Assembly (NCBI RefSeq): GCF_003966695.1
Contig: NZ_AP018827.1
Location: forward strand, 1,778,501-1,842,500
Origin: Asticcacaulis excentricus
Lineage (GTDB): Bacteria; Pseudomonadota; Alphaproteobacteria; Caulobacterales; Caulobacteraceae
Length of the DNA: 64,000 bases
Direction: 5' to 3'
In this document: positions 1 through 64,000 of the stretch, piece after piece
Layout of the letters: each line of letters begins with the position of its first letter
How positions within the stretch are numbered: position 1 is the first letter of the stretch
Made by a program: the position numbers and the translations under genes
The notes under the pieces: generated by a model
Told to the model about the DNA's origin: nothing
Databases searched by the model: none
Seen by the model: only the letters and a program-made list of their open reading frames with translations

Positions 1-422
1 AGGTGTGGATCGGCCACCGTTTCGGTATGAGCGGCGACTACGCCTGGCAGTTTCCGCAAGGCGGCGTCGATGCCGGCGAAGACCTTGAAGCCGCCGCCCG
101 GCGTGAGCTTTATGAGGAAACCGGCCTGAGCACCATCGACATTCTGGGCTGTACCTCAGACTGGATCGTCTATGACTTCCCGCCCGAAGTGCTGGCGCAG
201 AAGAAGATCGGTCGCAATTTCAAGGGCCAGAAGCAAATCTGGTACTTTGTGCGCTTTAATGGCCCCGACAGCGAAGTGAACCTGCAGGCGCACGGCGAGC
301 AGGAATTTGACCGCTGGGAATGGTGTGACCTCGATCAGGTGATCGAGCGCGTGGTGCATTTCAAACGCGACTCCTACCGCAGCGTTATTGCCGAACTGAA
401 AACCCTGCTGGGAAAGGCCTGA
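1..422 (+). CDS. rppH: RNA pyrophosphohydrolase RppH (5' truncated by window edge)
   Basis: Nudix hydrolase that removes pyrophosphate from the 5' end of triphosphorylated RNA and so starts mRNA decay in the cytoplasm. The visible 139 residues contain a complete Nudix box: G20, E26, R34-E35, E38-E39 and G41 in the frame starting at base 3. The segment after it (GRNFKGQKQIWYFVRF) is typical of RppH/IalA rather than of other Nudix enzymes. The reading frame is open to the left edge, so the true start lies outside the window; the GTG at base 3 is internal. It ends two bases before the next gene, suggesting co-transcription with the DUF1428 gene. Confidence 0.9.
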   Translation, partial: VWIGHRFGMSGDYAWQFPQGGVDAGEDLEAAARRELYEETGLSTIDILGCTSDWIVYDFPPEVLAQKKIGRNFKGQKQIWYFVRFNGPDSEVNLQAHGEQEFDRWEWCDLDQVIERVVHFKRDSYRSVIAELKTLLGKA

Positions 423-424
423 GC

Positions 425-787
425 ATGTCCTATGTCGATGGATTCCTGATCCCGGTTCCGAAGGAAAACCGCGCCGCCTATAAGAAGATGGCCGAAACCG
501 CCGCCGAAGTGTTCAAGGAATATGGCGCGCTTCAGGTGGTGGAATGCTGGGGCGACGACCTGCCCGAAGGCGACGAAGGCGTCTCCTTCCGCAATGCGGC
601 GCGCGGCAAGCTGTCGGACAGCGTGGTCTTTTCGTGGGTGATGTGGCCCTCCAAAGAGGCGCGCGACGAAGCCAATGAAAAGATCATGGACGACCCGCGG
701 ATGCAGCCCAGCGAAGACATGCCCTTTGACGGGGCCAAGCTGGTCTATGGCGGGTTTCAGGTGCTGGTCGAAAATAGAGCGGAATGA
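425..787 (+). CDS. DUF1428 family protein (copy 1)
   Basis: 120-residue protein with the DUF1428 hallmarks: N-terminal YVDGFLIPVP, a central ECWGDDLP, FSWVMWPSK, DDPRM, and the C-terminal MPFDGAKLVYGGF. The fold is a ferredoxin-like alpha/beta dimer by family; no enzymatic function is established. It starts two bases after rppH. A paralogue (977-1339) follows, with a 136-bp structured repeat between the two; the stop codon of this gene lies inside the first hairpin of that repeat. Which of the two copies is ancestral cannot be told from the sequence. Confidence 0.85.
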   Translation: MSYVDGFLIPVPKENRAAYKKMAETAAEVFKEYGALQVVECWGDDLPEGDEGVSFRNAARGKLSDSVVFSWVMWPSKEARDEANEKIMDDPRMQPSEDMPFDGAKLVYGGFQVLVENRAE

Positions 788-913
788 TTTCTTAGTAATC
801 CTTCCGCTCAAGCCGCCATTGAGGCGGCGGCCAAGGTGGCAAAGCCACCGCCCGGCGAGGGGCGAAATAGAATCTGGATCATTATGTTTCTACCAGAAAT
901 CATAATGATCCAG
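778..913. repeat. Repeat A, copy 1: 136-bp four-hairpin intergenic element
   Basis: Nearly identical in length and mostly in sequence to 52128-52263, same orientation. Four stems follow one another: an outer AGCGGAATGATT-type stem (imperfect in this copy), GCCGCC/GGCGGC, GGTGGC/GCCACC with a loop of aaa here and gga in copy 2, and a long stem TCTGGATCATTATG/CATAATGATCCAGA whose interior also pairs (TTTCT/AGAAA). It begins on the stop codon of the upstream DUF1428 gene. Short open frames across it, which read WIIMFLPEIIMIQ in both copies, are a by-product of the repeat. Confidence 0.85.
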
Positions 914-976
914 ACCCATTGGCATTTTATCCACAGAGCCTTAGGCTGGTGCCTCCCAACAGAGGAGACGCCCCCC

Positions 977-1339
977 ATGTCTGAGACCCCCACCACCTAT
1001 GTCGATGGCTTTGTCTGTCCGATCAAAGTCGGAAACCGCGACGCCTATCTGAAATCCGCGCAGGTCACCGCCACCCTGTTCAAGGAACTGGGCGCGCTGG
1101 CCGTGGTCGAAAACTGGGGCGATGACGTGCCGGACGGCAAGCTGACCTCGCTGCCCATGGCCGTAAAGCTCGAAGCGGGCGAGGTCGTGGTCTTTTCGTG
1201 GGTCGTCTGGCCGTCAAAAGAGGTCCGCAATATCGCCTGGGAAAAGGCGCAGGCCGATCCGCGCATGGCCGAGATGGACATGCCGTTTGATGGCAAGCGC
1301 CTGATTTATGGCGGCTTTCAGACGATTTTTACGGCTTGA
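977..1339 (+). CDS. DUF1428 family protein (copy 2)
   Basis: 120-residue paralogue of the upstream DUF1428 protein, sharing YVDGF, the NWGDDVPDG region, FSWVVWPSK, ADPRM and MPFDGKRLIYGGF. The start is set by an AGAGGAG ribosome-binding site at 961-967, ten bases before the ATG; an in-frame extension to 836 would run back through repeat A and is rejected. Function unknown for the family. It converges on fbp, and the three-hairpin repeat B fills the gap. Confidence 0.85.
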   Translation: MSETPTTYVDGFVCPIKVGNRDAYLKSAQVTATLFKELGALAVVENWGDDVPDGKLTSLPMAVKLEAGEVVVFSWVVWPSKEVRNIAWEKAQADPRMAEMDMPFDGKRLIYGGFQTIFTA

Positions 1340-1342
1340 TTT

Positions 1343-1467
1343 TACCAACGGCCGAAGATGCTGACCGCATCCGGCCGTTGAAGAGACGAGACTGTCTCAT
1401 ATGTATTAGCGACATGAGACAGTCTCGAATGAAATACCAAGAGTCATTTTCAATGACTCTTGGTATT
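1343..1467. repeat. Repeat B, copy 1: three-hairpin intergenic element
   Basis: Three consecutive stems: B1 CAACGGCCG...CGGCCGTTG (1347-1380), B2 a perfect 13-bp stem CGAGACTGTCTCA / TGAGACAGTCTCG (1387-1427) whose arms are each themselves near-palindromic, and B3 ATACCAAGAGTCATT...AATGACTCTTGGTAT (1434-1466). The reverse complement of 61986-62109 aligns along the whole length. It lies between converging genes and its last bases overlap the fbp stop codon. It may serve as a bidirectional terminator; its repetition suggests a dispersed element. Confidence 0.85.
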
Positions 1468-2425
1468 AACCGTTAAGATATTCCGCCACACGCTCAACCT
1501 CTTCGGCCGAGCCCAGCACCACGCCCGTGCGCTGATGCAGGCCGGTCGGCTGAAGGTCGAGGATGCGCGTGGTGCCGTTGGTGGCCTTGCCGCCCGCCTG
1601 CTCGATCAGGAAGCCGATAGGGTTGGCTTCGTACATCAGGCGCAGCTTGCCCTCGGCGCGCTTGGTATCGCCCGGATACATGAAAATACCCCCGCGCGTG
1701 AGAATGCGGTGCACGTCGCCGACCATAGACGCCAGCCAGCGCATGTTGAAATCGGCGCCGCGCGGGCCGTCCTTACCGGCCACGCATTCGTCGATATAGC
1801 GCTGAATGCCGGGGAACCAATGGCGGTGATTGGACATGTTGATGGCAAATTCGCGCGCCGAAGCCGGAACCGTCATGGCAGTCTTGGTCTGTATCCACAC
1901 GCCGTCGGCATCCGGCGTAAAGGCTACGACGCCCTTGCCCACAGTGAGGACGAGAATGGTCTGCGGGCCATAGGCTGCGTAGCCCGCCGCCACCTGATCG
2001 CGGCCCGGACGCAGGAAGTCGCTTAAGCTCAGATCACCCTGCGGCGCGGGCAGGACGGAGAAGATGGTACCGACCACGCCGTTGACATCGACATTGCTCG
2101 ACCCGTCGATAGGATCGAAAAACAGCAGGTAGTCGCCCTTATCGAAGGCCACATAGTCGTCCATCTCTTCGGAGGCCAGACCGCGCACCACGCCCTTCCA
2201 GCGCGCTTCTTCGAGCATGATGTCATTGGCAATGACATCGAGCTGCTTCTGCACCTCGCCCTGCACGTTCTCCTGTTCCAGCGCGCCCTGAAGATCGTTG
2301 ACGGCGCTGAGGTTCACCGTGCGGCCGATCACGGCGCAGGTCTCGGCCATGGCGGTGATCAGGGTTTTGAGGCTTTGCGGCAGGTCGCTCTGGCCTTCGA
2401 GGAAGGCGGTCAATGTCACTGGCAT
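1466..2425 (-). CDS. fbp: Class I fructose-1,6-bisphosphatase
   Basis: Hydrolyses fructose 1,6-bisphosphate to fructose 6-phosphate, the committed step of gluconeogenesis. 319 residues, near the family length. The metal and phosphate site is visible: SEEMDD around residues 85-90 and the signature [10 protein letters not shown] at 104-113. The C-terminal [16 protein letters not shown] is also typical of class I enzymes. The start [11 protein letters not shown] was chosen because the 19 residues upstream in frame are not family-like. It is divergent from the sterol-desaturase-like gene, and its stop codon overlaps repeat B. Confidence 0.95.
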
Positions 2426-2551
2426 TAGAAATCGCTTTTTATAATGGATTTTGGGTGCGCCCTTAGTAGCTTCGCGCCGCAAAGCGAGTCAACGGCGCAG
2501 GTGGACCTTTGGATGATCTGTGCTATCAAATCCAAAACGGGGGAGACAGGG

Positions 2552-3286
2552 ATGCTGTTGCTGGGCGTCATAGCCATCACAGGGCTGTTGTTTGTTCTGA
2601 TATTTACGCGCGAAGTCATTGCCCCGGCCTCCGGAGCCCGCTGTGACCGGCGCTGGCGCATCCTGGCCGGCAGCCTCAACGCGGCCAGTCTTCTGGCGGT
2701 CGTAGCGGTCGGTGTTGTCTTTGATCGGCTGATTTCGCAATGGTCGCTGTTTGATCTGAAAGCGCAGGTAGATCCGCTGAGCGGCGGGTTTATCGCCTTT
2801 CTGGTCTCCAGCTTCCTGGCCTACTGGTGGCATCGCGCCACGCATATCTCGGATACGCTGTGGCGCTTTGTGCATCAGCTACACCACGCCCCGCGCCGTA
2901 TCGAAGCGCTGACGGCCTTCTATCTTCACCCGGTCGATGCGTTTATGGCGGCCCTGCTCAACGCCGTGGTGGCCTATGGGGTCCTGGGCGTCAGCGGTCT
3001 GTCGCTGGCCTTTTCGCTGATACTGGTCAGCGTGTTTGATCTGGTCGCCCACGCCGATCAGCGCACCCCGCACTGGCTCGGCTACATCACCCAACGCCCG
3101 GAAATGCACCGCGTGCATCACCAGTACGGTCATCACAAACAGAATTACGGCCTGCCGCTGTGGGACATGCTGTTCGGCACCTTTGCCAATCCGCAGGCCG
3201 GACCGGAACGCTGCGGGTTCGACGACAAACGCGCCGCGCAGATCAAGGATATGCTGCTGTTCCGCGACGTACACAAAGGCCGTTAG
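2552..3286 (+). CDS. Sterol desaturase / fatty acid hydroxylase superfamily membrane protein
   Basis: 244-residue integral membrane di-iron enzyme. It has hydrophobic segments at about residues 2-18, 38-56, 75-92 and 128-160, and the three histidine clusters of the superfamily: HRATH at 94, HQLHH at 108 and HRVHH at 186, plus HxxxH-like YGHHKQNYG. The family inserts oxygen into, or desaturates, lipids such as sterols, carotenoids or fatty acids; the substrate here cannot be named. The start is chosen for the GGGAGA site just upstream of ATG 2552. The stop codon overlaps the converging GNAT stop codon (TTAG). Confidence 0.88.
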   Translation: MLLLGVIAITGLLFVLIFTREVIAPASGARCDRRWRILAGSLNAASLLAVVAVGVVFDRLISQWSLFDLKAQVDPLSGGFIAFLVSSFLAYWWHRATHISDTLWRFVHQLHHAPRRIEALTAFYLHPVDAFMAALLNAVVAYGVLGVSGLSLAFSLILVSVFDLVAHADQRTPHWLGYITQRPEMHRVHHQYGHHKQNYGLPLWDMLFGTFANPQAGPERCGFDDKRAAQIKDMLLFRDVHKGR

Positions 3287-3762
3287 AGCCTCTTCTGCCA
3301 GAACAGAGCTCGGCCCATGGCCGGGTCCAGCACGTAATCGCCATAGCCCAGAGACTGGTAGAGCCGTTGCGCTGTTGCATTGCCTTCCAGCACCTCAAGG
3401 GTGAGCTTGGCGCAGCCGCGTTCTCGGGCAATCGCTTCGGCCTCAGCCATCAGCGCACGAGCCACGCCCTGCCCGCGAAACGCCGGGGCGACGATCAGGT
3501 CATGGATGTTAAGCAGGGGCCGCGCAGCGAAGGTTGAAAACCCGGCAAAGGCATTGAGCAGACCTGCCGGTTGTGCATCGGCAAAGGCCAGAAGCGACAC
3601 CGCCCCCGGCACGGCAGAGAGGCGCTCGATCAGTACCGATGTCACGCCCTCGGCCAGAGCCTCACCGCCGCCCATAGTGTCCTGCGCATAGGTCTGCATG
3701 AGAGCGACAATGGCCTCGGCATGGGCCGGGTTGCGGTAATCGGCGCGAATAATATTGGTCAT
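3283..3762 (-). CDS. GNAT family N-acetyltransferase
   Basis: 159-residue acetyltransferase of the GCN5 fold. The acetyl-CoA pyrophosphate-binding motif is FRGQGVARAL (R96, G97, Q98, G99), followed by the C-terminal NATAQRLYQSLGY typical of motif B. The acceptor substrate is unknown. The start is the ATG at 3762; the longer frame reaching 3933 would run through the hairpin behind nrdA and is not supported. It follows nrdA on the same strand with an 85-bp gap holding hairpins, so it may have its own promoter. Confidence 0.85.
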   Translation of the reverse strand: MTNIIRADYRNPAHAEAIVALMQTYAQDTMGGGEALAEGVTSVLIERLSAVPGAVSLLAFADAQPAGLLNAFAGFSTFAARPLLNIHDLIVAPAFRGQGVARALMAEAEAIARERGCAKLTLEVLEGNATAQRLYQSLGYGDYVLDPAMGRALFWQKRL

Positions 3763-3828
3763 TTCGTTTCTATAGCAAAAGGCCGAAGCGGGGGCTCCGG
3801 CCTTTGAAACTGGCTCTCGGTTTCGGGT

Positions 3829-3847
3829 GCAGGGCCTGAGGCCCTGC
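3829..3847 (-). terminator. Hairpin immediately behind nrdA
   Basis: GCAGGGCCT-g-AGGCCCTGC directly after the nrdA stop codon, followed 25-55 bases on by a second GC stem (AAAGGCCG...CGGCCTTT, 3779-3807) that ends in a short T run on the minus strand. Termination is plausible but the T tract is weak. Confidence 0.45.
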
Positions 3848-5725
3848 TTACTGACAAGCCAAACATTCCTCGTAGTCCGTTTTGCCCGCAGCGGCCATCG
3901 ACACCGCGGCGGCCTTGCCTTCGGAGCCAGCAAACGCGGCGCGCTGCACCGACTTGGAGCGCAGATAGTAGAGCGACTTGACGCCCTGTTCCCACGCCGT
4001 CCAGTGCAGCATGTGCAGGTCCCACTTATCTACATCGCCCGGCAGGAAGATGTTGAGCGATTGCGACTGGCAGATTTCCGGTGCACGGTCGGCGGCCAGT
4101 TCCACCACCCAGCGCTGGTCGATTTCGAAGGCGGTCTTGAAGATGGCCTTTTCGTCTTCGCTGAGGGCGTCGATGTGCTGCACCGAGCCTTCGTGCTCGA
4201 CGATGGAGTCCCAGGTTTCCGGCGTATCGAGACCCTTTTCAGCCAGCAGGTTTTGCAGGAAGGGGTTTTTCACCGCAAACGAGCCCGACAGGGTCTTGTG
4301 GGTATAGATATTGGCCGGGATCGGCTCGATGCCCGCCGAGGTGCCGCCGCAGATGATCGAGATCGAAGCGGTGGGGGCAATAGCCAGCTTGTGCGAGAAG
4401 CGTTCCATCACGCCGCGTTCTTCGGCGTCGAGGCAGGGGCCGCGCTCCTGAGCCAGCTTGACCGAGGCCTTGTCGGCTTCGCGGCGCAGGTGCTTGAACA
4501 GGCGCATATTCCACGACTTGGCCATGGCCGATTCGAAGGCCACGCCCTGCGATTGCAGGAAGGAGTGGAAGCCCATCAGGCCGAGGCCGACCGAGCGTTC
4601 GCGCTGTGCCGAATAGACGGCGGCCGACATGGCGTCCGGGGCCGACTGGATGAAGTCTTCCAGCACGTTGTCGAGGAAACGCATGATGTCTTCGATGAAG
4701 CGCGGTTCGTCGCGCCATTCGAGGAAGGTTTCGGCATTGACCGAGGACAGGCAGCACACGGCGGTGCGCTCATGGCCCAGATGGTCCTTACCCGTGTGCA
4801 GCATGATTTCGGCGCACAGGTTCGATTGCTTGACCTTCAGGCCCAGTTCGCGCTGGTGCGGGGCCATAGAGCGGTTCACGGTGTCGGCGAAGATCAGATA
4901 GGGCTCACCCGTCTGCATGCGGATTTCGAGGATCTTCTGCCACAGGGCGCGCGCGTCCACATAGCGGATGATCTCGTTATTCTTGGGTGAGCGCAGGCCG
5001 AACTGCGCGCTGTCGCGGACGGCTTCCATGAACTCATCGGTGATCGAGATACCGTGGTGCAGGTTGAGCGCCTTGCGGTTGAAGTCGCCCGACGGCTTGC
5101 GGATTTCGAGGAATTCTTCGATTTCCGGATGGAAGATGTCGATATAGACAGCAGCCGAACCCCGGCGCAGGGAGCCCTGCGAAATGGCCAGCGTCAGGGA
5201 GTCCATCACGCGGATGAAGGGGATGATGCCTGAGGTTTGGCCCGCGCCCTTGACCTTTTCGCCGATGGAGCGCACGCCGCCCCAATAGGTGCCGATACCA
5301 CCGCCATTGGAGGCCAGCGCCACGTTTTCGTTCCACACGCTCACGATACCTTCGAGCGAATCGGGCACGGAATTGAGGAAGCAGGAGATGGGCAGGCCGC
5401 GCTTGGCCCCGCCGTTCGACAGGACCGGCGTCGCCGGCATGAACCACAGGTTCGAAATATAGTTATAGATGCGCTGGGCGTGTTCGGCGTCGTCGGCATA
5501 GGCCGTGGCGACGCGGGCGAACATGTCCTGATAGGTTTCACCGGCCAGCAGATAACGGTCGTCGAGCGTCTTCTTGCCAAAGTCGGTGAGCTTGTCGTCC
5601 TTGGACGGATCGGTCACGACCGTCTTGATCAGCTTGAACTCCGGACGCTCCTTGGGACGCACCTTGAGCGTACCCTTAACAGACGCCGCACCCTGAACCT
5701 TCGCCGCCGCATCATTTGCCGACAT
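3848..5725 (-). CDS. nrdA: Ribonucleoside-diphosphate reductase, alpha subunit (class I)
   Basis: Catalytic subunit that reduces ribonucleotides to deoxyribonucleotides using a radical delivered by a beta subunit. 625 residues. Visible catalytic residues: C115 in ISCFLNS, N302-C304-E306 in NLCAEI (thiyl radical site), the second redox Cys at 324/325, and the shuttle pair C621/C624 in the C-terminal CLAC. The protein is shorter than E. coli NrdA, and no N-terminal ATP-cone domain is recognisable, so the overall-activity allosteric site is probably missing. No beta subunit (nrdB) is in this window. The start is MSANDAAAK; upstream in-frame codons enter the promoter and NrdR-box region. Confidence 0.93.
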   Translation of the reverse strand: MSANDAAAKVQGAASVKGTLKVRPKERPEFKLIKTVVTDPSKDDKLTDFGKKTLDDRYLLAGETYQDMFARVATAYADDAEHAQRIYNYISNLWFMPATPVLSNGGAKRGLPISCFLNSVPDSLEGIVSVWNENVALASNGGGIGTYWGGVRSIGEKVKGAGQTSGIIPFIRVMDSLTLAISQGSLRRGSAAVYIDIFHPEIEEFLEIRKPSGDFNRKALNLHHGISITDEFMEAVRDSAQFGLRSPKNNEIIRYVDARALWQKILEIRMQTGEPYLIFADTVNRSMAPHQRELGLKVKQSNLCAEIMLHTGKDHLGHERTAVCCLSSVNAETFLEWRDEPRFIEDIMRFLDNVLEDFIQSAPDAMSAAVYSAQRERSVGLGLMGFHSFLQSQGVAFESAMAKSWNMRLFKHLRREADKASVKLAQERGPCLDAEERGVMERFSHKLAIAPTASISIICGGTSAGIEPIPANIYTHKTLSGSFAVKNPFLQNLLAEKGLDTPETWDSIVEHEGSVQHIDALSEDEKAIFKTAFEIDQRWVVELAADRAPEICQSQSLNIFLPGDVDKWDLHMLHWTAWEQGVKSLYYLRSKSVQRAAFAGSEGKAAAVSMAAAGKTDYEECLACQ

Positions 5726-5793
5726 CGTCACACTCACCTGGTATGCCTGAGAAAACCGCTCCGCCCCCGGAGCACCGAAGGTCAGACCCAAGA

Positions 5794-5838
5794 CAACTAG
5801 ATATAGTGTCGAAGACCGCCGTCAGCCCCTATATGGGG
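5794..5838 (-). promoter_or_regulatory. Pair of NrdR-box-like palindromes upstream of nrdA
   Basis: On the minus strand ACACTATATCTAGTTGT (5810-5794) fits the NrdR box pattern ACACwATATmTwGTgt. A second AT-core palindrome, CCCCATATAGGGG (5838-5826), is centred 30 bp away, matching the roughly three-turn spacing of paired NrdR boxes. They lie 70-113 bp before the nrdA start. Box 2 deviates in its flanks. NrdR would repress nrdA when dATP is plentiful. Confidence 0.55.
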
Positions 5839-5979
5839 CCATAATCGGATCGCATCGTCAACGGCCAAGTCGCCGCAGAGGCGAAGTTTTTCGTTAACAA
5901 AATCCTAAAAAAAACATTATGCCAAGCGCCACAAGGGTTTGGGCGCGAAAGGCAAAAATACCCCTAAAAAAGAGTCCTG

Positions 5980-6345
5980 TTAGAGAATCGTCGAGGGGGT
6001 TTCGCTGAGGTAGCGGTCAACCCGATTCTGACGATCGACCAGCACGACTCTGGGGATAATCGGGGCGTCGGTCAGCTCAAAACCCATGATAATGATCTGT
6101 TCAGATTCGTTGATCAGATGGGCGGCGGCACCGTTCATGGCGATCTTGCCTGAACCGCGCTCACCGGTGATGACATAGGTTTCCAGCCGGGCGCCCGACG
6201 TGTTCGATACCACCAGCACGCGCTCACCTTCCCACAGGCCGACGGCATCCATCAGGTCCTCGTCTATGGTGATAGACCCGATATAGGCCAGATTGGCCTC
6301 GGTGACGTAGGCGTTGTGGATCTTGGAACGCAGCAACTGACGCAT
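5980..6345 (-). CDS. panD: Aspartate 1-decarboxylase precursor
   Basis: Pyruvoyl enzyme making beta-alanine from L-aspartate for pantothenate and CoA synthesis. 121 residues, family length 115-140. The start MRQLLRSKIHNAYVTEANL and the self-cleavage site G23-S24 in YIGSITID are clear, as are ETYVITGERGSG and NGAAAHL that form the active-site cavity. The start is ATG 6345, 22 bp from the end of the palindrome at 6368-6431. The Shine-Dalgarno sequence before it is weak. TetR gene upstream, same strand. Confidence 0.95.
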   Translation of the reverse strand: MRQLLRSKIHNAYVTEANLAYIGSITIDEDLMDAVGLWEGERVLVVSNTSGARLETYVITGERGSGKIAMNGAAAHLINESEQIIIMGFELTDAPIIPRVVLVDRQNRVDRYLSETPSTIL

Positions 6346-6367
6346 GGTGAGCTTTCGAAAAGGATGG

Positions 6368-6431
6368 GCCACGAAAAACACGAAAAGACACGAACAATAT
6401 GGCGTTCGTGTCTTTTCGTGTTTTTCGTGGC
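6368..6431. repeat. Solo perfect palindrome of the CACGAAAA repeat family (repeat E)
   Basis: 28-bp left arm (6368-6395) beginning GCCACGAAAAACACGAAAAG, an 8-nt loop, and a 28-bp right arm (6404-6431) that is its perfect reverse complement. The same arms occur at 60893-60919 and 61309-61336, where they flank a GxxExxY gene. Here no gene lies between them. It sits between the TetR gene and panD, so panD transcripts starting upstream would carry a very stable hairpin. Confidence 0.9.
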
Positions 6432-6478
6432 TAATATCTTTTACGCGCCCGAAAGTCAGCCGTTTTCTCAGACCGCTC

Positions 6479-7102
6479 TCAATCGACCCAGAGGTCCGTC
6501 ACATCACCCTTGCGGTTCAGCATATGCACGGCGCGCTTGATGACATTGAGCAGGTTTTCGATGCGTTCGGGCTGATCATAGGTCAGGGCGGCCCGGTGAA
6601 GACCATCCAGCGCAAAGCGGGCGAGGTCACGACTGGCCTGAAAACGGGCATCGACACCCGCGGTGATAAAGCCCGGCGTGGCACGCCCCATGGCCCCGCG
6701 GTCAAAGGCTTCCTGCGCCGGGCGGATGGCCTTCGCTACGTCTTCGTCCTGACGCGCGGCACGCTCCAGCGCCAGAAAGGCGGCAAACGGCACCGAACTG
6801 AGCAGACGCCAGTAGGCATCAATGGCCCCGTCCAGCGCATCCTGACCGGGTTTCAGCTTGCCCGCTTCGGCCTCAAAGGCGGCTTCGCGCGCGGCGTGGA
6901 TATGCCAGGCGGCGGCTTCGACCAGCGCTTCGCGGGTCGGGAAGTGATAGAGCATGGCGCCGCGCGTCAGGCCGCAGGCTTCGGCGATAGCGGCATTGCC
7001 CGCACGGTCATAGCCCAGTTCGGCGAACAGCCGCATGGCGGTGTCGAGAATCTGAACCCGCGTGCGGCGGGACTTGGGCGTGTCTTTCGGTCGATCGCTC
7101 AT
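6479..7102 (-). CDS. TetR/AcrR family transcriptional regulator
   Basis: 207-residue one-component repressor. The N-terminal helix-turn-helix is at about residues 13-58 (RVQILDTAMRLFAELGYDR, then CGLTRGAMLYHFPTREALVEA). The C-terminal ligand-binding half is helical and not diagnostic, so the effector is unknown. The start is ATG 7102 with GGAAGG seven bases upstream; an open frame runs back to 7393 but has no start support. It is divergent from the glycosyltransferase gene and precedes panD; either neighbour, or itself, could be the target. Confidence 0.85.
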   Translation of the reverse strand: MSDRPKDTPKSRRTRVQILDTAMRLFAELGYDRAGNAAIAEACGLTRGAMLYHFPTREALVEAAAWHIHAAREAAFEAEAGKLKPGQDALDGAIDAYWRLLSSVPFAAFLALERAARQDEDVAKAIRPAQEAFDRGAMGRATPGFITAGVDARFQASRDLARFALDGLHRAALTYDQPERIENLLNVIKRAVHMLNRKGDVTDLWVD

Positions 7103-7454
7103 AAGCTGCCTTCCAGCCTCCGCGCGCTGGCCTCCCGTGGTGTGTTGTTTACGGGCGCGGACGCTACTCACATTCCGGTCATTCGTCGCGGTTGACAAGG
7201 GGCTGGAGGGTTTGACGCGACTTTGTACCATAGTTGCGATTATACGCGCCTTTTTGTGCATCGCAACAACCCGCTCCCCACAAAAGCGGCGGCAAGCCCT
7301 GAAAAATCCACCCTTTGCCGTTCGCAACTGCGCAAAAGCCGCCGGATTTCCCCCACCGCTGTGGCCACTGTCGCAGGCGTGAAATAAAATCATGCTTCAC
7401 AGACCGCCCGATGCCCTTTAGACAAGAGGGTCAGGACAACAGACGGAAACGATT
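7103..7454. other. 352-bp divergent intergenic region
   Basis: Separates the TetR gene (minus) from the glycosyltransferase (plus). A candidate minus-strand promoter is listed separately. On the plus strand TTGACA at 7192 and TTGACG at 7212 are -35-like, but no convincing -10 follows at 16-18 bp. I see no conserved small gene here. Confidence 0.5.
7239..7266 (-). promoter_or_regulatory. Candidate promoter for the TetR gene
   Basis: Minus-strand TTGCGA (7266-7261), 16-bp spacer, TATAAT (7244-7239), about 137 bp before the TetR start codon. The -10 is a perfect consensus match; the -35 matches at four positions. Confidence 0.4.
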
Positions 7455-8522
7455 GTGCGTATCTTACTGGCGACCGATGCGTGGGACCCTCAGGTCAATG
7501 GCGTGGTCACGACGATGAAACGAGTCATCGCCGAATGCGAAAAGCTCGGCCATGAATTCAAGATCGTGGACTATACCCAGTTCAAGTCGGTGTCGTGGCC
7601 CGATTACCCTGAGGTCAAGCTGGCGCTGGGTTGCTACGAAGAGGTGCGTGAAATCATCCAGGACTATGAGCCGGATGCCGTGCATATCGCCACCGAAGCC
7701 TTTGTGGGCCTTGCGGCGCGGCGCGTGTGTATGGAATGGAAGATGCCCTTCACCACGTCCTATCATACCAAGTTTCCCGAATATGTGTCGGCGCGCCTGC
7801 CCATTCCGCTGAGCTGGGGCTATGGCTATATGCGCTGGTTCCACAAGCCGTCGGGCCGCGTGATGGTGGCGACGCCCACCCTGCAAAAAGACCTTGAGGC
7901 GCGCGGCTTCAAGAACATCTCACCGTGGACGCGCGGCGTCGATACCGAGATGTTCCGCCCGGACCTTGAGCCGATCTTTGGCGATCTGCCGCGCCCCATC
8001 ATGACCTATATCGGTCGTGTGGCCATCGAAAAAAACCTCGAAGCCTTTCTGTCGCTCGACCTGCCCGGCACCAAGGTGGTGGTGGGCAAGGGGCCGCAGC
8101 TTGAGGAACTCAAGGAAAAGTATCCGGACGCGGTGTTTACCGGCGCGCGCTTTGGCGAGGAACTGGCGCGCTCCTACGCCGATTCCGACGTGTTTGTGTT
8201 TCCGTCCCTGACCGATACCTTCGGCCTCGTCATTCTGGAGGCCATGGCCTGCGGGACGCCGGTGGCGGCCTTCCCGGCACACGGCCCCATTGACCTGATC
8301 CCCGGCACAGGGGCGGGCGTCATCGACGACGACCTCAGTGTCGCCATTACCGAGGCCTTGAAGCTCGATCGCGCCCACGTGCGCCGCCATGCGGAGAAAT
8401 TCTCGTGGCGCGCCTGCGCGGAGGAGTTTATCCGCAATCTGGAACCCTATCCCGAAGCGGAAAAGAAGAAGCTGTGGGCGCGGCTGCGCGCCCTGCCGCG
8501 TCGCCTGCGCCGGGCGGCGTAA
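7455..8522 (+). CDS. Glycosyltransferase family 4 (GT-B fold)
   Basis: 355-residue retaining glycosyltransferase. N-terminal acceptor domain starts RILLATDAWDPQVNGVVTT; the C-terminal donor domain has YIGRVAIEKNLEAF and the nucleotide-sugar motif SLTDTFGLVILEAMACGTPV. The overall pattern resembles MgtA/SqdX-like enzymes that glycosylate diacylglycerol or a similar lipid acceptor, but the acceptor is an inference. The start codon is GTG at 7455. No other cell-envelope glycosylation gene is adjacent; it stands alone between a TetR regulator and the polyamine genes. Confidence 0.85.
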   Translation: MRILLATDAWDPQVNGVVTTMKRVIAECEKLGHEFKIVDYTQFKSVSWPDYPEVKLALGCYEEVREIIQDYEPDAVHIATEAFVGLAARRVCMEWKMPFTTSYHTKFPEYVSARLPIPLSWGYGYMRWFHKPSGRVMVATPTLQKDLEARGFKNISPWTRGVDTEMFRPDLEPIFGDLPRPIMTYIGRVAIEKNLEAFLSLDLPGTKVVVGKGPQLEELKEKYPDAVFTGARFGEELARSYADSDVFVFPSLTDTFGLVILEAMACGTPVAAFPAHGPIDLIPGTGAGVIDDDLSVAITEALKLDRAHVRRHAEKFSWRACAEEFIRNLEPYPEAEKKKLWARLRALPRRLRRAA

Positions 8523-8967
8523 GCTGACCGAAGCCGAAGCGGGAGCATTCGTTTATCTCGGATGAAAAAACTCGGCCTGCCCCATCACAGACGCCGAAAC
8601 AACAGCCCTCTTTGGGGGGCAGACCCGCGCGAAACGCACGTTGAGCGCAAATTCAGAAAAAATCCCGATCTGCCCCATCACAAGTGCCGAAATAACAACG
8701 GCCCTCTCTGGGGGGCAGAGAGGGCCGCGCATGCCGCCGGATTCGAGGGGGGGGGGGATGATCCCGGCGACGAACTTATGACAGCGACTCAATTACGTGT
8801 GTCACCGTCGTTAAAGCCTAAATAGCTACTATTTTGAAAAAGGGAAGAGGCTGAGTAAAAAAAAATCGCGATCTCTGACGCCGATCTTTGGTTAATGGCA
8901 TTTTGATACCGTTAAGCAAACGATTATCAAGACTTATTCTCAAAAATCGGCGTCATTTACTCAGGGT
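8523..8967. other. 445-bp intergenic region between convergent genes
   Basis: Contains the tandem repeat C (8565-8718), a run of 11 G (8747-8757), and a long-range inverted repeat GACGCCGAT (8878-8886) / ATCGGCGTC (8946-8954) flanked by CTGAGTAAA and TTTACTCAG. The stretch of nine A at 8857-8865 reads as a T tract on the minus strand, so this segment may terminate the deoxyhypusine-synthase-like gene. No protein-coding frame in it looks real. Confidence 0.5.
8565..8718. repeat. Repeat C: tandem pair of 58/62-bp structured units
   Basis: Unit 1 is 8565-8622 and unit 2 is 8657-8718. Both begin with AAAAAA, share CTGCCCCATCACA, GCCGAAA and a CAAC tract, and end in TGGGGGGCAG, so CTGCCCC pairs with GGGGCAG within each unit. 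Unit 2 also opens a perfect 11-bp hairpin GGCCCTCTCTG / CAGAGAGGGCC (8700-8726). The arrangement is compatible with duplicated small-RNA or terminator units; no promoter was identified. Confidence 0.7.
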
Positions 8968-10020
8968 TTAAGCAAACAGCTTGGCCCAGTTGCGCTTCTC
9001 GCGCGACTTCCACGCGCCACGGTGGTAGGCGTCCGAACCGATCAGCGGCACAACCGTCGTGGCTTCGGCAAAGACCATCTGTTCGTAGGTGGTCGAAACC
9101 TTGCCCCACGAGGCGGCTTCCTTCAGCGTCGAGGACGAGCAGGCACCGTCACGCACGTCGGCGACGGTGATCTGCACCGCGTACTTGTGCATGTCGGCTT
9201 CGACGCCAAGGATTTCCGCGCAGACAACCGTGTCCTGCGCAAAGTTCTTCGGCACACCGCCGCCAACCATGAACAAGCCGGTGGTGCCGGCCGCGATCTT
9301 GATGTCGGTCAGTTCGCGGAAGTCGGCAATGGCGTCGAGCATCAGATAGGGCTTACCCGCGGCCGCGCGTTCCTTCTGGTGTTTGACGAGGCCGAAACCG
9401 GCGGACGAGTCCACAAAGGCCGGGCAGAAGATCGGCACGCCCTGCTCATAGGCGGTCTGGATCAGCGAGCCTTCCTTCTTGGCATTGCCTTCCGACAGCC
9501 ACTTGCCCATTTCCCAGATGAATTCGCGCGAGGAATAGCCGCGCGGTTCAAGGCGGTTTGCGATCTCAAGGATGGTGTGGTCGCAGGCCTGAAGCTCTTC
9601 TTCGTCGATATAGGTATCGTAAATGCGGTCGATATAGTTGTCGCGCAGCACGTTATCGTCCACCTGACCGGCGGCCTGATAGTGCTTGAAGCCGAGCGCT
9701 TCGAAGAAGTCCATATCGACAATCGAGGCACCGGTGGCGACCACGGCGTCGATCATGCCGAACTTCACCATGTCGCGATAGACGTGCATACAGCCACCGG
9801 CCGAGGTCGAACCGGCGAGGATCAGCCACGGCGAGCAGTCCTTGTCTTCCAGCGCCATGTTGAAGATGTCGGCGGCGCGGGCGGTATCACGGCTTGAGAA
9901 GCTCATCTTGCGCATCGAGTCGATGATCGGGCGCGCATCGTAAGAGGTGATATCGACGTGCTCCACAGTGTTCTGGAGCAGGGCGGCCTTTTGGTTGGAT
10001 TGGGGGGTAGTTGCGTTCAT
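8968..10020 (-). CDS. Deoxyhypusine-synthase-like protein (probable homospermidine synthase)
   Basis: 350 residues of the NAD-dependent deoxyhypusine synthase fold. Family features: WLILAGSTSAGG near residue 65, GGGVPKNFAQDTVV, and the SWGK segment with K307 aligned to the lysine that carries the aminobutyl group in eukaryotic enzymes. Bacteria lack eIF5A, and bacterial homologues are known to make sym-homospermidine or related polyamines; that is the likely role. A PLP decarboxylase that can supply putrescine lies upstream on the same strand, with an intrinsic terminator between. The start is MNATTPQSN with AAGGAC upstream. Confidence 0.85.
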   Translation of the reverse strand: MNATTPQSNQKAALLQNTVEHVDITSYDARPIIDSMRKMSFSSRDTARAADIFNMALEDKDCSPWLILAGSTSAGGCMHVYRDMVKFGMIDAVVATGASIVDMDFFEALGFKHYQAAGQVDDNVLRDNYIDRIYDTYIDEEELQACDHTILEIANRLEPRGYSSREFIWEMGKWLSEGNAKKEGSLIQTAYEQGVPIFCPAFVDSSAGFGLVKHQKERAAAGKPYLMLDAIADFRELTDIKIAAGTTGLFMVGGGVPKNFAQDTVVCAEILGVEADMHKYAVQITVADVRDGACSSSTLKEAASWGKVSTTYEQMVFAEATTVVPLIGSDAYHRGAWKSREKRNWAKLFA

Positions 10021-10103
10021 CTCTTGGTCCTTTTGGAGATAAGAAGGTGGACGCCCGTCATGCACTCTTTGTCCCCCAGACGGAGCGATGGGGAGAGAAG
10101 CTG

Positions 10104-10139
10104 AAAAAACTCGCGGCCCCTATAGGGCATAGGGGCCGC
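10104..10139 (-). terminator. Intrinsic terminator behind the ornithine-type decarboxylase
   Basis: Perfect 11-bp stem GCGGCCCCTAT / ATAGGGGCCGC (10113-10139) with a 5-nt loop; on the minus strand it is followed by GAGTTTTTTC. It lies between the decarboxylase stop and the deoxyhypusine-synthase-like start, so the pair is not a simple operon. Confidence 0.75.
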
Positions 10140-10168
10140 CTTGGCAAATCAAGGTTTTCGGACAATCC

Positions 10169-11437
10169 CTACTTGCTGCGCTTCTTGCCACGCTTGCCAC
10201 CCTTGGGGCGGTTGAGGCGCACGACCTTGTTCTCTTCGACGCTATCGAAAAGGCTGCGCGGCACGTTCAGCGAGCGCGGGCCCAGACCGAACAGCGAGGC
10301 CATCGGCGCGTCGTCGAGGAAGACGGTTTCGGTCTGACCATAGCCATTGAACCCGGTGGTCATAGCGACCCCATAGGCCCCCAGCATACCGATTTCGACG
10401 TAATCGCCTTCTTCCACATCGGCGGGCAGCCAGAACGGCCCCGGCATGTGGTCGATGGAGTCGCAGGTCGGACCGTAGAAGCGGAAGGGCTTCAGTTCCG
10501 GTTGCTCATCCCCATCTTCCGCACGGTGCAGGCGCACCGGGAAGGGCCACTTGGCGTGGGTGGCGTCGAACAGGTTGCCGTAGGCCCCGTCGTTCAGATA
10601 AAGGGCGTCGCCCTTGCGCAACTCAACGCGGGCCAAGATCGAGGTCGATTCGGCCACCAGCGAACGGCCGGGCTCAGCCCACAGTTCTGTCGCCTCATGC
10701 ACCTTCATTTCATCAAAGGCGCGATGGATGACGTCCATATATTCTGGCAGCGACGGCGGCACCATGCCCGGATAGACCGAGGGGAAACCCCCACCGACAT
10801 CGACAATATCCGCCAGCACGCCGGCGCGGACCAGCGCGCGCGACGCCGCCGACATGGCCGCCGCATAGGCCGTCGGGCGCATACATTGCGAACCCACATG
10901 GAAGGAGACGCCCATGCGGTCTTGCGTCGCCTGACGCGCGGCCAGCAACAGCGCCGGGGCCTCATAGGGCTGGGCGCCGAACTTGTTGGTCAGGGGCAGG
11001 TTCGAGCCTTCGCCCGACGTGGCCAGACGCACGATCAGATTGAGGTCCTTCGCGCCGCCCGTGGCGTCGAGGATCTTCTGCAATTCTTCGTGGGTATCGA
11101 GGCTGAAGGTCTTTACGCCGAAATCGGAATAGGCTTCGGCGATGGCGCGGCGCGATTTGACCGGGTGCATGAAGGCCAGACGCGCCTCAGGCGCAAGGCC
11201 GCGCACCAGCTTGACTTCATTGATCGAGGCCACGTCAAACGAACCGATCCCGGCGTCGAGCAGGGTTTCAATCACCCACGACGAAGGGTTCGCCTTGACC
11301 GCGTAGAAAACATCGCCATTGAAGTGGCGCTGGAACCATTGCGCTGCGACGGAAACAGGCTCACGTCGCACAAGGGCGACGGGCTTTTCCGGTGACTGCT
11401 CGCGGACCAGGTCCAGGGCCGATTGGAAGTGTGCCAC
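10169..11437 (-). CDS. Fold-III PLP-dependent decarboxylase, ornithine/lysine type
   Basis: Alanine-racemase-fold decarboxylase of the eukaryotic-ODC type, about 422 residues. The PLP lysine is in FYAVKANPS (about residue 48); HVGSQ, DVGGGFP and EPGR form the phosphate site; GPTCDSID near residue 321-328 carries the Cys-Asp pair that binds the diamine tail. The product is putrescine (or cadaverine if lysine is used). Start: GTG 11437, eight bases after a GGGG, is preferred over the TTG at 11443. The C-terminus ends in a basic tail (GGKRGKKRSK). Divergent from the chemoreceptor gene. Confidence 0.88.
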   Translation of the reverse strand: MAHFQSALDLVREQSPEKPVALVRREPVSVAAQWFQRHFNGDVFYAVKANPSSWVIETLLDAGIGSFDVASINEVKLVRGLAPEARLAFMHPVKSRRAIAEAYSDFGVKTFSLDTHEELQKILDATGGAKDLNLIVRLATSGEGSNLPLTNKFGAQPYEAPALLLAARQATQDRMGVSFHVGSQCMRPTAYAAAMSAASRALVRAGVLADIVDVGGGFPSVYPGMVPPSLPEYMDVIHRAFDEMKVHEATELWAEPGRSLVAESTSILARVELRKGDALYLNDGAYGNLFDATHAKWPFPVRLHRAEDGDEQPELKPFRFYGPTCDSIDHMPGPFWLPADVEEGDYVEIGMLGAYGVAMTTGFNGYGQTETVFLDDAPMASLFGLGPRSLNVPRSLFDSVEENKVVRLNRPKGGKRGKKRSK

Positions 11438-11716
11438 TGCCAATACCCCGTAAAGTTAAGTTAAACCCAGACCGGCGTTAGCAGCGTTTCAACGACGCCC
11501 AGCCCTTCGAGAAACGACCTCTTGGGGCCCCAGGGCGCCGACCTATGTGTCGGGGTCCGCCGGAAGCGGGCTATATCGGGTATTTTCGCCTGACTGTAAA
11601 GGCGTTTTTTGTGACAATTGGTCCCGTTTTAAACTTGGGAGCCCCTTGGCGGCATTAAGGAAACCGAAACCAAAACACTGTTCTTTTGCGATAAGTCACC
11701 CTGCCCGGATTACGCC

Positions 11717-13921
11717 ATGTCTTTCACCGCCCTTAGCATTCGCAGCAAGCTCATCATCATGACCGGGGTCTTTCTGGTGCCGATTGTGCTCATGAGCTAT
11801 CTGTTCGTGCAGCAATCGCTGAAGGACATCAATTTCGGGCGCAAGGAAATTCAAGGCGTCGAAGCCATGCGCGCCGTGTGGCCCGTTCTGAACGCCACGA
11901 CCGCGCAGCTTTCCGGCGGTTCGGAGCCTGTTCCGGCCCTTGACCCGCAGGCCCCCGCCCTGAAGGCATTGGCGGCCAGCGAGGCCGAGGCCCTGTCCAA
12001 AGCACCGGACGCCGAAGGGGCACTGGCGCTGCTCACCGTCCTCAGCGACCGTTCCAACCTGACGCTCGATCCGGATATCGACAGCTATTACGTGATGGAC
12101 TCCGTGGCCTTCAAAGCGCCGGATGCCTTAAATCGTATCTCTGCCGTCCTGCATGACATGGCAGCCTATCAGGCCAAGGCCAGCCTGAGCACCGAGGAAA
12201 CGACCAGCCTTGTCGTGGGCGTGGGGCAGTTCAGCGCCGCCTGGCAGGGCCAGATCACCTCGCTCGACAAAGCGATTGCCGCCAACGGTAGTCTGTTGTC
12301 CACGCTCAAGACCGAGCGCGACGCCTACCACGCCTCTGCGCAGGCTTTGGAAGCCGAAGCCCTGACGCTGGCACACCAAATCCAGACGCAGGGCCATGCG
12401 ACAGGCGTCGATCTGACGTCACTCACCCGCGCCAAAACCGCCTATGCCAAGGCAAGCGATGCCCTGTGGCAAGCCTCAGCCAATGAGTTGAATCGACTTT
12501 TGCAGAAACGGATCAGCGGCTTCTCTACAACCCTCTATGCCCTGCTGGCCGTCACCGTGGTGGCGGCTTTGCTGGCGGTGTTTATGGCGCTGGGGCTGGC
12601 CCATTCGATCCTGAAAGCCATTAACGGGCTGGATCAGAACATCCGCCATCTGGCGGACAGGGACCTGAATGCCAATCTGCCCGAAGCCACGCGCAAGGAT
12701 GAAATCGGTCAGGTCGGGCGCGCACTGGAATTCTTCCGCCGCCGCACCATCGAAAAAATCGCCGACGCGGCCAATGATGTGAAACGTAATGAACTGATCA
12801 TCAAAGAAAAAGACCGAATTAATACCCTTTCGGGACGTATCCGCAATGCCATCACCGACGTCATGGATGCCGTACAGACCCTGTCCTCATCGGTCGGCGA
12901 TTCCACCGGTGAATTCAGTCAGACCGCCAAAAAAACGCGTGAGGAACTGACGGCAGCCATCGAGCGGCTGAGCGCGTCAGCGCGCGACGTGGACAGCGTG
13001 TCGGCCAGTATGGCCGAGGTGAGCCAGAGCTTTGGCGAGATCGCGCGTCGCACCGGCGAAAGCGCGGAAATGACCGATCGCGTGGCCGGAGAACTGGAGC
13101 GTTCGCGCGATATGGCGCAGGCCCTGACGCAGGCTGTCGAACGCATCGGTGAGGTGTCACGCCTCATTCAGGACATCGCCGCCCAGACCAATCTGCTGGC
13201 ACTCAACGCCACCATCGAAGCGGCCCGCGCGGGCGATGCGGGCAAAGGCTTTGCGGTCGTGGCCGGAGAGGTCAAATCGCTGGCCAATCAGACGGGCCGC
13301 GCGACCGCTGAAATCGAAGCCCAGATCAATGATGTGCGTCTGGCGGCCGAAAGCATGGTCGGCTCTGTGTCAGAAGTCACCGGCATTATCGCGTCGGTGG
13401 CCCAGACGTCGCGCACGGTCGCTGATGCCGTAAAGACCCAGAGCCAGGCCGCTGACAATATCCGTCACAATCTGGAGCGCGCCGCGCTGGGCAATCGCGA
13501 GGCCGAACGCATCATCAACCTGCTGCCCGAAGCCACGCGCCGGACGGAACGCACCGCCGACGACATGCAGGCCATTTCTCAGGACATGGCGGGGGCTTCG
13601 CGCGATATGCAAACCGAACTGGCGTCGCTTCTGGATGAGCTGGTCGATAAACGGGTAGCCGCGCGTTACGCCTCGACCGAGACGGTGGATATAGAGGTGG
13701 CAGGCCGCACGGTGCGCAATCTGCGCCTCTATGACATCAGCGAAACCGGGGCACGTATCGGCGTCACACCGGGGCTTAAGCCCGGCGACACCGTGGTGGT
13801 CCGTCTGGTGGATGCCGAGGTGGATGCGCGCGTGATCTGGGTCGGGGAGGACTCCTTCGGGGTTCATATGCTCAACGACTTCCGCTTTACCCAGCATCAG
13901 GTGATGCAACTGGCGGCGTAA
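11717..13921 (+). CDS. Methyl-accepting chemotaxis protein with C-terminal PilZ domain
   Basis: 734-residue transmembrane chemoreceptor. TM1 at about 11-31, a mostly helical periplasmic sensor domain to about 265, TM2 at about 268-290, HAMP at 290-345, and the signalling coiled coil with its hairpin tip around 485-510 ([20 protein letters not shown]). After it, residues about 643-734 form a PilZ domain: KRVAARY supplies the RxxxR arm and DISETGARI (about 672) the D/NxSxxG motif, both needed for cyclic di-GMP binding. This would couple c-di-GMP to chemotaxis or to receptor placement. The ligand is unknown. No che genes are nearby. Confidence 0.92.
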
Positions 13922-14063
13922 GCGCTGCGACCTTTTGCGCGCGGCAAAGGCGATGGTTGCCAAAGCGCTCAAACTTCGGCAAGACTCCGGCGTTCATCTT
14001 TGTTAACGCCGCACTGCGTTCAGGTGTCGGCGCAGGGGGGACGGGGTTGCCCCGTGAGCGCAT

Positions 14064-14879
14064 ATGCCGAGCCTTGTTGACGTTCAGTCGCTGTCGAAAA
14101 GCTTTGCGCTCAAGGCGCAGGGTGCGGCACCGGCGCGTCGCTTCAAGGCACTGGATAGTATCTCCTTCACCATGGATCGCCCGCAGCGCATCGGCCTGAT
14201 CGGCCCGTCGGGGTCGGGCAAGTCCACCCTGTTGCGCAGCCTGTCCGGCCTGATCATTGGCGACGAAGGCTCCGGTCCCGTCACGGTTATGGGCCGCACG
14301 GTGCAGGCCGATGGCCGCCTGGGGGCTGAGGTGCGCGCCGCGCGCGCCGATCTCGGAATGGTGGCGCAGTCGTTCAATCTGGTCGGACGGCTCAGCCTGT
14401 TTACCAATGCGGCGCTAGGGCTTCTGGGGCGCATTCCGCCTTTGCGCGGCCTGTTCGGCCTGTGGACCGCCGAAGAAAAGCAGCGCGTCATGCAGGCGCT
14501 CGATACGGTGGGCATAGCCGACAAGGCGTCGCAGCGCGCGAGGACCCTGTCCGGCGGTCAGCAGCAACGCGGCGCGATTGCCCGCGCCATTGTGCAGGAT
14601 GCGCGCCTCCTTCTGGCCGATGAGCCCGTCGCCTCGCTGGATCCGGTGACGGCGCGCAAGGTGATGGAGCTTCTGGTGCATCTTAACGAAGACCGTGGCG
14701 TCGGCGTCATCGTCACCTTGCATCAGGTGGACTATGCTATGAAATATTGCGACCGTATTCTGGCCCTCAAGGACGGCAAGATCGTATATGACGGTCCCGC
14801 CGACGGCCTGAGTGCGGACCGCCTGAGCGAAATCTATGGCCCTGAGATCGAGCAGGCCTATTGGAGAGACCCGTCATGA
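14064..14879 (+). CDS. phnC: Phosphonate/phosphate-type ABC transporter, ATP-binding protein
   Basis: 271-residue ATPase. Walker A GPSGSGKST at about 47-55, Q-loop VAQSFNLVGR, signature LSGGQQQR at 162-169, Walker B LLLADEP at 181-187, H-loop LHQVDYA. The sequence groups with PhnC by its long insertion after the Q-loop (FTNAALGLLGRIPPLRGLFG). It overlaps phnD by ATGA. No C-P lyase genes are near, so the substrate may be phosphonate, phosphite or phosphate; the name reflects the family. Confidence 0.88.
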   Translation: MPSLVDVQSLSKSFALKAQGAAPARRFKALDSISFTMDRPQRIGLIGPSGSGKSTLLRSLSGLIIGDEGSGPVTVMGRTVQADGRLGAEVRAARADLGMVAQSFNLVGRLSLFTNAALGLLGRIPPLRGLFGLWTAEEKQRVMQALDTVGIADKASQRARTLSGGQQQRGAIARAIVQDARLLLADEPVASLDPVTARKVMELLVHLNEDRGVGVIVTLHQVDYAMKYCDRILALKDGKIVYDGPADGLSADRLSEIYGPEIEQAYWRDPS

Positions 14880-15931
14880 CCCTGTCGCGCAAGGCTATGC
14901 TGAGAGGTTTGTCGGCTTCGGCCCTCGCCCTGCCCTTCCTGACCTCGGGCTGCGGTAAGGTCGATCAGACCAAAGGTCCGCGGACGGAAATCAGCTTCTC
15001 CATCCTGTCCACCGAAAACGCGCAGAATCAGGAGCCCCTGTGGCGGCCGTTTCTGGCCGACATGGAAAAGCAGACCGGGCTTAAGGTGAAGCCCTTCTTC
15101 GGCTCCAACTACACGGCCCTGATCGAGGCTATGCGCTTCAATCAGGTGCAAGTCGGCTGGTTTTCCAACGCCTCCGGCCTTGAGGCCGTGCGCCGCGCCG
15201 ATGGCGAAGTGTTTGCGCGCTCGTCTGACCCGTCCGGCGTCGATGGCTATCAGAGCGTCATCATTGCGCGCGCCGATTCCCCTCTGACCGCCGAAGACCT
15301 GCTGAAATGCGATGGTAAACGCACCTTTGGCCTGGGCGATGTCAAATCGACCTCCGGCACGCTGGCGCCGATGACCTACTTCTTCCTGCCGCACAAGGTC
15401 GATCCGGCCAAGTGCTTTAAGACGGTGCGCACGGGCAGCCACGAGGCCAATTTCCAGGCCGTGGCCAATGGCATGATTGACGCGGCCACCAACAACAATG
15501 CCTCGCTGGAGCGCATGGCGCAGGTCTCTCCGGAAAAACTGAAACAGATCAAGATCATCTGGACGTCCCCCACCCTGCCGGAAGACCCGATCATCTATCG
15601 CAAGGACCTCGATCCGGCGACCAAGGAAAAGATACGCTCCTTCTTCCTGTCCTACGGCACCGGCACTGACGCCGAAGGCCAGCGTCAGCTCAAGATACTG
15701 AACAATCTGATCTTTGGCGTGTTCAAACCGGCGGACGATACCCACCTTTTGCCCGTGCGCGAAATGGAAGCTGCCGAAGCGCTGATCAAGGCGCAAAACG
15801 CCGGGGATGCGGCCGCCATCCGCAAGGCCGAGGCCGAGCTGAAAGCCATTTCGCGCGAAGCGGCTGCGCGTCAGGCTGCCCCGCAGGCCCTGCCCGACTC
15901 TGCGCCCGGCGCACGACCCGGCGCGCAATAA
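14876..15931 (+). CDS. phnD: Phosphonate-type ABC transporter, substrate-binding protein
   Basis: 351-residue periplasmic binding protein. The N-terminal signal LSRKAMLRGLSASALALPFLTSGC has a lipobox-like TSGC at about 21-24, so it is probably a lipoprotein tethered to the inner membrane. The body has the PhnD features TGLKVKPFFGSNYTALIEAMRF and SEVFARSSDPSG-like, GYQSVIIARADSPL, LGDVKSTSGTLAP. The last 45 residues are low-complexity Ala/Pro/Gln. Start ATG overlaps the phnC stop; its stop overlaps the phnE start (TAATG). Confidence 0.87.
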   Translation: MTLSRKAMLRGLSASALALPFLTSGCGKVDQTKGPRTEISFSILSTENAQNQEPLWRPFLADMEKQTGLKVKPFFGSNYTALIEAMRFNQVQVGWFSNASGLEAVRRADGEVFARSSDPSGVDGYQSVIIARADSPLTAEDLLKCDGKRTFGLGDVKSTSGTLAPMTYFFLPHKVDPAKCFKTVRTGSHEANFQAVANGMIDAATNNNASLERMAQVSPEKLKQIKIIWTSPTLPEDPIIYRKDLDPATKEKIRSFFLSYGTGTDAEGQRQLKILNNLIFGVFKPADDTHLLPVREMEAAEALIKAQNAGDAAAIRKAEAELKAISREAAARQAAPQALPDSAPGARPGAQ

Positions 15932-16746
15932 TGGTTCATCCCTCTTCGCCCGACGCGCTTCAGCCGCCGCGCGCCTCCCTACCCGAAAAGCTTGTGAACT
16001 GGGGGTTGTGGTTGGGCTTTGGCCTGTTGCTGGCGCTCAGTTTCAAGGGCGCGCAGATGGGTGACCTGCCCTTGCTTTTGCAAAAATGGCAGAACACGCG
16101 TGCCTATTTAAACGACTACCTTCATCCTGATTTTTCGGATGCAAATACTGTCACCTACTACATCCAGCAGATGTGGATAACCATTCAGGTGGCTATCTGG
16201 GGTACACTGATTTCTGTAGGATTGGCGATACCCTTCAGTTTGTTATGTTCCAATAACGTCGTGCCCGCATGGATACGATTTCCGACACGACGCCTCATGG
16301 ACCTTTTGCGCGCCGTAAATGAGGTGGTGCTCGGTACAGCCTTCCTTGTCGCCGTAGGTTTAGGACCGCTAGCGGGGGTATTGGCTCTGGCCGTGCATAA
16401 TACCGGCGTACTGGCCAAGCTGTTCTCTGAGGCGGTTGAGGCCGTCGATCAGCCGCCTATCGAAGGGGTCCGCGCTACGGGTGGTACGCGGCTTCACGAA
16501 ATCGTTTGGGGAGTTATTCCGCAAGTTGCCCCCTTATGGACGTCTTTCGCGCTTTACCGATTTGAGTCGAGTGTTCGCTCAGCCACAGTGCTCGGTTTGA
16601 TTGGCGCGGGCGGTATCGGTTATGCCCTGTTCCAGAATATTGACAGCTTCAACTACGCCCGCGTGTCGGCCATCGCCCTGATTATCGTTGCCGCCGTGGT
16701 GCTTATCGACCTGACCTCTGCGGCGCTGCGCAAGCGACTGGTCTGA
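15931..16746 (+). CDS. phnE: Phosphonate-type ABC transporter, permease
   Basis: 271-residue inner-membrane permease with about six membrane segments and the cytoplasmic EAA loop EAVDQPPIEGVRATGGTRLHEIVWGVIPQV (split here at residue limits: it spans about 170-200). Translationally coupled to phnD. From about 16080 to 16620 the codon usage changes clearly: many A/T-ending and rare codons (TTA, GTA, ATA, GGA, CGA) appear, while the two flanks return to the GC-rich style of the neighbours. The encoded protein remains a normal PhnE, so the patch looks like recombined or imported DNA rather than decay. Confidence 0.87.
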   Translation: MVHPSSPDALQPPRASLPEKLVNWGLWLGFGLLLALSFKGAQMGDLPLLLQKWQNTRAYLNDYLHPDFSDANTVTYYIQQMWITIQVAIWGTLISVGLAIPFSLLCSNNVVPAWIRFPTRRLMDLLRAVNEVVLGTAFLVAVGLGPLAGVLALAVHNTGVLAKLFSEAVEAVDQPPIEGVRATGGTRLHEIVWGVIPQVAPLWTSFALYRFESSVRSATVLGLIGAGGIGYALFQNIDSFNYARVSAIALIIVAAVVLIDLTSAALRKRLV

Positions 16747-16788
16747 GGCCGCCTGTCCGCCGTAAAAGGCGGAAACAGGAGTTCGGCT

Positions 16789-17487
16789 ATGGCGCGTTAT
16801 CTGATCATTGCAGCAGGGTCCGGCATCGGACAAAGCCTTGTACAACATCTGCGGCAGGGCGGGCACGAGGTGATCACCACCGCCCGCAGCGACCGCACGA
16901 TCACCCCCGATCATATCGTGGATGCGGCGGATTTCGACGCCGTGGACGCCGTATTTGCAAAGGTGGGCAAGCTGGACGGGGTGGTCAATCTGGCCGGGTC
17001 GCTGCTGCTGAAATCCGCAGGCCTGACCAGCCGCAGCCAGTATGATGCCACCATCACCGCCTCACTCACCACGGCCTTTGCCACGGTGCGTTCCGCCGCC
17101 CGGCACATGACCGAAGGCGGTTCGGTGGTGTTGCTGTCGTCAGCCGCCGCTCTGGAAGGGCTGGCCAACCACGAAGCCATTGCTGCGGCCAAGGCCGGGG
17201 TCATTGGCCTGACGCGCTCAGCCGCCGCCTCCTATGCGGGACAAAATCTTCGCATCAATGCCATTGCGCCCGGTCTGGTCGAAACGCCGCTGACGGCGGG
17301 GCTGGTCGGATCAGACGCCGGTCGCCGCGTGTCTGAGTCCATGCACGCTCTGGGGCGACTGGGGAAACCCGAAGACGTCGCCCGCGCCATCGCCTTCCTG
17401 CTCGACCCGCAAAACGACTGGATCACCGGGCAGGTGCTGGGCGTGGATGGCGGCCTAAGCCGCGTGCGCCCCAAGCTGAAAGTGTAA
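16789..17487 (+). CDS. SDR-family protein lacking the catalytic tyrosine
   Basis: 232 residues with the Rossmann fold of short-chain dehydrogenases. The cofactor motif reads AAGSGIGQSL (about 6-15), NLAGS stands for NNAG, and the C-terminal INAIAPGLVETPLT and GQVLGVDGG are canonical. The active-site stretch is SSAAALEGLANHEAIAAAK: the Ser and the Lys are present but the Tyr of YxxxK is Ile (codon ATT). Dehydrogenase activity is therefore doubtful; a cofactor-binding or non-canonical role is possible. AGGAG precedes the ATG. It follows phnE after a hairpin-containing 42-bp gap. Confidence 0.82.
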   Translation: MARYLIIAAGSGIGQSLVQHLRQGGHEVITTARSDRTITPDHIVDAADFDAVDAVFAKVGKLDGVVNLAGSLLLKSAGLTSRSQYDATITASLTTAFATVRSAARHMTEGGSVVLLSSAAALEGLANHEAIAAAKAGVIGLTRSAAASYAGQNLRINAIAPGLVETPLTAGLVGSDAGRRVSESMHALGRLGKPEDVARAIAFLLDPQNDWITGQVLGVDGGLSRVRPKLKV

Positions 17488-17558
17488 AGGCCTCACGCTG
17501 ATATTGAAGCCTTCCCCCGCATATGGCACAAAAGCGGTCTGCTTTGGGGGAGATTTCC

Positions 17559-18551
17559 ATGATTTCGACGATGCGTATCGGCTTTCTGGCCCTGGCCCTT
17601 GGCCTGTGCCTGAACGGGTCTGTACAGGCTCAGGCCGCCCATCCGGCCTCTGCGGACAAAACCGCTCCGGAAAAGGAACCGGAAAACACCGAAAAGGTAC
17701 TTAAACTGGAATTCCTGCGCCTGCCCGACGGGCGTCAGGCCGTTGCCTTTTCGGGTGAAGGTGAATTGCCGCCTCTGATCGAAGGTTTCGAGAAGATCAC
17801 CTTGCCGGATGGCCGCATTGCCTATGTGAGTGGATTACCCGCCGACGGGGCCATCCCCTACTGGGCGACACCGATGATCCGCTCGATACCGGACAAACCC
17901 GCGACGTGGAAAACAGGCGATGTGACGCACAAGGACATCATCCTGACGATTCCCTATACCTATAAAAAGACCTTCCGCGTGAAATCGGACTTCAGCATCA
18001 AGCCGTTGTTTTCCAAGGAGATGAAGGTGTTTGCCAAAGCGGGAACCCTGGGCTTCTATTCAGGCACCTATCCGATGCGCAACGGCTACATGGCCACCGG
18101 CACGGCAGACATGCTGTGCATTTTCAATGAACAAAAAGTCCCCTTCCGCTATGCCAATTGCTACCTGCGTCCCCAGGCCGCCGTCGAAGGCGAACCTTGG
18201 CTTAACGCCAATACATCCGGCATCGTGCCCACCTCCTATTCGGTTCAAACCATTTACGGCAATCCGCAATATACGCGCTTTGGGCCTATGGATATCGAAG
18301 ACGGCGATTTCCCTATCGACAAGGATTTCGTTCTGCAGTTGAAAGTGGGGAAGTGGCGCAAGAACGGCACCTGGCTCAACTGGCTTTCGTGGAACGGAGA
18401 CTGGGTACGCGGTGACTTCATGACGCAGGATAAAGATGGTAAGGTGACTCTCCCCGTGCAGGGCGGTAAGCTGATCATTACGCGCGGCGACGAAAACGAC
18501 AGCAGCAAGAGCCGGGTCGTCTTCGAGGCTGAAGCCTCACCGGCTCAGTAA
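17559..18551 (+). CDS. Secreted protein of unknown function
   Basis: 330 residues with a signal peptide (MRIGFLALALGLCLNGSVQAQA) and cleavage probable near residue 26. I do not recognise the family. The mature part begins with a charged Glu/Lys-rich linker and then a beta-rich body with many aromatic residues and three Cys, two of them in the MLCIFN...YANCYL segment where a disulfide is possible. The start ATG 17559 is preceded by GGGGGAG six bases away, better than ATG 17571. Isolated between SDR and a short unknown gene. Confidence 0.75.
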   Translation: MISTMRIGFLALALGLCLNGSVQAQAAHPASADKTAPEKEPENTEKVLKLEFLRLPDGRQAVAFSGEGELPPLIEGFEKITLPDGRIAYVSGLPADGAIPYWATPMIRSIPDKPATWKTGDVTHKDIILTIPYTYKKTFRVKSDFSIKPLFSKEMKVFAKAGTLGFYSGTYPMRNGYMATGTADMLCIFNEQKVPFRYANCYLRPQAAVEGEPWLNANTSGIVPTSYSVQTIYGNPQYTRFGPMDIEDGDFPIDKDFVLQLKVGKWRKNGTWLNWLSWNGDWVRGDFMTQDKDGKVTLPVQGGKLIITRGDENDSSKSRVVFEAEASPAQ

Positions 18552-18597
18552 TCAGGCGTTAACCATTTAAATACCTGAATCACTGCATAAAGGCGGT

Positions 18598-18888
18598 ATG
18601 AGCACGATACCGCCTTCCCTGTCCCAGATGCTTCTTGGTCGCGCCGCCACCCCGGCCGCGGCCCAGAAACCGGCGACCGATACCGCTGCGCGTTTCAATG
18701 ACGCCCTGTCGGCGCAGAAGGCCTTTTTCCGTCAAGCCACAGGTCAGGCGGCGTCTGTTGATCAGCCTGCGCCGAAACCGGCCGGCGTCACGCCCGCCAC
18801 CTTCAAGGCCGCCGAGATCGCTCAGGGCACCAAGCCCGAAGACCTGCGGATGCTGCGTCCGGGCAGTCTGCTGAATATCCGAATATAA
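18598..18888 (+). CDS. Small protein of unknown function (96 aa)
   Basis: 96 residues, Ala/Pro/Gln-rich and probably disordered except for short helical ends. The start is supported by AAGGCGG directly upstream. No signal peptide and no recognisable motif; the conserved-looking C-terminus is KPEDLRMLRPGSLLNIRI. It converges on the MarR gene. Codon usage fits the neighbours, which favours a real gene. Confidence 0.6.
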   Translation: MSTIPPSLSQMLLGRAATPAAAQKPATDTAARFNDALSAQKAFFRQATGQAASVDQPAPKPAGVTPATFKAAEIAQGTKPEDLRMLRPGSLLNIRI

Positions 18889-18931
18889 AGACTCTATATC
18901 CTTCACCACCTGTGCGTGATGGGAGGTATGA

Positions 18932-19534
18932 TCAGGCGTCCTGCTTTTCCGCCGCAACGCCCTCGTTCAGCGCTGGAAAGGGCAGAGGCGCCTTATGCTT
19001 TTTGCCGGCCTTCTTGCCCTTCTTTTTCTTGTCGGCCTTCTTCTCGCCCTTCACCTTGCGCGGCGCGTCTTCAACATCCTCTTCGCGGACAGCGGCGATA
19101 CGGCGCAGCAGCTTGAGGAAGCTGTCGCGCTTGGGGGGGGACAGCAACGACAGGATGCGCTCATCCGCCGCCTCGACCTTGGGGCGGATCTCGTTGAGAG
19201 CGGCGCGCCCTTCGTCGGACAAACGAACCAGATTGGCGCGCGCATCGGTAACTGAGCGTTCACGGGCCAGAAGCCCCTTGGCGATCAGTCGCGCCACCAT
19301 ATCGGCAAGCGTTGAGCGGTCGATGCCGGTGGCCTTGACCAAATCGGTCTGGGTCAGCCCTTCCGCCGTGTCCGCCGCCAGAAGTAGGGCGTACTGCCGC
19401 TGGGTCAGGGCGCTGTCGCCGGTTTCTTCGGTATAGATATCCAGGGCGATTTGCAGCACCCGATGCAGAAGATGCGACGGCGAATTTTCCAGCAAGTCCG
19501 AACCCTCGAAATGATTACGCTTATGCTTCTTCAT
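18932..19534 (-). CDS. MarR family transcriptional regulator with basic tail
   Basis: 200 residues. The winged helix is at about 40-130: ALTQRQYALLLAADTAEGL, the recognition helix LVKATGIDRSTLADMVARL, and the wing KGLLARERSVTDARANLVRL. After residue 155 the protein has an unusual lysine-rich tail (GEKKADKKKKGKKAGKKHK) and ends acidic. The tail may add non-specific DNA binding. Target and ligand unknown; the yciB-ftsY run lies next to it on the same strand. Confidence 0.83.
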   Translation of the reverse strand: MKKHKRNHFEGSDLLENSPSHLLHRVLQIALDIYTEETGDSALTQRQYALLLAADTAEGLTQTDLVKATGIDRSTLADMVARLIAKGLLARERSVTDARANLVRLSDEGRAALNEIRPKVEAADERILSLLSPPKRDSFLKLLRRIAAVREEDVEDAPRKVKGEKKADKKKKGKKAGKKHKAPLPFPALNEGVAAEKQDA

Positions 19535-19621
19535 GCGCCGTCCCCATGCTGAACGACGCTATCTAAGCATCACTATACAACAGAATTACGACAAATCCAT
19601 CCGCATACTGACGGAGTGTCT

Positions 19622-20311
19622 TCAGGAGGCGGACGGGTTCGTTTCCGGCAACATGTTCTTCATCAGGAAGGGCATCAGAAGAAGCGTAAAAAGTACGGGC
19701 CCGCCAAACGCAGAGGCCATCTTCCACACCACCCAAACATCATCCGACTGTGTACGCCAGACGATCTCGTTGGCGATGGCCATCACAATGTAGAAGCCCA
19801 CCCACATCCACGTCAGCTTGGGCCACGCGCTCTCTTTCAGCTTAAGCGCTTCACCCACCATGCTCTTAAGCGGATACTTCTTCATCAGCGCAGCGATACC
19901 CAGAATGCTGCCGATCAACGCAAACACGACGGTCACCTTGACCTTGATGAAGATCGGATCGTGGAAGAAAATGGTCATCAGCCCCATCGGAATGGCGAAC
20001 AGGGTTGCCACCAACGGAATCCACGCCACGCGCTTTTCGATAATCAGTGCGGCCACAAAGGCGATAATTGACAAGGCGACCAGCACACCCGTCGCCCAGA
20101 TCATCGGTGCGGTGGCGTCCGTGCCGCCGATCTTCAGCGCACGGAAGATAAAGAAGCTGATGCCGAACCCAACCACGGGCCCGAAGTCGATGGCCGTCTT
20201 GGTCCAGTTGGTCGCCGCCGGTTCCGGGGCGTCAGGCACAATGGCTTCGGGCAGGGCCTCGGCCTGAGCCTCGGTGATTTCGATACGCGGGTCTTCCTTG
20301 GGGGCGGTCAT
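19622..20311 (-). CDS. yciB: YciB/IspZ-family inner membrane protein (septation protein A)
   Basis: 229 residues, five to six membrane segments after a cytoplasmic acidic N-terminus. Family features include DFGPVVGFGISFFI, KVTVVFALIGSILG, and WPKLTWMWVGFYIVMAIANEIVW near the C-terminus. YciB contributes to envelope synthesis and septation; the exact activity is not settled. Start ATG 20311 is one base from the ftsY stop region, so the two are translationally linked; the longer frame into ftsY is rejected. Confidence 0.88.
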   Translation of the reverse strand: MTAPKEDPRIEITEAQAEALPEAIVPDAPEPAATNWTKTAIDFGPVVGFGISFFIFRALKIGGTDATAPMIWATGVLVALSIIAFVAALIIEKRVAWIPLVATLFAIPMGLMTIFFHDPIFIKVKVTVVFALIGSILGIAALMKKYPLKSMVGEALKLKESAWPKLTWMWVGFYIVMAIANEIVWRTQSDDVWVVWKMASAFGGPVLFTLLLMPFLMKNMLPETNPSAS

Positions 20312-20312
20312 T

Positions 20313-21254
20313 TTACTCTCCGAGGGGCTCAAGCCCGACCATCGAGCGGGCGAAGGCACTGGCGCGGAACGGTTGCAGGTCATCGATATCTTCACCCACC
20401 CCGATCAGCTTGATGGGCGCATCAGAGGCCTTGGCGATGGGCACAAGAATGCCGCCGCGCGCCGTACCGTCCAGCTTGGTCATGACAAGGCCCGACACAA
20501 AGGCCTGACGCCCGAAAATCTGTTCCTGACTGAGGGCATTGCGGCCGACCGTGGCATCGAGCACCAGAAGCGTCTCGTGCGGGGCGTCCGGATCGACCTT
20601 CTTGATGACGCGGACGATCTTCAACAACTCGTCCATCAGTTGCTGCTTGTTCTGAAGGCGACCGGCCGTGTCGATCAGCACAACATCATAGCCCTCTTCT
20701 TTGGCGCGCACCGTGGCGTCATAGGCCAGACCCGCCGCATCGGCCCCGGTCTTGCGACCCATAAAGTCAGCCTTGGCGCGTTCGGCCCACACCTTGAGTT
20801 GCTCGACGGCGGCGGCGCGGAAGGTGTCCCCCGCTACGATCAGCACCTTCGCGCCCTTGGCCGTCAGGGAGGCGGCGATCTTGCCCAGAGTCGTCGTCTT
20901 GCCCGATCCGTTCACCCCGACAAACAGCACGATATAGGGCTTGGGGCCCGACAGCGGGTCGAAGCTGTCTTCGCGACCTTTCAGTTCCTCGGCGATGGCT
21001 TCGGCCAAGGCCTCCTTGACGGCATGGTCATCGGTCGAAGCGAATTTTTTGGCGGCCATCTTGCCGGCAATAGAGGCGGCAATATGCGGACCGAAATCGC
21101 TTTCGATCAGCATGTCCTCCAGCGCCTCGATGGCGGCGGCGTCCAGCGTCTTGTTGGCGACGAAGACGCTCGTCACCTGCTCGGTCAGTTGCTGAGAGGT
21201 CTTCGACAGGCCCTGCGTCAGGCGCGAAAACCAGCCGGGTTTTTTCTCGGTCAT
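20313..21254 (-). CDS. ftsY: Signal recognition particle receptor FtsY
   Basis: 313 residues with the NG GTPase domain that docks SRP-ribosome complexes at the membrane. Visible: GVNGSGKTTTLGK (G1) near residue 112, DTFRAAAVEQL (G2), DTAGRLQNK (G3), TKLDGTARGG (G4) and the closing GVGEDIDDLQPF. The acidic A domain of E. coli FtsY is absent; the N-terminus MTEKKPGWFSRLTQGLSKTS is the amphipathic membrane-targeting helix. Lies between mtaB and yciB, same strand. Confidence 0.96.
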   Translation of the reverse strand: MTEKKPGWFSRLTQGLSKTSQQLTEQVTSVFVANKTLDAAAIEALEDMLIESDFGPHIAASIAGKMAAKKFASTDDHAVKEALAEAIAEELKGREDSFDPLSGPKPYIVLFVGVNGSGKTTTLGKIAASLTAKGAKVLIVAGDTFRAAAVEQLKVWAERAKADFMGRKTGADAAGLAYDATVRAKEEGYDVVLIDTAGRLQNKQQLMDELLKIVRVIKKVDPDAPHETLLVLDATVGRNALSQEQIFGRQAFVSGLVMTKLDGTARGGILVPIAKASDAPIKLIGVGEDIDDLQPFRASAFARSMVGLEPLGE

Positions 21255-21258
21255 CAGT

Positions 21259-21300
21259 ATCTCCCCCTCGCCCGAATACGGGAGAGGGTCGGGGTGAGGG
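21259..21300. repeat. Short GC-rich dispersed repeat between mtaB and ftsY
   Basis: CTCCCCCTCGCCCGAATACGG-like stretch with the partly complementary GGGAGAGGGTCGGGGTGAGGGG. I recall this kind of sequence from intergenic DNA of many alphaproteobacteria; only one copy is in this window. Confidence 0.4.
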
Positions 21301-21301
21301 G

Positions 21302-22630
21302 CTATATCAGCACAGCCCGCGCGCGTTTTCCGTCATGGCCGGTAATCCGCAAAGAGGCAATACCCCCGACCTTTACTTTCTCTGGCGCATCTCCCTCGAA
21401 CAGCACCTCGGTAAAGTCCGCTGCGCGGGCAAAGCCGGGCTTTTCGACGACAGCCGACACCTCGCGCCCCACCTGCTTATCGAGGTGCCGCGTCAGGGCC
21501 TCCGCCGCCTTGCCACGCAGGCGGGCGGCGCGATCCTTGATCAGGGCGCGCGGCAATTGCGGAATTTTCGCCGCCGGGGTCTGCGGGCGCGGGCTGTAGG
21601 GGAAGACGTGCAGGAAGGCCAGATCGCACTCATCGACAAGCGCCAGCGAATTGGCAAAGTGCGCCTCGCTTTCGGTCGGGAAACCCGCAATCATATCGGC
21701 CCCGAAGGCCACATCCGGGCGCAACGCGCGCACCTGCTCCACCAGTTTGATGGCGTCATCGCGCAGGTGGCGACGCTTCATGCGCTTGAGGATCAGGTCA
21801 TCGCCGTGCTGCAAGGACAGGTGCAGATAGGGGGCCAGCCGTTCTTCTTCGGCAAACAGGCGCAGCAGGGTGTCGTCGATTTCCGCGGCATCAATAGACG
21901 AGAGGCGCAGACGGTTAAGGTCCGGTACGTGCTTAAGGATACGCGCCACCAGATGCCCCAGTTGCGGCTGACCCGGCAGGTCATTACCCCAGGAGGTGAG
22001 ATCGACCCCCGTCAGCACCACCTCATTATAGCCTTCGGCGACCAGCCGCGAAATCTGTCCCACGACATCACCCGCCGCCGCAGAGCGCGAATTGCCGCGT
22101 CCATAGGGGATGATGCAGAAGGTGCAGCGGTGATCGCAGCCGTTTTGCACCTCGACATAGGCGCGGGCGCGGTCCTTTAGTCCGTCGATCAGGTGACCGG
22201 CGGTTTCACGCACCGAAAAGATGTCGTTGACCGCAATGCGCGCCGAGTCGGGCCGCAGCGCATAGGCGCCGGCCTTGGCCTTGTCACCATTGCCGATGAT
22301 GAAATCGACCTCACCCATGGTGGCAAAGGTGTCAGGATCGGTTTGCGCCGCGCAGCCGGTGACGATCAGGCGCGCTTCCGGGTTTTCCTTGCGTGCGCGG
22401 CGGATGGCCTGACGCGCCTGACGCACGGCTTCACCGGTCACGGCACAGGTGTTGAAGATGATGGCCCCATCCAGCCCGTCTTCGGCGGCAACCTTGCGAA
22501 TCTGCTCGGACTCATAGGAGTTCAAGCGGCAGCCGAAAGTCACCACCTCGACACCCGACGTCACGCCCGTGGGTGTGGTGGGTGGTTCGGCGGGAACCTC
22601 TTCGTGAGGGTGAGTGTGACCATCAGCCAT
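21302..22630 (-). CDS. mtaB: tRNA (t6A37)-methylthiotransferase MtaB
   Basis: 442-residue radical-SAM methylthiotransferase that turns t6A at position 37 of tRNA into ms2t6A. The N-terminal UPF0004 domain starts VEVVTFGCRLNSYESEQ, with the other auxiliary cluster cysteines in NTCAVT and TGCAAQ; the radical-SAM motif CDHRCTFC is at about 164-171. GCRLNSYE rather than GCQMNxxD separates MtaB from MiaB. The C-terminal TRAM-like segment is present. The start overlaps the dapF stop by eight bases. Confidence 0.92.
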   Translation of the reverse strand: MADGHTHPHEEVPAEPPTTPTGVTSGVEVVTFGCRLNSYESEQIRKVAAEDGLDGAIIFNTCAVTGEAVRQARQAIRRARKENPEARLIVTGCAAQTDPDTFATMGEVDFIIGNGDKAKAGAYALRPDSARIAVNDIFSVRETAGHLIDGLKDRARAYVEVQNGCDHRCTFCIIPYGRGNSRSAAAGDVVGQISRLVAEGYNEVVLTGVDLTSWGNDLPGQPQLGHLVARILKHVPDLNRLRLSSIDAAEIDDTLLRLFAEEERLAPYLHLSLQHGDDLILKRMKRRHLRDDAIKLVEQVRALRPDVAFGADMIAGFPTESEAHFANSLALVDECDLAFLHVFPYSPRPQTPAAKIPQLPRALIKDRAARLRGKAAEALTRHLDKQVGREVSAVVEKPGFARAADFTEVLFEGDAPEKVKVGGIASLRITGHDGKRARAVLI

Positions 22631-23465
22631 TGAGCTGGCCTTCGAATTCGACCTCGACCGGGCCCGTCATGATGACGTGATCATCCGCCTGACGCCACAG
22701 GATGTGCAGCGGGCCGCCATCCATAATGACCGTGGCGTGGCGGTCGCTCAGGCCGCGTCGCGCGCAGGCGACCAGCGTGGCGCACGCCCCGGTGCCGCAG
22801 GCCCTGGTGATACCGGCCCCGCGTTCCCACACCCGCATACGGATGGCGTTGCGGTCGATGACCTGCGCAAACTCAACATTCACCCCTTCCGGAAATAAGG
22901 GATGGTTTTCGATCAGGCTGCCCGTGCGTTCGACATCGACCGCCGCCACGTCTTCAACAAAGAAGACCACGTGCGGATTACCCATCGAGACGGCGCACGG
23001 CGTGTGATAAAGCGGCGCATCGATCGGCCCGACCTGAAGCTCCAGCCGTTCGGTGTTCATCTCTTCCGACAAAGGAATCTGCGTCCAGTCGAGTCGCGGC
23101 GCGCCCATATCGACGCTGGCCATACCGGTTTTCGCATCGCGCTCCAGCACCTTCGCTGTCGTCGCCCCACCCAGGGTGTCAATGCGAAGGTCGGCACCGG
23201 GGGTGTCGCGGTCAAGATACCAACTCACGCAACGCAAGGCATTGCCGCAGGTTTCCACCGTACCACCATCGGAATTCCATACCCGCATGAAGGCGTCACC
23301 CGATGCCGAACCCTCGATCGAGATCAACTGATCGAAGCCGATGCCGGACACACGATCCCCCCACGCCTTCACCTGAGCGGCGGAGGGGCTGAAAGGGGTG
23401 TGGCGGGCATCGACGACCACGAAATCGTTGCCGAGGCCGTTCATCTTGAGAAAGGGGCGCGTCAT
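22623..23465 (-). CDS. dapF: Diaminopimelate epimerase
   Basis: 280 residues. Interconverts LL- and meso-diaminopimelate for lysine and peptidoglycan synthesis. The two catalytic cysteines are C73 in ETCGNALRC and C223 in RACGTGACA; the N-terminal MNGLGNDFVVVDAR and AFMRVWNSDGG complete the pattern. First gene of the dapF-mtaB-ftsY-yciB run on the minus strand, divergent from the DUF1330 gene. Confidence 0.95.
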   Translation of the reverse strand: MTRPFLKMNGLGNDFVVVDARHTPFSPSAAQVKAWGDRVSGIGFDQLISIEGSASGDAFMRVWNSDGGTVETCGNALRCVSWYLDRDTPGADLRIDTLGGATTAKVLERDAKTGMASVDMGAPRLDWTQIPLSEEMNTERLELQVGPIDAPLYHTPCAVSMGNPHVVFFVEDVAAVDVERTGSLIENHPLFPEGVNVEFAQVIDRNAIRMRVWERGAGITRACGTGACATLVACARRGLSDRHATVIMDGGPLHILWRQADDHVIMTGPVEVEFEGQLNG

Positions 23466-23621
23466 GTGTCAGACGGCTCGCGGTTGGCCCAAAACCGGAC
23501 ATCCACTTTCGGGCGCGAGCCTTTGGCCGCTATATAGTCCCAAAGCCCGTTAAAATGTAGGCTTTTGTGGAAATTCTTGCTAACCGGGACGCATCCAACC
23601 CAAAATCGAGGAGCCTCCCCC

Positions 23622-23912
23622 ATGCCCAAAGCCTATATCATCGCTCAGGCCAAGGTCACCGACCCCGAATCCTACGCCAAATACGGCGCTGGGACCAAAG
23701 CGCCCGCCGAAGCGTTCAACATGACGCCGCTGGCGCGCGGTGGCCGCTCGCAGGTGCTGGAAGGCGAAGGCTTCCCGCGCGTCGTGGTGCTGGAATTCCC
23801 CTCCTATGAGGCGGCGCTCGGCTATTATCACTCGCCGGAATATCAGGCCGCCCGCGAACACCGCCTGAACGCCGCCGAATTCAACATGGTCGTCGTCGAA
23901 GGCGTGGAATAG
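23622..23912 (+). CDS. DUF1330 family protein
   Basis: 96 residues with the dimeric alpha/beta-barrel pattern of DUF1330: KAYIIAQAKVTDPESYAKYG, a central RVVVLEFPSYEAALGYYHSPEYQAARE and a hydrophobic end. Function of the family is unknown. Start ATG 23622 is preceded by GAGGAG; the upstream in-frame extension to 23565 is rejected. A GCGAC/GTCGC hairpin follows the stop. Confidence 0.85.
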   Translation: MPKAYIIAQAKVTDPESYAKYGAGTKAPAEAFNMTPLARGGRSQVLEGEGFPRVVVLEFPSYEAALGYYHSPEYQAAREHRLNAAEFNMVVVEGVE

Positions 23913-24034
23913 CCCCCTGCGACGGTCTGTCGCAAAATGCGGCACACAATAATTCATTATTATCAATAATATAAGCATAAAGCGGTGCGCCAGCCCGGCA
24001 AACAGGTGCGGGCGTACCGCTACAGATAACACTG

Positions 24035-24049
24035 TTAACCTTTGTTTAT
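24035..24049 (+). promoter_or_regulatory. Possible CtrA-type site upstream of the FIST chemoreceptor
   Basis: TTAA-N7-TTAT at 24035-24049, one base from the CtrA consensus TTAA-N7-TTAA, 52 bp before the start codon. CtrA controls motility and chemotaxis genes in Caulobacter. A match of this size can arise by chance. Confidence 0.25.
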
Positions 24050-24100
24050 GATCTGAGGCACAGGATACGCCCAAAAGCGTTCTGATCAGGGAAGTGCCTC

Positions 24101-26128
24101 ATGTTTTTCAAAAAAAATGTCACTGCGGCGCAGCGCGCGCCTGAGCCGATCCTTGAGGCGGCCGCGCCACCGCCGTCCAGCCTGCCTTCAGAAGCCATCC
24201 GCATTCTGCGCAGCGACAGCCGCCTCAACCAGATCACCCCCGAACAGCTCCGCTTCGGGGCACGACCCGCGGCTCTGGTGCTGGCCTTCGTATCGCCGCA
24301 CATCGCCTTCGACGAGGTCTGCCGCCGCCTCAAAAACCTTGCCGGTGACGCGCCGCTGATCGTTTCCACCTCTGCCGGTGAACTGTGCGCCCAGAACGGC
24401 GAAGCCCTTTATTGTCCAGCGGGCAATGATTGGGACAATGTGGTCATTCAGGCCTTTTCACCGGATCTAATGGATGGGGTCAGCCTGCACAGCGTGCCGC
24501 TCTACTGCGATGACATCCGCAAAGGACAGGCCACACTGTCGCGCGCCGAACGGGTGGACAAAATCGCCGAGGCCCTGAACCGCTTGCCCGTCACTGCACG
24601 TATCAGCGCGCAGAAGACCTTCGCCCTGACCTTTGTGGACGGTGCCTCGCTGTCGGAAAGCTATTTCATGGAAGCCGTCTATAAGAGCGGGCGCTTCCCC
24701 TGTCTGTTTGTCGGCGGATCCGCCGGCGGCAAGATGGACTTTCAGAAGACATGCCTGTTTGACGGGCAACGCGTGCTGGAAAACCATGCGGTCTTCGCCT
24801 TGGTGCATATGGCGCCGGGCAAGCGCTATGGCGTGTTGAAAAGTCAGAATTTCCGCAAGATCGGACCGGCCTTTGTGGTGGTCGATGCCGACCCCAACAA
24901 GCGCACGGTCAGCGCCATCTATGATTCGCAGCGCAATCAGGTGGTGCCCTTTGTCGAGGCTCTGTGCCAATCCCTGCGTATCAAGCCGTCGGAATTGCAA
25001 AAGACGCTGGAAGGCCGCGCCTTCGGTATAGAAATCGATGGCGAGCTGTTCGTGCGCTCGGTGGCGCAGATCGACTTCGACAGCGGCAGCGTGACCTTCT
25101 ACTGCGATGTCGGGTCGGGCGACGAGCTGATCCTGCTGGAAACCACCGACTTTGTGGAGCAGACGCGCAAGGATGTGGCGCAGTTCCTGCGCGACAAGCC
25201 CAAACCTGTCGGGGCGCTTCTCAATGACTGCATCCTGCGCCGGGTGACCAATGACAACCGCCTCAGCCAGACGGGTGGCATCTGGCCCGCCCCGGTGGCC
25301 GGGTTTTCGACCTTCGGGGAACTGTTCGGCATCAATATCAACCAGACCCTCAGCGCCATCGTCTTTTTCGATGTGGGGCAGGCCGCCTATCAGGATGCGT
25401 TTATCGATAACTTCCCGATCCACTATGCGCGCTTCGTCAACTATTTCGCCCGCTGCAAGCTCAATCGCGCCGAAATCCTCAACAAGCTACGCACCGGCGT
25501 TATAGACACCATCGCCCAGCACGTCGGACTGACCGGCAAGATCGAGTCCGCCCTGACTGAGATCGGGGACGTGGGTAAGGTAATGGACGGCATCAAACAC
25601 GCGATGGACAGCGATCGCCGCGCCGTGGCCGGTCAGGATAATCACACCGAACAATTGTCGCAGGAGTTCAGTACGCTGAACACCGCCCTGTCGAACCTGC
25701 GTCAGGTCCTGTCGGTCATCGATTCCATTACCTCTCAGACCAATCTGCTGGCGCTTAACGCCACAATTGAAGCGGCGCGCGCCGGAGAAGCCGGACGCGG
25801 CTTTTCGGTGGTGGCGGGCGAGGTCAAGAAACTGGCCAGCGATACCAAGTCGGCCCTGACCCATACGCAATCGGCCATCGGCGGCATCGAGGCCTCGCTT
25901 CAGCAACTGGGCGGTATCATCGAAGCGACGCGCACGCAGTTCGGCGAGGAAAGCCAGCGCTATCGCGACACGGTCGCCCATATCGAGGACATCTTCGCCC
26001 AGAGTGGCCATATCGAACGCACGCTGGGCGGGCTCAACCACGTCGTCGAAGAACACCACGAGGGCATGTCCGAGGTCAGCCGTTCTATCGACTTCCTCCG
26101 CAATCTCGATCAGCGCGCCAGAGCCTGA
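24101..26128 (+). CDS. Soluble chemoreceptor with FIST sensor domains
   Basis: 675 residues without any membrane segment. The N-terminal part has the FIST_N pattern ([43 protein letters not shown]-like at about 205) and FIST_C follows (about 250-400, including [12 protein letters not shown] and [16 protein letters not shown]). The C-terminal methyl-accepting signalling domain has the hairpin tip [23 protein letters not shown] at about 545-567. FIST domains are thought to sense small ligands such as amino acids in the cytoplasm. Isolated from other che genes; transcription ends at the bidirectional terminator before atpC. Confidence 0.88.
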
Positions 26129-26130
26129 TA

Positions 26131-26163
26131 GCAAGGGTCATTGAAAAATGACCCTTGGTTATA
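26131..26163. repeat. Solo B3 module of repeat B
   Basis: CAAGGGTCATT-gaaa-AATGACCCTTG, an 11-bp perfect stem three bases after the FIST chemoreceptor stop codon. It resembles the third hairpin of repeat B (CAAGAGTCATT...AATGACTCTTG at 1438-1462 and the matching arm at 61988), with base changes on both sides of the stem that keep pairing. Confidence 0.6.
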
Positions 26164-26169
26164 ATTAAG

Positions 26170-26206
26170 CAAAAACCCCGCCGGAGCGATCCGACGGGGT
26201 TTTTTA
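26170..26206. terminator. Bidirectional intrinsic terminator (FIST chemoreceptor / atpC)
   Basis: CCCCGCCGGA-gcga-TCCGACGGGG with one mismatch, an A tract before and a TTTTTT tract after. It can end both the plus-strand chemoreceptor gene and the minus-strand atp operon. Confidence 0.85.
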
Positions 26207-26226
26207 TAGTGGCTTGTCAGAACGGT

Positions 26227-26502
26227 TTAGTGGACCGTTTCGACATATTCCTCGGCGCGTTCAGCTAGGATGGTGATGCCTTCGGCATTGACATCCGCGA
26301 AGCCGCCGATGACCTGAAACATGCGCTTCTGGTCGCCGTTGAGGATAGTCACCGTGCCTTCGGTCAGAGTCGTCATCAGCGGCGCGTGGCCCGCCAGAAC
26401 GCCGAATTCACCTTCGGAACCCGGCGCGATGACCTGATCGACGTCACCGGCAAAGAGTTCCTTTTCCGGGGTCACCAGCGAAACGTGAAGTTTGTCAGCC
26501 AT
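26227..26502 (-). CDS. atpC: F1-ATPase epsilon subunit (short form)
   Basis: 91 residues, against about 130-140 in E. coli and most bacteria. The beta-sandwich is complete (LHVSLVTPEKELFAGDVDQVIAPGSEGEFGVLAGHAPLMT, shown here only in part as the key GEFGVLAGH), but the C-terminal helical hairpin that inhibits ATP hydrolysis is absent. Alphaproteobacteria use the zeta protein for that job, which fits. Last gene of atpHAGDC, separated from atpD by 150 bp holding strong inverted repeats. Confidence 0.92.
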   Translation of the reverse strand: MADKLHVSLVTPEKELFAGDVDQVIAPGSEGEFGVLAGHAPLMTTLTEGTVTILNGDQKRMFQVIGGFADVNAEGITILAERAEEYVETVH

Positions 26503-26606
26503 ATCCGGCGTCCCTTAATCGGTGGGCCGCCTTAGCGGCTCACCCTTTACCTAAATGAGAAAATTTTCGACGGGCCGCCCCTAGAAAATTTTCACCTTGT
26601 TGATCC

Positions 26607-26646
26607 CACTTGAAAGTCGGCGGGCAAAGCCCGTGATTTTCAAGTG
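26607..26646 (-). promoter_or_regulatory. Intercistronic hairpin between atpD and atpC
   Basis: CACTTGAAA...TTTCAAGTG with an inner CGGGC/GCCCG stem, six bases behind the atpD stop codon. A second pair of GAAAATTTTC palindromes follows at 26561-26570 and 26584-26593. Such structures could stabilise the upstream mRNA or limit read-through into atpC. No T tract, so not a classical terminator. Confidence 0.55.
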
Positions 26647-26652
26647 AAGTGC

Positions 26653-28978
<2,326 letters not shown>

Positions 28979-28994
28979 GAAAAGTCCCTATTAT

Positions 28995-29067
28995 TCGGGG
29001 GGAGCCCTTCCGGCCAGACAAGCTGGCCACGGCAGGGCCGCCCCGCTCCCCCGCTCGCGCAGGGGAG
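28995..29067. repeat. GC-rich inverted repeats between atpA and atpG
   Basis: CCGGCCAG-acaa-GCTGGCC (29010-29026) and a further CCCCTG/CAGGGG-type stem up to the AGGAGG at 29066. Similar GC stems are common between genes in this order of bacteria. It lies inside the operon and has no T tract. Confidence 0.4.
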
Positions 29068-29075
29068 GAGGTTTA

Positions 29076-30629
<1,554 letters not shown>

Positions 30630-31184
30630 TTACGCCCGCTTGAGGGCAAATTTAAGGGAGTCGAGTTTGGTTTTAAGCGAAGCGTCGAACAGGCGCGAGC
30701 CGACGCGAACCTTGAGGCCGCCCAGCAGCGACGGATCGACCGTCTGGCTGAGGACAGGATCCTGACCGAGCGCGGTACGCAGCGCGGCCTGAAGACCGGT
30801 CACCTGCTCATCGGTCAGGGCCGTGGCAGAGGTGACGACCGCCGAGACGATACCCTTCTTGGCATCGTACAAGCGGGTGAAGGCGGTGATGAGGCCAAAG
30901 ACCTGATCCAGACGGCCATTCTGCGCCATCAAACCCAGCGCTTTCAGCGTCAGGGCGTTCGGCGTGGCCGTGTTGAGAACAGCGGTCAGGCCCTTCAGCT
31001 TGTCTTCGGACTTGAAGGCATGGGAGGTAACGAGACGGCGCAGATCCTTGCTTTCGATCAGCAGCGCCTTCAGGGTCTTGAGGTCCGCCTGCACCGCATC
31101 GAGTTGACCGGCGGCATCCGCCAGTTCGAATACGGCCTTGGCGTAACGCTCACCGACCTCTGTTTCTCTAAAAATATCGCTCAC
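30630..31184 (-). CDS. atpH: F1-ATPase delta subunit
   Basis: 184 residues; stator subunit linking F1 to Fo subunit b. ERYAKAVFELADAAGQLDAV at the N-terminus and the C-terminal DPSLLGGLKVRVGSRLFDASLKTKLDSL are diagnostic (key parts SLLGGLKVRVG and FDASLKTKL). Start is GTG 31184 with GGAAG upstream; the open frame continuing 61 codons further is non-coding leader. First gene of the operon. As usual in alphaproteobacteria, the Fo genes are elsewhere. Confidence 0.94.
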   Translation of the reverse strand: MSDIFRETEVGERYAKAVFELADAAGQLDAVQADLKTLKALLIESKDLRRLVTSHAFKSEDKLKGLTAVLNTATPNALTLKALGLMAQNGRLDQVFGLITAFTRLYDAKKGIVSAVVTSATALTDEQVTGLQAALRTALGQDPVLSQTVDPSLLGGLKVRVGSRLFDASLKTKLDSLKFALKRA

Positions 31185-31526
31185 GATAACTTCCAGCCAA
31201 AGAAATAAGTGGAATGGGCTTTTCCGGGAGCCGGCGGGGCGCACTAAAAACAACAGGCGCGCAAAAACAACCGGCCTTTCAAGCCGCGCGCCTCTTAGCA
31301 TGGGGTATGACCCACCGCAACCAACCAAAAAGCATTTTTCACTTTTCTGTGACCATGCGCCGTTCACAGGTCGTGTCGCCTTTTTTCAGCCACCAGCCGC
31401 CTGAGCGCAAAAAGATAAGAATGTTATCCTTCGCAATCGATTTCTCAGTTACGCGAAACATTGCCGCCTTACGTCGCAGCGTCTATTAAGCGCAATCGTT
31501 TTTAAGCCTTTTCCGAGAAAGCTCTC
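31185..31526. other. 342-bp divergent promoter region, atp operon / terC
   Basis: Holds the atp leader on the minus strand and the terC promoter on the plus strand. A stem AGGCGCGC (31255-31262) / GCGCGCCT (31286-31293) is followed on the minus strand by GTTGTTTTTAG, 70 bases before the atpH start, and looks like an attenuator or a terminator of something upstream. No convincing -10/-35 pair was assigned and no small gene is supported. Confidence 0.45.
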
Positions 31527-32327
31527 ATGGACCTTATGGCCCTTTTGTCTGACCCCGCCGTCTGGGCGGCCCTTATCACCCTCATCGTGATGGAGGTCGT
31601 GCTCGGCATCGACAACCTCGTCTTTATCTCCATCCTGTCCAACAAACTGCCGGAGCAGGACCGTCAGAAGACCCGCCGCCTGGGTATCGGGCTGGCGCTC
31701 ATCATGCGTCTGGGCCTGCTTCTGACCATCGGCTGGATCATCGGCCTGAAGGCTGAGGTGTTCAATCTGGGGCTGGTCGGGCCCGTGGGTGAACACGGTG
31801 AGCCGATGTTCGAGACGTCTTTCTCGTGGAAGGACATGATCCTGATCGCCGGGGGCCTGTTTCTGGTGTGGAAGGCAACCAAGGAAATCCACCACACGGT
31901 CGATCCCGCCCCGACCCATGACGTGATGGACGCCAAAAACGCCACCATCAACACTGCCGGGGCGGCCATCGTGCAGATCATCCTGCTTGATCTGGTCTTC
32001 TCGGTCGATTCCATCCTGACGGCGGTCGGCATGACCGAGCACGTGCCGGTGATGATGATTGCGGTCGTGTTCGCGGTTCTGGTCATGCTGCTGGCCTCGG
32101 ACCCGCTGGCCCACTTTATCGAAAAGAACCCGACCGTTGTGATGCTGGCGCTCGGCTTCCTGCTGATGATCGGTACGGTGCTGATCGCCGAAGGCTTCGG
32201 CGTCCATGTGCCGAAGGGTTATATCTATGCCGCCATGGCCTTCTCGGCGATGGTCGAAGGCCTCAACATGCTGTCGCGCAATGCGCACAAGAAAAAAGCC
32301 GCGCAATCGCCCAACCCGCAGATCTGA
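31527..32327 (+). CDS. TerC family integral membrane protein
   Basis: 266 residues with about seven membrane helices. The family's acidic membrane motifs are visible: [15 protein letters not shown] (about 20-34) and [16 protein letters not shown] (about 155-170). TerC proteins are linked to metal ion export, in several bacteria manganese, and to tellurite resistance; the ion here is not known. No yybP-ykoY-like riboswitch was recognised upstream. It ends before a clear terminator. Confidence 0.88.
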
Positions 32328-32352
32328 TTGCCAGAGTAAACGCAGCGAATGG

Positions 32353-32381
32353 CGCCCCCGGCCCGCCGCCGGGGGCGTTTT
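32353..32381 (+). terminator. Intrinsic terminator behind terC
   Basis: CGCCCCCGGC-ccgcc-GCCGGGGGCG, perfect 10-bp stem followed by TTTT. Confidence 0.8.
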
Positions 32382-32445
32382 GCGTCTTCAACACTCGGTT
32401 AAGCCTGTTCCGCTAAGCTAACCGCGTTAGCAGAAGGCTCAACAG

Positions 32446-33291
32446 ATGAATATTGGCACCTCCGGCATCAGCGGTCAGAACACCGCGTCCGCCACATTGA
32501 CCGACCTGAACGACCGGCTGAAACTGGCCAAGGCCCAGAAGGCGCAGGCACAGAAAACCGCGGCCGACACCCTGAATGAGATGCCCAAAAAGACGCGCGA
32601 CGATGCGCGCGCCCGCGCCAAGGCCAAGGTGATGCAACTGGTCGAACGGCTGAAGATCATCAAGGAACTGGGCAAGAGCGATCCGAAAATCATGGCCAAG
32701 ATGCTGGCCAATCTGATGAAGGAACTGAAGGCCGCCGTGAAGGACTATGCCAAGGCCGGCGGTAACGACATGGATATCAGCGGTTTCAGCGCGGCCCAGA
32801 GCGCGGCCAGCCAACCTGTTCCAGACTCAGACGCTGAGACAGAATCGACCGCTGAAACCGAATCGACGGAGCCTGCCGAAGAGGCCGCCGTCAGCGACGA
32901 CACGGACTCCGTGACGGAGGATACAACGGCGGAGGCGACCACCAAAACGGACGCCTCGGACGAAGCGACCGCGCCCTATATCCCGACCCCTGCCGATATA
33001 AAGGGCGCTGCCGAAGCCTATGTGAAGACCGAACGTCAGCGCGCCGAGGGCGAGCTGATGGAGGTCAATGACTTCATGAAGCAGGTGCGCGGTCTGGTGA
33101 AGGTGGTGAAGGACCTTTTTGAAACGGCCAAAATCAAACTGGCCTTTCAGAAGGTGGACAAGGACACGGTCGAAGCCTTCAAATCCTCCGGCAAGGATAT
33201 GGAGGAGATCGACAAGGTGCTTCAGGACCTCAACAAGGGACTGGATGACGAACGCGCCGTCTATGGCCCCCGTGCCGCTATTTATGCGTGA
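32446..33291 (+). CDS. Unknown protein with helical ends and acidic low-complexity centre
   Basis: 281 residues, no signal peptide or membrane segment. The ends are strongly helical, Lys/Ala-rich and probably coiled coil (residues 20-105 and 190-275); residues about 118-170 are a Glu/Asp/Ser/Thr/Ala-rich, presumably disordered linker. The N-terminus MNIGTSGISGQNT is like that of proteins of the flagellar or export type, but I cannot assign a family. The sequence before the ATG has a perfect GCTAAC-cgc-GTTAGC repeat (32417-32431). Its stop codon overlaps the solo B1 repeat module. Confidence 0.7.
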   Translation: MNIGTSGISGQNTASATLTDLNDRLKLAKAQKAQAQKTAADTLNEMPKKTRDDARARAKAKVMQLVERLKIIKELGKSDPKIMAKMLANLMKELKAAVKDYAKAGGNDMDISGFSAAQSAASQPVPDSDAETESTAETESTEPAEEAAVSDDTDSVTEDTTAEATTKTDASDEATAPYIPTPADIKGAAEAYVKTERQRAEGELMEVNDFMKQVRGLVKVVKDLFETAKIKLAFQKVDKDTVEAFKSSGKDMEEIDKVLQDLNKGLDDERAVYGPRAAIYA

Positions 33292-33331
33292 TACCAACGC
33301 CCGAAAATGCTGACGCATCCAGCCGTCGGTG
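33291..33331. repeat. Solo, degenerate B1 module of repeat B
   Basis: ATACCAACGCCCGAAAATGC then TGACGCATCCAGCCGTCGG aligns with the first stem of repeat B at 1343-1380 with about six changes. The stem is weakened. It starts on the stop codon of the upstream gene and ends four bases before the priA stop codon. Confidence 0.55.
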
Positions 33332-33334
33332 TAA

Positions 33335-35530
33335 TTAAAGGAAACTGTACGGCTCGATATCGGTCACTACGCGCACGGCATTGGGGGCTTTCAGGCTTTT
33401 CAGCCAGGCGCTCATAAAGCCCTGAAGGTCGCGGTTGCGGTCGGCCCGGACGAGAAACCGCTTACGCCACATACCGCGCACAAGGCTCAAAGGCGCATCG
33501 GCGGGACCATAGACGTCTATGCCTTCGGTATTGGGGATGGCGAGCGCCAGTTCGCGCGCATAGCGGTTGAGCAGGCCATTGTCCTTGGCAGACAGGATCA
33601 CCGCCCCCAGCCGACCAAAGGGCGGAAATTGCGCGATGTCGCGGCTCATCTGCTCATAGGCATAGAAGGCTTCGCGGTCCTGTGCCTGCAAGGCCTGCAT
33701 CACCGGATGCTCCGGCGTGTAGGTTTGCAGCAGGGCACGACCCGGCTTGGTGGCCCGACCGGCGCGACCGGTGGCCTGCGCCAGAAGCTGAAACGTCCGT
33801 TCCGCCGCGCGCAGATCACCGCCCTTCAGGCCTAAATCGGCATCGACAATGCCCACCAGCGTCAGATTGAGGAAGTTGTGCCCTTTGGCCGCGGCCTGCG
33901 TGGCGATCAGAATGTCGATCTCATGGTTTTCCACCCGCTTAATCAGGGCCGCCGACGAGTCGGCATCCGGCGTGGTGTCCGAGGAGAAGATTTCGGCACG
34001 CGCCTGCGGGAAGCGTTCCTGCACCTCCTCAAGGATACGTTCGACCCCCGGCCCGATGGCGGTCAGGCTGTCGAGCGCGCCGCAATGGGGGCAACGGTCG
34101 GGCTTTTTCATCGAAAAGCCGGTCAGGTGGCAGACCAGCCGCCCCGTCGCCCGGTGTTCGACCAGCCACGAATCGGTCTTGGGCGAGGTCAGGCGCTCCC
34201 CGCACGCCCGGCACAGGACCAGAGGCGCGTAACCACGACGATTGAGGAACAACAGCACCTGTTCGCGCCGTTGCAGGGTGGCCAGTATCTCCCCCACCAA
34301 CGGGTCGGACAGCCAGAAGCCCTTTTCCGGCGGATGGGCCTTCATGTCGATCAGCGCAATATCCGGCAGTTGCGCCGTGCCGTGGCGGTTTTCCAGCCGC
34401 ACCCACTGATAGCGGCCCTTCTGGGCATTGGTCAGGGTTTCCAGAGACGGGGTGGCCGAGGCCAGCACCACCATGAAGCCGTCACGATGGGCGCGCATGA
34501 CGGCCAGATCACGGGCCTGATAGCGCACACCCTCTTCCTGTTTGTAGGAGCCATCGTGTTCTTCGTCGATGACGATGAGTTTGAGATTCGTATAGGGCAG
34601 GAACAGGGCCGACCGCGCCCCGACGATCAGACGCGCCTCCCCCGTGGCCACGCCGTCCCAGATGCGACGGCGCTGCGAGGCCGACACGGCCGAATGCCAC
34701 TGCACCGGCGGCACGCCAAAGCGGCTTTGCAGACGCCCCATCACCGCCGTGGTGAGTGCAATTTCGGGCAGCAGAACCAGCACCTGAGCCGTCGGATCAT
34801 CGCGCAGGGCCCGCGCCACGCTTTCGAGATAGACCTCGGTCTTGCCCGAACCGGTAACACCATCGAGCAGGACCGGCGCAAAGCCCTGACGTTCCCATTC
34901 GTTGCGCAGCAGGTGGTCGGCGGCGGCCTGATCGGCATTGAGGCTGGGCGCCTTATGATCCGGGTCGGGGGCGGCGAAACCTTCGCGGCTCAGTTCGACC
35001 TTTTCGAGCCAGCCCTTCTTTTCAAGCGTCTGCACCACACCCGGCGTCACCCCAGCCGCCTGCGCCAGTTCCGCCGCCGTCAGGGGCAGGACAGCCAGTT
35101 CCAGCACGCGCGCCTGTTTGGCGGTCGGTCTGAGCGCATCGACCTCACGGCGTACATAACCATAACGGGCCTGCGCCTTCGGGGTCTTGAGCGCCTGCAA
35201 ACAGCCTTTGAGAAATGTCCCCGGCGCGGTCAGGGTCCAGGCGGCCGCCCACAGCCAGAAACGCAGGCTCACCTCCGGCACGCGCGGGTCGTCGATGCGC
35301 GCAGCAACGGGTTTCAGCTTGGCGGCTTCGGCGCTGTCGTACAGCTCGATCACCACGCCGCGCACTTTGGCATGGCCCAGCGGCACCCACACGTGATCGC
35401 CCACACTGAGGTCGAAATCGTCCGGAATCAGGTAGTCGAGCGCCGTGTCCATGGGGGCCAGCACCACGACCTTTGCCCGCCGGGTCGCGACGGCAGGGGC
35501 TTCGATCAGGCTGTTGGCGGGACTGTCCAT
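33335..35530 (-). CDS. priA: Primosomal protein N' (replication restart helicase)
   Basis: 731 residues; 3'-5' helicase that reloads the replisome at stalled forks. Walker A GVTGSGKTEVYL near residue 225, DEEH box VIDEEHDGSYKQEEG, the paired zinc-binding cysteines CRACGERL ... CHLTGFS ... RCPHCGALD around 425-470, and helicase motif QATGRAGRA. The N-terminal 3'-DNA-binding domain (VVVLAPMDTALDYLIP) is complete. Converges on the unknown gene at 32446 and diverges from DUF484. Confidence 0.95.
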   Translation of the reverse strand: MDSPANSLIEAPAVATRRAKVVVLAPMDTALDYLIPDDFDLSVGDHVWVPLGHAKVRGVVIELYDSAEAAKLKPVAARIDDPRVPEVSLRFWLWAAAWTLTAPGTFLKGCLQALKTPKAQARYGYVRREVDALRPTAKQARVLELAVLPLTAAELAQAAGVTPGVVQTLEKKGWLEKVELSREGFAAPDPDHKAPSLNADQAAADHLLRNEWERQGFAPVLLDGVTGSGKTEVYLESVARALRDDPTAQVLVLLPEIALTTAVMGRLQSRFGVPPVQWHSAVSASQRRRIWDGVATGEARLIVGARSALFLPYTNLKLIVIDEEHDGSYKQEEGVRYQARDLAVMRAHRDGFMVVLASATPSLETLTNAQKGRYQWVRLENRHGTAQLPDIALIDMKAHPPEKGFWLSDPLVGEILATLQRREQVLLFLNRRGYAPLVLCRACGERLTSPKTDSWLVEHRATGRLVCHLTGFSMKKPDRCPHCGALDSLTAIGPGVERILEEVQERFPQARAEIFSSDTTPDADSSAALIKRVENHEIDILIATQAAAKGHNFLNLTLVGIVDADLGLKGGDLRAAERTFQLLAQATGRAGRATKPGRALLQTYTPEHPVMQALQAQDREAFYAYEQMSRDIAQFPPFGRLGAVILSAKDNGLLNRYARELALAIPNTEGIDVYGPADAPLSLVRGMWRKRFLVRADRNRDLQGFMSAWLKSLKAPNAVRVVTDIEPYSFL

Positions 35531-35639
35531 AAGATTTTAAGCATTAACCATAGAATTGACTCATCCCCACGGCTTTTTTATGCCATCACTTGTGTCAACG
35601 CCAAGTTTAACCGGCCGTTTACCACACCCGATAGCCCAC

Positions 35640-36335
35640 ATGTCCTCAGATTTCCGCGACCCGACGACGACCGAGCGCCTCGCCGCCCTGATGGATTACC
35701 AGACCCTGCGCGGTCTCCTGCCGGACTTTGTGCAGGAACTGAAGCAGGATCGCGAACTGCTGGACAAGCTGGGGCTTCAGCCCAAAACGCGCAACCTGAT
35801 CGACTTCGGCCCGGCCGCTCTCTCGCGGCTGGAGGCCAAGGCCATACGCGATTTTGACATGCGCCGCCAGATCGAGGCGACGGCCCGCGCCAATTTCGAC
35901 GCTCAGGGGCAGGCGCACGCCATGGCCCTGTCGCTGATGGAGGCGCGCAACCATTCCGATCTGGCCCGCCGCCTCAACGAAGAGGTGCGCAACCGCTTCG
36001 GCCTCGTCTGTGCCACCATCGCGCTGGAAGACACGGCCCCCATTCCGCTGGGCTGGATGACGCTCGATTACGGCGGCGTGGACTATATTATCGGTGAAAC
36101 CGGTCTGTCGCTGCTGGGGCCGGATGGGGTGTGTCGCGCCCTGTTCGGAGATGAGGTTCGCCGCATCAAATCCGCCGCTGTCATCCGCACCGCCATGTGG
36201 CGCGAAGGCCGGCCCGGTGCGGTCGCTTTCGGCTCTGCCGACTGGGAAGGTTTCAGCCCGGACATGGGGGCCGAACTGGTCGCCTTTATCGCCCGCGTCG
36301 TTGAGCGCGTCGCCGAACGCTGGCCCGTATTGTAA
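35640..36335 (+). CDS. DUF484 family protein
   Basis: 231 residues with a helical N-terminus and a GAF-like C-terminal domain (NRFGLVCATIALED to the end). Genes of this family often precede xerC, as here. Function unknown. Start ATG 35640 chosen over the in-frame ATG at 35580 because the extra 20 residues are not family-like. A CAAAGAAAA/TTTTCTTTG inverted repeat follows the stop. Confidence 0.83.
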   Translation: MSSDFRDPTTTERLAALMDYQTLRGLLPDFVQELKQDRELLDKLGLQPKTRNLIDFGPAALSRLEAKAIRDFDMRRQIEATARANFDAQGQAHAMALSLMEARNHSDLARRLNEEVRNRFGLVCATIALEDTAPIPLGWMTLDYGGVDYIIGETGLSLLGPDGVCRALFGDEVRRIKSAAVIRTAMWREGRPGAVAFGSADWEGFSPDMGAELVAFIARVVERVAERWPVL

Positions 36336-36423
36336 CTCAAAGAAAAGTCTGGCGCTAACGCACCATACGTTTTCTTTGGTTCAACATCGAGGCGAAGTAC
36401 AAGGTAAATAATTGGTGACGATT

Positions 36424-36441
36424 GCCTTCTAAAGTGAAGGC
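36424..36441 (+). promoter_or_regulatory. Hairpin covering the xerC ribosome-binding site
   Basis: GCCTTC-taaagt-GAAGGC ends directly at the xerC ATG, so the Shine-Dalgarno GAAGG is fully paired with GCCTTC. The six-base stem could hold translation low until opened by ribosomes arriving from DUF484 or by another factor. Confidence 0.4.
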
Positions 36442-37356
36442 ATGACCATCGACGATGCCCGTTTGCAATGGCTCCAGTATCTCAAGGCGCAAAAGCGCGT
36501 GTCGCCGCGCACGCTGGAAGCCTATGGCCACGCCTTTGCCCTCTATATAGGCCATCTGCGCAAGGCGTTAGGCGCTGACATCGACCTGACCGACCTGGCG
36601 CATCTGACCTCTGCTGATATTCGTGGCTGGATGGCCTATCTGCGTGGCAAGGATGAGCCCTTATCGGCGCGGTCTCTGGCGCAGCACCTGTCGGCCATCA
36701 AGTCATTTCACAGCTATCTTGATCTGCATCTGGGCTATGCCAATGCGCAGGTGGCGCTCACTCAGGGGCCGCGCCTGAAGACCAGCCTGCCACGCCCGCT
36801 GAATGAGGATCAGGCGCAGGGTCTTTTGACCGAGATCGAACTGGATGCCGACAAAGCCGAATGGGAGGCGGCACGCGACCGGGCCGTACTGCTGCTGCTC
36901 TATGGCTGCGGTCTGCGCATTTCCGAAGCCCTGTCGCTGACGGTCAAGGACACGCCGCTGGGTGAGACGCTGCGCATTGTGGGTAAGGGCAACAAGACGC
37001 GGCTGGTGCCCGTGCTTGAGGCCGTGCGCGAGGCCGTGGACGCCTATAAGCGCCTCCAGCCCTTTACGCTGACAGCAGAGGACGCGCTGTTTCGCGCACC
37101 GCGCGGCGGGCCGCTCAGCCCGCGCCATGTGCAACTGAGCGTGCAGCATCTGCGCTCACGGCTGGGCCTGTCGGATCGCGCCACGCCGCACGCCCTCAGA
37201 CATTCGTTTGCGACGCACCTCTTGGGCTCAGGGGCGGACCTGCGCTCGATTCAGGAACTGCTGGGCCATGCGTCCTTGTCCACGACACAGAAATACACGC
37301 AGGTCGATGCCGAACGCCTGCTCAGCGCCTATGCGGCGGCGCATCCGAAGGGCTGA
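36442..37356 (+). CDS. xerC: Tyrosine recombinase XerC
   Basis: 304 residues; with XerD it resolves chromosome dimers at dif. All catalytic residues are present: R159 (GLRISEA), K182 (GKGNKTR), H250-x-x-R253 (HALRHSFATH), H276 (LGHAS) and Y285 (QKYTQV). The N-terminal SAM-like DNA-binding domain starts WLQYLKAQKRVSPRTLEAYG. DUF484 context supports XerC rather than XerD. Ends before a strong bidirectional terminator. Confidence 0.93.
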   Translation: MTIDDARLQWLQYLKAQKRVSPRTLEAYGHAFALYIGHLRKALGADIDLTDLAHLTSADIRGWMAYLRGKDEPLSARSLAQHLSAIKSFHSYLDLHLGYANAQVALTQGPRLKTSLPRPLNEDQAQGLLTEIELDADKAEWEAARDRAVLLLLYGCGLRISEALSLTVKDTPLGETLRIVGKGNKTRLVPVLEAVREAVDAYKRLQPFTLTAEDALFRAPRGGPLSPRHVQLSVQHLRSRLGLSDRATPHALRHSFATHLLGSGADLRSIQELLGHASLSTTQKYTQVDAERLLSAYAAAHPKG

Positions 37357-37400
37357 AACCTGTTGTGGGGGTTTGGCGTCCGTGGCCTCACAAACCTTTA

Positions 37401-37447
37401 TTCAAACAAAAACCCCTTCGGCGAAACCGAAGGGGTTTTTGTTTGAA
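37401..37447. terminator. Bidirectional terminator between xerC and lpd
   Basis: Perfect 21-bp inverted repeat (left arm 37401-37421, right arm 37427-37447) with loop CGAAA. The core is AACCCCTTCGG / CCGAAGGGGTT, with A and T tracts on the two sides so it works in both directions. Confidence 0.9.
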
Positions 37448-37488
37448 TGAGAAGACTTGGGGCCGCAGGCCCCAAACCCCAAAACAGT

Positions 37489-38898
37489 TTACGCCTGCAT
37501 CGTCCAGCCTTCGACGCCCATCGCCGCCTGACGCACGGCTTCCGAACGGGTCGGGTGCGGATGGCAGATGCGCGCGAGGTCTTCCGAAGCGCCGCCAAAC
37601 GCCATCAGCACGCAGGCTTCGCCAATCATTTCACCCGCCTGCGGGCCCATGATGTGCACGCCATAGACGCGGTCCGTCCTGGCATCCGCCAGGAACTTCA
37701 CGAAGCCATCGGTCTCGTGATTGATCTTGGCGCGGCTGTTGGCCATGAACGGGAACTTGCCGACCTTGTACTGCACGCCCGCCGCTTTGAGCTGGTCTTC
37801 GGTCTTGCCGACCCAGGCCACTTCCGGGAAGGTATAGACGACCGACGGGACAAGATCATAATCGACATGACCGGCCTTACCGGCGATCAGCTCGATGGCC
37901 GCCACGGCGTCCTCTTCGGCCTTGTGCGCCAGCATCGGGCCAGTGATCACGTCACCAATCGCCCACACGCCCGGTGCCGCAGTCTTGAAGTGGTTGGTTG
38001 GAATGAAGCCGCGCTGATCGGTGGTGATGCCCACGCTTTCGAGGCCCAGACCTTGCGTGAACGGACGACGGCCGATGGCGACCAGCACCACATCGGCTTC
38101 GAGGGTTTCGGGGCTGCCCCCTTTGGCCGCTTCCAGCGACAGGGTTACACCGTTCGCGCCCGTCTTGGCGGCGGTAACCTTGGTGCCCAACTTGAAGGTA
38201 AAGCCCTGCTTGGCCAGAATTTTCTGGAAGCCGGTGGCGACTTCGGTGTCCATGCCCGGCGTGATGCGGTCGAGGAATTCCACCACCGTCACCTTGGCGC
38301 CGAGGCGACGCCACACCGAACCGAGTTCGAGGCCGATAATGCCGGCACCCACGACGACGAGGTGCTTCGGCACCGCCGGCAGCGACAGGGCGCCGGTCGA
38401 GTCCACGATCTGCTTCTGATCAACGGTGACACCCGGCAGCGGGCTCGGCTCGGAGCCCGTGGCAATGACGATGTTTTTGGTGGTCAGCTGCTGGACCGAA
38501 CCGTCCTGCGCCGTGACCGACACCTTGCCCTGACCTTCGATCTTGCCGAAGCCGGGCAGGTAAGTGACCTTGTTCTTTTTCATCAGGAATTCGATGCCCT
38601 TGGTCAGGGCGGTCACGCTGTCCTGCTTGGCCTTCATCATCTGGACGAGGTTGAGCGTCGGCGCGGGGACTTCGATGCCGATGGTCTTGAATTCGTGCTG
38701 AGCGGCTTCGAACAGTTCCGAAGCGTGCAGCAGCGCCTTCGACGGCATACAGCCGACGTTCAGGCAGGTCCCGCCCAGAACGCCGCGCGATTCAACGATG
38801 GCGGTCTTGAGACCCAGTTGACCGGCACGGATAGCGGCATTGTAGCCGCCGGGGCCGCCCCCGATGATGACGACGTCGAAGCTTTGGTCCTGAGACAT
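37489..38898 (-). CDS. lpd: Dihydrolipoyl dehydrogenase (E3)
   Basis: 469 residues. Re-oxidises the dihydrolipoyl arms of 2-oxoacid dehydrogenase complexes with FAD and NAD. FAD motif VVIIGGGPGGYNAAIRAGQ, redox disulfide C45/C50 in GGTCLNVGCMPSK, NAD motif VVVGAGIIGLELGSVW, and the C-terminal HPHPTRSEA with the catalytic His. Start MSQDQSFDVV at 38898. It stands at the end of the suc cluster, so it is probably the E3 of the 2-oxoglutarate complex, though three other genes lie between. Confidence 0.95.
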   Translation of the reverse strand: MSQDQSFDVVIIGGGPGGYNAAIRAGQLGLKTAIVESRGVLGGTCLNVGCMPSKALLHASELFEAAQHEFKTIGIEVPAPTLNLVQMMKAKQDSVTALTKGIEFLMKKNKVTYLPGFGKIEGQGKVSVTAQDGSVQQLTTKNIVIATGSEPSPLPGVTVDQKQIVDSTGALSLPAVPKHLVVVGAGIIGLELGSVWRRLGAKVTVVEFLDRITPGMDTEVATGFQKILAKQGFTFKLGTKVTAAKTGANGVTLSLEAAKGGSPETLEADVVLVAIGRRPFTQGLGLESVGITTDQRGFIPTNHFKTAAPGVWAIGDVITGPMLAHKAEEDAVAAIELIAGKAGHVDYDLVPSVVYTFPEVAWVGKTEDQLKAAGVQYKVGKFPFMANSRAKINHETDGFVKFLADARTDRVYGVHIMGPQAGEMIGEACVLMAFGGASEDLARICHPHPTRSEAVRQAAMGVEGWTMQA

Positions 38899-38996
38899 GG
38901 CGATGGCCCTTAATTTAGCGCATAAGACTTCCTGCCCTGCCGTAAAATTCCAAGCGGCGGGGGTCAAGCCCTATGTGGGTATTTTGAGAGGAAACG

Positions 38997-39548
38997 CTAG
39001 TTTTCGTAAGCCAGATGGCGCTTTGGCAACGGACGGCCGCGCGCCATCAGGATGATGAAGCCCAGCACCATGGCCACCAGGGTCAGCGTATAGCGTGGGT
39101 CCCAGCCTGAGAGGATTTCGAGGATACGGTCAAACAGGCCCGATCCCGCCTCGCCCTTGGTCAGGAAGGTCAGCACCACGTCGGCCACAAAGGCCGCGCC
39201 ATAGGCCAGAGCCGCACGCACATTGCCCTTGGCAAACAGAAACGCCGCGATCAGATAGAAGACGATCACCCCACCCCACAGCCAGATGACCGGCTTGTTG
39301 TCCGTCTCGATGGCGGCCACGGCGGTTTCGCCCTGAATGGAGTCGGCGGGCACGGCCGTCACATCGGCTCCGTAGGAGTCATCGGCGCTCAGGATACTGG
39401 CCCCGCCGACATGCGTATCGACATCGGCCTGCCGCATGGAAACCTGCGGTGCATAGCTTGGGGTCAGGGCCGATTTGATGACCGGAAAGGCGATCCAGCC
39501 GACATAGGCCACAACAATCAGGGCGATAAACCAACGCACGTACTTCAT
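38997..39548 (-). CDS. Membrane protein of unknown function
   Basis: 183 residues. One membrane segment at 5-23, a hydrophilic external part (about 25-85), then three more hydrophobic segments (about 87-104, 108-126, 152-170). No family recognised. The C-terminal ARGRPLPKRHLAYEN is basic and presumably cytoplasmic. It follows the secreted protein gene by about 60 bp and precedes lpd. Confidence 0.7.
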   Translation of the reverse strand: MKYVRWFIALIVVAYVGWIAFPVIKSALTPSYAPQVSMRQADVDTHVGGASILSADDSYGADVTAVPADSIQGETAVAAIETDNKPVIWLWGGVIVFYLIAAFLFAKGNVRAALAYGAAFVADVVLTFLTKGEAGSGLFDRILEILSGWDPRYTLTLVAMVLGFIILMARGRPLPKRHLAYEN

Positions 39549-39606
39549 GGACAGGCGCTCCGCAGAACAGGGTTAACGCTGTTTTAACCCATGCGGCGGG
39601 TCTTGC

Positions 39607-40491
39607 CTATGGCTTATTCGCCTGAGAGGGGGTGTCCCCTTCACCGATGGCCGCGGCGGCCAATGTCGGATCGGCCTTCAGCTTTTCCAGCCCCCCCATA
39701 TTGCGGTCGGCGTAGGTCAAGACCTGATTATAGAAGTCACGCGACCCGCAGGCCTGCGGTCCCTGCCGGTTGGCGTCCTTGTAGAGCATCAGCGCCGTAT
39801 CATAGGTCTGCTTATAGGCCGCGGCCGTCAGGTGCGGTGTTTCCGAGGCCGGAATGGCCAGCACGCGCTTCATGCGTTGCGCCGTGCGGGCATAGATGAC
39901 ACAGGACTGCGACGCATAAACCATGTAGCGGTTCAGCACCTTGTCGCCTTTCAGCGTATAGTCTTCCTTGCTGAACTGATTGTCCACGCCGCCGCCCCCG
40001 GTGAAGAAGGCTGAGCCGCCGCTGCCCGACATGCCATCCATGCCCGGCAGCGGGATTTCACGCATCATGGCCAGGGTTTGCGGCCGCCCCAGCTCACGCG
40101 CCACCATGATCCAGAAATCCGGCTGCCCCAGCAGGGCCTCTTCACGGCCGTCCAGTTTGATATTGTCAGATTTGCGGATGTACATGTTCAGGAAGTCCTG
40201 AAACACATTCTGAATGCGCGATTTTTGCAGGCTGGTGAGGCTGACCGGTTCGCGCCCCATCTCCAGCGCCAGCCCGTAAGACAGCACATATTCCGCTTTC
40301 AGCTCCGTCGCCTTGTCGGCCATGTCGGCCATATCGCCGGTCATGGCGCGCTGAATATGCGGCCAGGCCTTGCGCGACGCGGCGGAGTTAAAGGTGCCCG
40401 CCTTGCTGTTGGTGGCGGCCTGCGCGACCGGGGACACCAGCAGACAAAAGGCGGCAGTGGCGGTCACAGCCGCGCGGAACAGAACAGACAT
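39607..40491 (-). CDS. Secreted protein of unknown function
   Basis: 294 residues with a signal peptide ending near SPVAQAATN (about 26). The mature part is helical with two Cys (in SQSCVIYAR and GPQACGSRD) that may form a disulfide; a Gly/Ser-rich loop (GMSGSGGSAFFTGGGG) lies in the middle. Start supported by GGGGGAG. I do not recognise the family. Located between the patatin-like gene and a membrane protein gene. Confidence 0.72.
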   Translation of the reverse strand: MSVLFRAAVTATAAFCLLVSPVAQAATNSKAGTFNSAASRKAWPHIQRAMTGDMADMADKATELKAEYVLSYGLALEMGREPVSLTSLQKSRIQNVFQDFLNMYIRKSDNIKLDGREEALLGQPDFWIMVARELGRPQTLAMMREIPLPGMDGMSGSGGSAFFTGGGGVDNQFSKEDYTLKGDKVLNRYMVYASQSCVIYARTAQRMKRVLAIPASETPHLTAAAYKQTYDTALMLYKDANRQGPQACGSRDFYNQVLTYADRNMGGLEKLKADPTLAAAAIGEGDTPSQANKP

Positions 40492-40532
40492 GAAGACTCC
40501 CCCTGACAGGAATAATTATATTTGGTTTTATT

Positions 40533-40636
40533 AAAGCGCATTCCGAAAAGTGTGCAACGGTTTTCGGAATCAAATGCGCGACACAACAAAATATTAGAGC
40601 CATCCGGCGTCTCACCTGAGCCGACGAATGCTCTAA
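40533..40636. repeat. Repeat D, copy 1 (two-hairpin element)
   Basis: Outer stem GCGCATTCCGAAAA...GGTTTTCGGAATCAAATGCGC (40536-40580) and a second stem TAGAGC...GCTCTA (40594-40635). The reverse complement aligns with 53417-53532 along the whole length. The CCGAAAAGTGTGCA core is, from memory, frequent between genes of alphaproteobacteria. Confidence 0.7.
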
Positions 40637-40656
40637 AACACGAATGGGCGACCGGT

Positions 40657-41847
40657 TCAATTGGCTGGCGCGTCTGGCTTCCACAGTTTGTCCGACGCCC
40701 CCAACTGATAGCCGTAATAGAAGACGCGGCGCATGGAGTCCTTTTCAAAGGCCAGGAGCCCGCCTTCGATAAATTCATCCGGCAGGGACACTTCGGACAC
40801 CTCCATCTGGCTGCGCTGAGCGAAGGCATAGAGGCTGATGAGGGTGCCGCGCGCCTGCGCCTTGGTCAGGGTGTCGAGCGAGCGGCCCATGATTTCCAAT
40901 GCATTGTAAGGGGTGATGGCAGGTTGCGGCGTAATCTTGCCGTTGATGATGACGTAGATATGCCCGCCACTGATCAGGCCTTTGGGCACGGTCCAGTTCA
41001 TCATGGACTCGGGCAGGATGAAGAAGGGAAGAGTCACGCCGCCATCGACGTGCATTTCCTGAAACGGACGCGGACCGGTCGGCACGCCGTGCCCGCCCGG
41101 CACCGGCTCGACCGTGATCATCACCGGCGCGAAGGCAGCCGGGACCGAAGACGAGGCAACCAGCACCTGACGGATCAGGTCGATGGCCTCGCGCATCTTG
41201 CCGGCTGAGCCATCGCGGACGGCAATGGCCGAGATTTCCCCCAGATCCCACAGCACGCCCGTCTGGGCATCGAGATTGGTCGTGCCGACCAGCAAGCGCC
41301 GCCCTTTGAGGTGTTCGCGGGCAATATCGCGCACCATGGTTTCATCGACATAGGTGCTGACCAGCGCGTACAGGGCTTTGGAATCCAGAACGCCCGGTGT
41401 GAACAGCGACAGCAGGCCGCGCGATCTGGTCAGGCTGTCGGCCACGCCGCTGGTATAGGCGTCTTTCAGCTTCTCATCATAGGCGGGGCCCAGATAGGCG
41501 AAGGGCGCGATAAGAGCACCCGTTGAAACGCCGGTGACCATGCGAAACTGCGGGCGGTCACCGCGTTTGCTCCATCCGGCCAGAACCCCGGCCCCGAAGG
41601 CGCCGTCTGCACCGCCACCGGACAGGGCCAGCACGTCGAAGCGCTGCATCCCGTTCAGTTGCATGTCCTTGCGTGCATCGGCTTCGAGGCGGGCGGGAAT
41701 GTTGGGATCGGTGGCCGAAAAGCGCACATTGGGAAAACCCACCGGCTGATAGTCCGCGGCGCGCGGGTACTCCGTCTCGGTGCGCTGAAGCGTCAGACAG
41801 CCGCTCAGGCTAAAGGCCATAACGATCAGGACAAGACGTTTCAGCAT
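40657..41847 (-). CDS. Patatin-like phospholipase, lipoprotein
   Basis: 396 residues. The signal peptide MLKRLVLIVMAFSLSGC has a lipobox LSGC with C17, so it is a lipoprotein. Patatin features: the oxyanion loop SGGGADGAFGAG, the nucleophile elbow GVSTG, and the catalytic Asp in DGGVT. Expected activity is acyl hydrolysis of phospholipids in the envelope. Start ATG 41847 with AGGGGA; the longer frame is rejected. Lies behind sucB, from which it is separated by a terminator. Confidence 0.85.
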   Translation of the reverse strand: MLKRLVLIVMAFSLSGCLTLQRTETEYPRAADYQPVGFPNVRFSATDPNIPARLEADARKDMQLNGMQRFDVLALSGGGADGAFGAGVLAGWSKRGDRPQFRMVTGVSTGALIAPFAYLGPAYDEKLKDAYTSGVADSLTRSRGLLSLFTPGVLDSKALYALVSTYVDETMVRDIAREHLKGRRLLVGTTNLDAQTGVLWDLGEISAIAVRDGSAGKMREAIDLIRQVLVASSSVPAAFAPVMITVEPVPGGHGVPTGPRPFQEMHVDGGVTLPFFILPESMMNWTVPKGLISGGHIYVIINGKITPQPAITPYNALEIMGRSLDTLTKAQARGTLISLYAFAQRSQMEVSEVSLPDEFIEGGLLAFEKDSMRRVFYYGYQLGASDKLWKPDAPAN

Positions 41848-41877
41848 GAGGTTCCCCTGTGGATAAACCACGACTCT

Positions 41878-41915
41878 AAAAAAAGAAAAGCCGCTCCGTG
41901 GAACGGAACGGCTTT
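41878..41915 (-). terminator. Intrinsic terminator behind sucB
   Basis: AAAGCCGTTCCGT-tcc-ACGGAGCGGCTTT on the minus strand (one G-T pair), followed by TCTTTTTTT. Confidence 0.85.
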
Positions 41916-41941
41916 CCAATAGGTCACGTCCTCACGCGAAA

Positions 41942-43477
41942 TTACACATCGAGGACGAAACGTTGCGGGTCTTCGAGCCCTTCCTTGACGCGGACGAGGA
42001 AGGTCACGGCTTCCTTGCCATCCACGATGCGGTGATCGTAGGACAGGGCCAGGTACATCATCGGGCGGGCGACGATCTGACCGTTGACGACCATCGGGCG
42101 TTCCTTGATGGCGTGCATCCCCAGAATACCGACCTGCGGCATGTTGAGGATCGGCGTGGACATCAGCGAGCCATAGATGCCGCCATTGGTGATGGTGAAG
42201 GTGCCGCCTTGGAGCTGATCCAGCGACAGGGTGCCATCACGCGCCTGCTTGCCCAGCGCGGCGATGCCCTTTTCGATACCGGCCAGCGACAGGTCATCGA
42301 CGTCACGCAGGACCGGCACAACCAGACCCTTTTCCGTACCCACGGCGACGCCGAGGTCGTAGTGGTTCTTGTAGATGATGTCCGTGCCATCGATTTCGGC
42401 GTTGAGCGCCGGGATGTCCTTCAGGGCAGCGACGACGGCCTTGGCGAAGAAGGACATGAAGCCCAGCTTCACACCGTGACGCTTTTCAAAAACGTCCTTA
42501 TAGGCGTTGCGCAGGCTCATCACGGTGGACATGTCCACTTCGTTGAAGGTGGTGAGCTGAGCCGCAGTATTTTGCGACTCCTTCAGGCGACGGGCAATGG
42601 TTTGACGCAGACGGGTCATCTTGACGCGCTCTTCACGCGGGCCGACTTCACGCGGGGCGACCGGAGCGGAGGGGGCTGCGGCCACCGGAGCCACGGCGAC
42701 CGCCGCCGGGGTAGCCAGGGCCGCCAGGGCGTCGCCCTTGGTGATGCGACCGTCCTTGCCCGTACCGGCGATGCCGGCGGTGCTCAGGCCAGTTTCGGAG
42801 ACGATGCGCTGAACGGCGGGCGACAGGTGCTCAGAGGCCTTTTGCGGAGCCGCAGCGGGGGCAGCCGCCGGAGCCGGAGCGGCAGCAGGGGCAGCGGCCA
42901 CAGAACCCGCCGAAGCGCCAGCGGCGATGCGGGCAATGACCTGACCCGGCGTGACGGTCGCACCGTCTGCGGCGACGATTTCGGCGATGACGCCATCAGC
43001 CGGAGAGGCCACTTCGACGGCGACCTTATCGGTTTCGATCTCGACGAGGATTTCGTCCTTCTTCACCGATTCGCCGACCTTTTTGGCCCAGCGCGAGATG
43101 GCGCCTTCGGCCACCGACTCACCCATCACCGGGGTCTTGACGTCGAGCAGGGCCGCACCCGCCGCCGGGGCGGCAGCCGGCGTAGCTGCGGGGGCCGGAG
43201 CCGCGGCAGGCGCAGCCGCCGGGGCAGAAGCGACGGCGGCACCGGCAGCGCCGATACGGCCCAGCACGGCACCGGGGGTGACGGTATCGCCTTCACCGGC
43301 GAGGATTTCGGTCAGGGTGCCGTCAGCGGGGGCAGCCACTTCGAGCGAAACCTTGTCGGTTTCCAGCTCGACGAGGATCTCGTCCTTCTTCACGGCGTCG
43401 CCGGGCTTCTTGGTCCACTTGGCAATGGTGGCCTCGGAAACGGACTCGCCGAGGACGGGGGTAAGGATGTCGGCCAT
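41942..43477 (-). CDS. sucB: 2-oxoglutarate dehydrogenase E2, dihydrolipoyl succinyltransferase, with two lipoyl domains
   Basis: 511 residues, about 100 more than usual for SucB because the lipoyl domain is duplicated. Domain 1 has the lipoylated lysine K42 (ETDKVSLEV), domain 2 K151 (ETDKVAVEV); each is followed by a flexible Ala/Pro-rich linker. Then come the E1/E3-binding domain (about 222-255, [13 protein letters not shown]) and the catalytic core ending in [12 protein letters not shown] with the active His and Asp. Directly behind sucA with a 119-bp gap. Confidence 0.93.
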
Positions 43478-43596
43478 AGGTATAGGCTCCGATTTTATCT
43501 TTTCAAATTCAGGGGGTGAAGGGCGCGCTCAGGGTTCAATGGCAGCGCCCTTCATAGGGACGGGTTCAGGAAACTTCGTTCAGGCAGCCTGCGCGG

Positions 43597-46578
43597 TTAC
43601 GCGAAGGCCTCGTTCAGGAAGGTTTCCAGCTCTTTCAGGTGGCGGCTCATGACACCGGCAGCGGTCGAGGCCGAGGCCGGGCGACCGACATAGCGAGCGC
43701 GCTTGGCCTTGATCTTCAGCTTGTCGAGCGTCAGTTCAAGCCACGGATCGACGAACGACCAGCCGCCCATATTCTTCGGCTCTTCCTGACACCACACCAG
43801 TTCGGCGTTCTTGAAGCGGCCCAGCTCGGTCAGCAGGGACTTCATCGGCCACGGGTAGAACTGCTCCAGACGCATCAGATAGACGTCCTTGATGCCCTTC
43901 TTTTCGCGCTCATCCAGCAGGTCGTAATAGACCTTACCGGAGCAGAGCACGACGCGACGGATCTTGTCATCGGCCACAAGCTTGACACCCGCCACATCGG
44001 GACGGCGCTCGGCGTCGTCGTGCAGCACGCGGTGGAAGGACGAACCTTCCGAGATGTCGGTCAGGGTCGAAACCGCCTTCTTGTGACGCAGAAGCGACTT
44101 CGGCGTCATGATGATCAGCGGCTTGCGGAACGGACGGTGGATCTGACGGCGCAGGATGTGGAAGTAGTTGGCCGGCGTCGTGCAGTTGGCGACCTGCATG
44201 TTGTCTTCGGCGCACAGTTGCAGGAAACGTTCCAGACGCGCCGACGAGTGTTCGGGGCCCTGACCTTCGTAACCGTGCGGCAGCAGCATGACGAGGCCCG
44301 ACATGCGCAGCCACTTGCGTTCGCCCGACGAGATGAACTGGTCGATGACGACCTGAGCCCCGTTGACAAAGTCGCCGAACTGACCTTCCCACATGACGAG
44401 CGTGTTGGGATCGGCCAGCGAATAGCCGTATTCAAAGCCCAGCACCGCCTCTTCCGACAGGGCCGAGTCGATCACTTCGTAAGCGCCCTGACCTTCACGC
44501 AGATGGTTGAGCGGGAAGTAACGTTCCTCCGTACGCTGGTCGATGAAGGCCGAGTGACGCTGCGAGAAGGTGCCGCGGATCGAATCCTGACCCGACAGGC
44601 GCACATCAAAGCCTTCGTCGAGCAGCGAGCCAAAGGCCAGATGCTCAGCCAGCGCCCAGTCGATATTTTCGCCGCTGTCGATCGCCTGACGGCGGCCTTC
44701 GATCACGCGGCGCAGCGTCTTGTGCGCCTCGATCTCGTTGGGGATGGTGGTGATCTTGCGACCGATCTCTTCCAGCTTGGCGCGCGGCACCGAGGTGAAG
44801 CCGCGACGCTCATCGTCTTCGGGTAGGCCGAGGCCCGACCACTTGCCGTCCAGCCAGTCGGCCTTGGTCGCCTTGTATTCCTTACCCGCCTCGAACTCAG
44901 CGTTGAGGAAGGCGTCGAATTCAGCGATCCAGCCGTCGATTTCGGCCTGCGTGGCCACGCCTTCGGCGATCAGGCGCTGACCGTACAGTTCGCGCGTGGA
45001 CGGATGGTCCTTGATCTTGGCGTACATGATCGGCTGCGTGAACGTCGGATCGTCGCCTTCGTTGTGACCGAAGCGGCGATAGCAGAACATGTCAATCACC
45101 ACGTCCTTGGCAAACTTCTGCCGGAACTCGGTGGCGACCTTGGCGCAATAGACCACGGCTTCGGGATCGTCACCGTTACAGTGCAGGATCGGAGCCTGCG
45201 CGCCCAGCGCCTGATCCGACGGATAGGGCGAGGAGCGCGAGAATCGGGGAGCGGTGGTGAAGCCGATCTGGTTGTTGACGATGATGTGCAGCGTGCCGCC
45301 GGTCTTGTACCCCTTCAGCCCCATCAGGGCGAAGCATTCGGCCACCACGCCCTGACCCGCAAAGGCCGCATCGCCGTGCAGGATCAGCGGGATGGTCTGG
45401 CTGCGGTCGAGCTGACCGTCGCCCTTGGCCTTGATGTGCGCCGCCTGCTTGGCGCGGGCCTTGCCGAGCACCACCGGGTTGACGATTTCAAGGTGCGACG
45501 GGTTGGCCGTCAGAGACAGGTGGACATTGTTGCCGTCAAAGGCGCGGTCCGAAGACGCCCCCATGTGGTATTTCACGTCGCCGGTCGAGTCGATGTCGAG
45601 CGGCACGGTCGAACCGCCCTGGAATTCGTGGAACAGGGCGCGATAGGGCTTACCCATAACGGCCGTCAGCACGTTGAGGCGACCCCGGTGCGGCATCCCC
45701 AGAATGAGGTCCTTCACGCCCAGATTGCCACCGCGCTTGATGATCTGTTCCATCGCCGGGATCAGGGCTTCACCGCCGTCGAGGCCGAAGCGCTTGGTGC
45801 CGGGGAAACGGCGGTGCAGGAAGCGTTCGAGGCCTTCGGTCTCGATCAGCTTCTTGAGGATGGCGATCTTGCCTTCCTTGGTGAAGGTGATTTCCTTGTC
45901 GCGGCCTTCGATGCGCTCCTGAATCCACGCCTTTTCGGCCGTGTCGTAGATGTGCATGTACTGCACGCCGACATTGGCGCAGTAGGTGCGGCGCAAGATC
46001 TGGATGATCTCTTTCAGCGTCGCCGTTTCGAGGCCCAGCACGCCGTCGATGAAGATCGGGCGATCCATGTCGGCGGCGCTAAAGCCCCAGTGTTCCGGCA
46101 GCAGTTCCGGATTCTCACCCTTCGGCTCCAGACCGAGCGGGTCGAGATTGGCCTGAAGGTGGCCACGGATGCGATAGGCGCGGATCAGCATGAGGGCGCG
46201 CACGGAATCGCGCGCGGCGTTTTGCAGGTCGGCGGCAGAGGCCGGCGCGGCCTTACCGGCGGCGGCGTCCTTGGCGTTCTTTTCGGCAATGCCCTTGGCG
46301 GCCTTGGCTTCGACGGCAGGCCAGAACCCGTCCAGCGCCGAGGTCAGCTCATCGCGCTTTTCCACGACGGGGCGCGCCCAACCGCCCACCGAGGCGTTCT
46401 GCGCCACGTTGGTCGGGTTGTCCATAAGCTGATCGAAGAAGGCCCGCCAGGCCGGAGTGACAGAGCTGGGGTCCTTTGCCCACTGCTCCTGAATCTGTTC
46501 GATAAACAGGGCGTTGCCGCCATAAAGGAACGAGGTTTCCGCGAAAACCTGGTTCAGCCGACCGGAATCGTCCGCCAT
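43597..46578 (-). CDS. sucA: 2-oxoglutarate dehydrogenase E1
   Basis: 993 residues; thiamine-diphosphate enzyme decarboxylating 2-oxoglutarate. The N-terminal E2-binding segment (FLYGGNALFIEQIQEQW), the ThDP motif region LHGDAAFAGQG ... NNQIGFTT, and VIDMFCYRRFGHNEGDDP are clear, as is the C-terminal YYDLLDEREKKG. Start MADDSGRLNQ at 46578 fits the family; 25 further upstream codons overlap the leader. The upstream region has three candidate operator palindromes. Confidence 0.96.
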   Translation of the reverse strand: MADDSGRLNQVFAETSFLYGGNALFIEQIQEQWAKDPSSVTPAWRAFFDQLMDNPTNVAQNASVGGWARPVVEKRDELTSALDGFWPAVEAKAAKGIAEKNAKDAAAGKAAPASAADLQNAARDSVRALMLIRAYRIRGHLQANLDPLGLEPKGENPELLPEHWGFSAADMDRPIFIDGVLGLETATLKEIIQILRRTYCANVGVQYMHIYDTAEKAWIQERIEGRDKEITFTKEGKIAILKKLIETEGLERFLHRRFPGTKRFGLDGGEALIPAMEQIIKRGGNLGVKDLILGMPHRGRLNVLTAVMGKPYRALFHEFQGGSTVPLDIDSTGDVKYHMGASSDRAFDGNNVHLSLTANPSHLEIVNPVVLGKARAKQAAHIKAKGDGQLDRSQTIPLILHGDAAFAGQGVVAECFALMGLKGYKTGGTLHIIVNNQIGFTTAPRFSRSSPYPSDQALGAQAPILHCNGDDPEAVVYCAKVATEFRQKFAKDVVIDMFCYRRFGHNEGDDPTFTQPIMYAKIKDHPSTRELYGQRLIAEGVATQAEIDGWIAEFDAFLNAEFEAGKEYKATKADWLDGKWSGLGLPEDDERRGFTSVPRAKLEEIGRKITTIPNEIEAHKTLRRVIEGRRQAIDSGENIDWALAEHLAFGSLLDEGFDVRLSGQDSIRGTFSQRHSAFIDQRTEERYFPLNHLREGQGAYEVIDSALSEEAVLGFEYGYSLADPNTLVMWEGQFGDFVNGAQVVIDQFISSGERKWLRMSGLVMLLPHGYEGQGPEHSSARLERFLQLCAEDNMQVANCTTPANYFHILRRQIHRPFRKPLIIMTPKSLLRHKKAVSTLTDISEGSSFHRVLHDDAERRPDVAGVKLVADDKIRRVVLCSGKVYYDLLDEREKKGIKDVYLMRLEQFYPWPMKSLLTELGRFKNAELVWCQEEPKNMGGWSFVDPWLELTLDKLKIKAKRARYVGRPASASTAAGVMSRHLKELETFLNEAFA

Positions 46579-46683
46579 TCTATACCTTGCGAGACGGCCA
46601 ATTACGACACCGTCTCCCTTTCGTACTTGGGTTGAGGCGGCCAATAACGACACCGCCTGACAGGAAGGTCTATACTCTCTTTG

Positions 46684-46755
46684 AGAGGTGTTGAGAACCT
46701 CTTAAGCTGTAAAAATCGTATACGATTTTTTGGGCAAATTGTTAGCGCTCACATT
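46684..46755 (-). promoter_or_regulatory. Cluster of palindromes upstream of sucA
   Basis: Three dyads lie 106-177 bp before the sucA start: AGAGGT...ACCTCT (46684-46702), a perfect 20-bp palindrome AAAAATCGTATACGATTTTT (46711-46730) like a GntR-type operator, and TTGTTAGCGCTCACA (46739-46753), close to the TGTTAGCGCTAACA operators of LacI-type repressors. They suggest control of sucAB by one or two repressors; no such repressor is in this window. Confidence 0.5.
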
Positions 46756-46784
46756 ATGCGTCCACAGCTCGTCTGCGGCAATAA

Positions 46785-46816
46785 AAAAGCGCGCAGCCCT
46801 GAGGCTACGCGCTTTT
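46785..46816 (-). terminator. Intrinsic terminator behind sucCD
   Basis: AAAAGCGCG-T-AGCC-tcag-GGCT-G-CGCGCTTTT on the minus strand with one mismatch, followed by TTTTTTATT. It lies 160 bp behind the sucD stop, after a repeat element. Confidence 0.75.
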
Positions 46817-46858
46817 CGTGACGAGTATGTGGCAAGCCATAAAACCTATGGCTCCTTG

Positions 46859-46968
46859 CACCGACGGGGAGCCGGGCGGCAGGTCAGGGGACGTCAAGAG
46901 CCCCCACCACCGCATCTAGCGCTTCGCGCGTCGTGCAGTCCCCCTCCCCAGCAAGCTGGGGAGGTATA
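46859..46968. repeat. Dispersed GC-rich intergenic repeat between sucD and sucA
   Basis: Ends with CTCCCCAGCAAGCTGGGGAGG (46946-46965), a perfect hairpin, after a GGGGAGCCGGGCGGCAGGTC-type stretch. I recall such sequences as common intergenic repeats in Caulobacterales and relatives; only one full copy is here. It lies in the 397-bp gap between sucD and sucA together with the terminator and operator cluster. Confidence 0.5.
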
Positions 46969-46975
46969 ACAGGCC

Positions 46976-47860
46976 TTACCCCTTCAGCACGCTGAGCAGG
47001 GTTTCGCCGAGCGCCGCCGGAGACGGAGACACCTTGATGCCCGCCGCTTCCATGGCCGCGATCTTGTCTTCCGCGCCGCCCTTGCCACCAGAGATGATGG
47101 CACCGGCGTGACCCATGCGGCGGCCCGGAGGCGCCGTGCGGCCCGCGATGAAGCCGGCCATCGGCTTTTTACGGCCGCGCTTGGCTTCGTCGATCAGGAA
47201 CTGAGCGGCGTCTTCTTCGGCCGAGCCACCGATTTCACCGATCATGATGATCGACTTGGTTTCGTCGTCCGCCAGGAACATTTCCAGCACGTCGATGAAC
47301 TCGGTGCCCTTGACCGGGTCGCCACCGATGCCGACGGCGGTCGTTTGGCCCAGACCGGCATTGGTCGTCTGGAACACGGCTTCATAGGTGAGCGTGCCCG
47401 AACGCGAGACAACGCCGACCGAACCCTTGGAGAAGATGTTGCCCGGCATGATGCCGATCTTGCACTCGTTCGGCGTCAGGACGCCGGGGCAGTTCGGCCC
47501 GATCAGGCGCGACTTGGAACCCGACAGGGCGCGCTTCACCTTCACCATGTCCAGCACCGGAATGCCTTCGGTGATGCAGACGATCAGCGGGATTTCGGCT
47601 TCGATGGCCTCTAGGATGGCGTCAGCCGCGAAGGGCGGCGGCACGTAGATGGCCGAGGCGTCGGCACCCGTGCGCTCCTTGGCTTCGGCCACGGAGTCGA
47701 ACACCGGCAGGCCGATGTGGGTGGTGCCGCCCTTGCCGGGGGTCACGCCGCCAACGACCTTTGTGCCGTAGGCGATGGCCTGTTCGGAGTGGAAGGTGCC
47801 TTGCGCGCCGGTGAAGCCCTGCGTGATGACCTTGGTTTGCGAATTGATCAGTACAGACAT
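46976..47860 (-). CDS. sucD: Succinyl-CoA synthetase alpha subunit
   Basis: 294 residues. Converts succinyl-CoA to succinate with formation of ATP or GTP. CoA-binding N-terminus [24 protein letters not shown], and the phosphorylated His251 in [11 protein letters not shown]. Ten bases behind sucC, so one operon. Confidence 0.96.
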
Positions 47861-47870
47861 TGCTCTAACC

Positions 47871-49073
47871 TTAGCCCTTCACAGCCTTGACGATCTTAGC
47901 GGCCGCATCGGCCAGATCGTCGGCGGCGATCACGTTCAGGCCGCTTTCGTTGATGATTTTCTTGCCGAGTTCGACATTGGTGCCTTCGAGGCGCACCACC
48001 AGAGGCACCTTCAGGCCGACTTCCTTCACCGCGGCGATCACGCCTTCGGCGATGATGTCACAGCGCATGATGCCGCCGAAGATGTTGACCAGGATACCCT
48101 TCACGTTCGGGTCCGAGGTGATGATCTTGAAGGCCGCGGTGACCTTTTCCTTGTTGGCGCCGCCGCCGACGTCGAGGAAGTTGGCCGGTTCCGCGCCATA
48201 GAGCTTGATGATGTCGAGCGTGGCCATGGCCAGACCGGCGCCGTTGACCATGCAGCCGATTTCGCCGTCAAGGGCGATATAGGAGAGGTCGAACTTCGAG
48301 GCTTCGATTTCCTTCGAATCTTCTTCGCTCAGGTCGCGCAGGGCTTGAATGTCCGGATGACGGAACAGCGAGTTGGAATCGAACGACACCTTGGCGTCCA
48401 GCACCAGAAGCTGATCGTCGCCGGTGATGATCAGCGGGTTGATTTCCAGCATGTCCATGTCCTTGGCGTTGAACGCCGCGTACAGTTGCTGAAGCAGCTT
48501 GAAGCCCTGCTTGGCCAGATCGCCCTTCAGACCCAGAGCGTGCGCCAGGGTACGACCGTGGGTCGGGAACACGCCGGTCGCCGGGTCGATGGTGAAGGAG
48601 TGAATCTTTTCCGGGGTCGAATGGGCGACTTCTTCGATGTCCATGCCGCCTTCGGTCGAGGCGACAACCGACACGCGCGACGTGACGCGATCGACGAGGA
48701 GCGACAGATACAGCTCCTTTTTGATGTCCGCGCCTTCTTCGATGTACAGACGGTTAACCTGCTTGCCCGCCGGACCCGTCTGATGGGTCACAAGAACGCG
48801 GCCCAGCATTTCATCGGCATTGGCTTCGACGTCGGCCGGCGACTTGACGACGCGCACGCCGCCCTTGGCGTCGGGGCCAAGGCCTTCGAAACGGCCCTTA
48901 CCACGGCCACCGGCGTGGATTTGCGACTTGACGACCCACACCTTGGTGGAATCGTCCTTCAGGTTCTTGGCGGCCTCAAGGGCTTCCTTGGGCGAAAAGG
49001 CGGGATAGCCGCGCGGAACGGCGACGCCGAACTCCTTGAGTACGGCCTTGGCTTGATGCTCGTGAATGTTCAT
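47871..49073 (-). CDS. sucC: Succinyl-CoA synthetase beta subunit
   Basis: 400 residues with an ATP-grasp fold. [19 protein letters not shown] start, [22 protein letters not shown] and the C-terminal [13 protein letters not shown] ... VRLEGTN are diagnostic. Start at 49073; the open frame upstream is GC-rich leader. MFS transporter gene upstream on the same strand with 194 bp between. Confidence 0.96.
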
Positions 49074-49267
49074 TGAACCGGTCTTATCAAATGGGATGCT
49101 GGCCCGTGTTAGCGATACCAGCGAGGAAATACAAGCCGTGCGGCGCACAGCTCGGCGACCTTGGGGGCACGGACGTCTTTGCCCGCACCGACGGGGTGGG
49201 GTTATAAAGACCCGTCCGGCGTTGTGCAACCGCAAGATCGCGGATTTTTGCCGTGGTCGGGGCGGGC

Positions 49268-50548
49268 TCAGACGGAAATCGGGGCCGTTTTCCAGTCTCG
49301 CTTAAGGGTAAGCGCTGTCAGAAGAAAGCAACCAGCCCCAAGCGCGTAGAAGACAAGGCCGCCGGTCACGGCCATTTTCAACGCATTTGCCGCATAATTA
49401 TATGATAAATAATCCGAAATCGCGCCCATAATCCACGAGCCGAAGCCGAGGCCGATGATATTGGTGACAAACAGAAACAGGGCCGACGCCAGCGCGCGGT
49501 CCTGCGCCTCGACCACGTGGTGCAGGCTGGCGATCACCGGCCCCATCCACACCAGACCGAGCGCCTGAGCCAGGATCAGCAAAGCAAACCCTGCCGCCGT
49601 ATCGAAGGCGAGGCCCGGCATCAGCAGCACCAGCCCGTAGGTCGGGATGCACAGAAGATAGGCCACCGCAGGCACCAGCGCGAAGGCGCGCGGCGATTTT
49701 GCGCCTAAGCGATCCGCGACAAAGCCGCCGCCCAGAATACCTATGGAACCCCCGATCAGGACGATCAGGCCAAAGCTGAAAGAGGCGGACATCAGCGTCG
49801 CCTTGAACGAGCGCATAAAGACCGAGGGCAGCCAGAACATCAGCCCATAGCCAATCACGGACGACAGCGAAGCGCCCAGCGAAATCAGCCACAGCGAGCG
49901 ATTGCGCATCAGGCGACGCAGTCGGTCCAGCGCCGGGACGGTATCGGTTTGCGTCTGAACGTCATGACGGCGCGTGCCGAAGAAGAACAGCGGCGCAAAC
50001 ACGACGCCCGCCAGACCAATGGTGACGAAGGCGTGCCGCCAGTCGAAGGTCGCCGCCAGAAGCCCGCCGAACATGATGCCCAGACCCGATCCCAGCGGCA
50101 CGCCCAGCGAAAAGACGGCCATGGCTCTGGCGCGATGGGCCGGCGGATAGAGGTCGCTGATCAGGCTTTGTGAGGGGGCGACGCCGCCCGCCTCCCCCAC
50201 ACCGACACTAAACCGCCCCAGCGCCAGGGTAAGCCACGAGGTGGCCAGACCGCAGGCCGCCGTGGCTGCACTCCACACAATCAGGGACGCCGTGATCAGC
50301 CGTACCCGCCCGACCCTCTGTGCGATCATCGCCGCGGGAATACCGAGCAGGGTATAGACAAAGGCAAAGGCAAATCCGCCCAGCCAGCCCAGTTGCGCAT
50401 CGCTTAGCTTCAGTTCGGCCTTGATCGGCTGAGCGAGGATGGAGAGGATCTGGCGATCAACAAAATTAAAAATATAGACGATCAGCAGCAGAACCAGACA
50501 GAGGTGCGTTTTCCATCCCGGAAGGGCCGGTTGCGTCTGATCGGTCAT
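49268..50548 (-). CDS. MFS transporter (spinster-like)
   Basis: 426 residues and about 12 membrane segments. The start of TM1 ([22 protein letters not shown]) and the loop [22 protein letters not shown] are typical of spinster-type members, shown here by their key pieces [11 protein letters not shown] and [12 protein letters not shown]. Substrate unknown. Convergent or operon partners are not evident; its gene lies alone before sucC. Confidence 0.85.
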
Positions 50549-50628
50549 AGTGCGGGTCCCGCCAAATTACGAAACCAAACCTAGCACGTCGTTTTGAAAA
50601 TCCAAACGCTTAAGGCGGGTTATTCCGG

Positions 50629-51189
50629 TTATCCGAAAAAGACGTGCCACAGCAGGCGGCCCGGCATAAAGGCAAACAGACCCGCCACAACCAGCCCGCC
50701 CATAAACAGGCTCGTGGCCATAGTGCGATGCCGTTTGATGTTTTTGGTGCGCGCCGCATAGAGGATCATCGGCGCGACCACCACCGTCCAGCCCGACAGG
50801 ATATGGATAAAGCTGAACATGCCGTGGTTAAGCCCGCGCAGCCAGAAGCTCGATATGGCCGCCGTTAGCATCAGGGCCAGCCAGATATAGCCCAGCAGAC
50901 GGTGCGGCGTGCGCCCCTTCGGTCCCAGCAATTGATAAAGGCCGATGACAAAGGCCGTCATCGCCGTGCTCAGATGGATTTGCGTCGCCAGTGACGACTC
51001 AGCAATGGCGCGCAGGTTCGGGGCGTGCAGATGGGCTCCCTCAACAACCCGGGCAAAGGCGCTGAAATCGCCGCCGGAGGCAAGGGCGCTGATCAGGATG
51101 AGACCGCCCGTCAGGATCAGGGCGCTAATGAATTTCCAGATAAAAGAATAGGCCGAACGCGGCTTTGAGGTGGTTTGAGGGGCGGACAT
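50629..51189 (-). CDS. DUF2306-like membrane protein
   Basis: 186 residues with four to five membrane segments. HLSTAMTAFVIGLYQLLGPKGRTPHRLLGYIW and the spaced His residues (HIHLSTA, PHRLLGY, HILSGW) are the DUF2306 pattern (key pieces LLGPKGRTPHRLLGY and FSFIHILSGW). Possibly a haem- or quinone-associated protein by analogy; no function is established. Start ATG 51189. Divergent from the LytTR regulator, which may control it, as is common for membrane proteins next to LytTR genes. Confidence 0.78.
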   Translation of the reverse strand: MSAPQTTSKPRSAYSFIWKFISALILTGGLILISALASGGDFSAFARVVEGAHLHAPNLRAIAESSLATQIHLSTAMTAFVIGLYQLLGPKGRTPHRLLGYIWLALMLTAAISSFWLRGLNHGMFSFIHILSGWTVVVAPMILYAARTKNIKRHRTMATSLFMGGLVVAGLFAFMPGRLLWHVFFG

Positions 51190-51271
51190 CAGGGGTTTCC
51201 GTGAAAATTGACTTGTGCGGGGTGACCGCTTCACGGCAATTAGGCAGGGCTTATCGGCTACGGGGAGACGG

Positions 51272-52129
51272 ATGCGCGAACAGAAGGCATTACTGCGCGA
51301 AACGACGGGATCGACCGTTCACGCTTCGCCAAATGCAAAACCTGGCTGGTCGGAAACCGTATCGGGCGTCGGGCGTATCCTGATCGCTTCGCTGGGCATG
51401 GCCCTGTTTTTAAGCCTGATCAATGCCTTCAATACGGGCCAGATTCCCTTCGTCATGCGCTTCCTCTACTGGGCGGCGCTGATGCTGGCCGGATCGCTAG
51501 TGGCGGTGGGCGTCGATCGTTTTGGCATGAAGGTCATCCGCCATCGCCTACGTCTGGAAGGACGTCCGTGGCTGTATGGCGTCGTGCTGACCGTGCTTCT
51601 GACGCCGTCCATTTCGCTGGCTGTGTGGGCCATTACCCCCCTGTTCGGTCATATGCGCTGGGACATCGCGCTCTATCCGCGCTTCTTTGTGCCGGTTGGC
51701 GTTATCTCCGCCGCCATGACGACGCTGAATGTGCTGAGCAACCGTGAACCGCAGCAGAGCCATGCCTTCACGACACCCCCGCCCACCGAACCCGCAAGCC
51801 AGACTGACCCTGCGCGCGTCGCCTTTCGCGAGCGCTTACCCTTCAAGCATCAGAAGGCCGACATCTATGCCCTGTCGGCTGAGGACCATTATCTGCGGGT
51901 GCACACCAGCGCCGGAAGCACGCTGATCCTGATGCGGCTTTACGATGCCATCCGCGAACTGGAAGGGATCGAAGGCTCGCAGACGCACCGCTCGTGGTGG
52001 GTGGCCCGCGACGCCATCGAAGACATCCGCCGGCAGGACGGGCGCGTCAGCCTCACCCTGCGCGGCGATATCGAAGCCCCCGTCAGCCGCTCCTATCAGA
52101 AGGTGCTGAAGGCCGACGGGTGGATTTAG
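51272..52129 (+). CDS. Membrane-anchored LytTR transcriptional regulator
   Basis: 285 residues. Four membrane segments at about 33-55, 58-80, 100-122 and 132-152, a linker, and a C-terminal LytTR DNA-binding domain at about 185-285: ALSAEDHYLRVHTSAGSTLI, LYDAIRELEG, THRSWWVARDAI and the final SRSYQKVLK. The family binds direct repeats to control membrane or virulence genes. Start ATG 51272 has GGGGAG five bases upstream; GTG 51215 is less likely. Its stop codon overlaps repeat A copy 2. Confidence 0.88.
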   Translation: MREQKALLRETTGSTVHASPNAKPGWSETVSGVGRILIASLGMALFLSLINAFNTGQIPFVMRFLYWAALMLAGSLVAVGVDRFGMKVIRHRLRLEGRPWLYGVVLTVLLTPSISLAVWAITPLFGHMRWDIALYPRFFVPVGVISAAMTTLNVLSNREPQQSHAFTTPPPTEPASQTDPARVAFRERLPFKHQKADIYALSAEDHYLRVHTSAGSTLILMRLYDAIRELEGIEGSQTHRSWWVARDAIEDIRRQDGRVSLTLRGDIEAPVSRSYQKVLKADGWI

Positions 52130-52263
52130 CGGAATGATTTCTACTGGAATCATTCCGCTCAAGCCGCCACTGAGGCGGCGGCCAAGGTGGCGGAGCCACC
52201 GCCCGGCGAGGGGCTAAACAAAAGATGGATCATTATGTTTCTACCAGAAATCATAATGATCCA
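52128..52263. repeat. Repeat A, copy 2: 136-bp four-hairpin intergenic element
   Basis: Same length and orientation as 778-913. The first stem is perfect here (AGCGGAATGATT / AATCATTCCGCT), followed by GCCGCC/GGCGGC, GGTGGC-gga-GCCACC and TGGATCATTATG/CATAATGATCCA. It fills the whole gap between converging LytTR and SRPBCC genes: it starts on one stop codon and ends five bases before the other. Confidence 0.88.
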
Positions 52264-52268
52264 GGCTC

Positions 52269-52751
52269 TTATTGTTTATTCAACCACGCTTCCAGCATAT
52301 CGAGCAGGGCGTTGGTCCCGGCTTCCCGTCCGGCAATGTGGTCACAGCCGTCGAGGAAGGCCAGTTGCTCGGTCAGGCTCAGCCGTGAACCGGTCGCCGT
52401 GGTGCTGAATTCCAGCGTCAGCAGCGAAGCGGTGAGCAGGGTGTCCCCCACGTGCATGGTAAAGCTGGAGATAATGCGCGCTACTCTGCCTTGAGGCCCG
52501 TCTTCGGGCGGCACAATATCGTGAAAGACGGCCGACATGATGTGGCGCGGCTGGCCCTTGGGGCCGCCGCTGCTGCGTTCGTGCCCGCCGACGCGGAAAT
52601 CAAGCGCGTGCGGATCGCTTTCCCAGTCCGGCGGGCCGGTGAACCACTGAGCCTTGGCCACCGGGTCCGACCACGCCTTAAAGACGGTTTCGACCGGAAA
52701 GGTCAGGTCGCGCGTCAGGCGCATAGTGTGCGGAGTCATCGAACGGGTCAT
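52269..52751 (-). CDS. SRPBCC/AHSA1-like protein
   Basis: 160 residues of the START-like fold: LTRDLTFPVETVFKAWSDPVAKAQWF at the N-terminus, the central DFRVGGHERSSGG and C-terminal helix LLDMLEAWLNK. A hydrophobic-ligand pocket is expected; no enzymatic residue is clear. Last gene of the ArsR-led cluster; GGGAGA upstream of the ATG. Confidence 0.82.
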   Translation of the reverse strand: MTRSMTPHTMRLTRDLTFPVETVFKAWSDPVAKAQWFTGPPDWESDPHALDFRVGGHERSSGGPKGQPRHIMSAVFHDIVPPEDGPQGRVARIISSFTMHVGDTLLTASLLTLEFSTTATGSRLSLTEQLAFLDGCDHIAGREAGTNALLDMLEAWLNKQ

Positions 52752-52763
52752 GGTGTGTCTCCC

Positions 52764-52901
52764 TTATTTTGTTTTAAGCGGCAGGACGGTGGCAGGCCTG
52801 AGGGTCCGCGCATCGGACACCTTTTCCGCCGCGGGCGGCGAACAGGTGGTCAGTCCGGCATTCATTACCAGAAGGCCGAAGCCGAAGGGCAGAAGGCGCA
52901 T
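52764..52901 (-). CDS. Possible tiny lipoprotein (45 aa)
   Basis: MRLLPFGFGLLVMNAGLTTC followed by SPPAAEKVSDARTLRPATVL and a Lys-rich end. The hydrophobic start with a single Cys after it looks like a lipoprotein signal, although Thr at -1 is not ideal. An AGGTGA site precedes the ATG. It fits neatly between two SRPBCC genes of the same strand (13 bp before the next start). Too short for certainty. Confidence 0.45.
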   Translation of the reverse strand: MRLLPFGFGLLVMNAGLTTCSPPAAEKVSDARTLRPATVLPLKTK

Positions 52902-52908
52902 GAGTCAC

Positions 52909-53397
52909 CTATGACTTTAAGGATTGGGCGAGGGCTTCGAGCTGATCGGTGGCGATGCCCCAGCCCTCATGAAAGCCCATCTGTTCGTGCTGTTGGCGCG
53001 TCTCGACCGACCAGTGCAGGGCCTTGGCGACATAGCGCGTATGGCCTTCGGGCGTGTCTTCCAGCGTGATGATGGCGGTCATGAAGGGGGCTTCCGACGG
53101 CTCCCATGCCTTTACATAGGCGTCGGTGAGGACCAGCTTTTCGTTTTCGATCACTTCGAGATAGACACCGCGATTGGGGACGATCTCACCATTGGGTCCG
53201 TGCATGACGAAGGCATTGCTGCCACCTGTGCGCACGTCCAGTTCGACCTGATCAATATACCACGGCTTGGGGCAGAACCATTCGGCCAACAGCTTCGCGT
53301 CGGTCCAGCAGCGCCATACAAGCGCACGCGGGGCCTTCAACAGGCGCTCCAGCACCAGTTCACGGTCGGCAATCGGGGTTGCGGGTTGCGGGGTCAT
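52909..53397 (-). CDS. SRPBCC/AHSA1-like protein
   Basis: 162 residues. LVLERLLKAPRALVWRCWTDAKLLAEWFCPKPW and the C-terminal HEGWGIATDQLEALAQSL define the AHSA1-like fold (key pieces APRALVWRCW and GWGIATDQLEALA). Function unknown. Part of the minus-strand cluster started by ArsR at 55949; repeat D and a hairpin lie upstream of it, so expression may differ from that of the promoter-proximal genes. Confidence 0.83.
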   Translation of the reverse strand: MTPQPATPIADRELVLERLLKAPRALVWRCWTDAKLLAEWFCPKPWYIDQVELDVRTGGSNAFVMHGPNGEIVPNRGVYLEVIENEKLVLTDAYVKAWEPSEAPFMTAIITLEDTPEGHTRYVAKALHWSVETRQQHEQMGFHEGWGIATDQLEALAQSLKS

Positions 53398-53416
53398 TTT
53401 TCGTTTCCTTTGAGAA

Positions 53417-53532
53417 TTAGAGCCTTCGTCGGCTAAGTTGAGCCGCCGAACGGCTCTAAGTTTTTGTTTGGTCGCGCAATTTTTCCGAAAAGTGCCAAGA
53501 CGCTTTCATGGCCCTTTATCGGATTGCGCTCT
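53417..53532. repeat. Repeat D, copy 2 (inverted relative to copy 1)
   Basis: First stem TTAGAGCC...GGCTCTAA (53417-53459), then GCGCAAT...ATTGCGC (53474-53529) enclosing CCGAAAAGTGC. Its order matches the reverse complement of 40533-40636. It interrupts the SRPBCC cluster. Confidence 0.7.
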
Positions 53533-53542
53533 AGGCACAGCG

Positions 53543-53577
53543 CTGCCCTCCCCTTCCGGGTCACGGAAGGGCGGCAG
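53543..53577. repeat. Strong hairpin behind the VOC gene
   Basis: CTGCC-CTC-CCCTTCCG-ggtca-CGGAAGGG-C-GGCAG. On the minus strand it follows the VOC gene by 23 bases without a T tract; on the plus strand a T-rich stretch (TTCTTGTTTTG) follows. Confidence 0.5.
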
Positions 53578-53600
53578 GGATTCTTGTTTTGTGAGTGGTC

Positions 53601-54038
53601 TTATTGTGGGGTGTTGGCAGCGACGAAGGCTTCGTCAGCCACCGTATTGATCATCCACGGCTGACCGTACTTGTCGATAAACATGCCGAACAGGGGTGAC
53701 CAGAAGGTGGGCGCAATCGGCATGTTCACCGCCTTCGCCTCTTTCGTCAGGCCGTCCCAGATGCGCTGCGTCTCTTCGACGGTATGGGGCTGAATGGACA
53801 CGCAGAAGCCGGACGGGTTGGACGGACCATATTCCGGCGGGCAGTCAGCGCCCTGAATGATTCCCTCACCCGTGTTCAGGGTGGCGTGCATGACCCAATC
53901 CTTCAAGGCCGGATCAACGGGCATGTCGGGCGCGGCGGAAAACGGGAAGGTCATCAGTTCGCCGCCCAGAACGGACTGATAAAAGGCGAAGGCTTCGGCG
54001 CATTGGCCATTGAAACTCAGATAGACATCAATACGCAC
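53601..54038 (-). CDS. VOC superfamily protein (PhnB/YjdN-like)
   Basis: 145 residues with the glyoxalase/bleomycin-resistance fold: MRIDVYLSFNGQCAEAFAFYQSVLGGELMTF, a central GFCVSIQPHTVEETQRIWDGL and the final GMFIDKYGQPWMIN (key pieces FYQSVLGGE and DKYGQPWMIN). Such proteins occur often with AHSA1-like proteins under ArsR control. Ligand unknown. Confidence 0.86.
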   Translation of the reverse strand: MRIDVYLSFNGQCAEAFAFYQSVLGGELMTFPFSAAPDMPVDPALKDWVMHATLNTGEGIIQGADCPPEYGPSNPSGFCVSIQPHTVEETQRIWDGLTKEAKAVNMPIAPTFWSPLFGMFIDKYGQPWMINTVADEAFVAANTPQ

Positions 54039-54060
54039 GGCACGTTCTCCTCTGTGGGGT

Positions 54061-54594
54061 TTATCGGTTTTCCGTCAGCGTTTTGAGGCGTGACAGGCCT
54101 TTTTCGAAATCCGCCCCGATCATCTTGTCTATATTGAAGATCAGGCCGAACAGACGCGAGACAAAGGGGGATGGCCCATACATGGCCCAGATCACCACGG
54201 TGCCGCCGTCTTGCGCCTGCAAGGTGAATTCGGCGGTATTGGTGGCGCGGATGGGTTTGATAAAGTCGAGCTGGATGACCAGCTTGCTCGGCACACGGGC
54301 TTCGGTGATGGTCATGCGGCCTTCACCGGCCTTGGCATTATCTGACGCCCACTCATAGACAGACCCCGTGCCAGCGGCGGGACCGCTGTAGGTACGGCGC
54401 AGCGCCGGGTCGATATCTTCCCACGGCGACCATGTCTGCCAGCGGCGCAGGTCTTCCAGTTCGGCATAGATAGCCTCCGGCGACGCCGCGATGGTCGCCG
54501 TGCGCTGAAGCCGGAAGTGGTTGGGCCGTAAGGCGGCGACCAGCAACACCCCGGCAATGGCAAGGCCGATCAGGCCTAGAATAAACGTCAGCAT
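54061..54594 (-). CDS. Membrane-anchored SRPBCC (polyketide cyclase-like) protein
   Basis: 177 residues. An N-terminal membrane segment (2-20) is followed by a START-like domain: RTATIAASPEAIYAELEDLRRWQTWSPWEDIDP and the C-terminal DKMIGADFEKGLSRLKTL (key pieces RWQTWSPWE and GADFEKGLSRLK). Start ATG 54594; the longer frame runs into the next gene. Fourth gene of the ArsR cluster from the promoter side if counted 55949 first. Confidence 0.83.
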   Translation of the reverse strand: MLTFILGLIGLAIAGVLLVAALRPNHFRLQRTATIAASPEAIYAELEDLRRWQTWSPWEDIDPALRRTYSGPAAGTGSVYEWASDNAKAGEGRMTITEARVPSKLVIQLDFIKPIRATNTAEFTLQAQDGGTVVIWAMYGPSPFVSRLFGLIFNIDKMIGADFEKGLSRLKTLTENR

Positions 54595-54604
54595 TTTCTC
54601 CCCC

Positions 54605-55564
54605 TCAGGATTTGTGGGCTTGCAGATAGGTCTCCAGACGCAGGAAGTTCTGTTCATTGGCCTGCGGAATGAAGGTCTTGAGCAGTTCCTCCTGTTCGGA
54701 GGGTGCAAAATCCATGCGCCAGATCATGTCAGTATGATCGCCGTCCGCGACATATTCGACCGTCATACGAAACTGATGCGTCGGCTGAAGGTGGTCGAAG
54801 ACGATGCGCTGGTTCTCAACGATCTCGACAAAGCGCTTGTGATTGTCGTGATCGCGCCCGTCCGGCCCGTGCATGATAATGCGAAATTCGCCGCCTTCGC
54901 GGAACTCAAACACCGGGATAGAGTTGGTAAAGCCGTCCGGTCCCCACCACTGTTTGAGGTGCTGCGGATCGGCAAACCGCGCAAACAGGGCTTCGGGGGA
55001 CGCGGCATAACGATGCGAAGTCACAATCTCAAACCCGGCGGGTTGTTCCGACATCAAGGTCTCCATGCGTTCAAAGGCATCGGCCCAGCCCACGGCAAAG
55101 CCCTGTTCAATGGCCGCATCCTTGCGTTCCGTCGACAGGAGGCGCGCGTGCAGGGTCAGGCGGGTCCCCTCCCCCTCTTCTTTAAAGGTAATGGTCACGC
55201 GCGATTCGGGCGGCAGGCCGGAACCGCACGGATGCACGTGCGGCATCCCTTCATAGACCAGACGTTCCGGCGCAACGACTTCGACAAAGGTGCCTTCGCA
55301 GGGGCAGGGCGTGCCATCCGGGGCCGCCATGCCGAGGCGAAAACGGCCGCCGGGACACACATCCATCTCACAGGTGTCGTTGTGGAAACCGTGCGGGCCC
55401 CACCATTGGCGCACGTGCTCCGGCTTGGTCCACATCTCCCAGACCAAAGCGCGCGGCGCCTTGAAGGTGCGGAACATCACAATGTCGATTTCACTGGGGA
55501 AGGTCACCTCGAAATCCGACAGCAGGGCGGAGGGGCGGGGGGCAGGGTGATCATGTGCGGTCAT
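54605..55564 (-). CDS. Tandem AHSA1-like (SRPBCC) protein
   Basis: 319 residues made of two START-like domains: residues about 25-160 (FKAPRALVWEMWTKPEHVRQWWGPHGF, ends GWADAFERMETL) and about 175-319 (AASPEALFARFADPQHLKQWWGPDGF, ends NEQNFLRLETYL). Both keep the QWWGP signature. The two halves resemble each other, so this is a fused duplication. Start ATG 55564 overlaps the arsR-type stop by 14 bp, giving translational coupling. Confidence 0.85.
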   Translation of the reverse strand: MTAHDHPAPRPSALLSDFEVTFPSEIDIVMFRTFKAPRALVWEMWTKPEHVRQWWGPHGFHNDTCEMDVCPGGRFRLGMAAPDGTPCPCEGTFVEVVAPERLVYEGMPHVHPCGSGLPPESRVTITFKEEGEGTRLTLHARLLSTERKDAAIEQGFAVGWADAFERMETLMSEQPAGFEIVTSHRYAASPEALFARFADPQHLKQWWGPDGFTNSIPVFEFREGGEFRIIMHGPDGRDHDNHKRFVEIVENQRIVFDHLQPTHQFRMTVEYVADGDHTDMIWRMDFAPSEQEELLKTFIPQANEQNFLRLETYLQAHKS

Positions 55565-55949
55565 CCTTCTGGGTATCATCGGGTTTGTCTTTTACCACCG
55601 GCAGTGCCGGCGTATCGGCGGCGGCCTGAAGCTGGGTCAGATAGGCCTCCAGCCGGTCGAGCCGCGCTTCCCACATGGCGCGATATTTGGCGAGCCACAT
55701 ATCGACCTCCTTCAGCGGTTCCGGTTCCAGCCGGCAGGGCCGCCACTGCTTTTCACGGCCCCGGCTGATCAGACCGGCCTTTTCCAGCACTTTCAGATGC
55801 TTGGACACCGCCGGCAGGCTCATATCGAACGGTTCGGCCAGATCATTGACCGTCGTTTCGCCCAGCGACAGCCGCGCCAGAATGGCCCGGCGCGTCGGAT
55901 CGGCCAGAGCATTGAGAGTCACGGACAGGTGGTCGGGAGACGCAGGCAT
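55551..55949 (-). CDS. ArsR family regulator of the AHSA1 cluster
   Basis: 132 residues with a winged helix: ALADPTRRAILARLSLGETTVNDLAEPFDMSLPAVSKHLKVLEKAGLI (key pieces LADPTRRAILARL and MSLPAVSKHLKVLE). No metal-binding Cys motif; this is the 'metalloregulator-like' branch that often sits before AHSA1 genes. The C-terminal tail is acidic and probably disordered. It probably autoregulates at the inverted repeat directly upstream. Confidence 0.9.
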   Translation of the reverse strand: MPASPDHLSVTLNALADPTRRAILARLSLGETTVNDLAEPFDMSLPAVSKHLKVLEKAGLISRGREKQWRPCRLEPEPLKEVDMWLAKYRAMWEARLDRLEAYLTQLQAAADTPALPVVKDKPDDTQKDDRT

Positions 55950-55951
55950 TC

Positions 55952-56011
55952 ACTTAACCGAAACGTTAAATAACTTATCGGTTAAGTAAGTGCGTTATAA
56001 TCCGGAGTCAA
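55952..56011 (-). promoter_or_regulatory. Operator and candidate promoter of the ArsR/AHSA1 cluster
   Basis: Perfect 10-bp inverted repeat ACTTAACCGA (55952-55961) / TCGGTTAAGT (55978-55987), half-sites 26 bp apart, two bases before the ArsR start. On the minus strand TTGACT (56011-56006), 17-bp spacer, TACTTA (55988-55983) could be the promoter; the -10 overlaps the distal half-site, as expected for repression. Confidence 0.5.
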
Positions 56012-56730
56012 GCCCCATAGGCAAAGAGCTGCACGCCCTCGGTCTTCAGCCAGCGGCGGGCGGCGCGATAATCGCCATACAGCCCTTCGACCTCGGCCCA
56101 GAAGCGGTCGGAATGGTCGGGATGGCGCAGGTGCGCGGCTTCGTGGGCGCAGACATAAGCAAAGACGGGCTCCGGCGCGAGGATCAGCCGCCAGCTCAGG
56201 CGGATGGCCTTGCGCCCCGGCGTGCATGAGCCCCAACGACCCTTGGCGTCAAACAGTGACACCTTCACATCGGCATAGCCGAGCTTTTGCGCATATATCT
56301 CCGTATGGGTCTGGGCAAACTCCAGCGCCTCTTTGCGCAAAAAGCGCTCGATGCGCCGGTGGAAGGCCTCACCCTCGCCGCCCGCGGTCAGGACGCCGCC
56401 CACCATGCGCGCCGCCGCCGCATTGCCTGAGTGAACCAGACGCAGTTGCGCCCCAAGATAGGGGATATCGCTGTCGGGCGTGAAGAACAGCCTGTCGGGC
56501 CGCGACGCCTGATGTTCGATGATCCATTGGGCGCGGCTGAGGGCAAAATCGACGGCCTGAGCCAGATCAGGCGGGCGCGGCGCGGTCACCACCGCCTCAC
56601 CCGTCTTGTTATCGATGCGCAAAGAGATACGGCGGGCGCGGGCATTGACCTTCAGACGCAGACGGAAGTCACCGCAGTCGATGACCTGACCCGCCTCATA
56701 GGCCGGTTTTGCCCGCTTGAGCCCCAACAC
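56008..56730 (-). CDS. YgjP/DUF45-like M48-type metallopeptidase
   Basis: 240 residues. The zinc motif is HEAAHLRHPDHSDRFW (HExxH with Ala) and the preceding WGSC (GRWGSCTPGRKAIRLSWRL in part) is the family hallmark. The predicted role is a zinc-dependent protease or nucleotide-linked factor; E. coli YgjP is associated with UTP phosphohydrolase activity, so the function is open. It abuts the phaZ stop codon and is likely co-transcribed with phaZ. Confidence 0.85.
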   Translation of the reverse strand: MLGLKRAKPAYEAGQVIDCGDFRLRLKVNARARRISLRIDNKTGEAVVTAPRPPDLAQAVDFALSRAQWIIEHQASRPDRLFFTPDSDIPYLGAQLRLVHSGNAAAARMVGGVLTAGGEGEAFHRRIERFLRKEALEFAQTHTEIYAQKLGYADVKVSLFDAKGRWGSCTPGRKAIRLSWRLILAPEPVFAYVCAHEAAHLRHPDHSDRFWAEVEGLYGDYRAARRWLKTEGVQLFAYGA

Positions 56731-57981
56731 CTAAAGCGCGGCCTCGCTGCGGGCGATGAAGTCGCGGATGCGCGGATAGATTTCCTGACGGAAACGGCGG
56801 CCATTGAACACGCCATAGTGGCCCGCCCCCGGCTGCACATAAAGCTCGCGCATCTCCTGCGGGATGTTCTTGCACATCTCATGGGCGGCCTGAGTCTGAC
56901 CGACGCCGGAAATGTCGTCCTTTTCGCCTTCGACCGTCATCAGGGCGATATCGGTCACGGCCTCAAGGCGGACCGGGCGGCCATGATGGATCAGCTCCCC
57001 CTTGGGCAGGGCGAACTTCTGGAACACCAGATCAATGGTCTGAAGGTAGAATTCCTCGGTCAAGTCGAGCACCGACAGGTACTCGTCATAAAATTCGAGG
57101 TGTTTTTCGATACCGTCGCCGTCATCATCGACCAGCGAGTTGAAATAGGCCCAGTGGGCGTCTTTGTGCCGTTCCTCGTTCATGCTCATAAAGGAATAGA
57201 GCTGCACAAAGCCCGGATAGACGCGACGGCCTACGCCCGGATAGGGCGGCGGCACGGTGTGGACCATGTTCGACTTGAACCAGGTGAAGGGCTTTTCCTG
57301 CGCCAGATCATTGGTCACGGTCGGATTATAGCGGGCGTCAATCGGCGAGCCCATAAAGGTCATGGAGGCCGGACGCAGCGGGTCCTTGTCTTCTGACATC
57401 AGGCAGGCGGCGGCCAGCACCGGCGGCCCCGGCTGACAAACGGCGACGACGTGCGCCCGCGCGCCAATGGCCCGCAACATGTCGCGCACATGGTCGATAA
57501 AGCTGTAGAAGTCGAAACGCCCTTCCAGAACCGGCACCTGACGGGCATTGACCCAGTCGGTGACATAGACATCGTGATCGAGCAGGAATTCCTGCACCGT
57601 ACCGCGCAGCAGGGTGGCGTAGTGACCGGACAGGGGCGCCACGACCAGCACAGCAGGGGCAGGTTTTTTGACCCCGGCGCGCCGCAGATCGGTCGGGTCG
57701 CGCTGAAAACGGATCAGCTTGCACCACGGCGAGGCCCAGTCCTCAACCACCTGAACCCGCACCGGCGTGCCGTTGATTTCGACCGTATCGAGACGCCAGT
57801 CAGGCTTGCCATAGCGGCGGGTCACCGTGCTGAACAGCTCCGCCGAGGCGTACATCTTGCGCCCGAACTCGGTCTCGGCAATCGGATTGGCCTTATTGCC
57901 CCAGAAGTCGCGGCTGGCCTGCGCCACGGCGCGCCAGGGACCGGCGGAGTAGTAGGCCATCTCATGCAGCAGGTACAGCAT
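56731..57981 (-). CDS. phaZ: Intracellular polyhydroxyalkanoate depolymerase
   Basis: 416 residues, like PhaZ1 of Cupriavidus. It degrades stored polyhydroxybutyrate granules. The nucleophile is C182 in VAVCQPGPP rather than a Ser, matching PhaZ1. The N-terminal MLYLLHEMAYYSAGPWRA and the C-terminal QPGAGHYGVFNGRRFRQEIYP (key piece GHYGVFNGRRF) fit the family. Presence implies that the organism stores PHB. Confidence 0.92.
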   Translation of the reverse strand: MLYLLHEMAYYSAGPWRAVAQASRDFWGNKANPIAETEFGRKMYASAELFSTVTRRYGKPDWRLDTVEINGTPVRVQVVEDWASPWCKLIRFQRDPTDLRRAGVKKPAPAVLVVAPLSGHYATLLRGTVQEFLLDHDVYVTDWVNARQVPVLEGRFDFYSFIDHVRDMLRAIGARAHVVAVCQPGPPVLAAACLMSEDKDPLRPASMTFMGSPIDARYNPTVTNDLAQEKPFTWFKSNMVHTVPPPYPGVGRRVYPGFVQLYSFMSMNEERHKDAHWAYFNSLVDDDGDGIEKHLEFYDEYLSVLDLTEEFYLQTIDLVFQKFALPKGELIHHGRPVRLEAVTDIALMTVEGEKDDISGVGQTQAAHEMCKNIPQEMRELYVQPGAGHYGVFNGRRFRQEIYPRIRDFIARSEAAL

Positions 57982-58120
57982 TGCAAAAAACTCGTGTCGT
58001 CTGTCGTGAGGACAAGGCTAACATAAGGATGCTGCCAAGAGGTTACGAGTCTTCTCTTCGCAGATGCGAAACAAAAAGCCGTGAAGGTAGCTGATGTCCT
58101 GATCGTGTGGGCGTAGTGCC

Positions 58121-58732
58121 TCAATATGCCTTCATCGCCTGCTTGATGTCGCTGGTGGCTTTTTCGATGGACATACCGTGCGCCAGAGGCACCGCAAATT
58201 CGCCGCGCGGATTCATCAGATAGACCACCGAGGTATGGTTCATCGTGTAGTCCTTGCCTTCACCGACCTTGTTGTAGGTGGCGCGATAGGCGCGGGCGGC
58301 CGCCGCAATCTGTTCCGGCGTGCCGGTCAGGCCGATAACCCCCTTGGGGAAGCCGCCAGAGTCCAGATAGGCCTTCATCACTTCGGGGGTGTCGCGCTCG
58401 GGATCGACCGTGATGAAGACGAATTGCAGGTTTTCGCCGTCCTTACCCAGCTTTTTGCGCGTCTGATCCAGCGATTGCAGGGTCAGCGGGCAGATGTCGG
58501 GGCAGTAGGTAAAACCAAAAAAGACCGCGGTCCATTTGCCTTTCAAAATCGCTTCGGTCTGCGGCTTGCCGTACTGATCCGTCAGGGCAAACGGCCCGCC
58601 GATGCTGTAGGCCGAGTCGATCGTGCGGCTCGCCACCGGCTTTTGCCCCAGCATCGAACTCCACATGGCGACCGCCAGCGCGCCGAGGCCGATCACCAAT
58701 ACCACAATGATTGTCAGACGTGTGCGATTCAT
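58121..58732 (-). CDS. senC: SCO1/SenC copper chaperone
   Basis: 203 residues. N-terminal membrane anchor (6-24), thioredoxin fold outside. Copper ligands C77 and C81 in YCPDICPLTL and the distal His in MNHTSVVY. It delivers copper to the CuA site of cytochrome c oxidase. Divergent from regB, the same gene partnership as in Rhodobacter, where senC and regA are divergent from regB. Confidence 0.9.
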   Translation of the reverse strand: MNRTRLTIIVVLVIGLGALAVAMWSSMLGQKPVASRTIDSAYSIGGPFALTDQYGKPQTEAILKGKWTAVFFGFTYCPDICPLTLQSLDQTRKKLGKDGENLQFVFITVDPERDTPEVMKAYLDSGGFPKGVIGLTGTPEQIAAAARAYRATYNKVGEGKDYTMNHTSVVYLMNPRGEFAVPLAHGMSIEKATSDIKQAMKAY

Positions 58733-58838
58733 CCTATGCCTATCCTTAGTCTCAGATGCGCAAATGTGTCACATGGTCATGCGGCACGAAGGCGCATAAA
58801 GGGGCCATACCCGCAAGTTCTATAGGCGAACCCGCAAC

Positions 58839-60281
58839 GTGCGCCAACGGATTATCAGCTTCCTGTCTTCCTTCACCGCGCCCCCGGCTGCGGCAAAAGA
58901 TCGCACGCCCTTTTCCTGGGCTGACTTTTCGCCCGTCCCCCTGTCGCACGGGGCCGATGGCCTGAGGCTGCGCACGCTGGTCGGTCTGCGCTGGCTGGCC
59001 ATACTGGGCCAGAGCGTGATGATTGCCGTGGTGTCGCTGGGCTTTGGTCATGAACTGAACCTGTGGCCTTGTCTGGCTATGATTGCCGCCAGCCTGTGGC
59101 TCAATCTGCTTCTGATGTTCAATGACCGGCGGCAGCGTCTCGACGACTGGGACGCGGCCCTGCAACTGAGCTTTGACTGCGTGCAACTGGCGGCCCTGCT
59201 GGCCGTGACGGGCGGGCTCGACAACCCCTTCTGCCTGATGCTGATAGCGCCGGCGACGGTGGCGGCGGCCAACCTGCCGACGCGCTACGGCTTCGGCGTG
59301 GTAGCCGTGGCCGTGCTGGCCACCTGCGCCATGGCCTTCTGGTCGCTGCCCCTGCCTTGGCCCGAAGGACAAGCGTTTCACCTGCCGCAAATCTATCGTC
59401 TGGGCTTTCTGGCCGCCATCATCATTGGTATCGTCTTCACAGCGGGCTATACGTGGCAGGCGGCGCTGGAATCCAAGCGCATGGCGCAGGCCCTGGCGGC
59501 GACGCAGGCGGTTCTGGAAAAGGAACACCGCCTGTCGGCGCTGGGCGGGCTGGCGGCGGCGGCGGCGCATGAGCTGGGCACGCCCTTAGGCACCATTCAG
59601 GTGGTGGCGCGTGAAATGCTGCGCAGCCTGACGCCCGGCACGGCGCTTTATGAAGACGCGGAACTGCTGGTCTCGCAAAGCCAGCGCTGCCGCGACATCC
59701 TCAAAAACCTCGCCCGCCGCCCCGAAACCCGCGATCAGGTCCACGATCAGATGCCGCTGCGCGTCTTCTTCGAAGAGGCGGTGCAGCCGTTTCGCAACGA
59801 AGGTAAGGCCATCCATATCGAAATCAGTATGGACGAGGTGCCCGACGGCGAAGACCCTGGACACTATGTGTCGATCAAGCGCCGACCGGAATGGCTGCAT
59901 GCCTTGGGGGCCTTCGTCGAAAACGCCGTCGATTTTGCGCGCAGCGCCGTCTGGGTCCGCGTACGTATCCGCAAGGCCTATGTCACCCTGTCTATCGAAG
60001 ACGACGGTCCCGGCTTTGCGCCGGACATCCTGTCGCGCGTCGGTGACCCTTATATTTCGACGCGCGGCCACGACTCGCGGCCGGAGACGTCTATGCACGG
60101 GGGCATGGGGCTGGGCTTCTTCATTGCCAAGACCTTGCTGGAGCATACGGGGGCCAGCGTCACCTACGGCAATCGCGATACCGGCGGCGCCTATGTGCGC
60201 GCCCTGTGGCGGCGCGAGCAGATAGACGTGATCGTTTCGCAAGATTTTGGCAGTGACATCGCACCGCTATCCAGAGATTAA
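58839..60281 (+). CDS. regB: Redox sensor histidine kinase RegB/PrrB/ActS
   Basis: 480 residues. Six N-terminal membrane segments; GGLDNPF at 125-131 is the quinone-binding motif of RegB. The H-box HELGTPLGT has the phosphorylated His at 244, and C284 in QSQRCRDIL lies exactly 40 residues on, the position of the redox-active cysteine of Rhodobacter RegB. The ATP-binding end has DDGPGFAP and GGMGLGFFIAK. Start is GTG 58839; the ribosome-binding site is weak. Senses respiratory state and phosphorylates RegA. Confidence 0.93.
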   Translation: MRQRIISFLSSFTAPPAAAKDRTPFSWADFSPVPLSHGADGLRLRTLVGLRWLAILGQSVMIAVVSLGFGHELNLWPCLAMIAASLWLNLLLMFNDRRQRLDDWDAALQLSFDCVQLAALLAVTGGLDNPFCLMLIAPATVAAANLPTRYGFGVVAVAVLATCAMAFWSLPLPWPEGQAFHLPQIYRLGFLAAIIIGIVFTAGYTWQAALESKRMAQALAATQAVLEKEHRLSALGGLAAAAAHELGTPLGTIQVVAREMLRSLTPGTALYEDAELLVSQSQRCRDILKNLARRPETRDQVHDQMPLRVFFEEAVQPFRNEGKAIHIEISMDEVPDGEDPGHYVSIKRRPEWLHALGAFVENAVDFARSAVWVRVRIRKAYVTLSIEDDGPGFAPDILSRVGDPYISTRGHDSRPETSMHGGMGLGFFIAKTLLEHTGASVTYGNRDTGGAYVRALWRREQIDVIVSQDFGSDIAPLSRD

Positions 60282-60317
60282 CCACCCGAGAATGACCTGT
60301 AGAATAAGGAGCTTGTT

Positions 60318-60887
60318 ATGGATGATGTGAAAACCGCCATCGAGCAGAAGATCGCCGCCCTGACCGACCGCACCCTGCTGCTGCTGGACGACGATGCGCC
60401 GTTTCGTCAGCGTCTGGCCCGCGCCCTGGAGTCGCGCGGCTTCACCGTTACCGCGGTCGAAAGCGTGGCCGAGGCACTGAAAGTCATTGAGGCGAGCCCG
60501 CCGGCTTTCGGCGTGATGGATATGCGCCTTGAAGACGGCAATGGCCTGAAAGCGGTCGAGGCTCTGCACGCCAAACGCCCCGATGCGCGCGCCATCATGC
60601 TGACCGGCTACGGCAATATCGCGACGGCGGTCGCCGCAGTGAAGTCGGGCGCGGTGGATTATCTGTCGAAACCTGCTGATGCCGATGACGTCGTTAAGGC
60701 GCTACTGGCGGTGGAAGACCACGCCCCGGCCCCGCCCGAAAACCCCATGTCGGCCGACCGCGTGCGCTGGGAGCATATTCAGCGCGTCTATGCCCTGTGC
60801 AATCAGAATGTCTCGGAAACCGCGCGTCGACTGAACATGCACCGGCGGACTTTGCAGCGTATTCTGGCCAAAAAGGCACCGAAATAG
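60318..60887 (+). CDS. regA: Redox response regulator RegA/PrrA/ActR
   Basis: 189 residues. Receiver domain with D24-D26 acidic pocket and phospho-acceptor D68 (MDMRLEDG), a flexible linker, and the Fis-type helix-turn-helix NVSETARRLNMHRRTLQRIL at the C-terminus, strongly conserved in RegA. Behind regB by 36 bp. Expected to control respiration and carbon or nitrogen metabolism genes in response to redox state. Confidence 0.94.
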   Translation: MDDVKTAIEQKIAALTDRTLLLLDDDAPFRQRLARALESRGFTVTAVESVAEALKVIEASPPAFGVMDMRLEDGNGLKAVEALHAKRPDARAIMLTGYGNIATAVAAVKSGAVDYLSKPADADDVVKALLAVEDHAPAPPENPMSADRVRWEHIQRVYALCNQNVSETARRLNMHRRTLQRILAKKAPK

Positions 60888-60892
60888 GTTTG

Positions 60893-61336
60893 GCCACGAA
60901 AAACACGAAAAGACACGAAATCAGAGCGCAAATCGTTCAATTTGCGCCTTGGGATGACGACCGAAATTAACAAGCAAACCCAGTCGTAAGTCCGTTGCTT
61001 TCAGGTAATTAAGTATTTGAGCCCGATGCGCATCGGTAATCGCCGAAACGCATTTCAGCTCCACAATAATCTGATCGTAACAGACAAAATCAGGTTGATA
61101 ATGCTGAGTGAGAACCTCGCCCTTATAGGCGAGGTTCAGTATTTTCTGCGCGGTAAGAGGAATGTCTCGTCTGACAAACTCTCTGGCCAGACATTCCTGA
61201 TAAACGGCTTCCAGAAAGCCAGTGCCCATATGGCGGCTAACTTCGAAAACGGCACCCTGAATAGCAAAGACTTCGTCTCTAAAAAGCAGTTCCTGCACAC
61301 TTCCCCCTTTTCGTGCCTTTTCGTGTTTTTCGTGGC
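60893..61336. repeat. Inverted repeat (repeat E arms) bracketing a GxxExxY gene
   Basis: Left arm 60893-60919 is GCCACGAAAAACACGAAAAG plus ACACGAA; right arm 61309-61336 is its reverse complement with one mismatch. The arms match those of the solo palindrome at 6368-6431. Only one base separates the left arm from the stop codon of the enclosed gene, and the right arm ends about 10 bases from its start codon. Confidence 0.88.
60921..61298 (-). CDS. GxxExxY protein, PD-(D/E)xK-like
   Basis: 125 residues. The defining motif is GTGFLEAVYQE, with G27, E30 and Y33. QPDFVCYDQIIVELK supplies D70 and E80-x-K82, so the protein has the arrangement of the PD-(D/E)xK nuclease fold, including a helix-1 Glu (E30). 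Start is GTG 61298 with GGGGGA four bases upstream. No function is established for the family as far as I know. The gene is alone and lies exactly between inverted repeat arms. Confidence 0.88.
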   Translation of the reverse strand: MQELLFRDEVFAIQGAVFEVSRHMGTGFLEAVYQECLAREFVRRDIPLTAQKILNLAYKGEVLTQHYQPDFVCYDQIIVELKCVSAITDAHRAQILNYLKATDLRLGLLVNFGRHPKAQIERFAL

Positions 61337-61342
61337 TAAAAC

Positions 61343-61912
61343 TTATTCATCGGCGATGATGATATCGGGATTTTCCGGCAGGACGAATTCGAACAGGCCC
61401 ATGTCCAGCGCCTTTTGCGGGCGATAGGCCATCAGCGGCGCATGGGCCAGCGCCTGCACCTCCTCAGGGGTCAGCGGCACATCCAGCGCCTTTTTACGCA
61501 CGGCGCGCGCCTGAAGGTGCGGGGTAACGGCGGATGAGGGTTTGGGCGCAGGCCGCACAGTCCCGATCTTCCAGTAGCTGACGCACAGCTTCCATTGCGC
61601 CACCGGAGCCGCTTCGGGCCTGGGCCAGCGGCGGCCGTCGCGCATCTGCGGCTCAACCCGGCGCGGCTTCTGAACCCGTTCAAAGGTGCAGATCAGGGTC
61701 GCAAACGGTTCGCTCAGCAGGGTTTCATACTGCGCCCGCGCCGCCTCTTCGCTCGGAAAGCCCGGATCGAGCGTTTCGCGTACAAAGGACACGTCCTTGC
61801 CGCAGGCCGCCTTCGCCGCGCGTTCGCGCTCAGCCGCCACCAGCCCGCCCCCACCCCAGTTGAGGACGACGTCGAGCGCGTTGTGCGCGATGGGATAGGC
61901 AATAGCAGGCAT
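61343..61912 (-). CDS. Protein of unknown function (189 aa)
   Basis: No signal peptide or membrane segment. The N-terminus MPAIAYPIAHNALDVVLNWGGGG is hydrophobic and Gly-rich; the middle has WKLCVSYWKIG with aromatic residues; the end is acidic. I do not recognise a family. It starts 6 bases after repeat E's right arm ends (gene stop side), i.e. the GxxExxY gene lies just downstream of it on the same strand. Codon usage matches neighbours. Confidence 0.68.
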   Translation of the reverse strand: MPAIAYPIAHNALDVVLNWGGGGLVAAERERAAKAACGKDVSFVRETLDPGFPSEEAARAQYETLLSEPFATLICTFERVQKPRRVEPQMRDGRRWPRPEAAPVAQWKLCVSYWKIGTVRPAPKPSSAVTPHLQARAVRKKALDVPLTPEEVQALAHAPLMAYRPQKALDMGLFEFVLPENPDIIIADE

Positions 61913-61985
61913 GGCCCTATCCTATAGGTTTGTGCCCCTTAACAAAAGCCTGACCGGAACAAAAAGAATACGCAGTGAGGGGATT

Positions 61986-62109
61986 ATACCAAGGTCATTG
62001 AAAATGATTCTTGGTATTCCGTTCGAGACTGTCTCATGTCGCTGTCACATCTGAGACAGTCTCGTGTCTTCAACGGCCGGATGCGGTCAGGATCTTCGGC
62101 CGTTGGTAT
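61986..62109. repeat. Repeat B, copy 2 (inverted relative to copy 1)
   Basis: Same three stems as 1343-1467 in reverse order: B3 CCAAGGTCATT...AATGATTCTTGG, B2 CGAGACTGTCTCA...TGAGACAGTCTCG, B1 CAACGGCCG...CGGCCGTTG. It lies in the divergent gap between the unknown gene at 61343 and the SdpR-like gene, just before the promoter of the latter. Confidence 0.85.
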
Positions 62110-62110
62110 T

Positions 62111-62154
62111 TTGTGCATATTTGACAGCGTTGTTATAATTTGGTATTTGCCAAA
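62111..62154 (+). promoter_or_regulatory. Promoter and operator of the SdpR/SdpI-like pair
   Basis: TTGTGC (62111-62116), 17-bp spacer, TATAAT (62134-62139). An inverted repeat TTTGG-tatttg-CCAAA (62139-62154) overlaps the expected transcription start, a likely site for the ArsR-type autorepressor encoded next. Confidence 0.55.
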
Positions 62155-62175
62155 ATAACAAATCAAGAGGCGTTC

Positions 62176-62481
62176 ATGTCCGAAGTTTATAAATCCCTGA
62201 GCGACCCGACGCGGCGGCACATCCTTGAAATGCTGCGCGAACGCGAGATGAGCGCCGGCGAGATTGCCGAGCGGGTCAGCGTGTCCAAACCCACCCTGTC
62301 GGGGCATCTGGCAACGCTGAAAGCCGCGGGACTGGTCGATGTGACGCGGCAAGGCACGACCCTGATCTACCGTCTCAACCTGTCAGTGCTCGAAGAGGCG
62401 GTGATGTCGCTGATGAGCGCCTTTCGCATCGGTCAGGACGCCCCGGCGCCCCGGCCGCGCGCCACGGAGGACAAGGCATGA
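62176..62481 (+). CDS. ArsR-family autorepressor (SdpR-like)
   Basis: 101 residues with winged helix SLSDPTRRHILEMLRE ... ISVSKPTLSGHLATLKAAGLV-type recognition helix (observed VSVSKPTLSGHLATLKAAG). No metal-binding Cys. Start ATG 62176 with AAGAGG. Overlaps the next gene by ATGA. The pairing with an SdpI-like membrane protein mirrors the SdpR-SdpI signal pair of Bacillus. Confidence 0.88.
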   Translation: MSEVYKSLSDPTRRHILEMLREREMSAGEIAERVSVSKPTLSGHLATLKAAGLVDVTRQGTTLIYRLNLSVLEEAVMSLMSAFRIGQDAPAPRPRATEDKA

Positions 62482-63140
62482 CCCAAGACGCAAAATGGCC
62501 GGTTTCCAAACTGTTCAGCCTGCTGATGATCGCGGTCACCACGGGCCTGAGCCTGTGGGCGCGGCCGCAGATTCCGGAGGGTCCGGTGGGTACACATTTC
62601 GACCTTTCGGGCACCGCCAATGGCTTTATGCCGCGGGATCAGGCGCTGATGGTCATGCCCCTGATGCTGGCCGCCATTACGCTGCTGCTGTGGGTTCTGC
62701 CCTATATGCAGCCCAAAACGGGCAAGCTGGAACGCTCGGCTTCGGTCTATGCCGTAAGCTGGATCGGCACTGTGGCACTTCTGGCGTTCGGGCATCTGTT
62801 TATCGTCGGCCACGCGCTCGGTTGGGCCTTGTCCGTGCAACCCCTGCTGCTGGGACCGGGCCTGCTGTTTATCCTGATCGGCAATTTCATGCCCAAGGCG
62901 CAGCGCAACTATCTGGTGGGGGTGCGCACGCCGTGGACCCTTTCAGACGAGCGGGTGTGGCACAAGACGCATCGACTGGCCGGACCGGTGATGATGCTGG
63001 CGGGCGTGATCATGCTGGGCGCGGCGCTGATGATGCCAACGGCTTATCTGCACTGGGTCTTTCTGAGCGCCGGGATCGGGTCGGCCCTGATCGTGGTCGT
63101 CGCCTCCTATATCTATGCGCGGGCGCTAAAACTTACTTGA
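62478..63140 (+). CDS. SdpI/YhfL-family membrane protein
   Basis: 220 residues, six membrane segments. N-terminal DUF1648-type segment VGTHFDLSGTANGFMPR and the SdpI signature NYLVGVRTPWTLSDERVWHKTHRLAG (key piece GVRTPWTLSDERVW). In Bacillus, SdpI gives immunity to the SDP toxin and sequesters SdpR at the membrane. No toxin gene (sdpABC) is here, so the role may differ, for example signal sensing at the membrane. Confidence 0.85.
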   Translation: MTQDAKWPVSKLFSLLMIAVTTGLSLWARPQIPEGPVGTHFDLSGTANGFMPRDQALMVMPLMLAAITLLLWVLPYMQPKTGKLERSASVYAVSWIGTVALLAFGHLFIVGHALGWALSVQPLLLGPGLLFILIGNFMPKAQRNYLVGVRTPWTLSDERVWHKTHRLAGPVMMLAGVIMLGAALMMPTAYLHWVFLSAGIGSALIVVVASYIYARALKLT

Positions 63141-63221
63141 CTCCGAGTTACCATATTCATTTGGGAGGCGAATCGCTTTGCATTAGTATGGGCCTTTCAG
63201 TGATTCGATCCGGGCCGCCGT

Positions 63222-64000
63222 ATGACCGTTGCCACCATTGCCTTTGCCGCCGCTGCTGGCGCGACTGCGCTGGCCTTTTCGACCACGGTTCTGGCCTGGC
63301 GTCTTAAGGCACGCCTGACGAAGCTCAGTGAAGGCTACAAATCCCGCCTTGACGTACAGCACACGGTGCTGGGCGAACTGGACGCCGCCACTCTGGCCTT
63401 TGATGAGGCCTTTGTCGCCATCGAAGGTGAGACCGTGCGCCTCGTCTGGGGCGATGAAACGCTGAAAACCATCGCCGACGCCTTCCGCATCCCCTTTTCC
63501 GAAGAGGTCGCGCCGCGCGTCATCGAGGGTCTGGCCGGGTCATCCAAGGAAGCCGCCGAGGCCCTGAAACGTCTGATCGCCGAAGGCCGCCCTTGCCGGT
63601 TTGAAGTGTTTACCGAAGCCCCGCGCAGCCTGATGGGGGCCAAGACCGCCGGGCTGACCCTGCTGGTCGAAGGGCGGGCCACTGGCGCGACGGCGTGGGT
63701 GCGTCTGGCCATTGCCAGCGAGCATACCTCCCTGTCGTCCGGCCCGTTTGCGCGCATGGCCGACCTGATCCCCGCCCCCTGCTGGGTGGTGCGCGACGGG
63801 CAACTGGTGTGGGCCAATGCCGCCTGGCTGAAAGCCGTCGATGCCGAAAATGTCGAGCAGGCACGCGCCGAGCAACTGGGGCTCGACCGCTCTGCCGAGG
63901 CGCTGGTGGTCGAAGCCGCCGAGCAGCACATGCGCCGCGAAGGTTTCCGCTGGCTGACCATCCACGGCCAGCGCCGCGCTTTTCAGGTGGTGGCCGAGCC
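63222..64000 (+). CDS. N-terminal part of a membrane-anchored PAS sensor kinase (truncated by window)
   Basis: 259 residues visible, open to the right edge. An N-terminal membrane segment (3-25) is followed by a coiled region and PAS-like domains: FDEAFVAIEGETVRLVWGDETL at about 60-85 and MADLIPAPCWVVRDGQLVWANAAWLKAV at about 183-210 (key pieces APCWVVRDGQLVWAN). The pattern resembles DivL-type kinases of Caulobacterales, but the catalytic part lies outside the window, so DivL is only a suggestion. Confidence 0.6.
   Translation, partial: MTVATIAFAAAAGATALAFSTTVLAWRLKARLTKLSEGYKSRLDVQHTVLGELDAATLAFDEAFVAIEGETVRLVWGDETLKTIADAFRIPFSEEVAPRVIEGLAGSSKEAAEALKRLIAEGRPCRFEVFTEAPRSLMGAKTAGLTLLVEGRATGATAWVRLAIASEHTSLSSGPFARMADLIPAPCWVVRDGQLVWANAAWLKAVDAENVEQARAEQLGLDRSAEALVVEAAEQHMRREGFRWLTIHGQRRAFQVVAE

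Follow-up and report, generated by a model that had tools for sequence, protein, structure and literature searches.

MITEs are short gene-less copies that share their ends with an autonomous, gene-bearing partner, and the homing endonucleases of the PD-(D/E)XK group are small nuclease genes found at recurrent sites. Cas4 has an iron-sulfur cluster. The nearest parallel to the locus studied here is offered by the REPIN/RAYT (TnpA-REP) systems: passages of PMC3116915 and PMC3733652 describe inward-facing, hairpin-capable pairs of repeats that are dispersed between genes, an enzyme gene of low copy number with these repeats on either side, and several repeat types per genome. GxxExxY proteins are rarely named in the PMC literature, which leaves most subscription papers outside its scope, and the passages naming them there do not mention repeats. 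Among the passages found in the same literature, with the same scope, TIGR04256 is not mentioned, PF13366 is barely mentioned, and REP was not found together with PDDEXK. The repeat strings described below matched only texts on Bacillus phage holins and fish eDNA. In one passage (PMC8934634), CRISPRone had called cas4 where the authors' own pipeline called GxxExxY.

We analysed a stretch of DNA of 64,000 nucleotides (hereafter the window; G000:C1:1778501-1842500) from a genome of 3.79 Mb (G000). The original prediction placed a GxxExxY gene of this window between the arms of an inverted repeat, in the layout of a minimal mobile element. The gene (60921-61298, minus strand) starts with GTG and encodes 125 amino acids. 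It is indeed boxed by arms of 27 nt: the left arm, CCACGAAAAACACGAAAAGACACGAAA (60894-60920, plus strand), has three CACGAAA units 9-10 nt apart and a CC at its outer end, and the right arm, AAAAGGCACGAAA (61309-61335, minus strand), is the left arm inverted with one mismatch, 26 of the 27 bases being alike as inverted copies. The inverted repeat extends outwards to 60881-60920 and 61309-61348, where it is 88% complementary over 40 nt. Terminal inverted repeats, by which insertion sequences and transposons are recognised, are thus present around the gene. The fit is tighter than predicted on the stop side, where the supposed base of slack is none because the stop codon begins at 60921 and touches the left arm. 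On the start side ten bases separate the right arm from the start codon, as had been estimated, and a Shine-Dalgarno-like GGGGGAAG can be seen by eye next to the arm, again as described. The boxed open reading frame matches PF13366 alone above the curated Pfam cut-offs, and no known transposase or recombinase lies between the arms, which agrees with the earlier observation. The whole block between the stop codons of two convergent genes (60888-61342) is present or absent as a unit in relatives. The convergent genes themselves belong to the host side and are a response regulator gene (60318-60887, plus strand; PF00072) and a gene without a Pfam match at E 0.001 (61343-61912, minus strand). With up to three mismatches, the pattern of the window's arm matches four times in the window versus never in 100 shuffles, and 14 times in the whole genome, in which the reversed pattern has no match and one GxxExxY gene was found. 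Known structured RNAs gave three matches, every one below the gathering score.

The window protein scores 138.6 bits against PF13366 (cut-off 22) and 137.8 bits against TIGR04256 (cut-off 35). The residues that had been singled out as those of a PD-(D/E)XK nuclease stood up well to an alignment of 43 homologues: E30, D70 and K82 are invariant, as are G25, G27, Y33, Q94, Y98, N111 and R122, and E80 is kept in at least 90%. The conserved D70 and E80-x-K82 are the hallmark of the PD-(D/E)XK family, and the conserved Q94-x-x-x-Y98 has the form of the QxxxY motif. There is no cysteine among the invariant columns of these 43 homologues, and therefore no sign of the iron-sulfur cluster of Cas4. The window protein does not reach the cut-off of the Cas4 family (13.5 versus 22.7 bits, E 0.08); among the 43 members, 15 give hits to the Pfam Cas4 model with E ≤1 (best 0.005). 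PHROGs gave weak leads only, and the search by sequence for a relative with a solved structure returned one chain at E 0.2, which we take as chance. Judged from its sequence, GxxExxY appears to be a minimal Cas4/RecB-like PD-(D/E)XK nuclease, weakly Cas4-like. It is under purifying selection, with dN/dS between 0.026 and 0.25 in 11 of 14 pairs (those with finite dS; dS exceeds 1 in four of the 11), and is maintained, probably as an active nuclease.

Boxing is the rule for these genes, not a local accident. An inverted-repeat score of at least 13, a threshold picked after the scores were seen, is reached at 58 of 73 Pseudomonadota GxxExxY genes (87 distinct match rows minus 14 with partial genes), versus 2 of 142 controls taken from the same loci displaced by 900 nt. 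The same score is attained by 54 of 77 testable genes in a set that spans many phyla and is no random draw, because it comes from the 80 loci most similar to the query among the matches listed (minus L147, L173 and L190, too near a contig end), versus 4 of 470 neighbouring ORFs, called mechanically at 300 nt or more. The titles of these 80 loci name Bacteroidota, Planctomycetota, Verrucomicrobia, Calditrichota, Chloroflexi, Deltaproteobacteria, Nitrospirales and others. At a stricter score of at least 15 the counts are 54/73 versus 0/142 in Pseudomonadota and, for the genes from the best 80 loci listed, 44/77 versus 4/470. The Fisher tests at threshold 13 (p = 1e-35 and 4e-51, respectively) are descriptive because the loci are not independent. 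Below this threshold lie 15 of the 73 Pseudomonadota loci and 23 of the 77 loci from the best 80 listed; in the genus, 23 of 27 loci score at least 11. GxxExxY genes in general, for which such a test had been proposed, are thus flanked by inverted arms more often than chance, and the shuffle, offset and neighbour-ORF controls rule out that the window gene is flanked by chance or by a plain dispersed repeat. On viral contigs the pattern fits seven stretches, two of which are relatives (L259 and L260), with unit arms visible by eye on both sides. Boxing was also seen around other genes. On a contig of Aequorivita aquimaris, a DUF559 gene (PF04480; L177:9671-10063) lies inside a perfect inverted repeat of 18 nt, CTCCCTTTAGGGTTGGGG, and is perhaps, with its arms, a sister system; on a contig of a Prevotella MAG, a 23S_rRNA_IVP gene (PF05635; L149:9064-9468) is boxed by an AT-rich inverted repeat of its own (TAGTTTAATTGG...). 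Several GxxExxY genes stand between co-directed, intact-looking neighbours, trpD-trpC-like and fabD-fabG-like by eye (L080, L081, L083, L084, L088, L089, L091, L093, L095-L097; L106, L108).

The arms differ in sequence and share one build, of about three head-to-tail CRCRRAN units 9-10 nt apart with an outer end that is usually CC (examples beside that of the window are CCACAGATTACACAGATTTCACAGATT, ACCGCAGAGTACGCAGAGTTCCGCAGAG and TCCGCAGATTACGCAGATGTTCGCAGAT). Units are spaced by 9 nt in 73 cases, 10 in 38, 8 in 9, and 11 or 12 in 4, and 77 of 96 arms have a C directly before their first unit. When units are counted by the CRCRRAN motif in 112 arms, three or four are found in 51, two in 39, and one or none in 22. 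The start codon chosen at several loci in family f28 precedes the arm, which would then be translated. A few loci (L115 in G072, L141, L116 and L158) have arms in the opposite orientation, with the CC end facing the gene.

The class of arm is coupled to the protein lineage. We analysed 148 loci with proteins, i.e. 71 of the 73 Pseudomonadota loci (without L098 and L104) and the 77 from the best 80 listed. Of these, 112 score at least 13, 108 of the 112 have arms of at most 60 nt, and 89 with at least two readable units make up a tree with good support at 41 of its 86 inner branches. Loci with more similar proteins have more similar arms (Mantel r 0.209 for the 108 loci; none of 2000 permutations was as high, the top one being 0.106); within single genomes, over 23 pairs, the correlation is 0.40 (p 0.059), and for pairs across the two locus sets it is 0.13. 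The 89-protein tree requires 27 changes in the tetramer that follows CRC, versus 60.1 when shuffled, and five in the class of the last base of the unit (T, G, or either A or C), for which 1000 shuffles gave 41 on average and never fewer than 33. This class is guessed correctly from the nearest protein at 84 of 89 loci, at 81 when the nearest protein is at most 60% identical (chance 34%), and at 57 when it is at most 50%; at ≤45% identity the guess falls to chance (33 of 89), so that the signal sits within the main clades. Since one genome, G003, carries several arm classes and the AGAT clade mixes many phyla, species descent alone is insufficient to account for the coupling. Arms are linked to their gene; part of the coupling can therefore be explained by co-inheritance, and it is to be read as maintained and not yet as recognition. 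The protein columns that separate arm classes include a C-terminal loop and the residue before Y98.

The same arms are dispersed in pairs that enclose no gene. We fetched 20 arm sites from G000, 16 of the window's kind and four of the AGAT kind. Inward-facing pairs make up 18 of them, and 15 of these pairs measure 60-170 nt; the predicted RNA folding energies range, as raw values, from -40 to -144 kcal/mol. One such pair, a REPIN-like hairpin of the window's arm kind, lies at 6369-6430 (6369-6395, plus strand; 6404-6430, minus strand) between a TetR-like gene (6479-7393, minus strand) and a panD-like gene (about 5980-6345, minus strand; both named by eye). The orthologous site has a pair in G014, G018, G004 and G006, with the arms kept and the interior varied, and in G006 both arms show matching changes. 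A GxxExxY gene with different arms occupies this intergenic site in G003, G009, G015 and G019. A nested pair, of the AGAT kind inside the window's kind, occurs in four copies, three within a longer duplicated stretch; the fourth, at an unrelated place, shares little beyond the element, with homology from about TTTAGCCAC. Although G000 has 32 CACRGA-type repeats, nearly all AGAT, it has no gene of that class.

Genomes with the gene tend to have the repeats, in statistics that ignore kinship. In the genus, repeats are present in all 13 genomes with the gene or pieces of it versus 5 of 12 without; when near-full-length genes alone are counted, by hand, the figures are 10 of 10 versus 8 of 15. Among 249 Pseudomonadota genomes, 34 have a GxxExxY gene (E 1e-10), and at least five repeats are found in 24 of these 34 versus 14 of the 215 gene-less ones. 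The proportions are 20/22 versus 9/17 within family f28 and 4/12 versus 5/198 outside it. Fewer than five repeats accompany the gene in G044, G263, G170, G207, G217, G253, G271, G084, G156 and G157, and the reversed-pattern control in Pseudomonadota is not empty, with scattered matches that reach five in G196. Two genomes without a GxxExxY match at E 1e-10, G042 and G050, carry clean repeats of the CCGCGGATTTCGCAGAT type in closely spaced opposite pairs, outward-facing by their listed strands, and may encode a diverged partner protein.

The comparison of the locus in relatives with and without the gene, proposed at the outset, was made in 25 genomes of the genus, nine of which could not be judged because the neighbour gene was not recognised. 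A gene-bearing element occupies the window site in three (G000, G018 and G015), and the one in G015 has other arms and another protein. In G019 there are a gene-less pair and a remnant end; in G013, G020, G005, G007 and G017 the stop codons are a few bases apart; and in G012 and G010 there is a spacer. The gap between the convergent genes is a hot spot: where the GxxExxY element is absent, it holds a different palindrome (GAGGCG..CTGAGGGGCTGC) in G014 (L054; the nearest relative, 95% in the regulator), G001 (L061) and G008 (L068), and short remnants of another repeat in G004 and G006. Between G000 and G018 the element is 96.9% alike versus 90.4 and 89.8% for the flanks; at four-fold sites the contrast is weak (8/57 in the element versus 38/110 and 20/100 in the flanks, together 58/210; p 0.04). 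The comparison of filled and empty sites, among which there is no closely matched pair, gave no exact element junction, and by eye we saw no target-site duplication at the regulator site, the panD-like site or the nested copies, in line with the original prediction. The gene is thus not always kept at its site, and neighbouring genes are boxed far less often than GxxExxY genes, which is the opposite of what ordinary dispersed repeats had been expected to show.

The analysis established the boxing rule, the common build of the arms, their coupling to the protein, the dispersed gene-less pairs, the presence and absence at one site, the purifying selection and the conserved active-site residues. 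Boxing, coupling and gene-less pairs suggest a dispersed element, probably mobile, of a kind not described before. The reading that we prefer, with some confidence, is of a dispersed repeat system with two components, probably mobile, in which the boxed gene represents the copy that bears the nuclease, and the nuclease reads and acts on the arms. One component would be the arm of about three head-to-tail CRCRRAN units, 9-10 nt apart and usually with an outer CC, used as an inward-facing pair. The other would be the GxxExxY nuclease, which we infer to recognise the repeated unit in the arms around its own gene, chiefly by the unit's last base. This enzyme would act when a pair folds, either as a hairpin on single-stranded DNA during replication or as a cruciform, and may cut close to the outer CC. 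Both boxed genes and gene-less pairs could then be excised, copied or repaired into new intergenic places by host enzymes, gene-less pairs being non-autonomous copies as REPINs are to RAYTs. PD-(D/E)XK enzymes hydrolyse DNA and are not known to join strands unaided, so movement would need this help from the host. In favour of the two-component system we also count the association of gene and repeats across genomes, the weak Cas4 matches, the different occupants of one site, the nested pair at an unrelated place, the element that is more alike than its flanks, and a genome free of Y1_Tnp matches. Against it we count the need for host help, the repeats that are common without the gene (those of the AGAT kind in G000 included), the share of the coupling that co-inheritance can explain, the missing target duplication and exact junction, the loci below threshold, the within-genome p value, the class guess that drops to chance, and the weak four-fold contrast. 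A bolder version, which we hold tentatively and find somewhat less probable than its negation, holds that a class of mobile repeats found throughout bacteria has GxxExxY as its only enzyme. This hydrolytic nuclease of Cas4/RecB-like type would read its own three-unit arms by a protein-DNA code and, acting alone, mobilise both its gene and gene-less hairpins, as a counterpart of REPIN-RAYT that arose from an unrelated nuclease fold. The idea of a minimal mobile element thus survives in part: boxing and patchy presence support it, whereas the dispersed gene-less pairs and an arm sequence that varies with the protein lineage go beyond what the ends of a single transposon would show.

The best-surviving alternative, which we nevertheless consider unlikely, is that the arms are binding or processing sites (an operator, mRNA ends or repair hairpins) for a resident nuclease that serves the cell, their dispersed copies being other targets that were spread by recombination or slippage and are not self-mobile. 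Purifying selection suits this alternative, as do the orthologous gene-less pairs that keep their arms while the interior varies and the low copy number of the gene (one in G000, 0-6 per genome in the genus). So does its rarity on replicons that travel: tblastn with the window protein, which may miss distant classes, matched 8 of 72,556 plasmids and none of 50,697 phage records, which speaks against phage or plasmid carriage. A resident nuclease accords poorly with the patchy presence of the family, matched in 13 of the 25 genus genomes (G016, G021 and G022 with pieces alone), with the different occupants of one site, and with the nested pair at an unrelated place.

Still less probable is a gene that behaves like a homing endonuclease, whose product cuts empty sites and which is copied in by repair from a filled homologue. 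This would explain why the regulator site (G000, G018, G015) and the panD-like site (G003, G009, G015, G019) have been occupied repeatedly, why trpD-trpC-like and fabD-fabG-like junctions (named by eye) are reused in other families, and why the elements of G000 and G018 are more alike than their flanks. However, the conserved sequence is in the arms, inside the element, instead of being split around it, and these arms also occur, gene-less, at many other places. We give very little credence to ordinary dispersed REP-type repeats, moved by a RAYT or another transposase and flanking the gene by happenstance: the repeats are dispersed and found in gene-less genomes too, but boxing is far above the controls and the arm class is coupled to the protein lineage. 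Moreover, Y1_Tnp (PF01797, the Y1/RAYT transposase) has no match in G000, which speaks against RAYT-driven spread there, nor in 20 other genus genomes, four of the 25 having one (G009, G011, G019, G021). Least credible of all is that GxxExxY is a passenger, e.g. a defence gene, on arms worked by an unrecognised transposase, an idea to which the weak matches to PADLOC defence-library models (Cas4, PDC-M36A and RT-linked PDDEXK; best E 1.5e-5) lend something, but of the four boxed neighbour ORFs among 470 at the fetched loci, L134 alone has arms of the GxxExxY kind.

With a two-component repeat system as the preferred reading, a widespread family of unknown function gains a probable target, and dispersed repeats in many phyla gain a probable enzyme. 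If the nuclease drives the repeats, they would form a class of mobile elements with an enzyme outside the known transposase types, and the unit's last base, which tracks the protein lineage, makes a recognition code directly testable.

Each of the described systems shares a part of this arrangement. Like the PD-(D/E)XK homing endonucleases, GxxExxY is a small nuclease gene at recurrent sites, but it lies between genes and is boxed by inverted arms that are themselves dispersed. With Cas4/RecB-like nucleases it has in common the D, ExK and QxxxY residues and weak Cas4 matches; it differs in scoring under the Cas4 cut-off and in forming its own family. As in MITEs, gene-less copies share their ends with a gene-bearing copy, although no known transposase lies between the arms and target duplication was not seen. 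The likeness to REPIN/RAYT, as described in the passages cited above, goes furthest: GxxExxY arms also form inverted, dispersed pairs (18 of the 20 fetched sites in G000) that could fold into hairpins, come in more than one type within a genome, and accompany a low-copy boxed enzyme gene. In the terms of the same passages, the RAYT is an HUH Y1 enzyme whereas the protein here is PD-(D/E)XK, in a genome without a Y1_Tnp match, and a REP is a palindrome with a GTAG or CGTC foot whereas a single arm here is a run of direct units. The locus is thus not a member of REPIN-RAYT, because both the defining enzyme and the palindromic single repeat are missing; by analogy, the best reading is of a system that would work like REPIN-RAYT with an unrelated nuclease.
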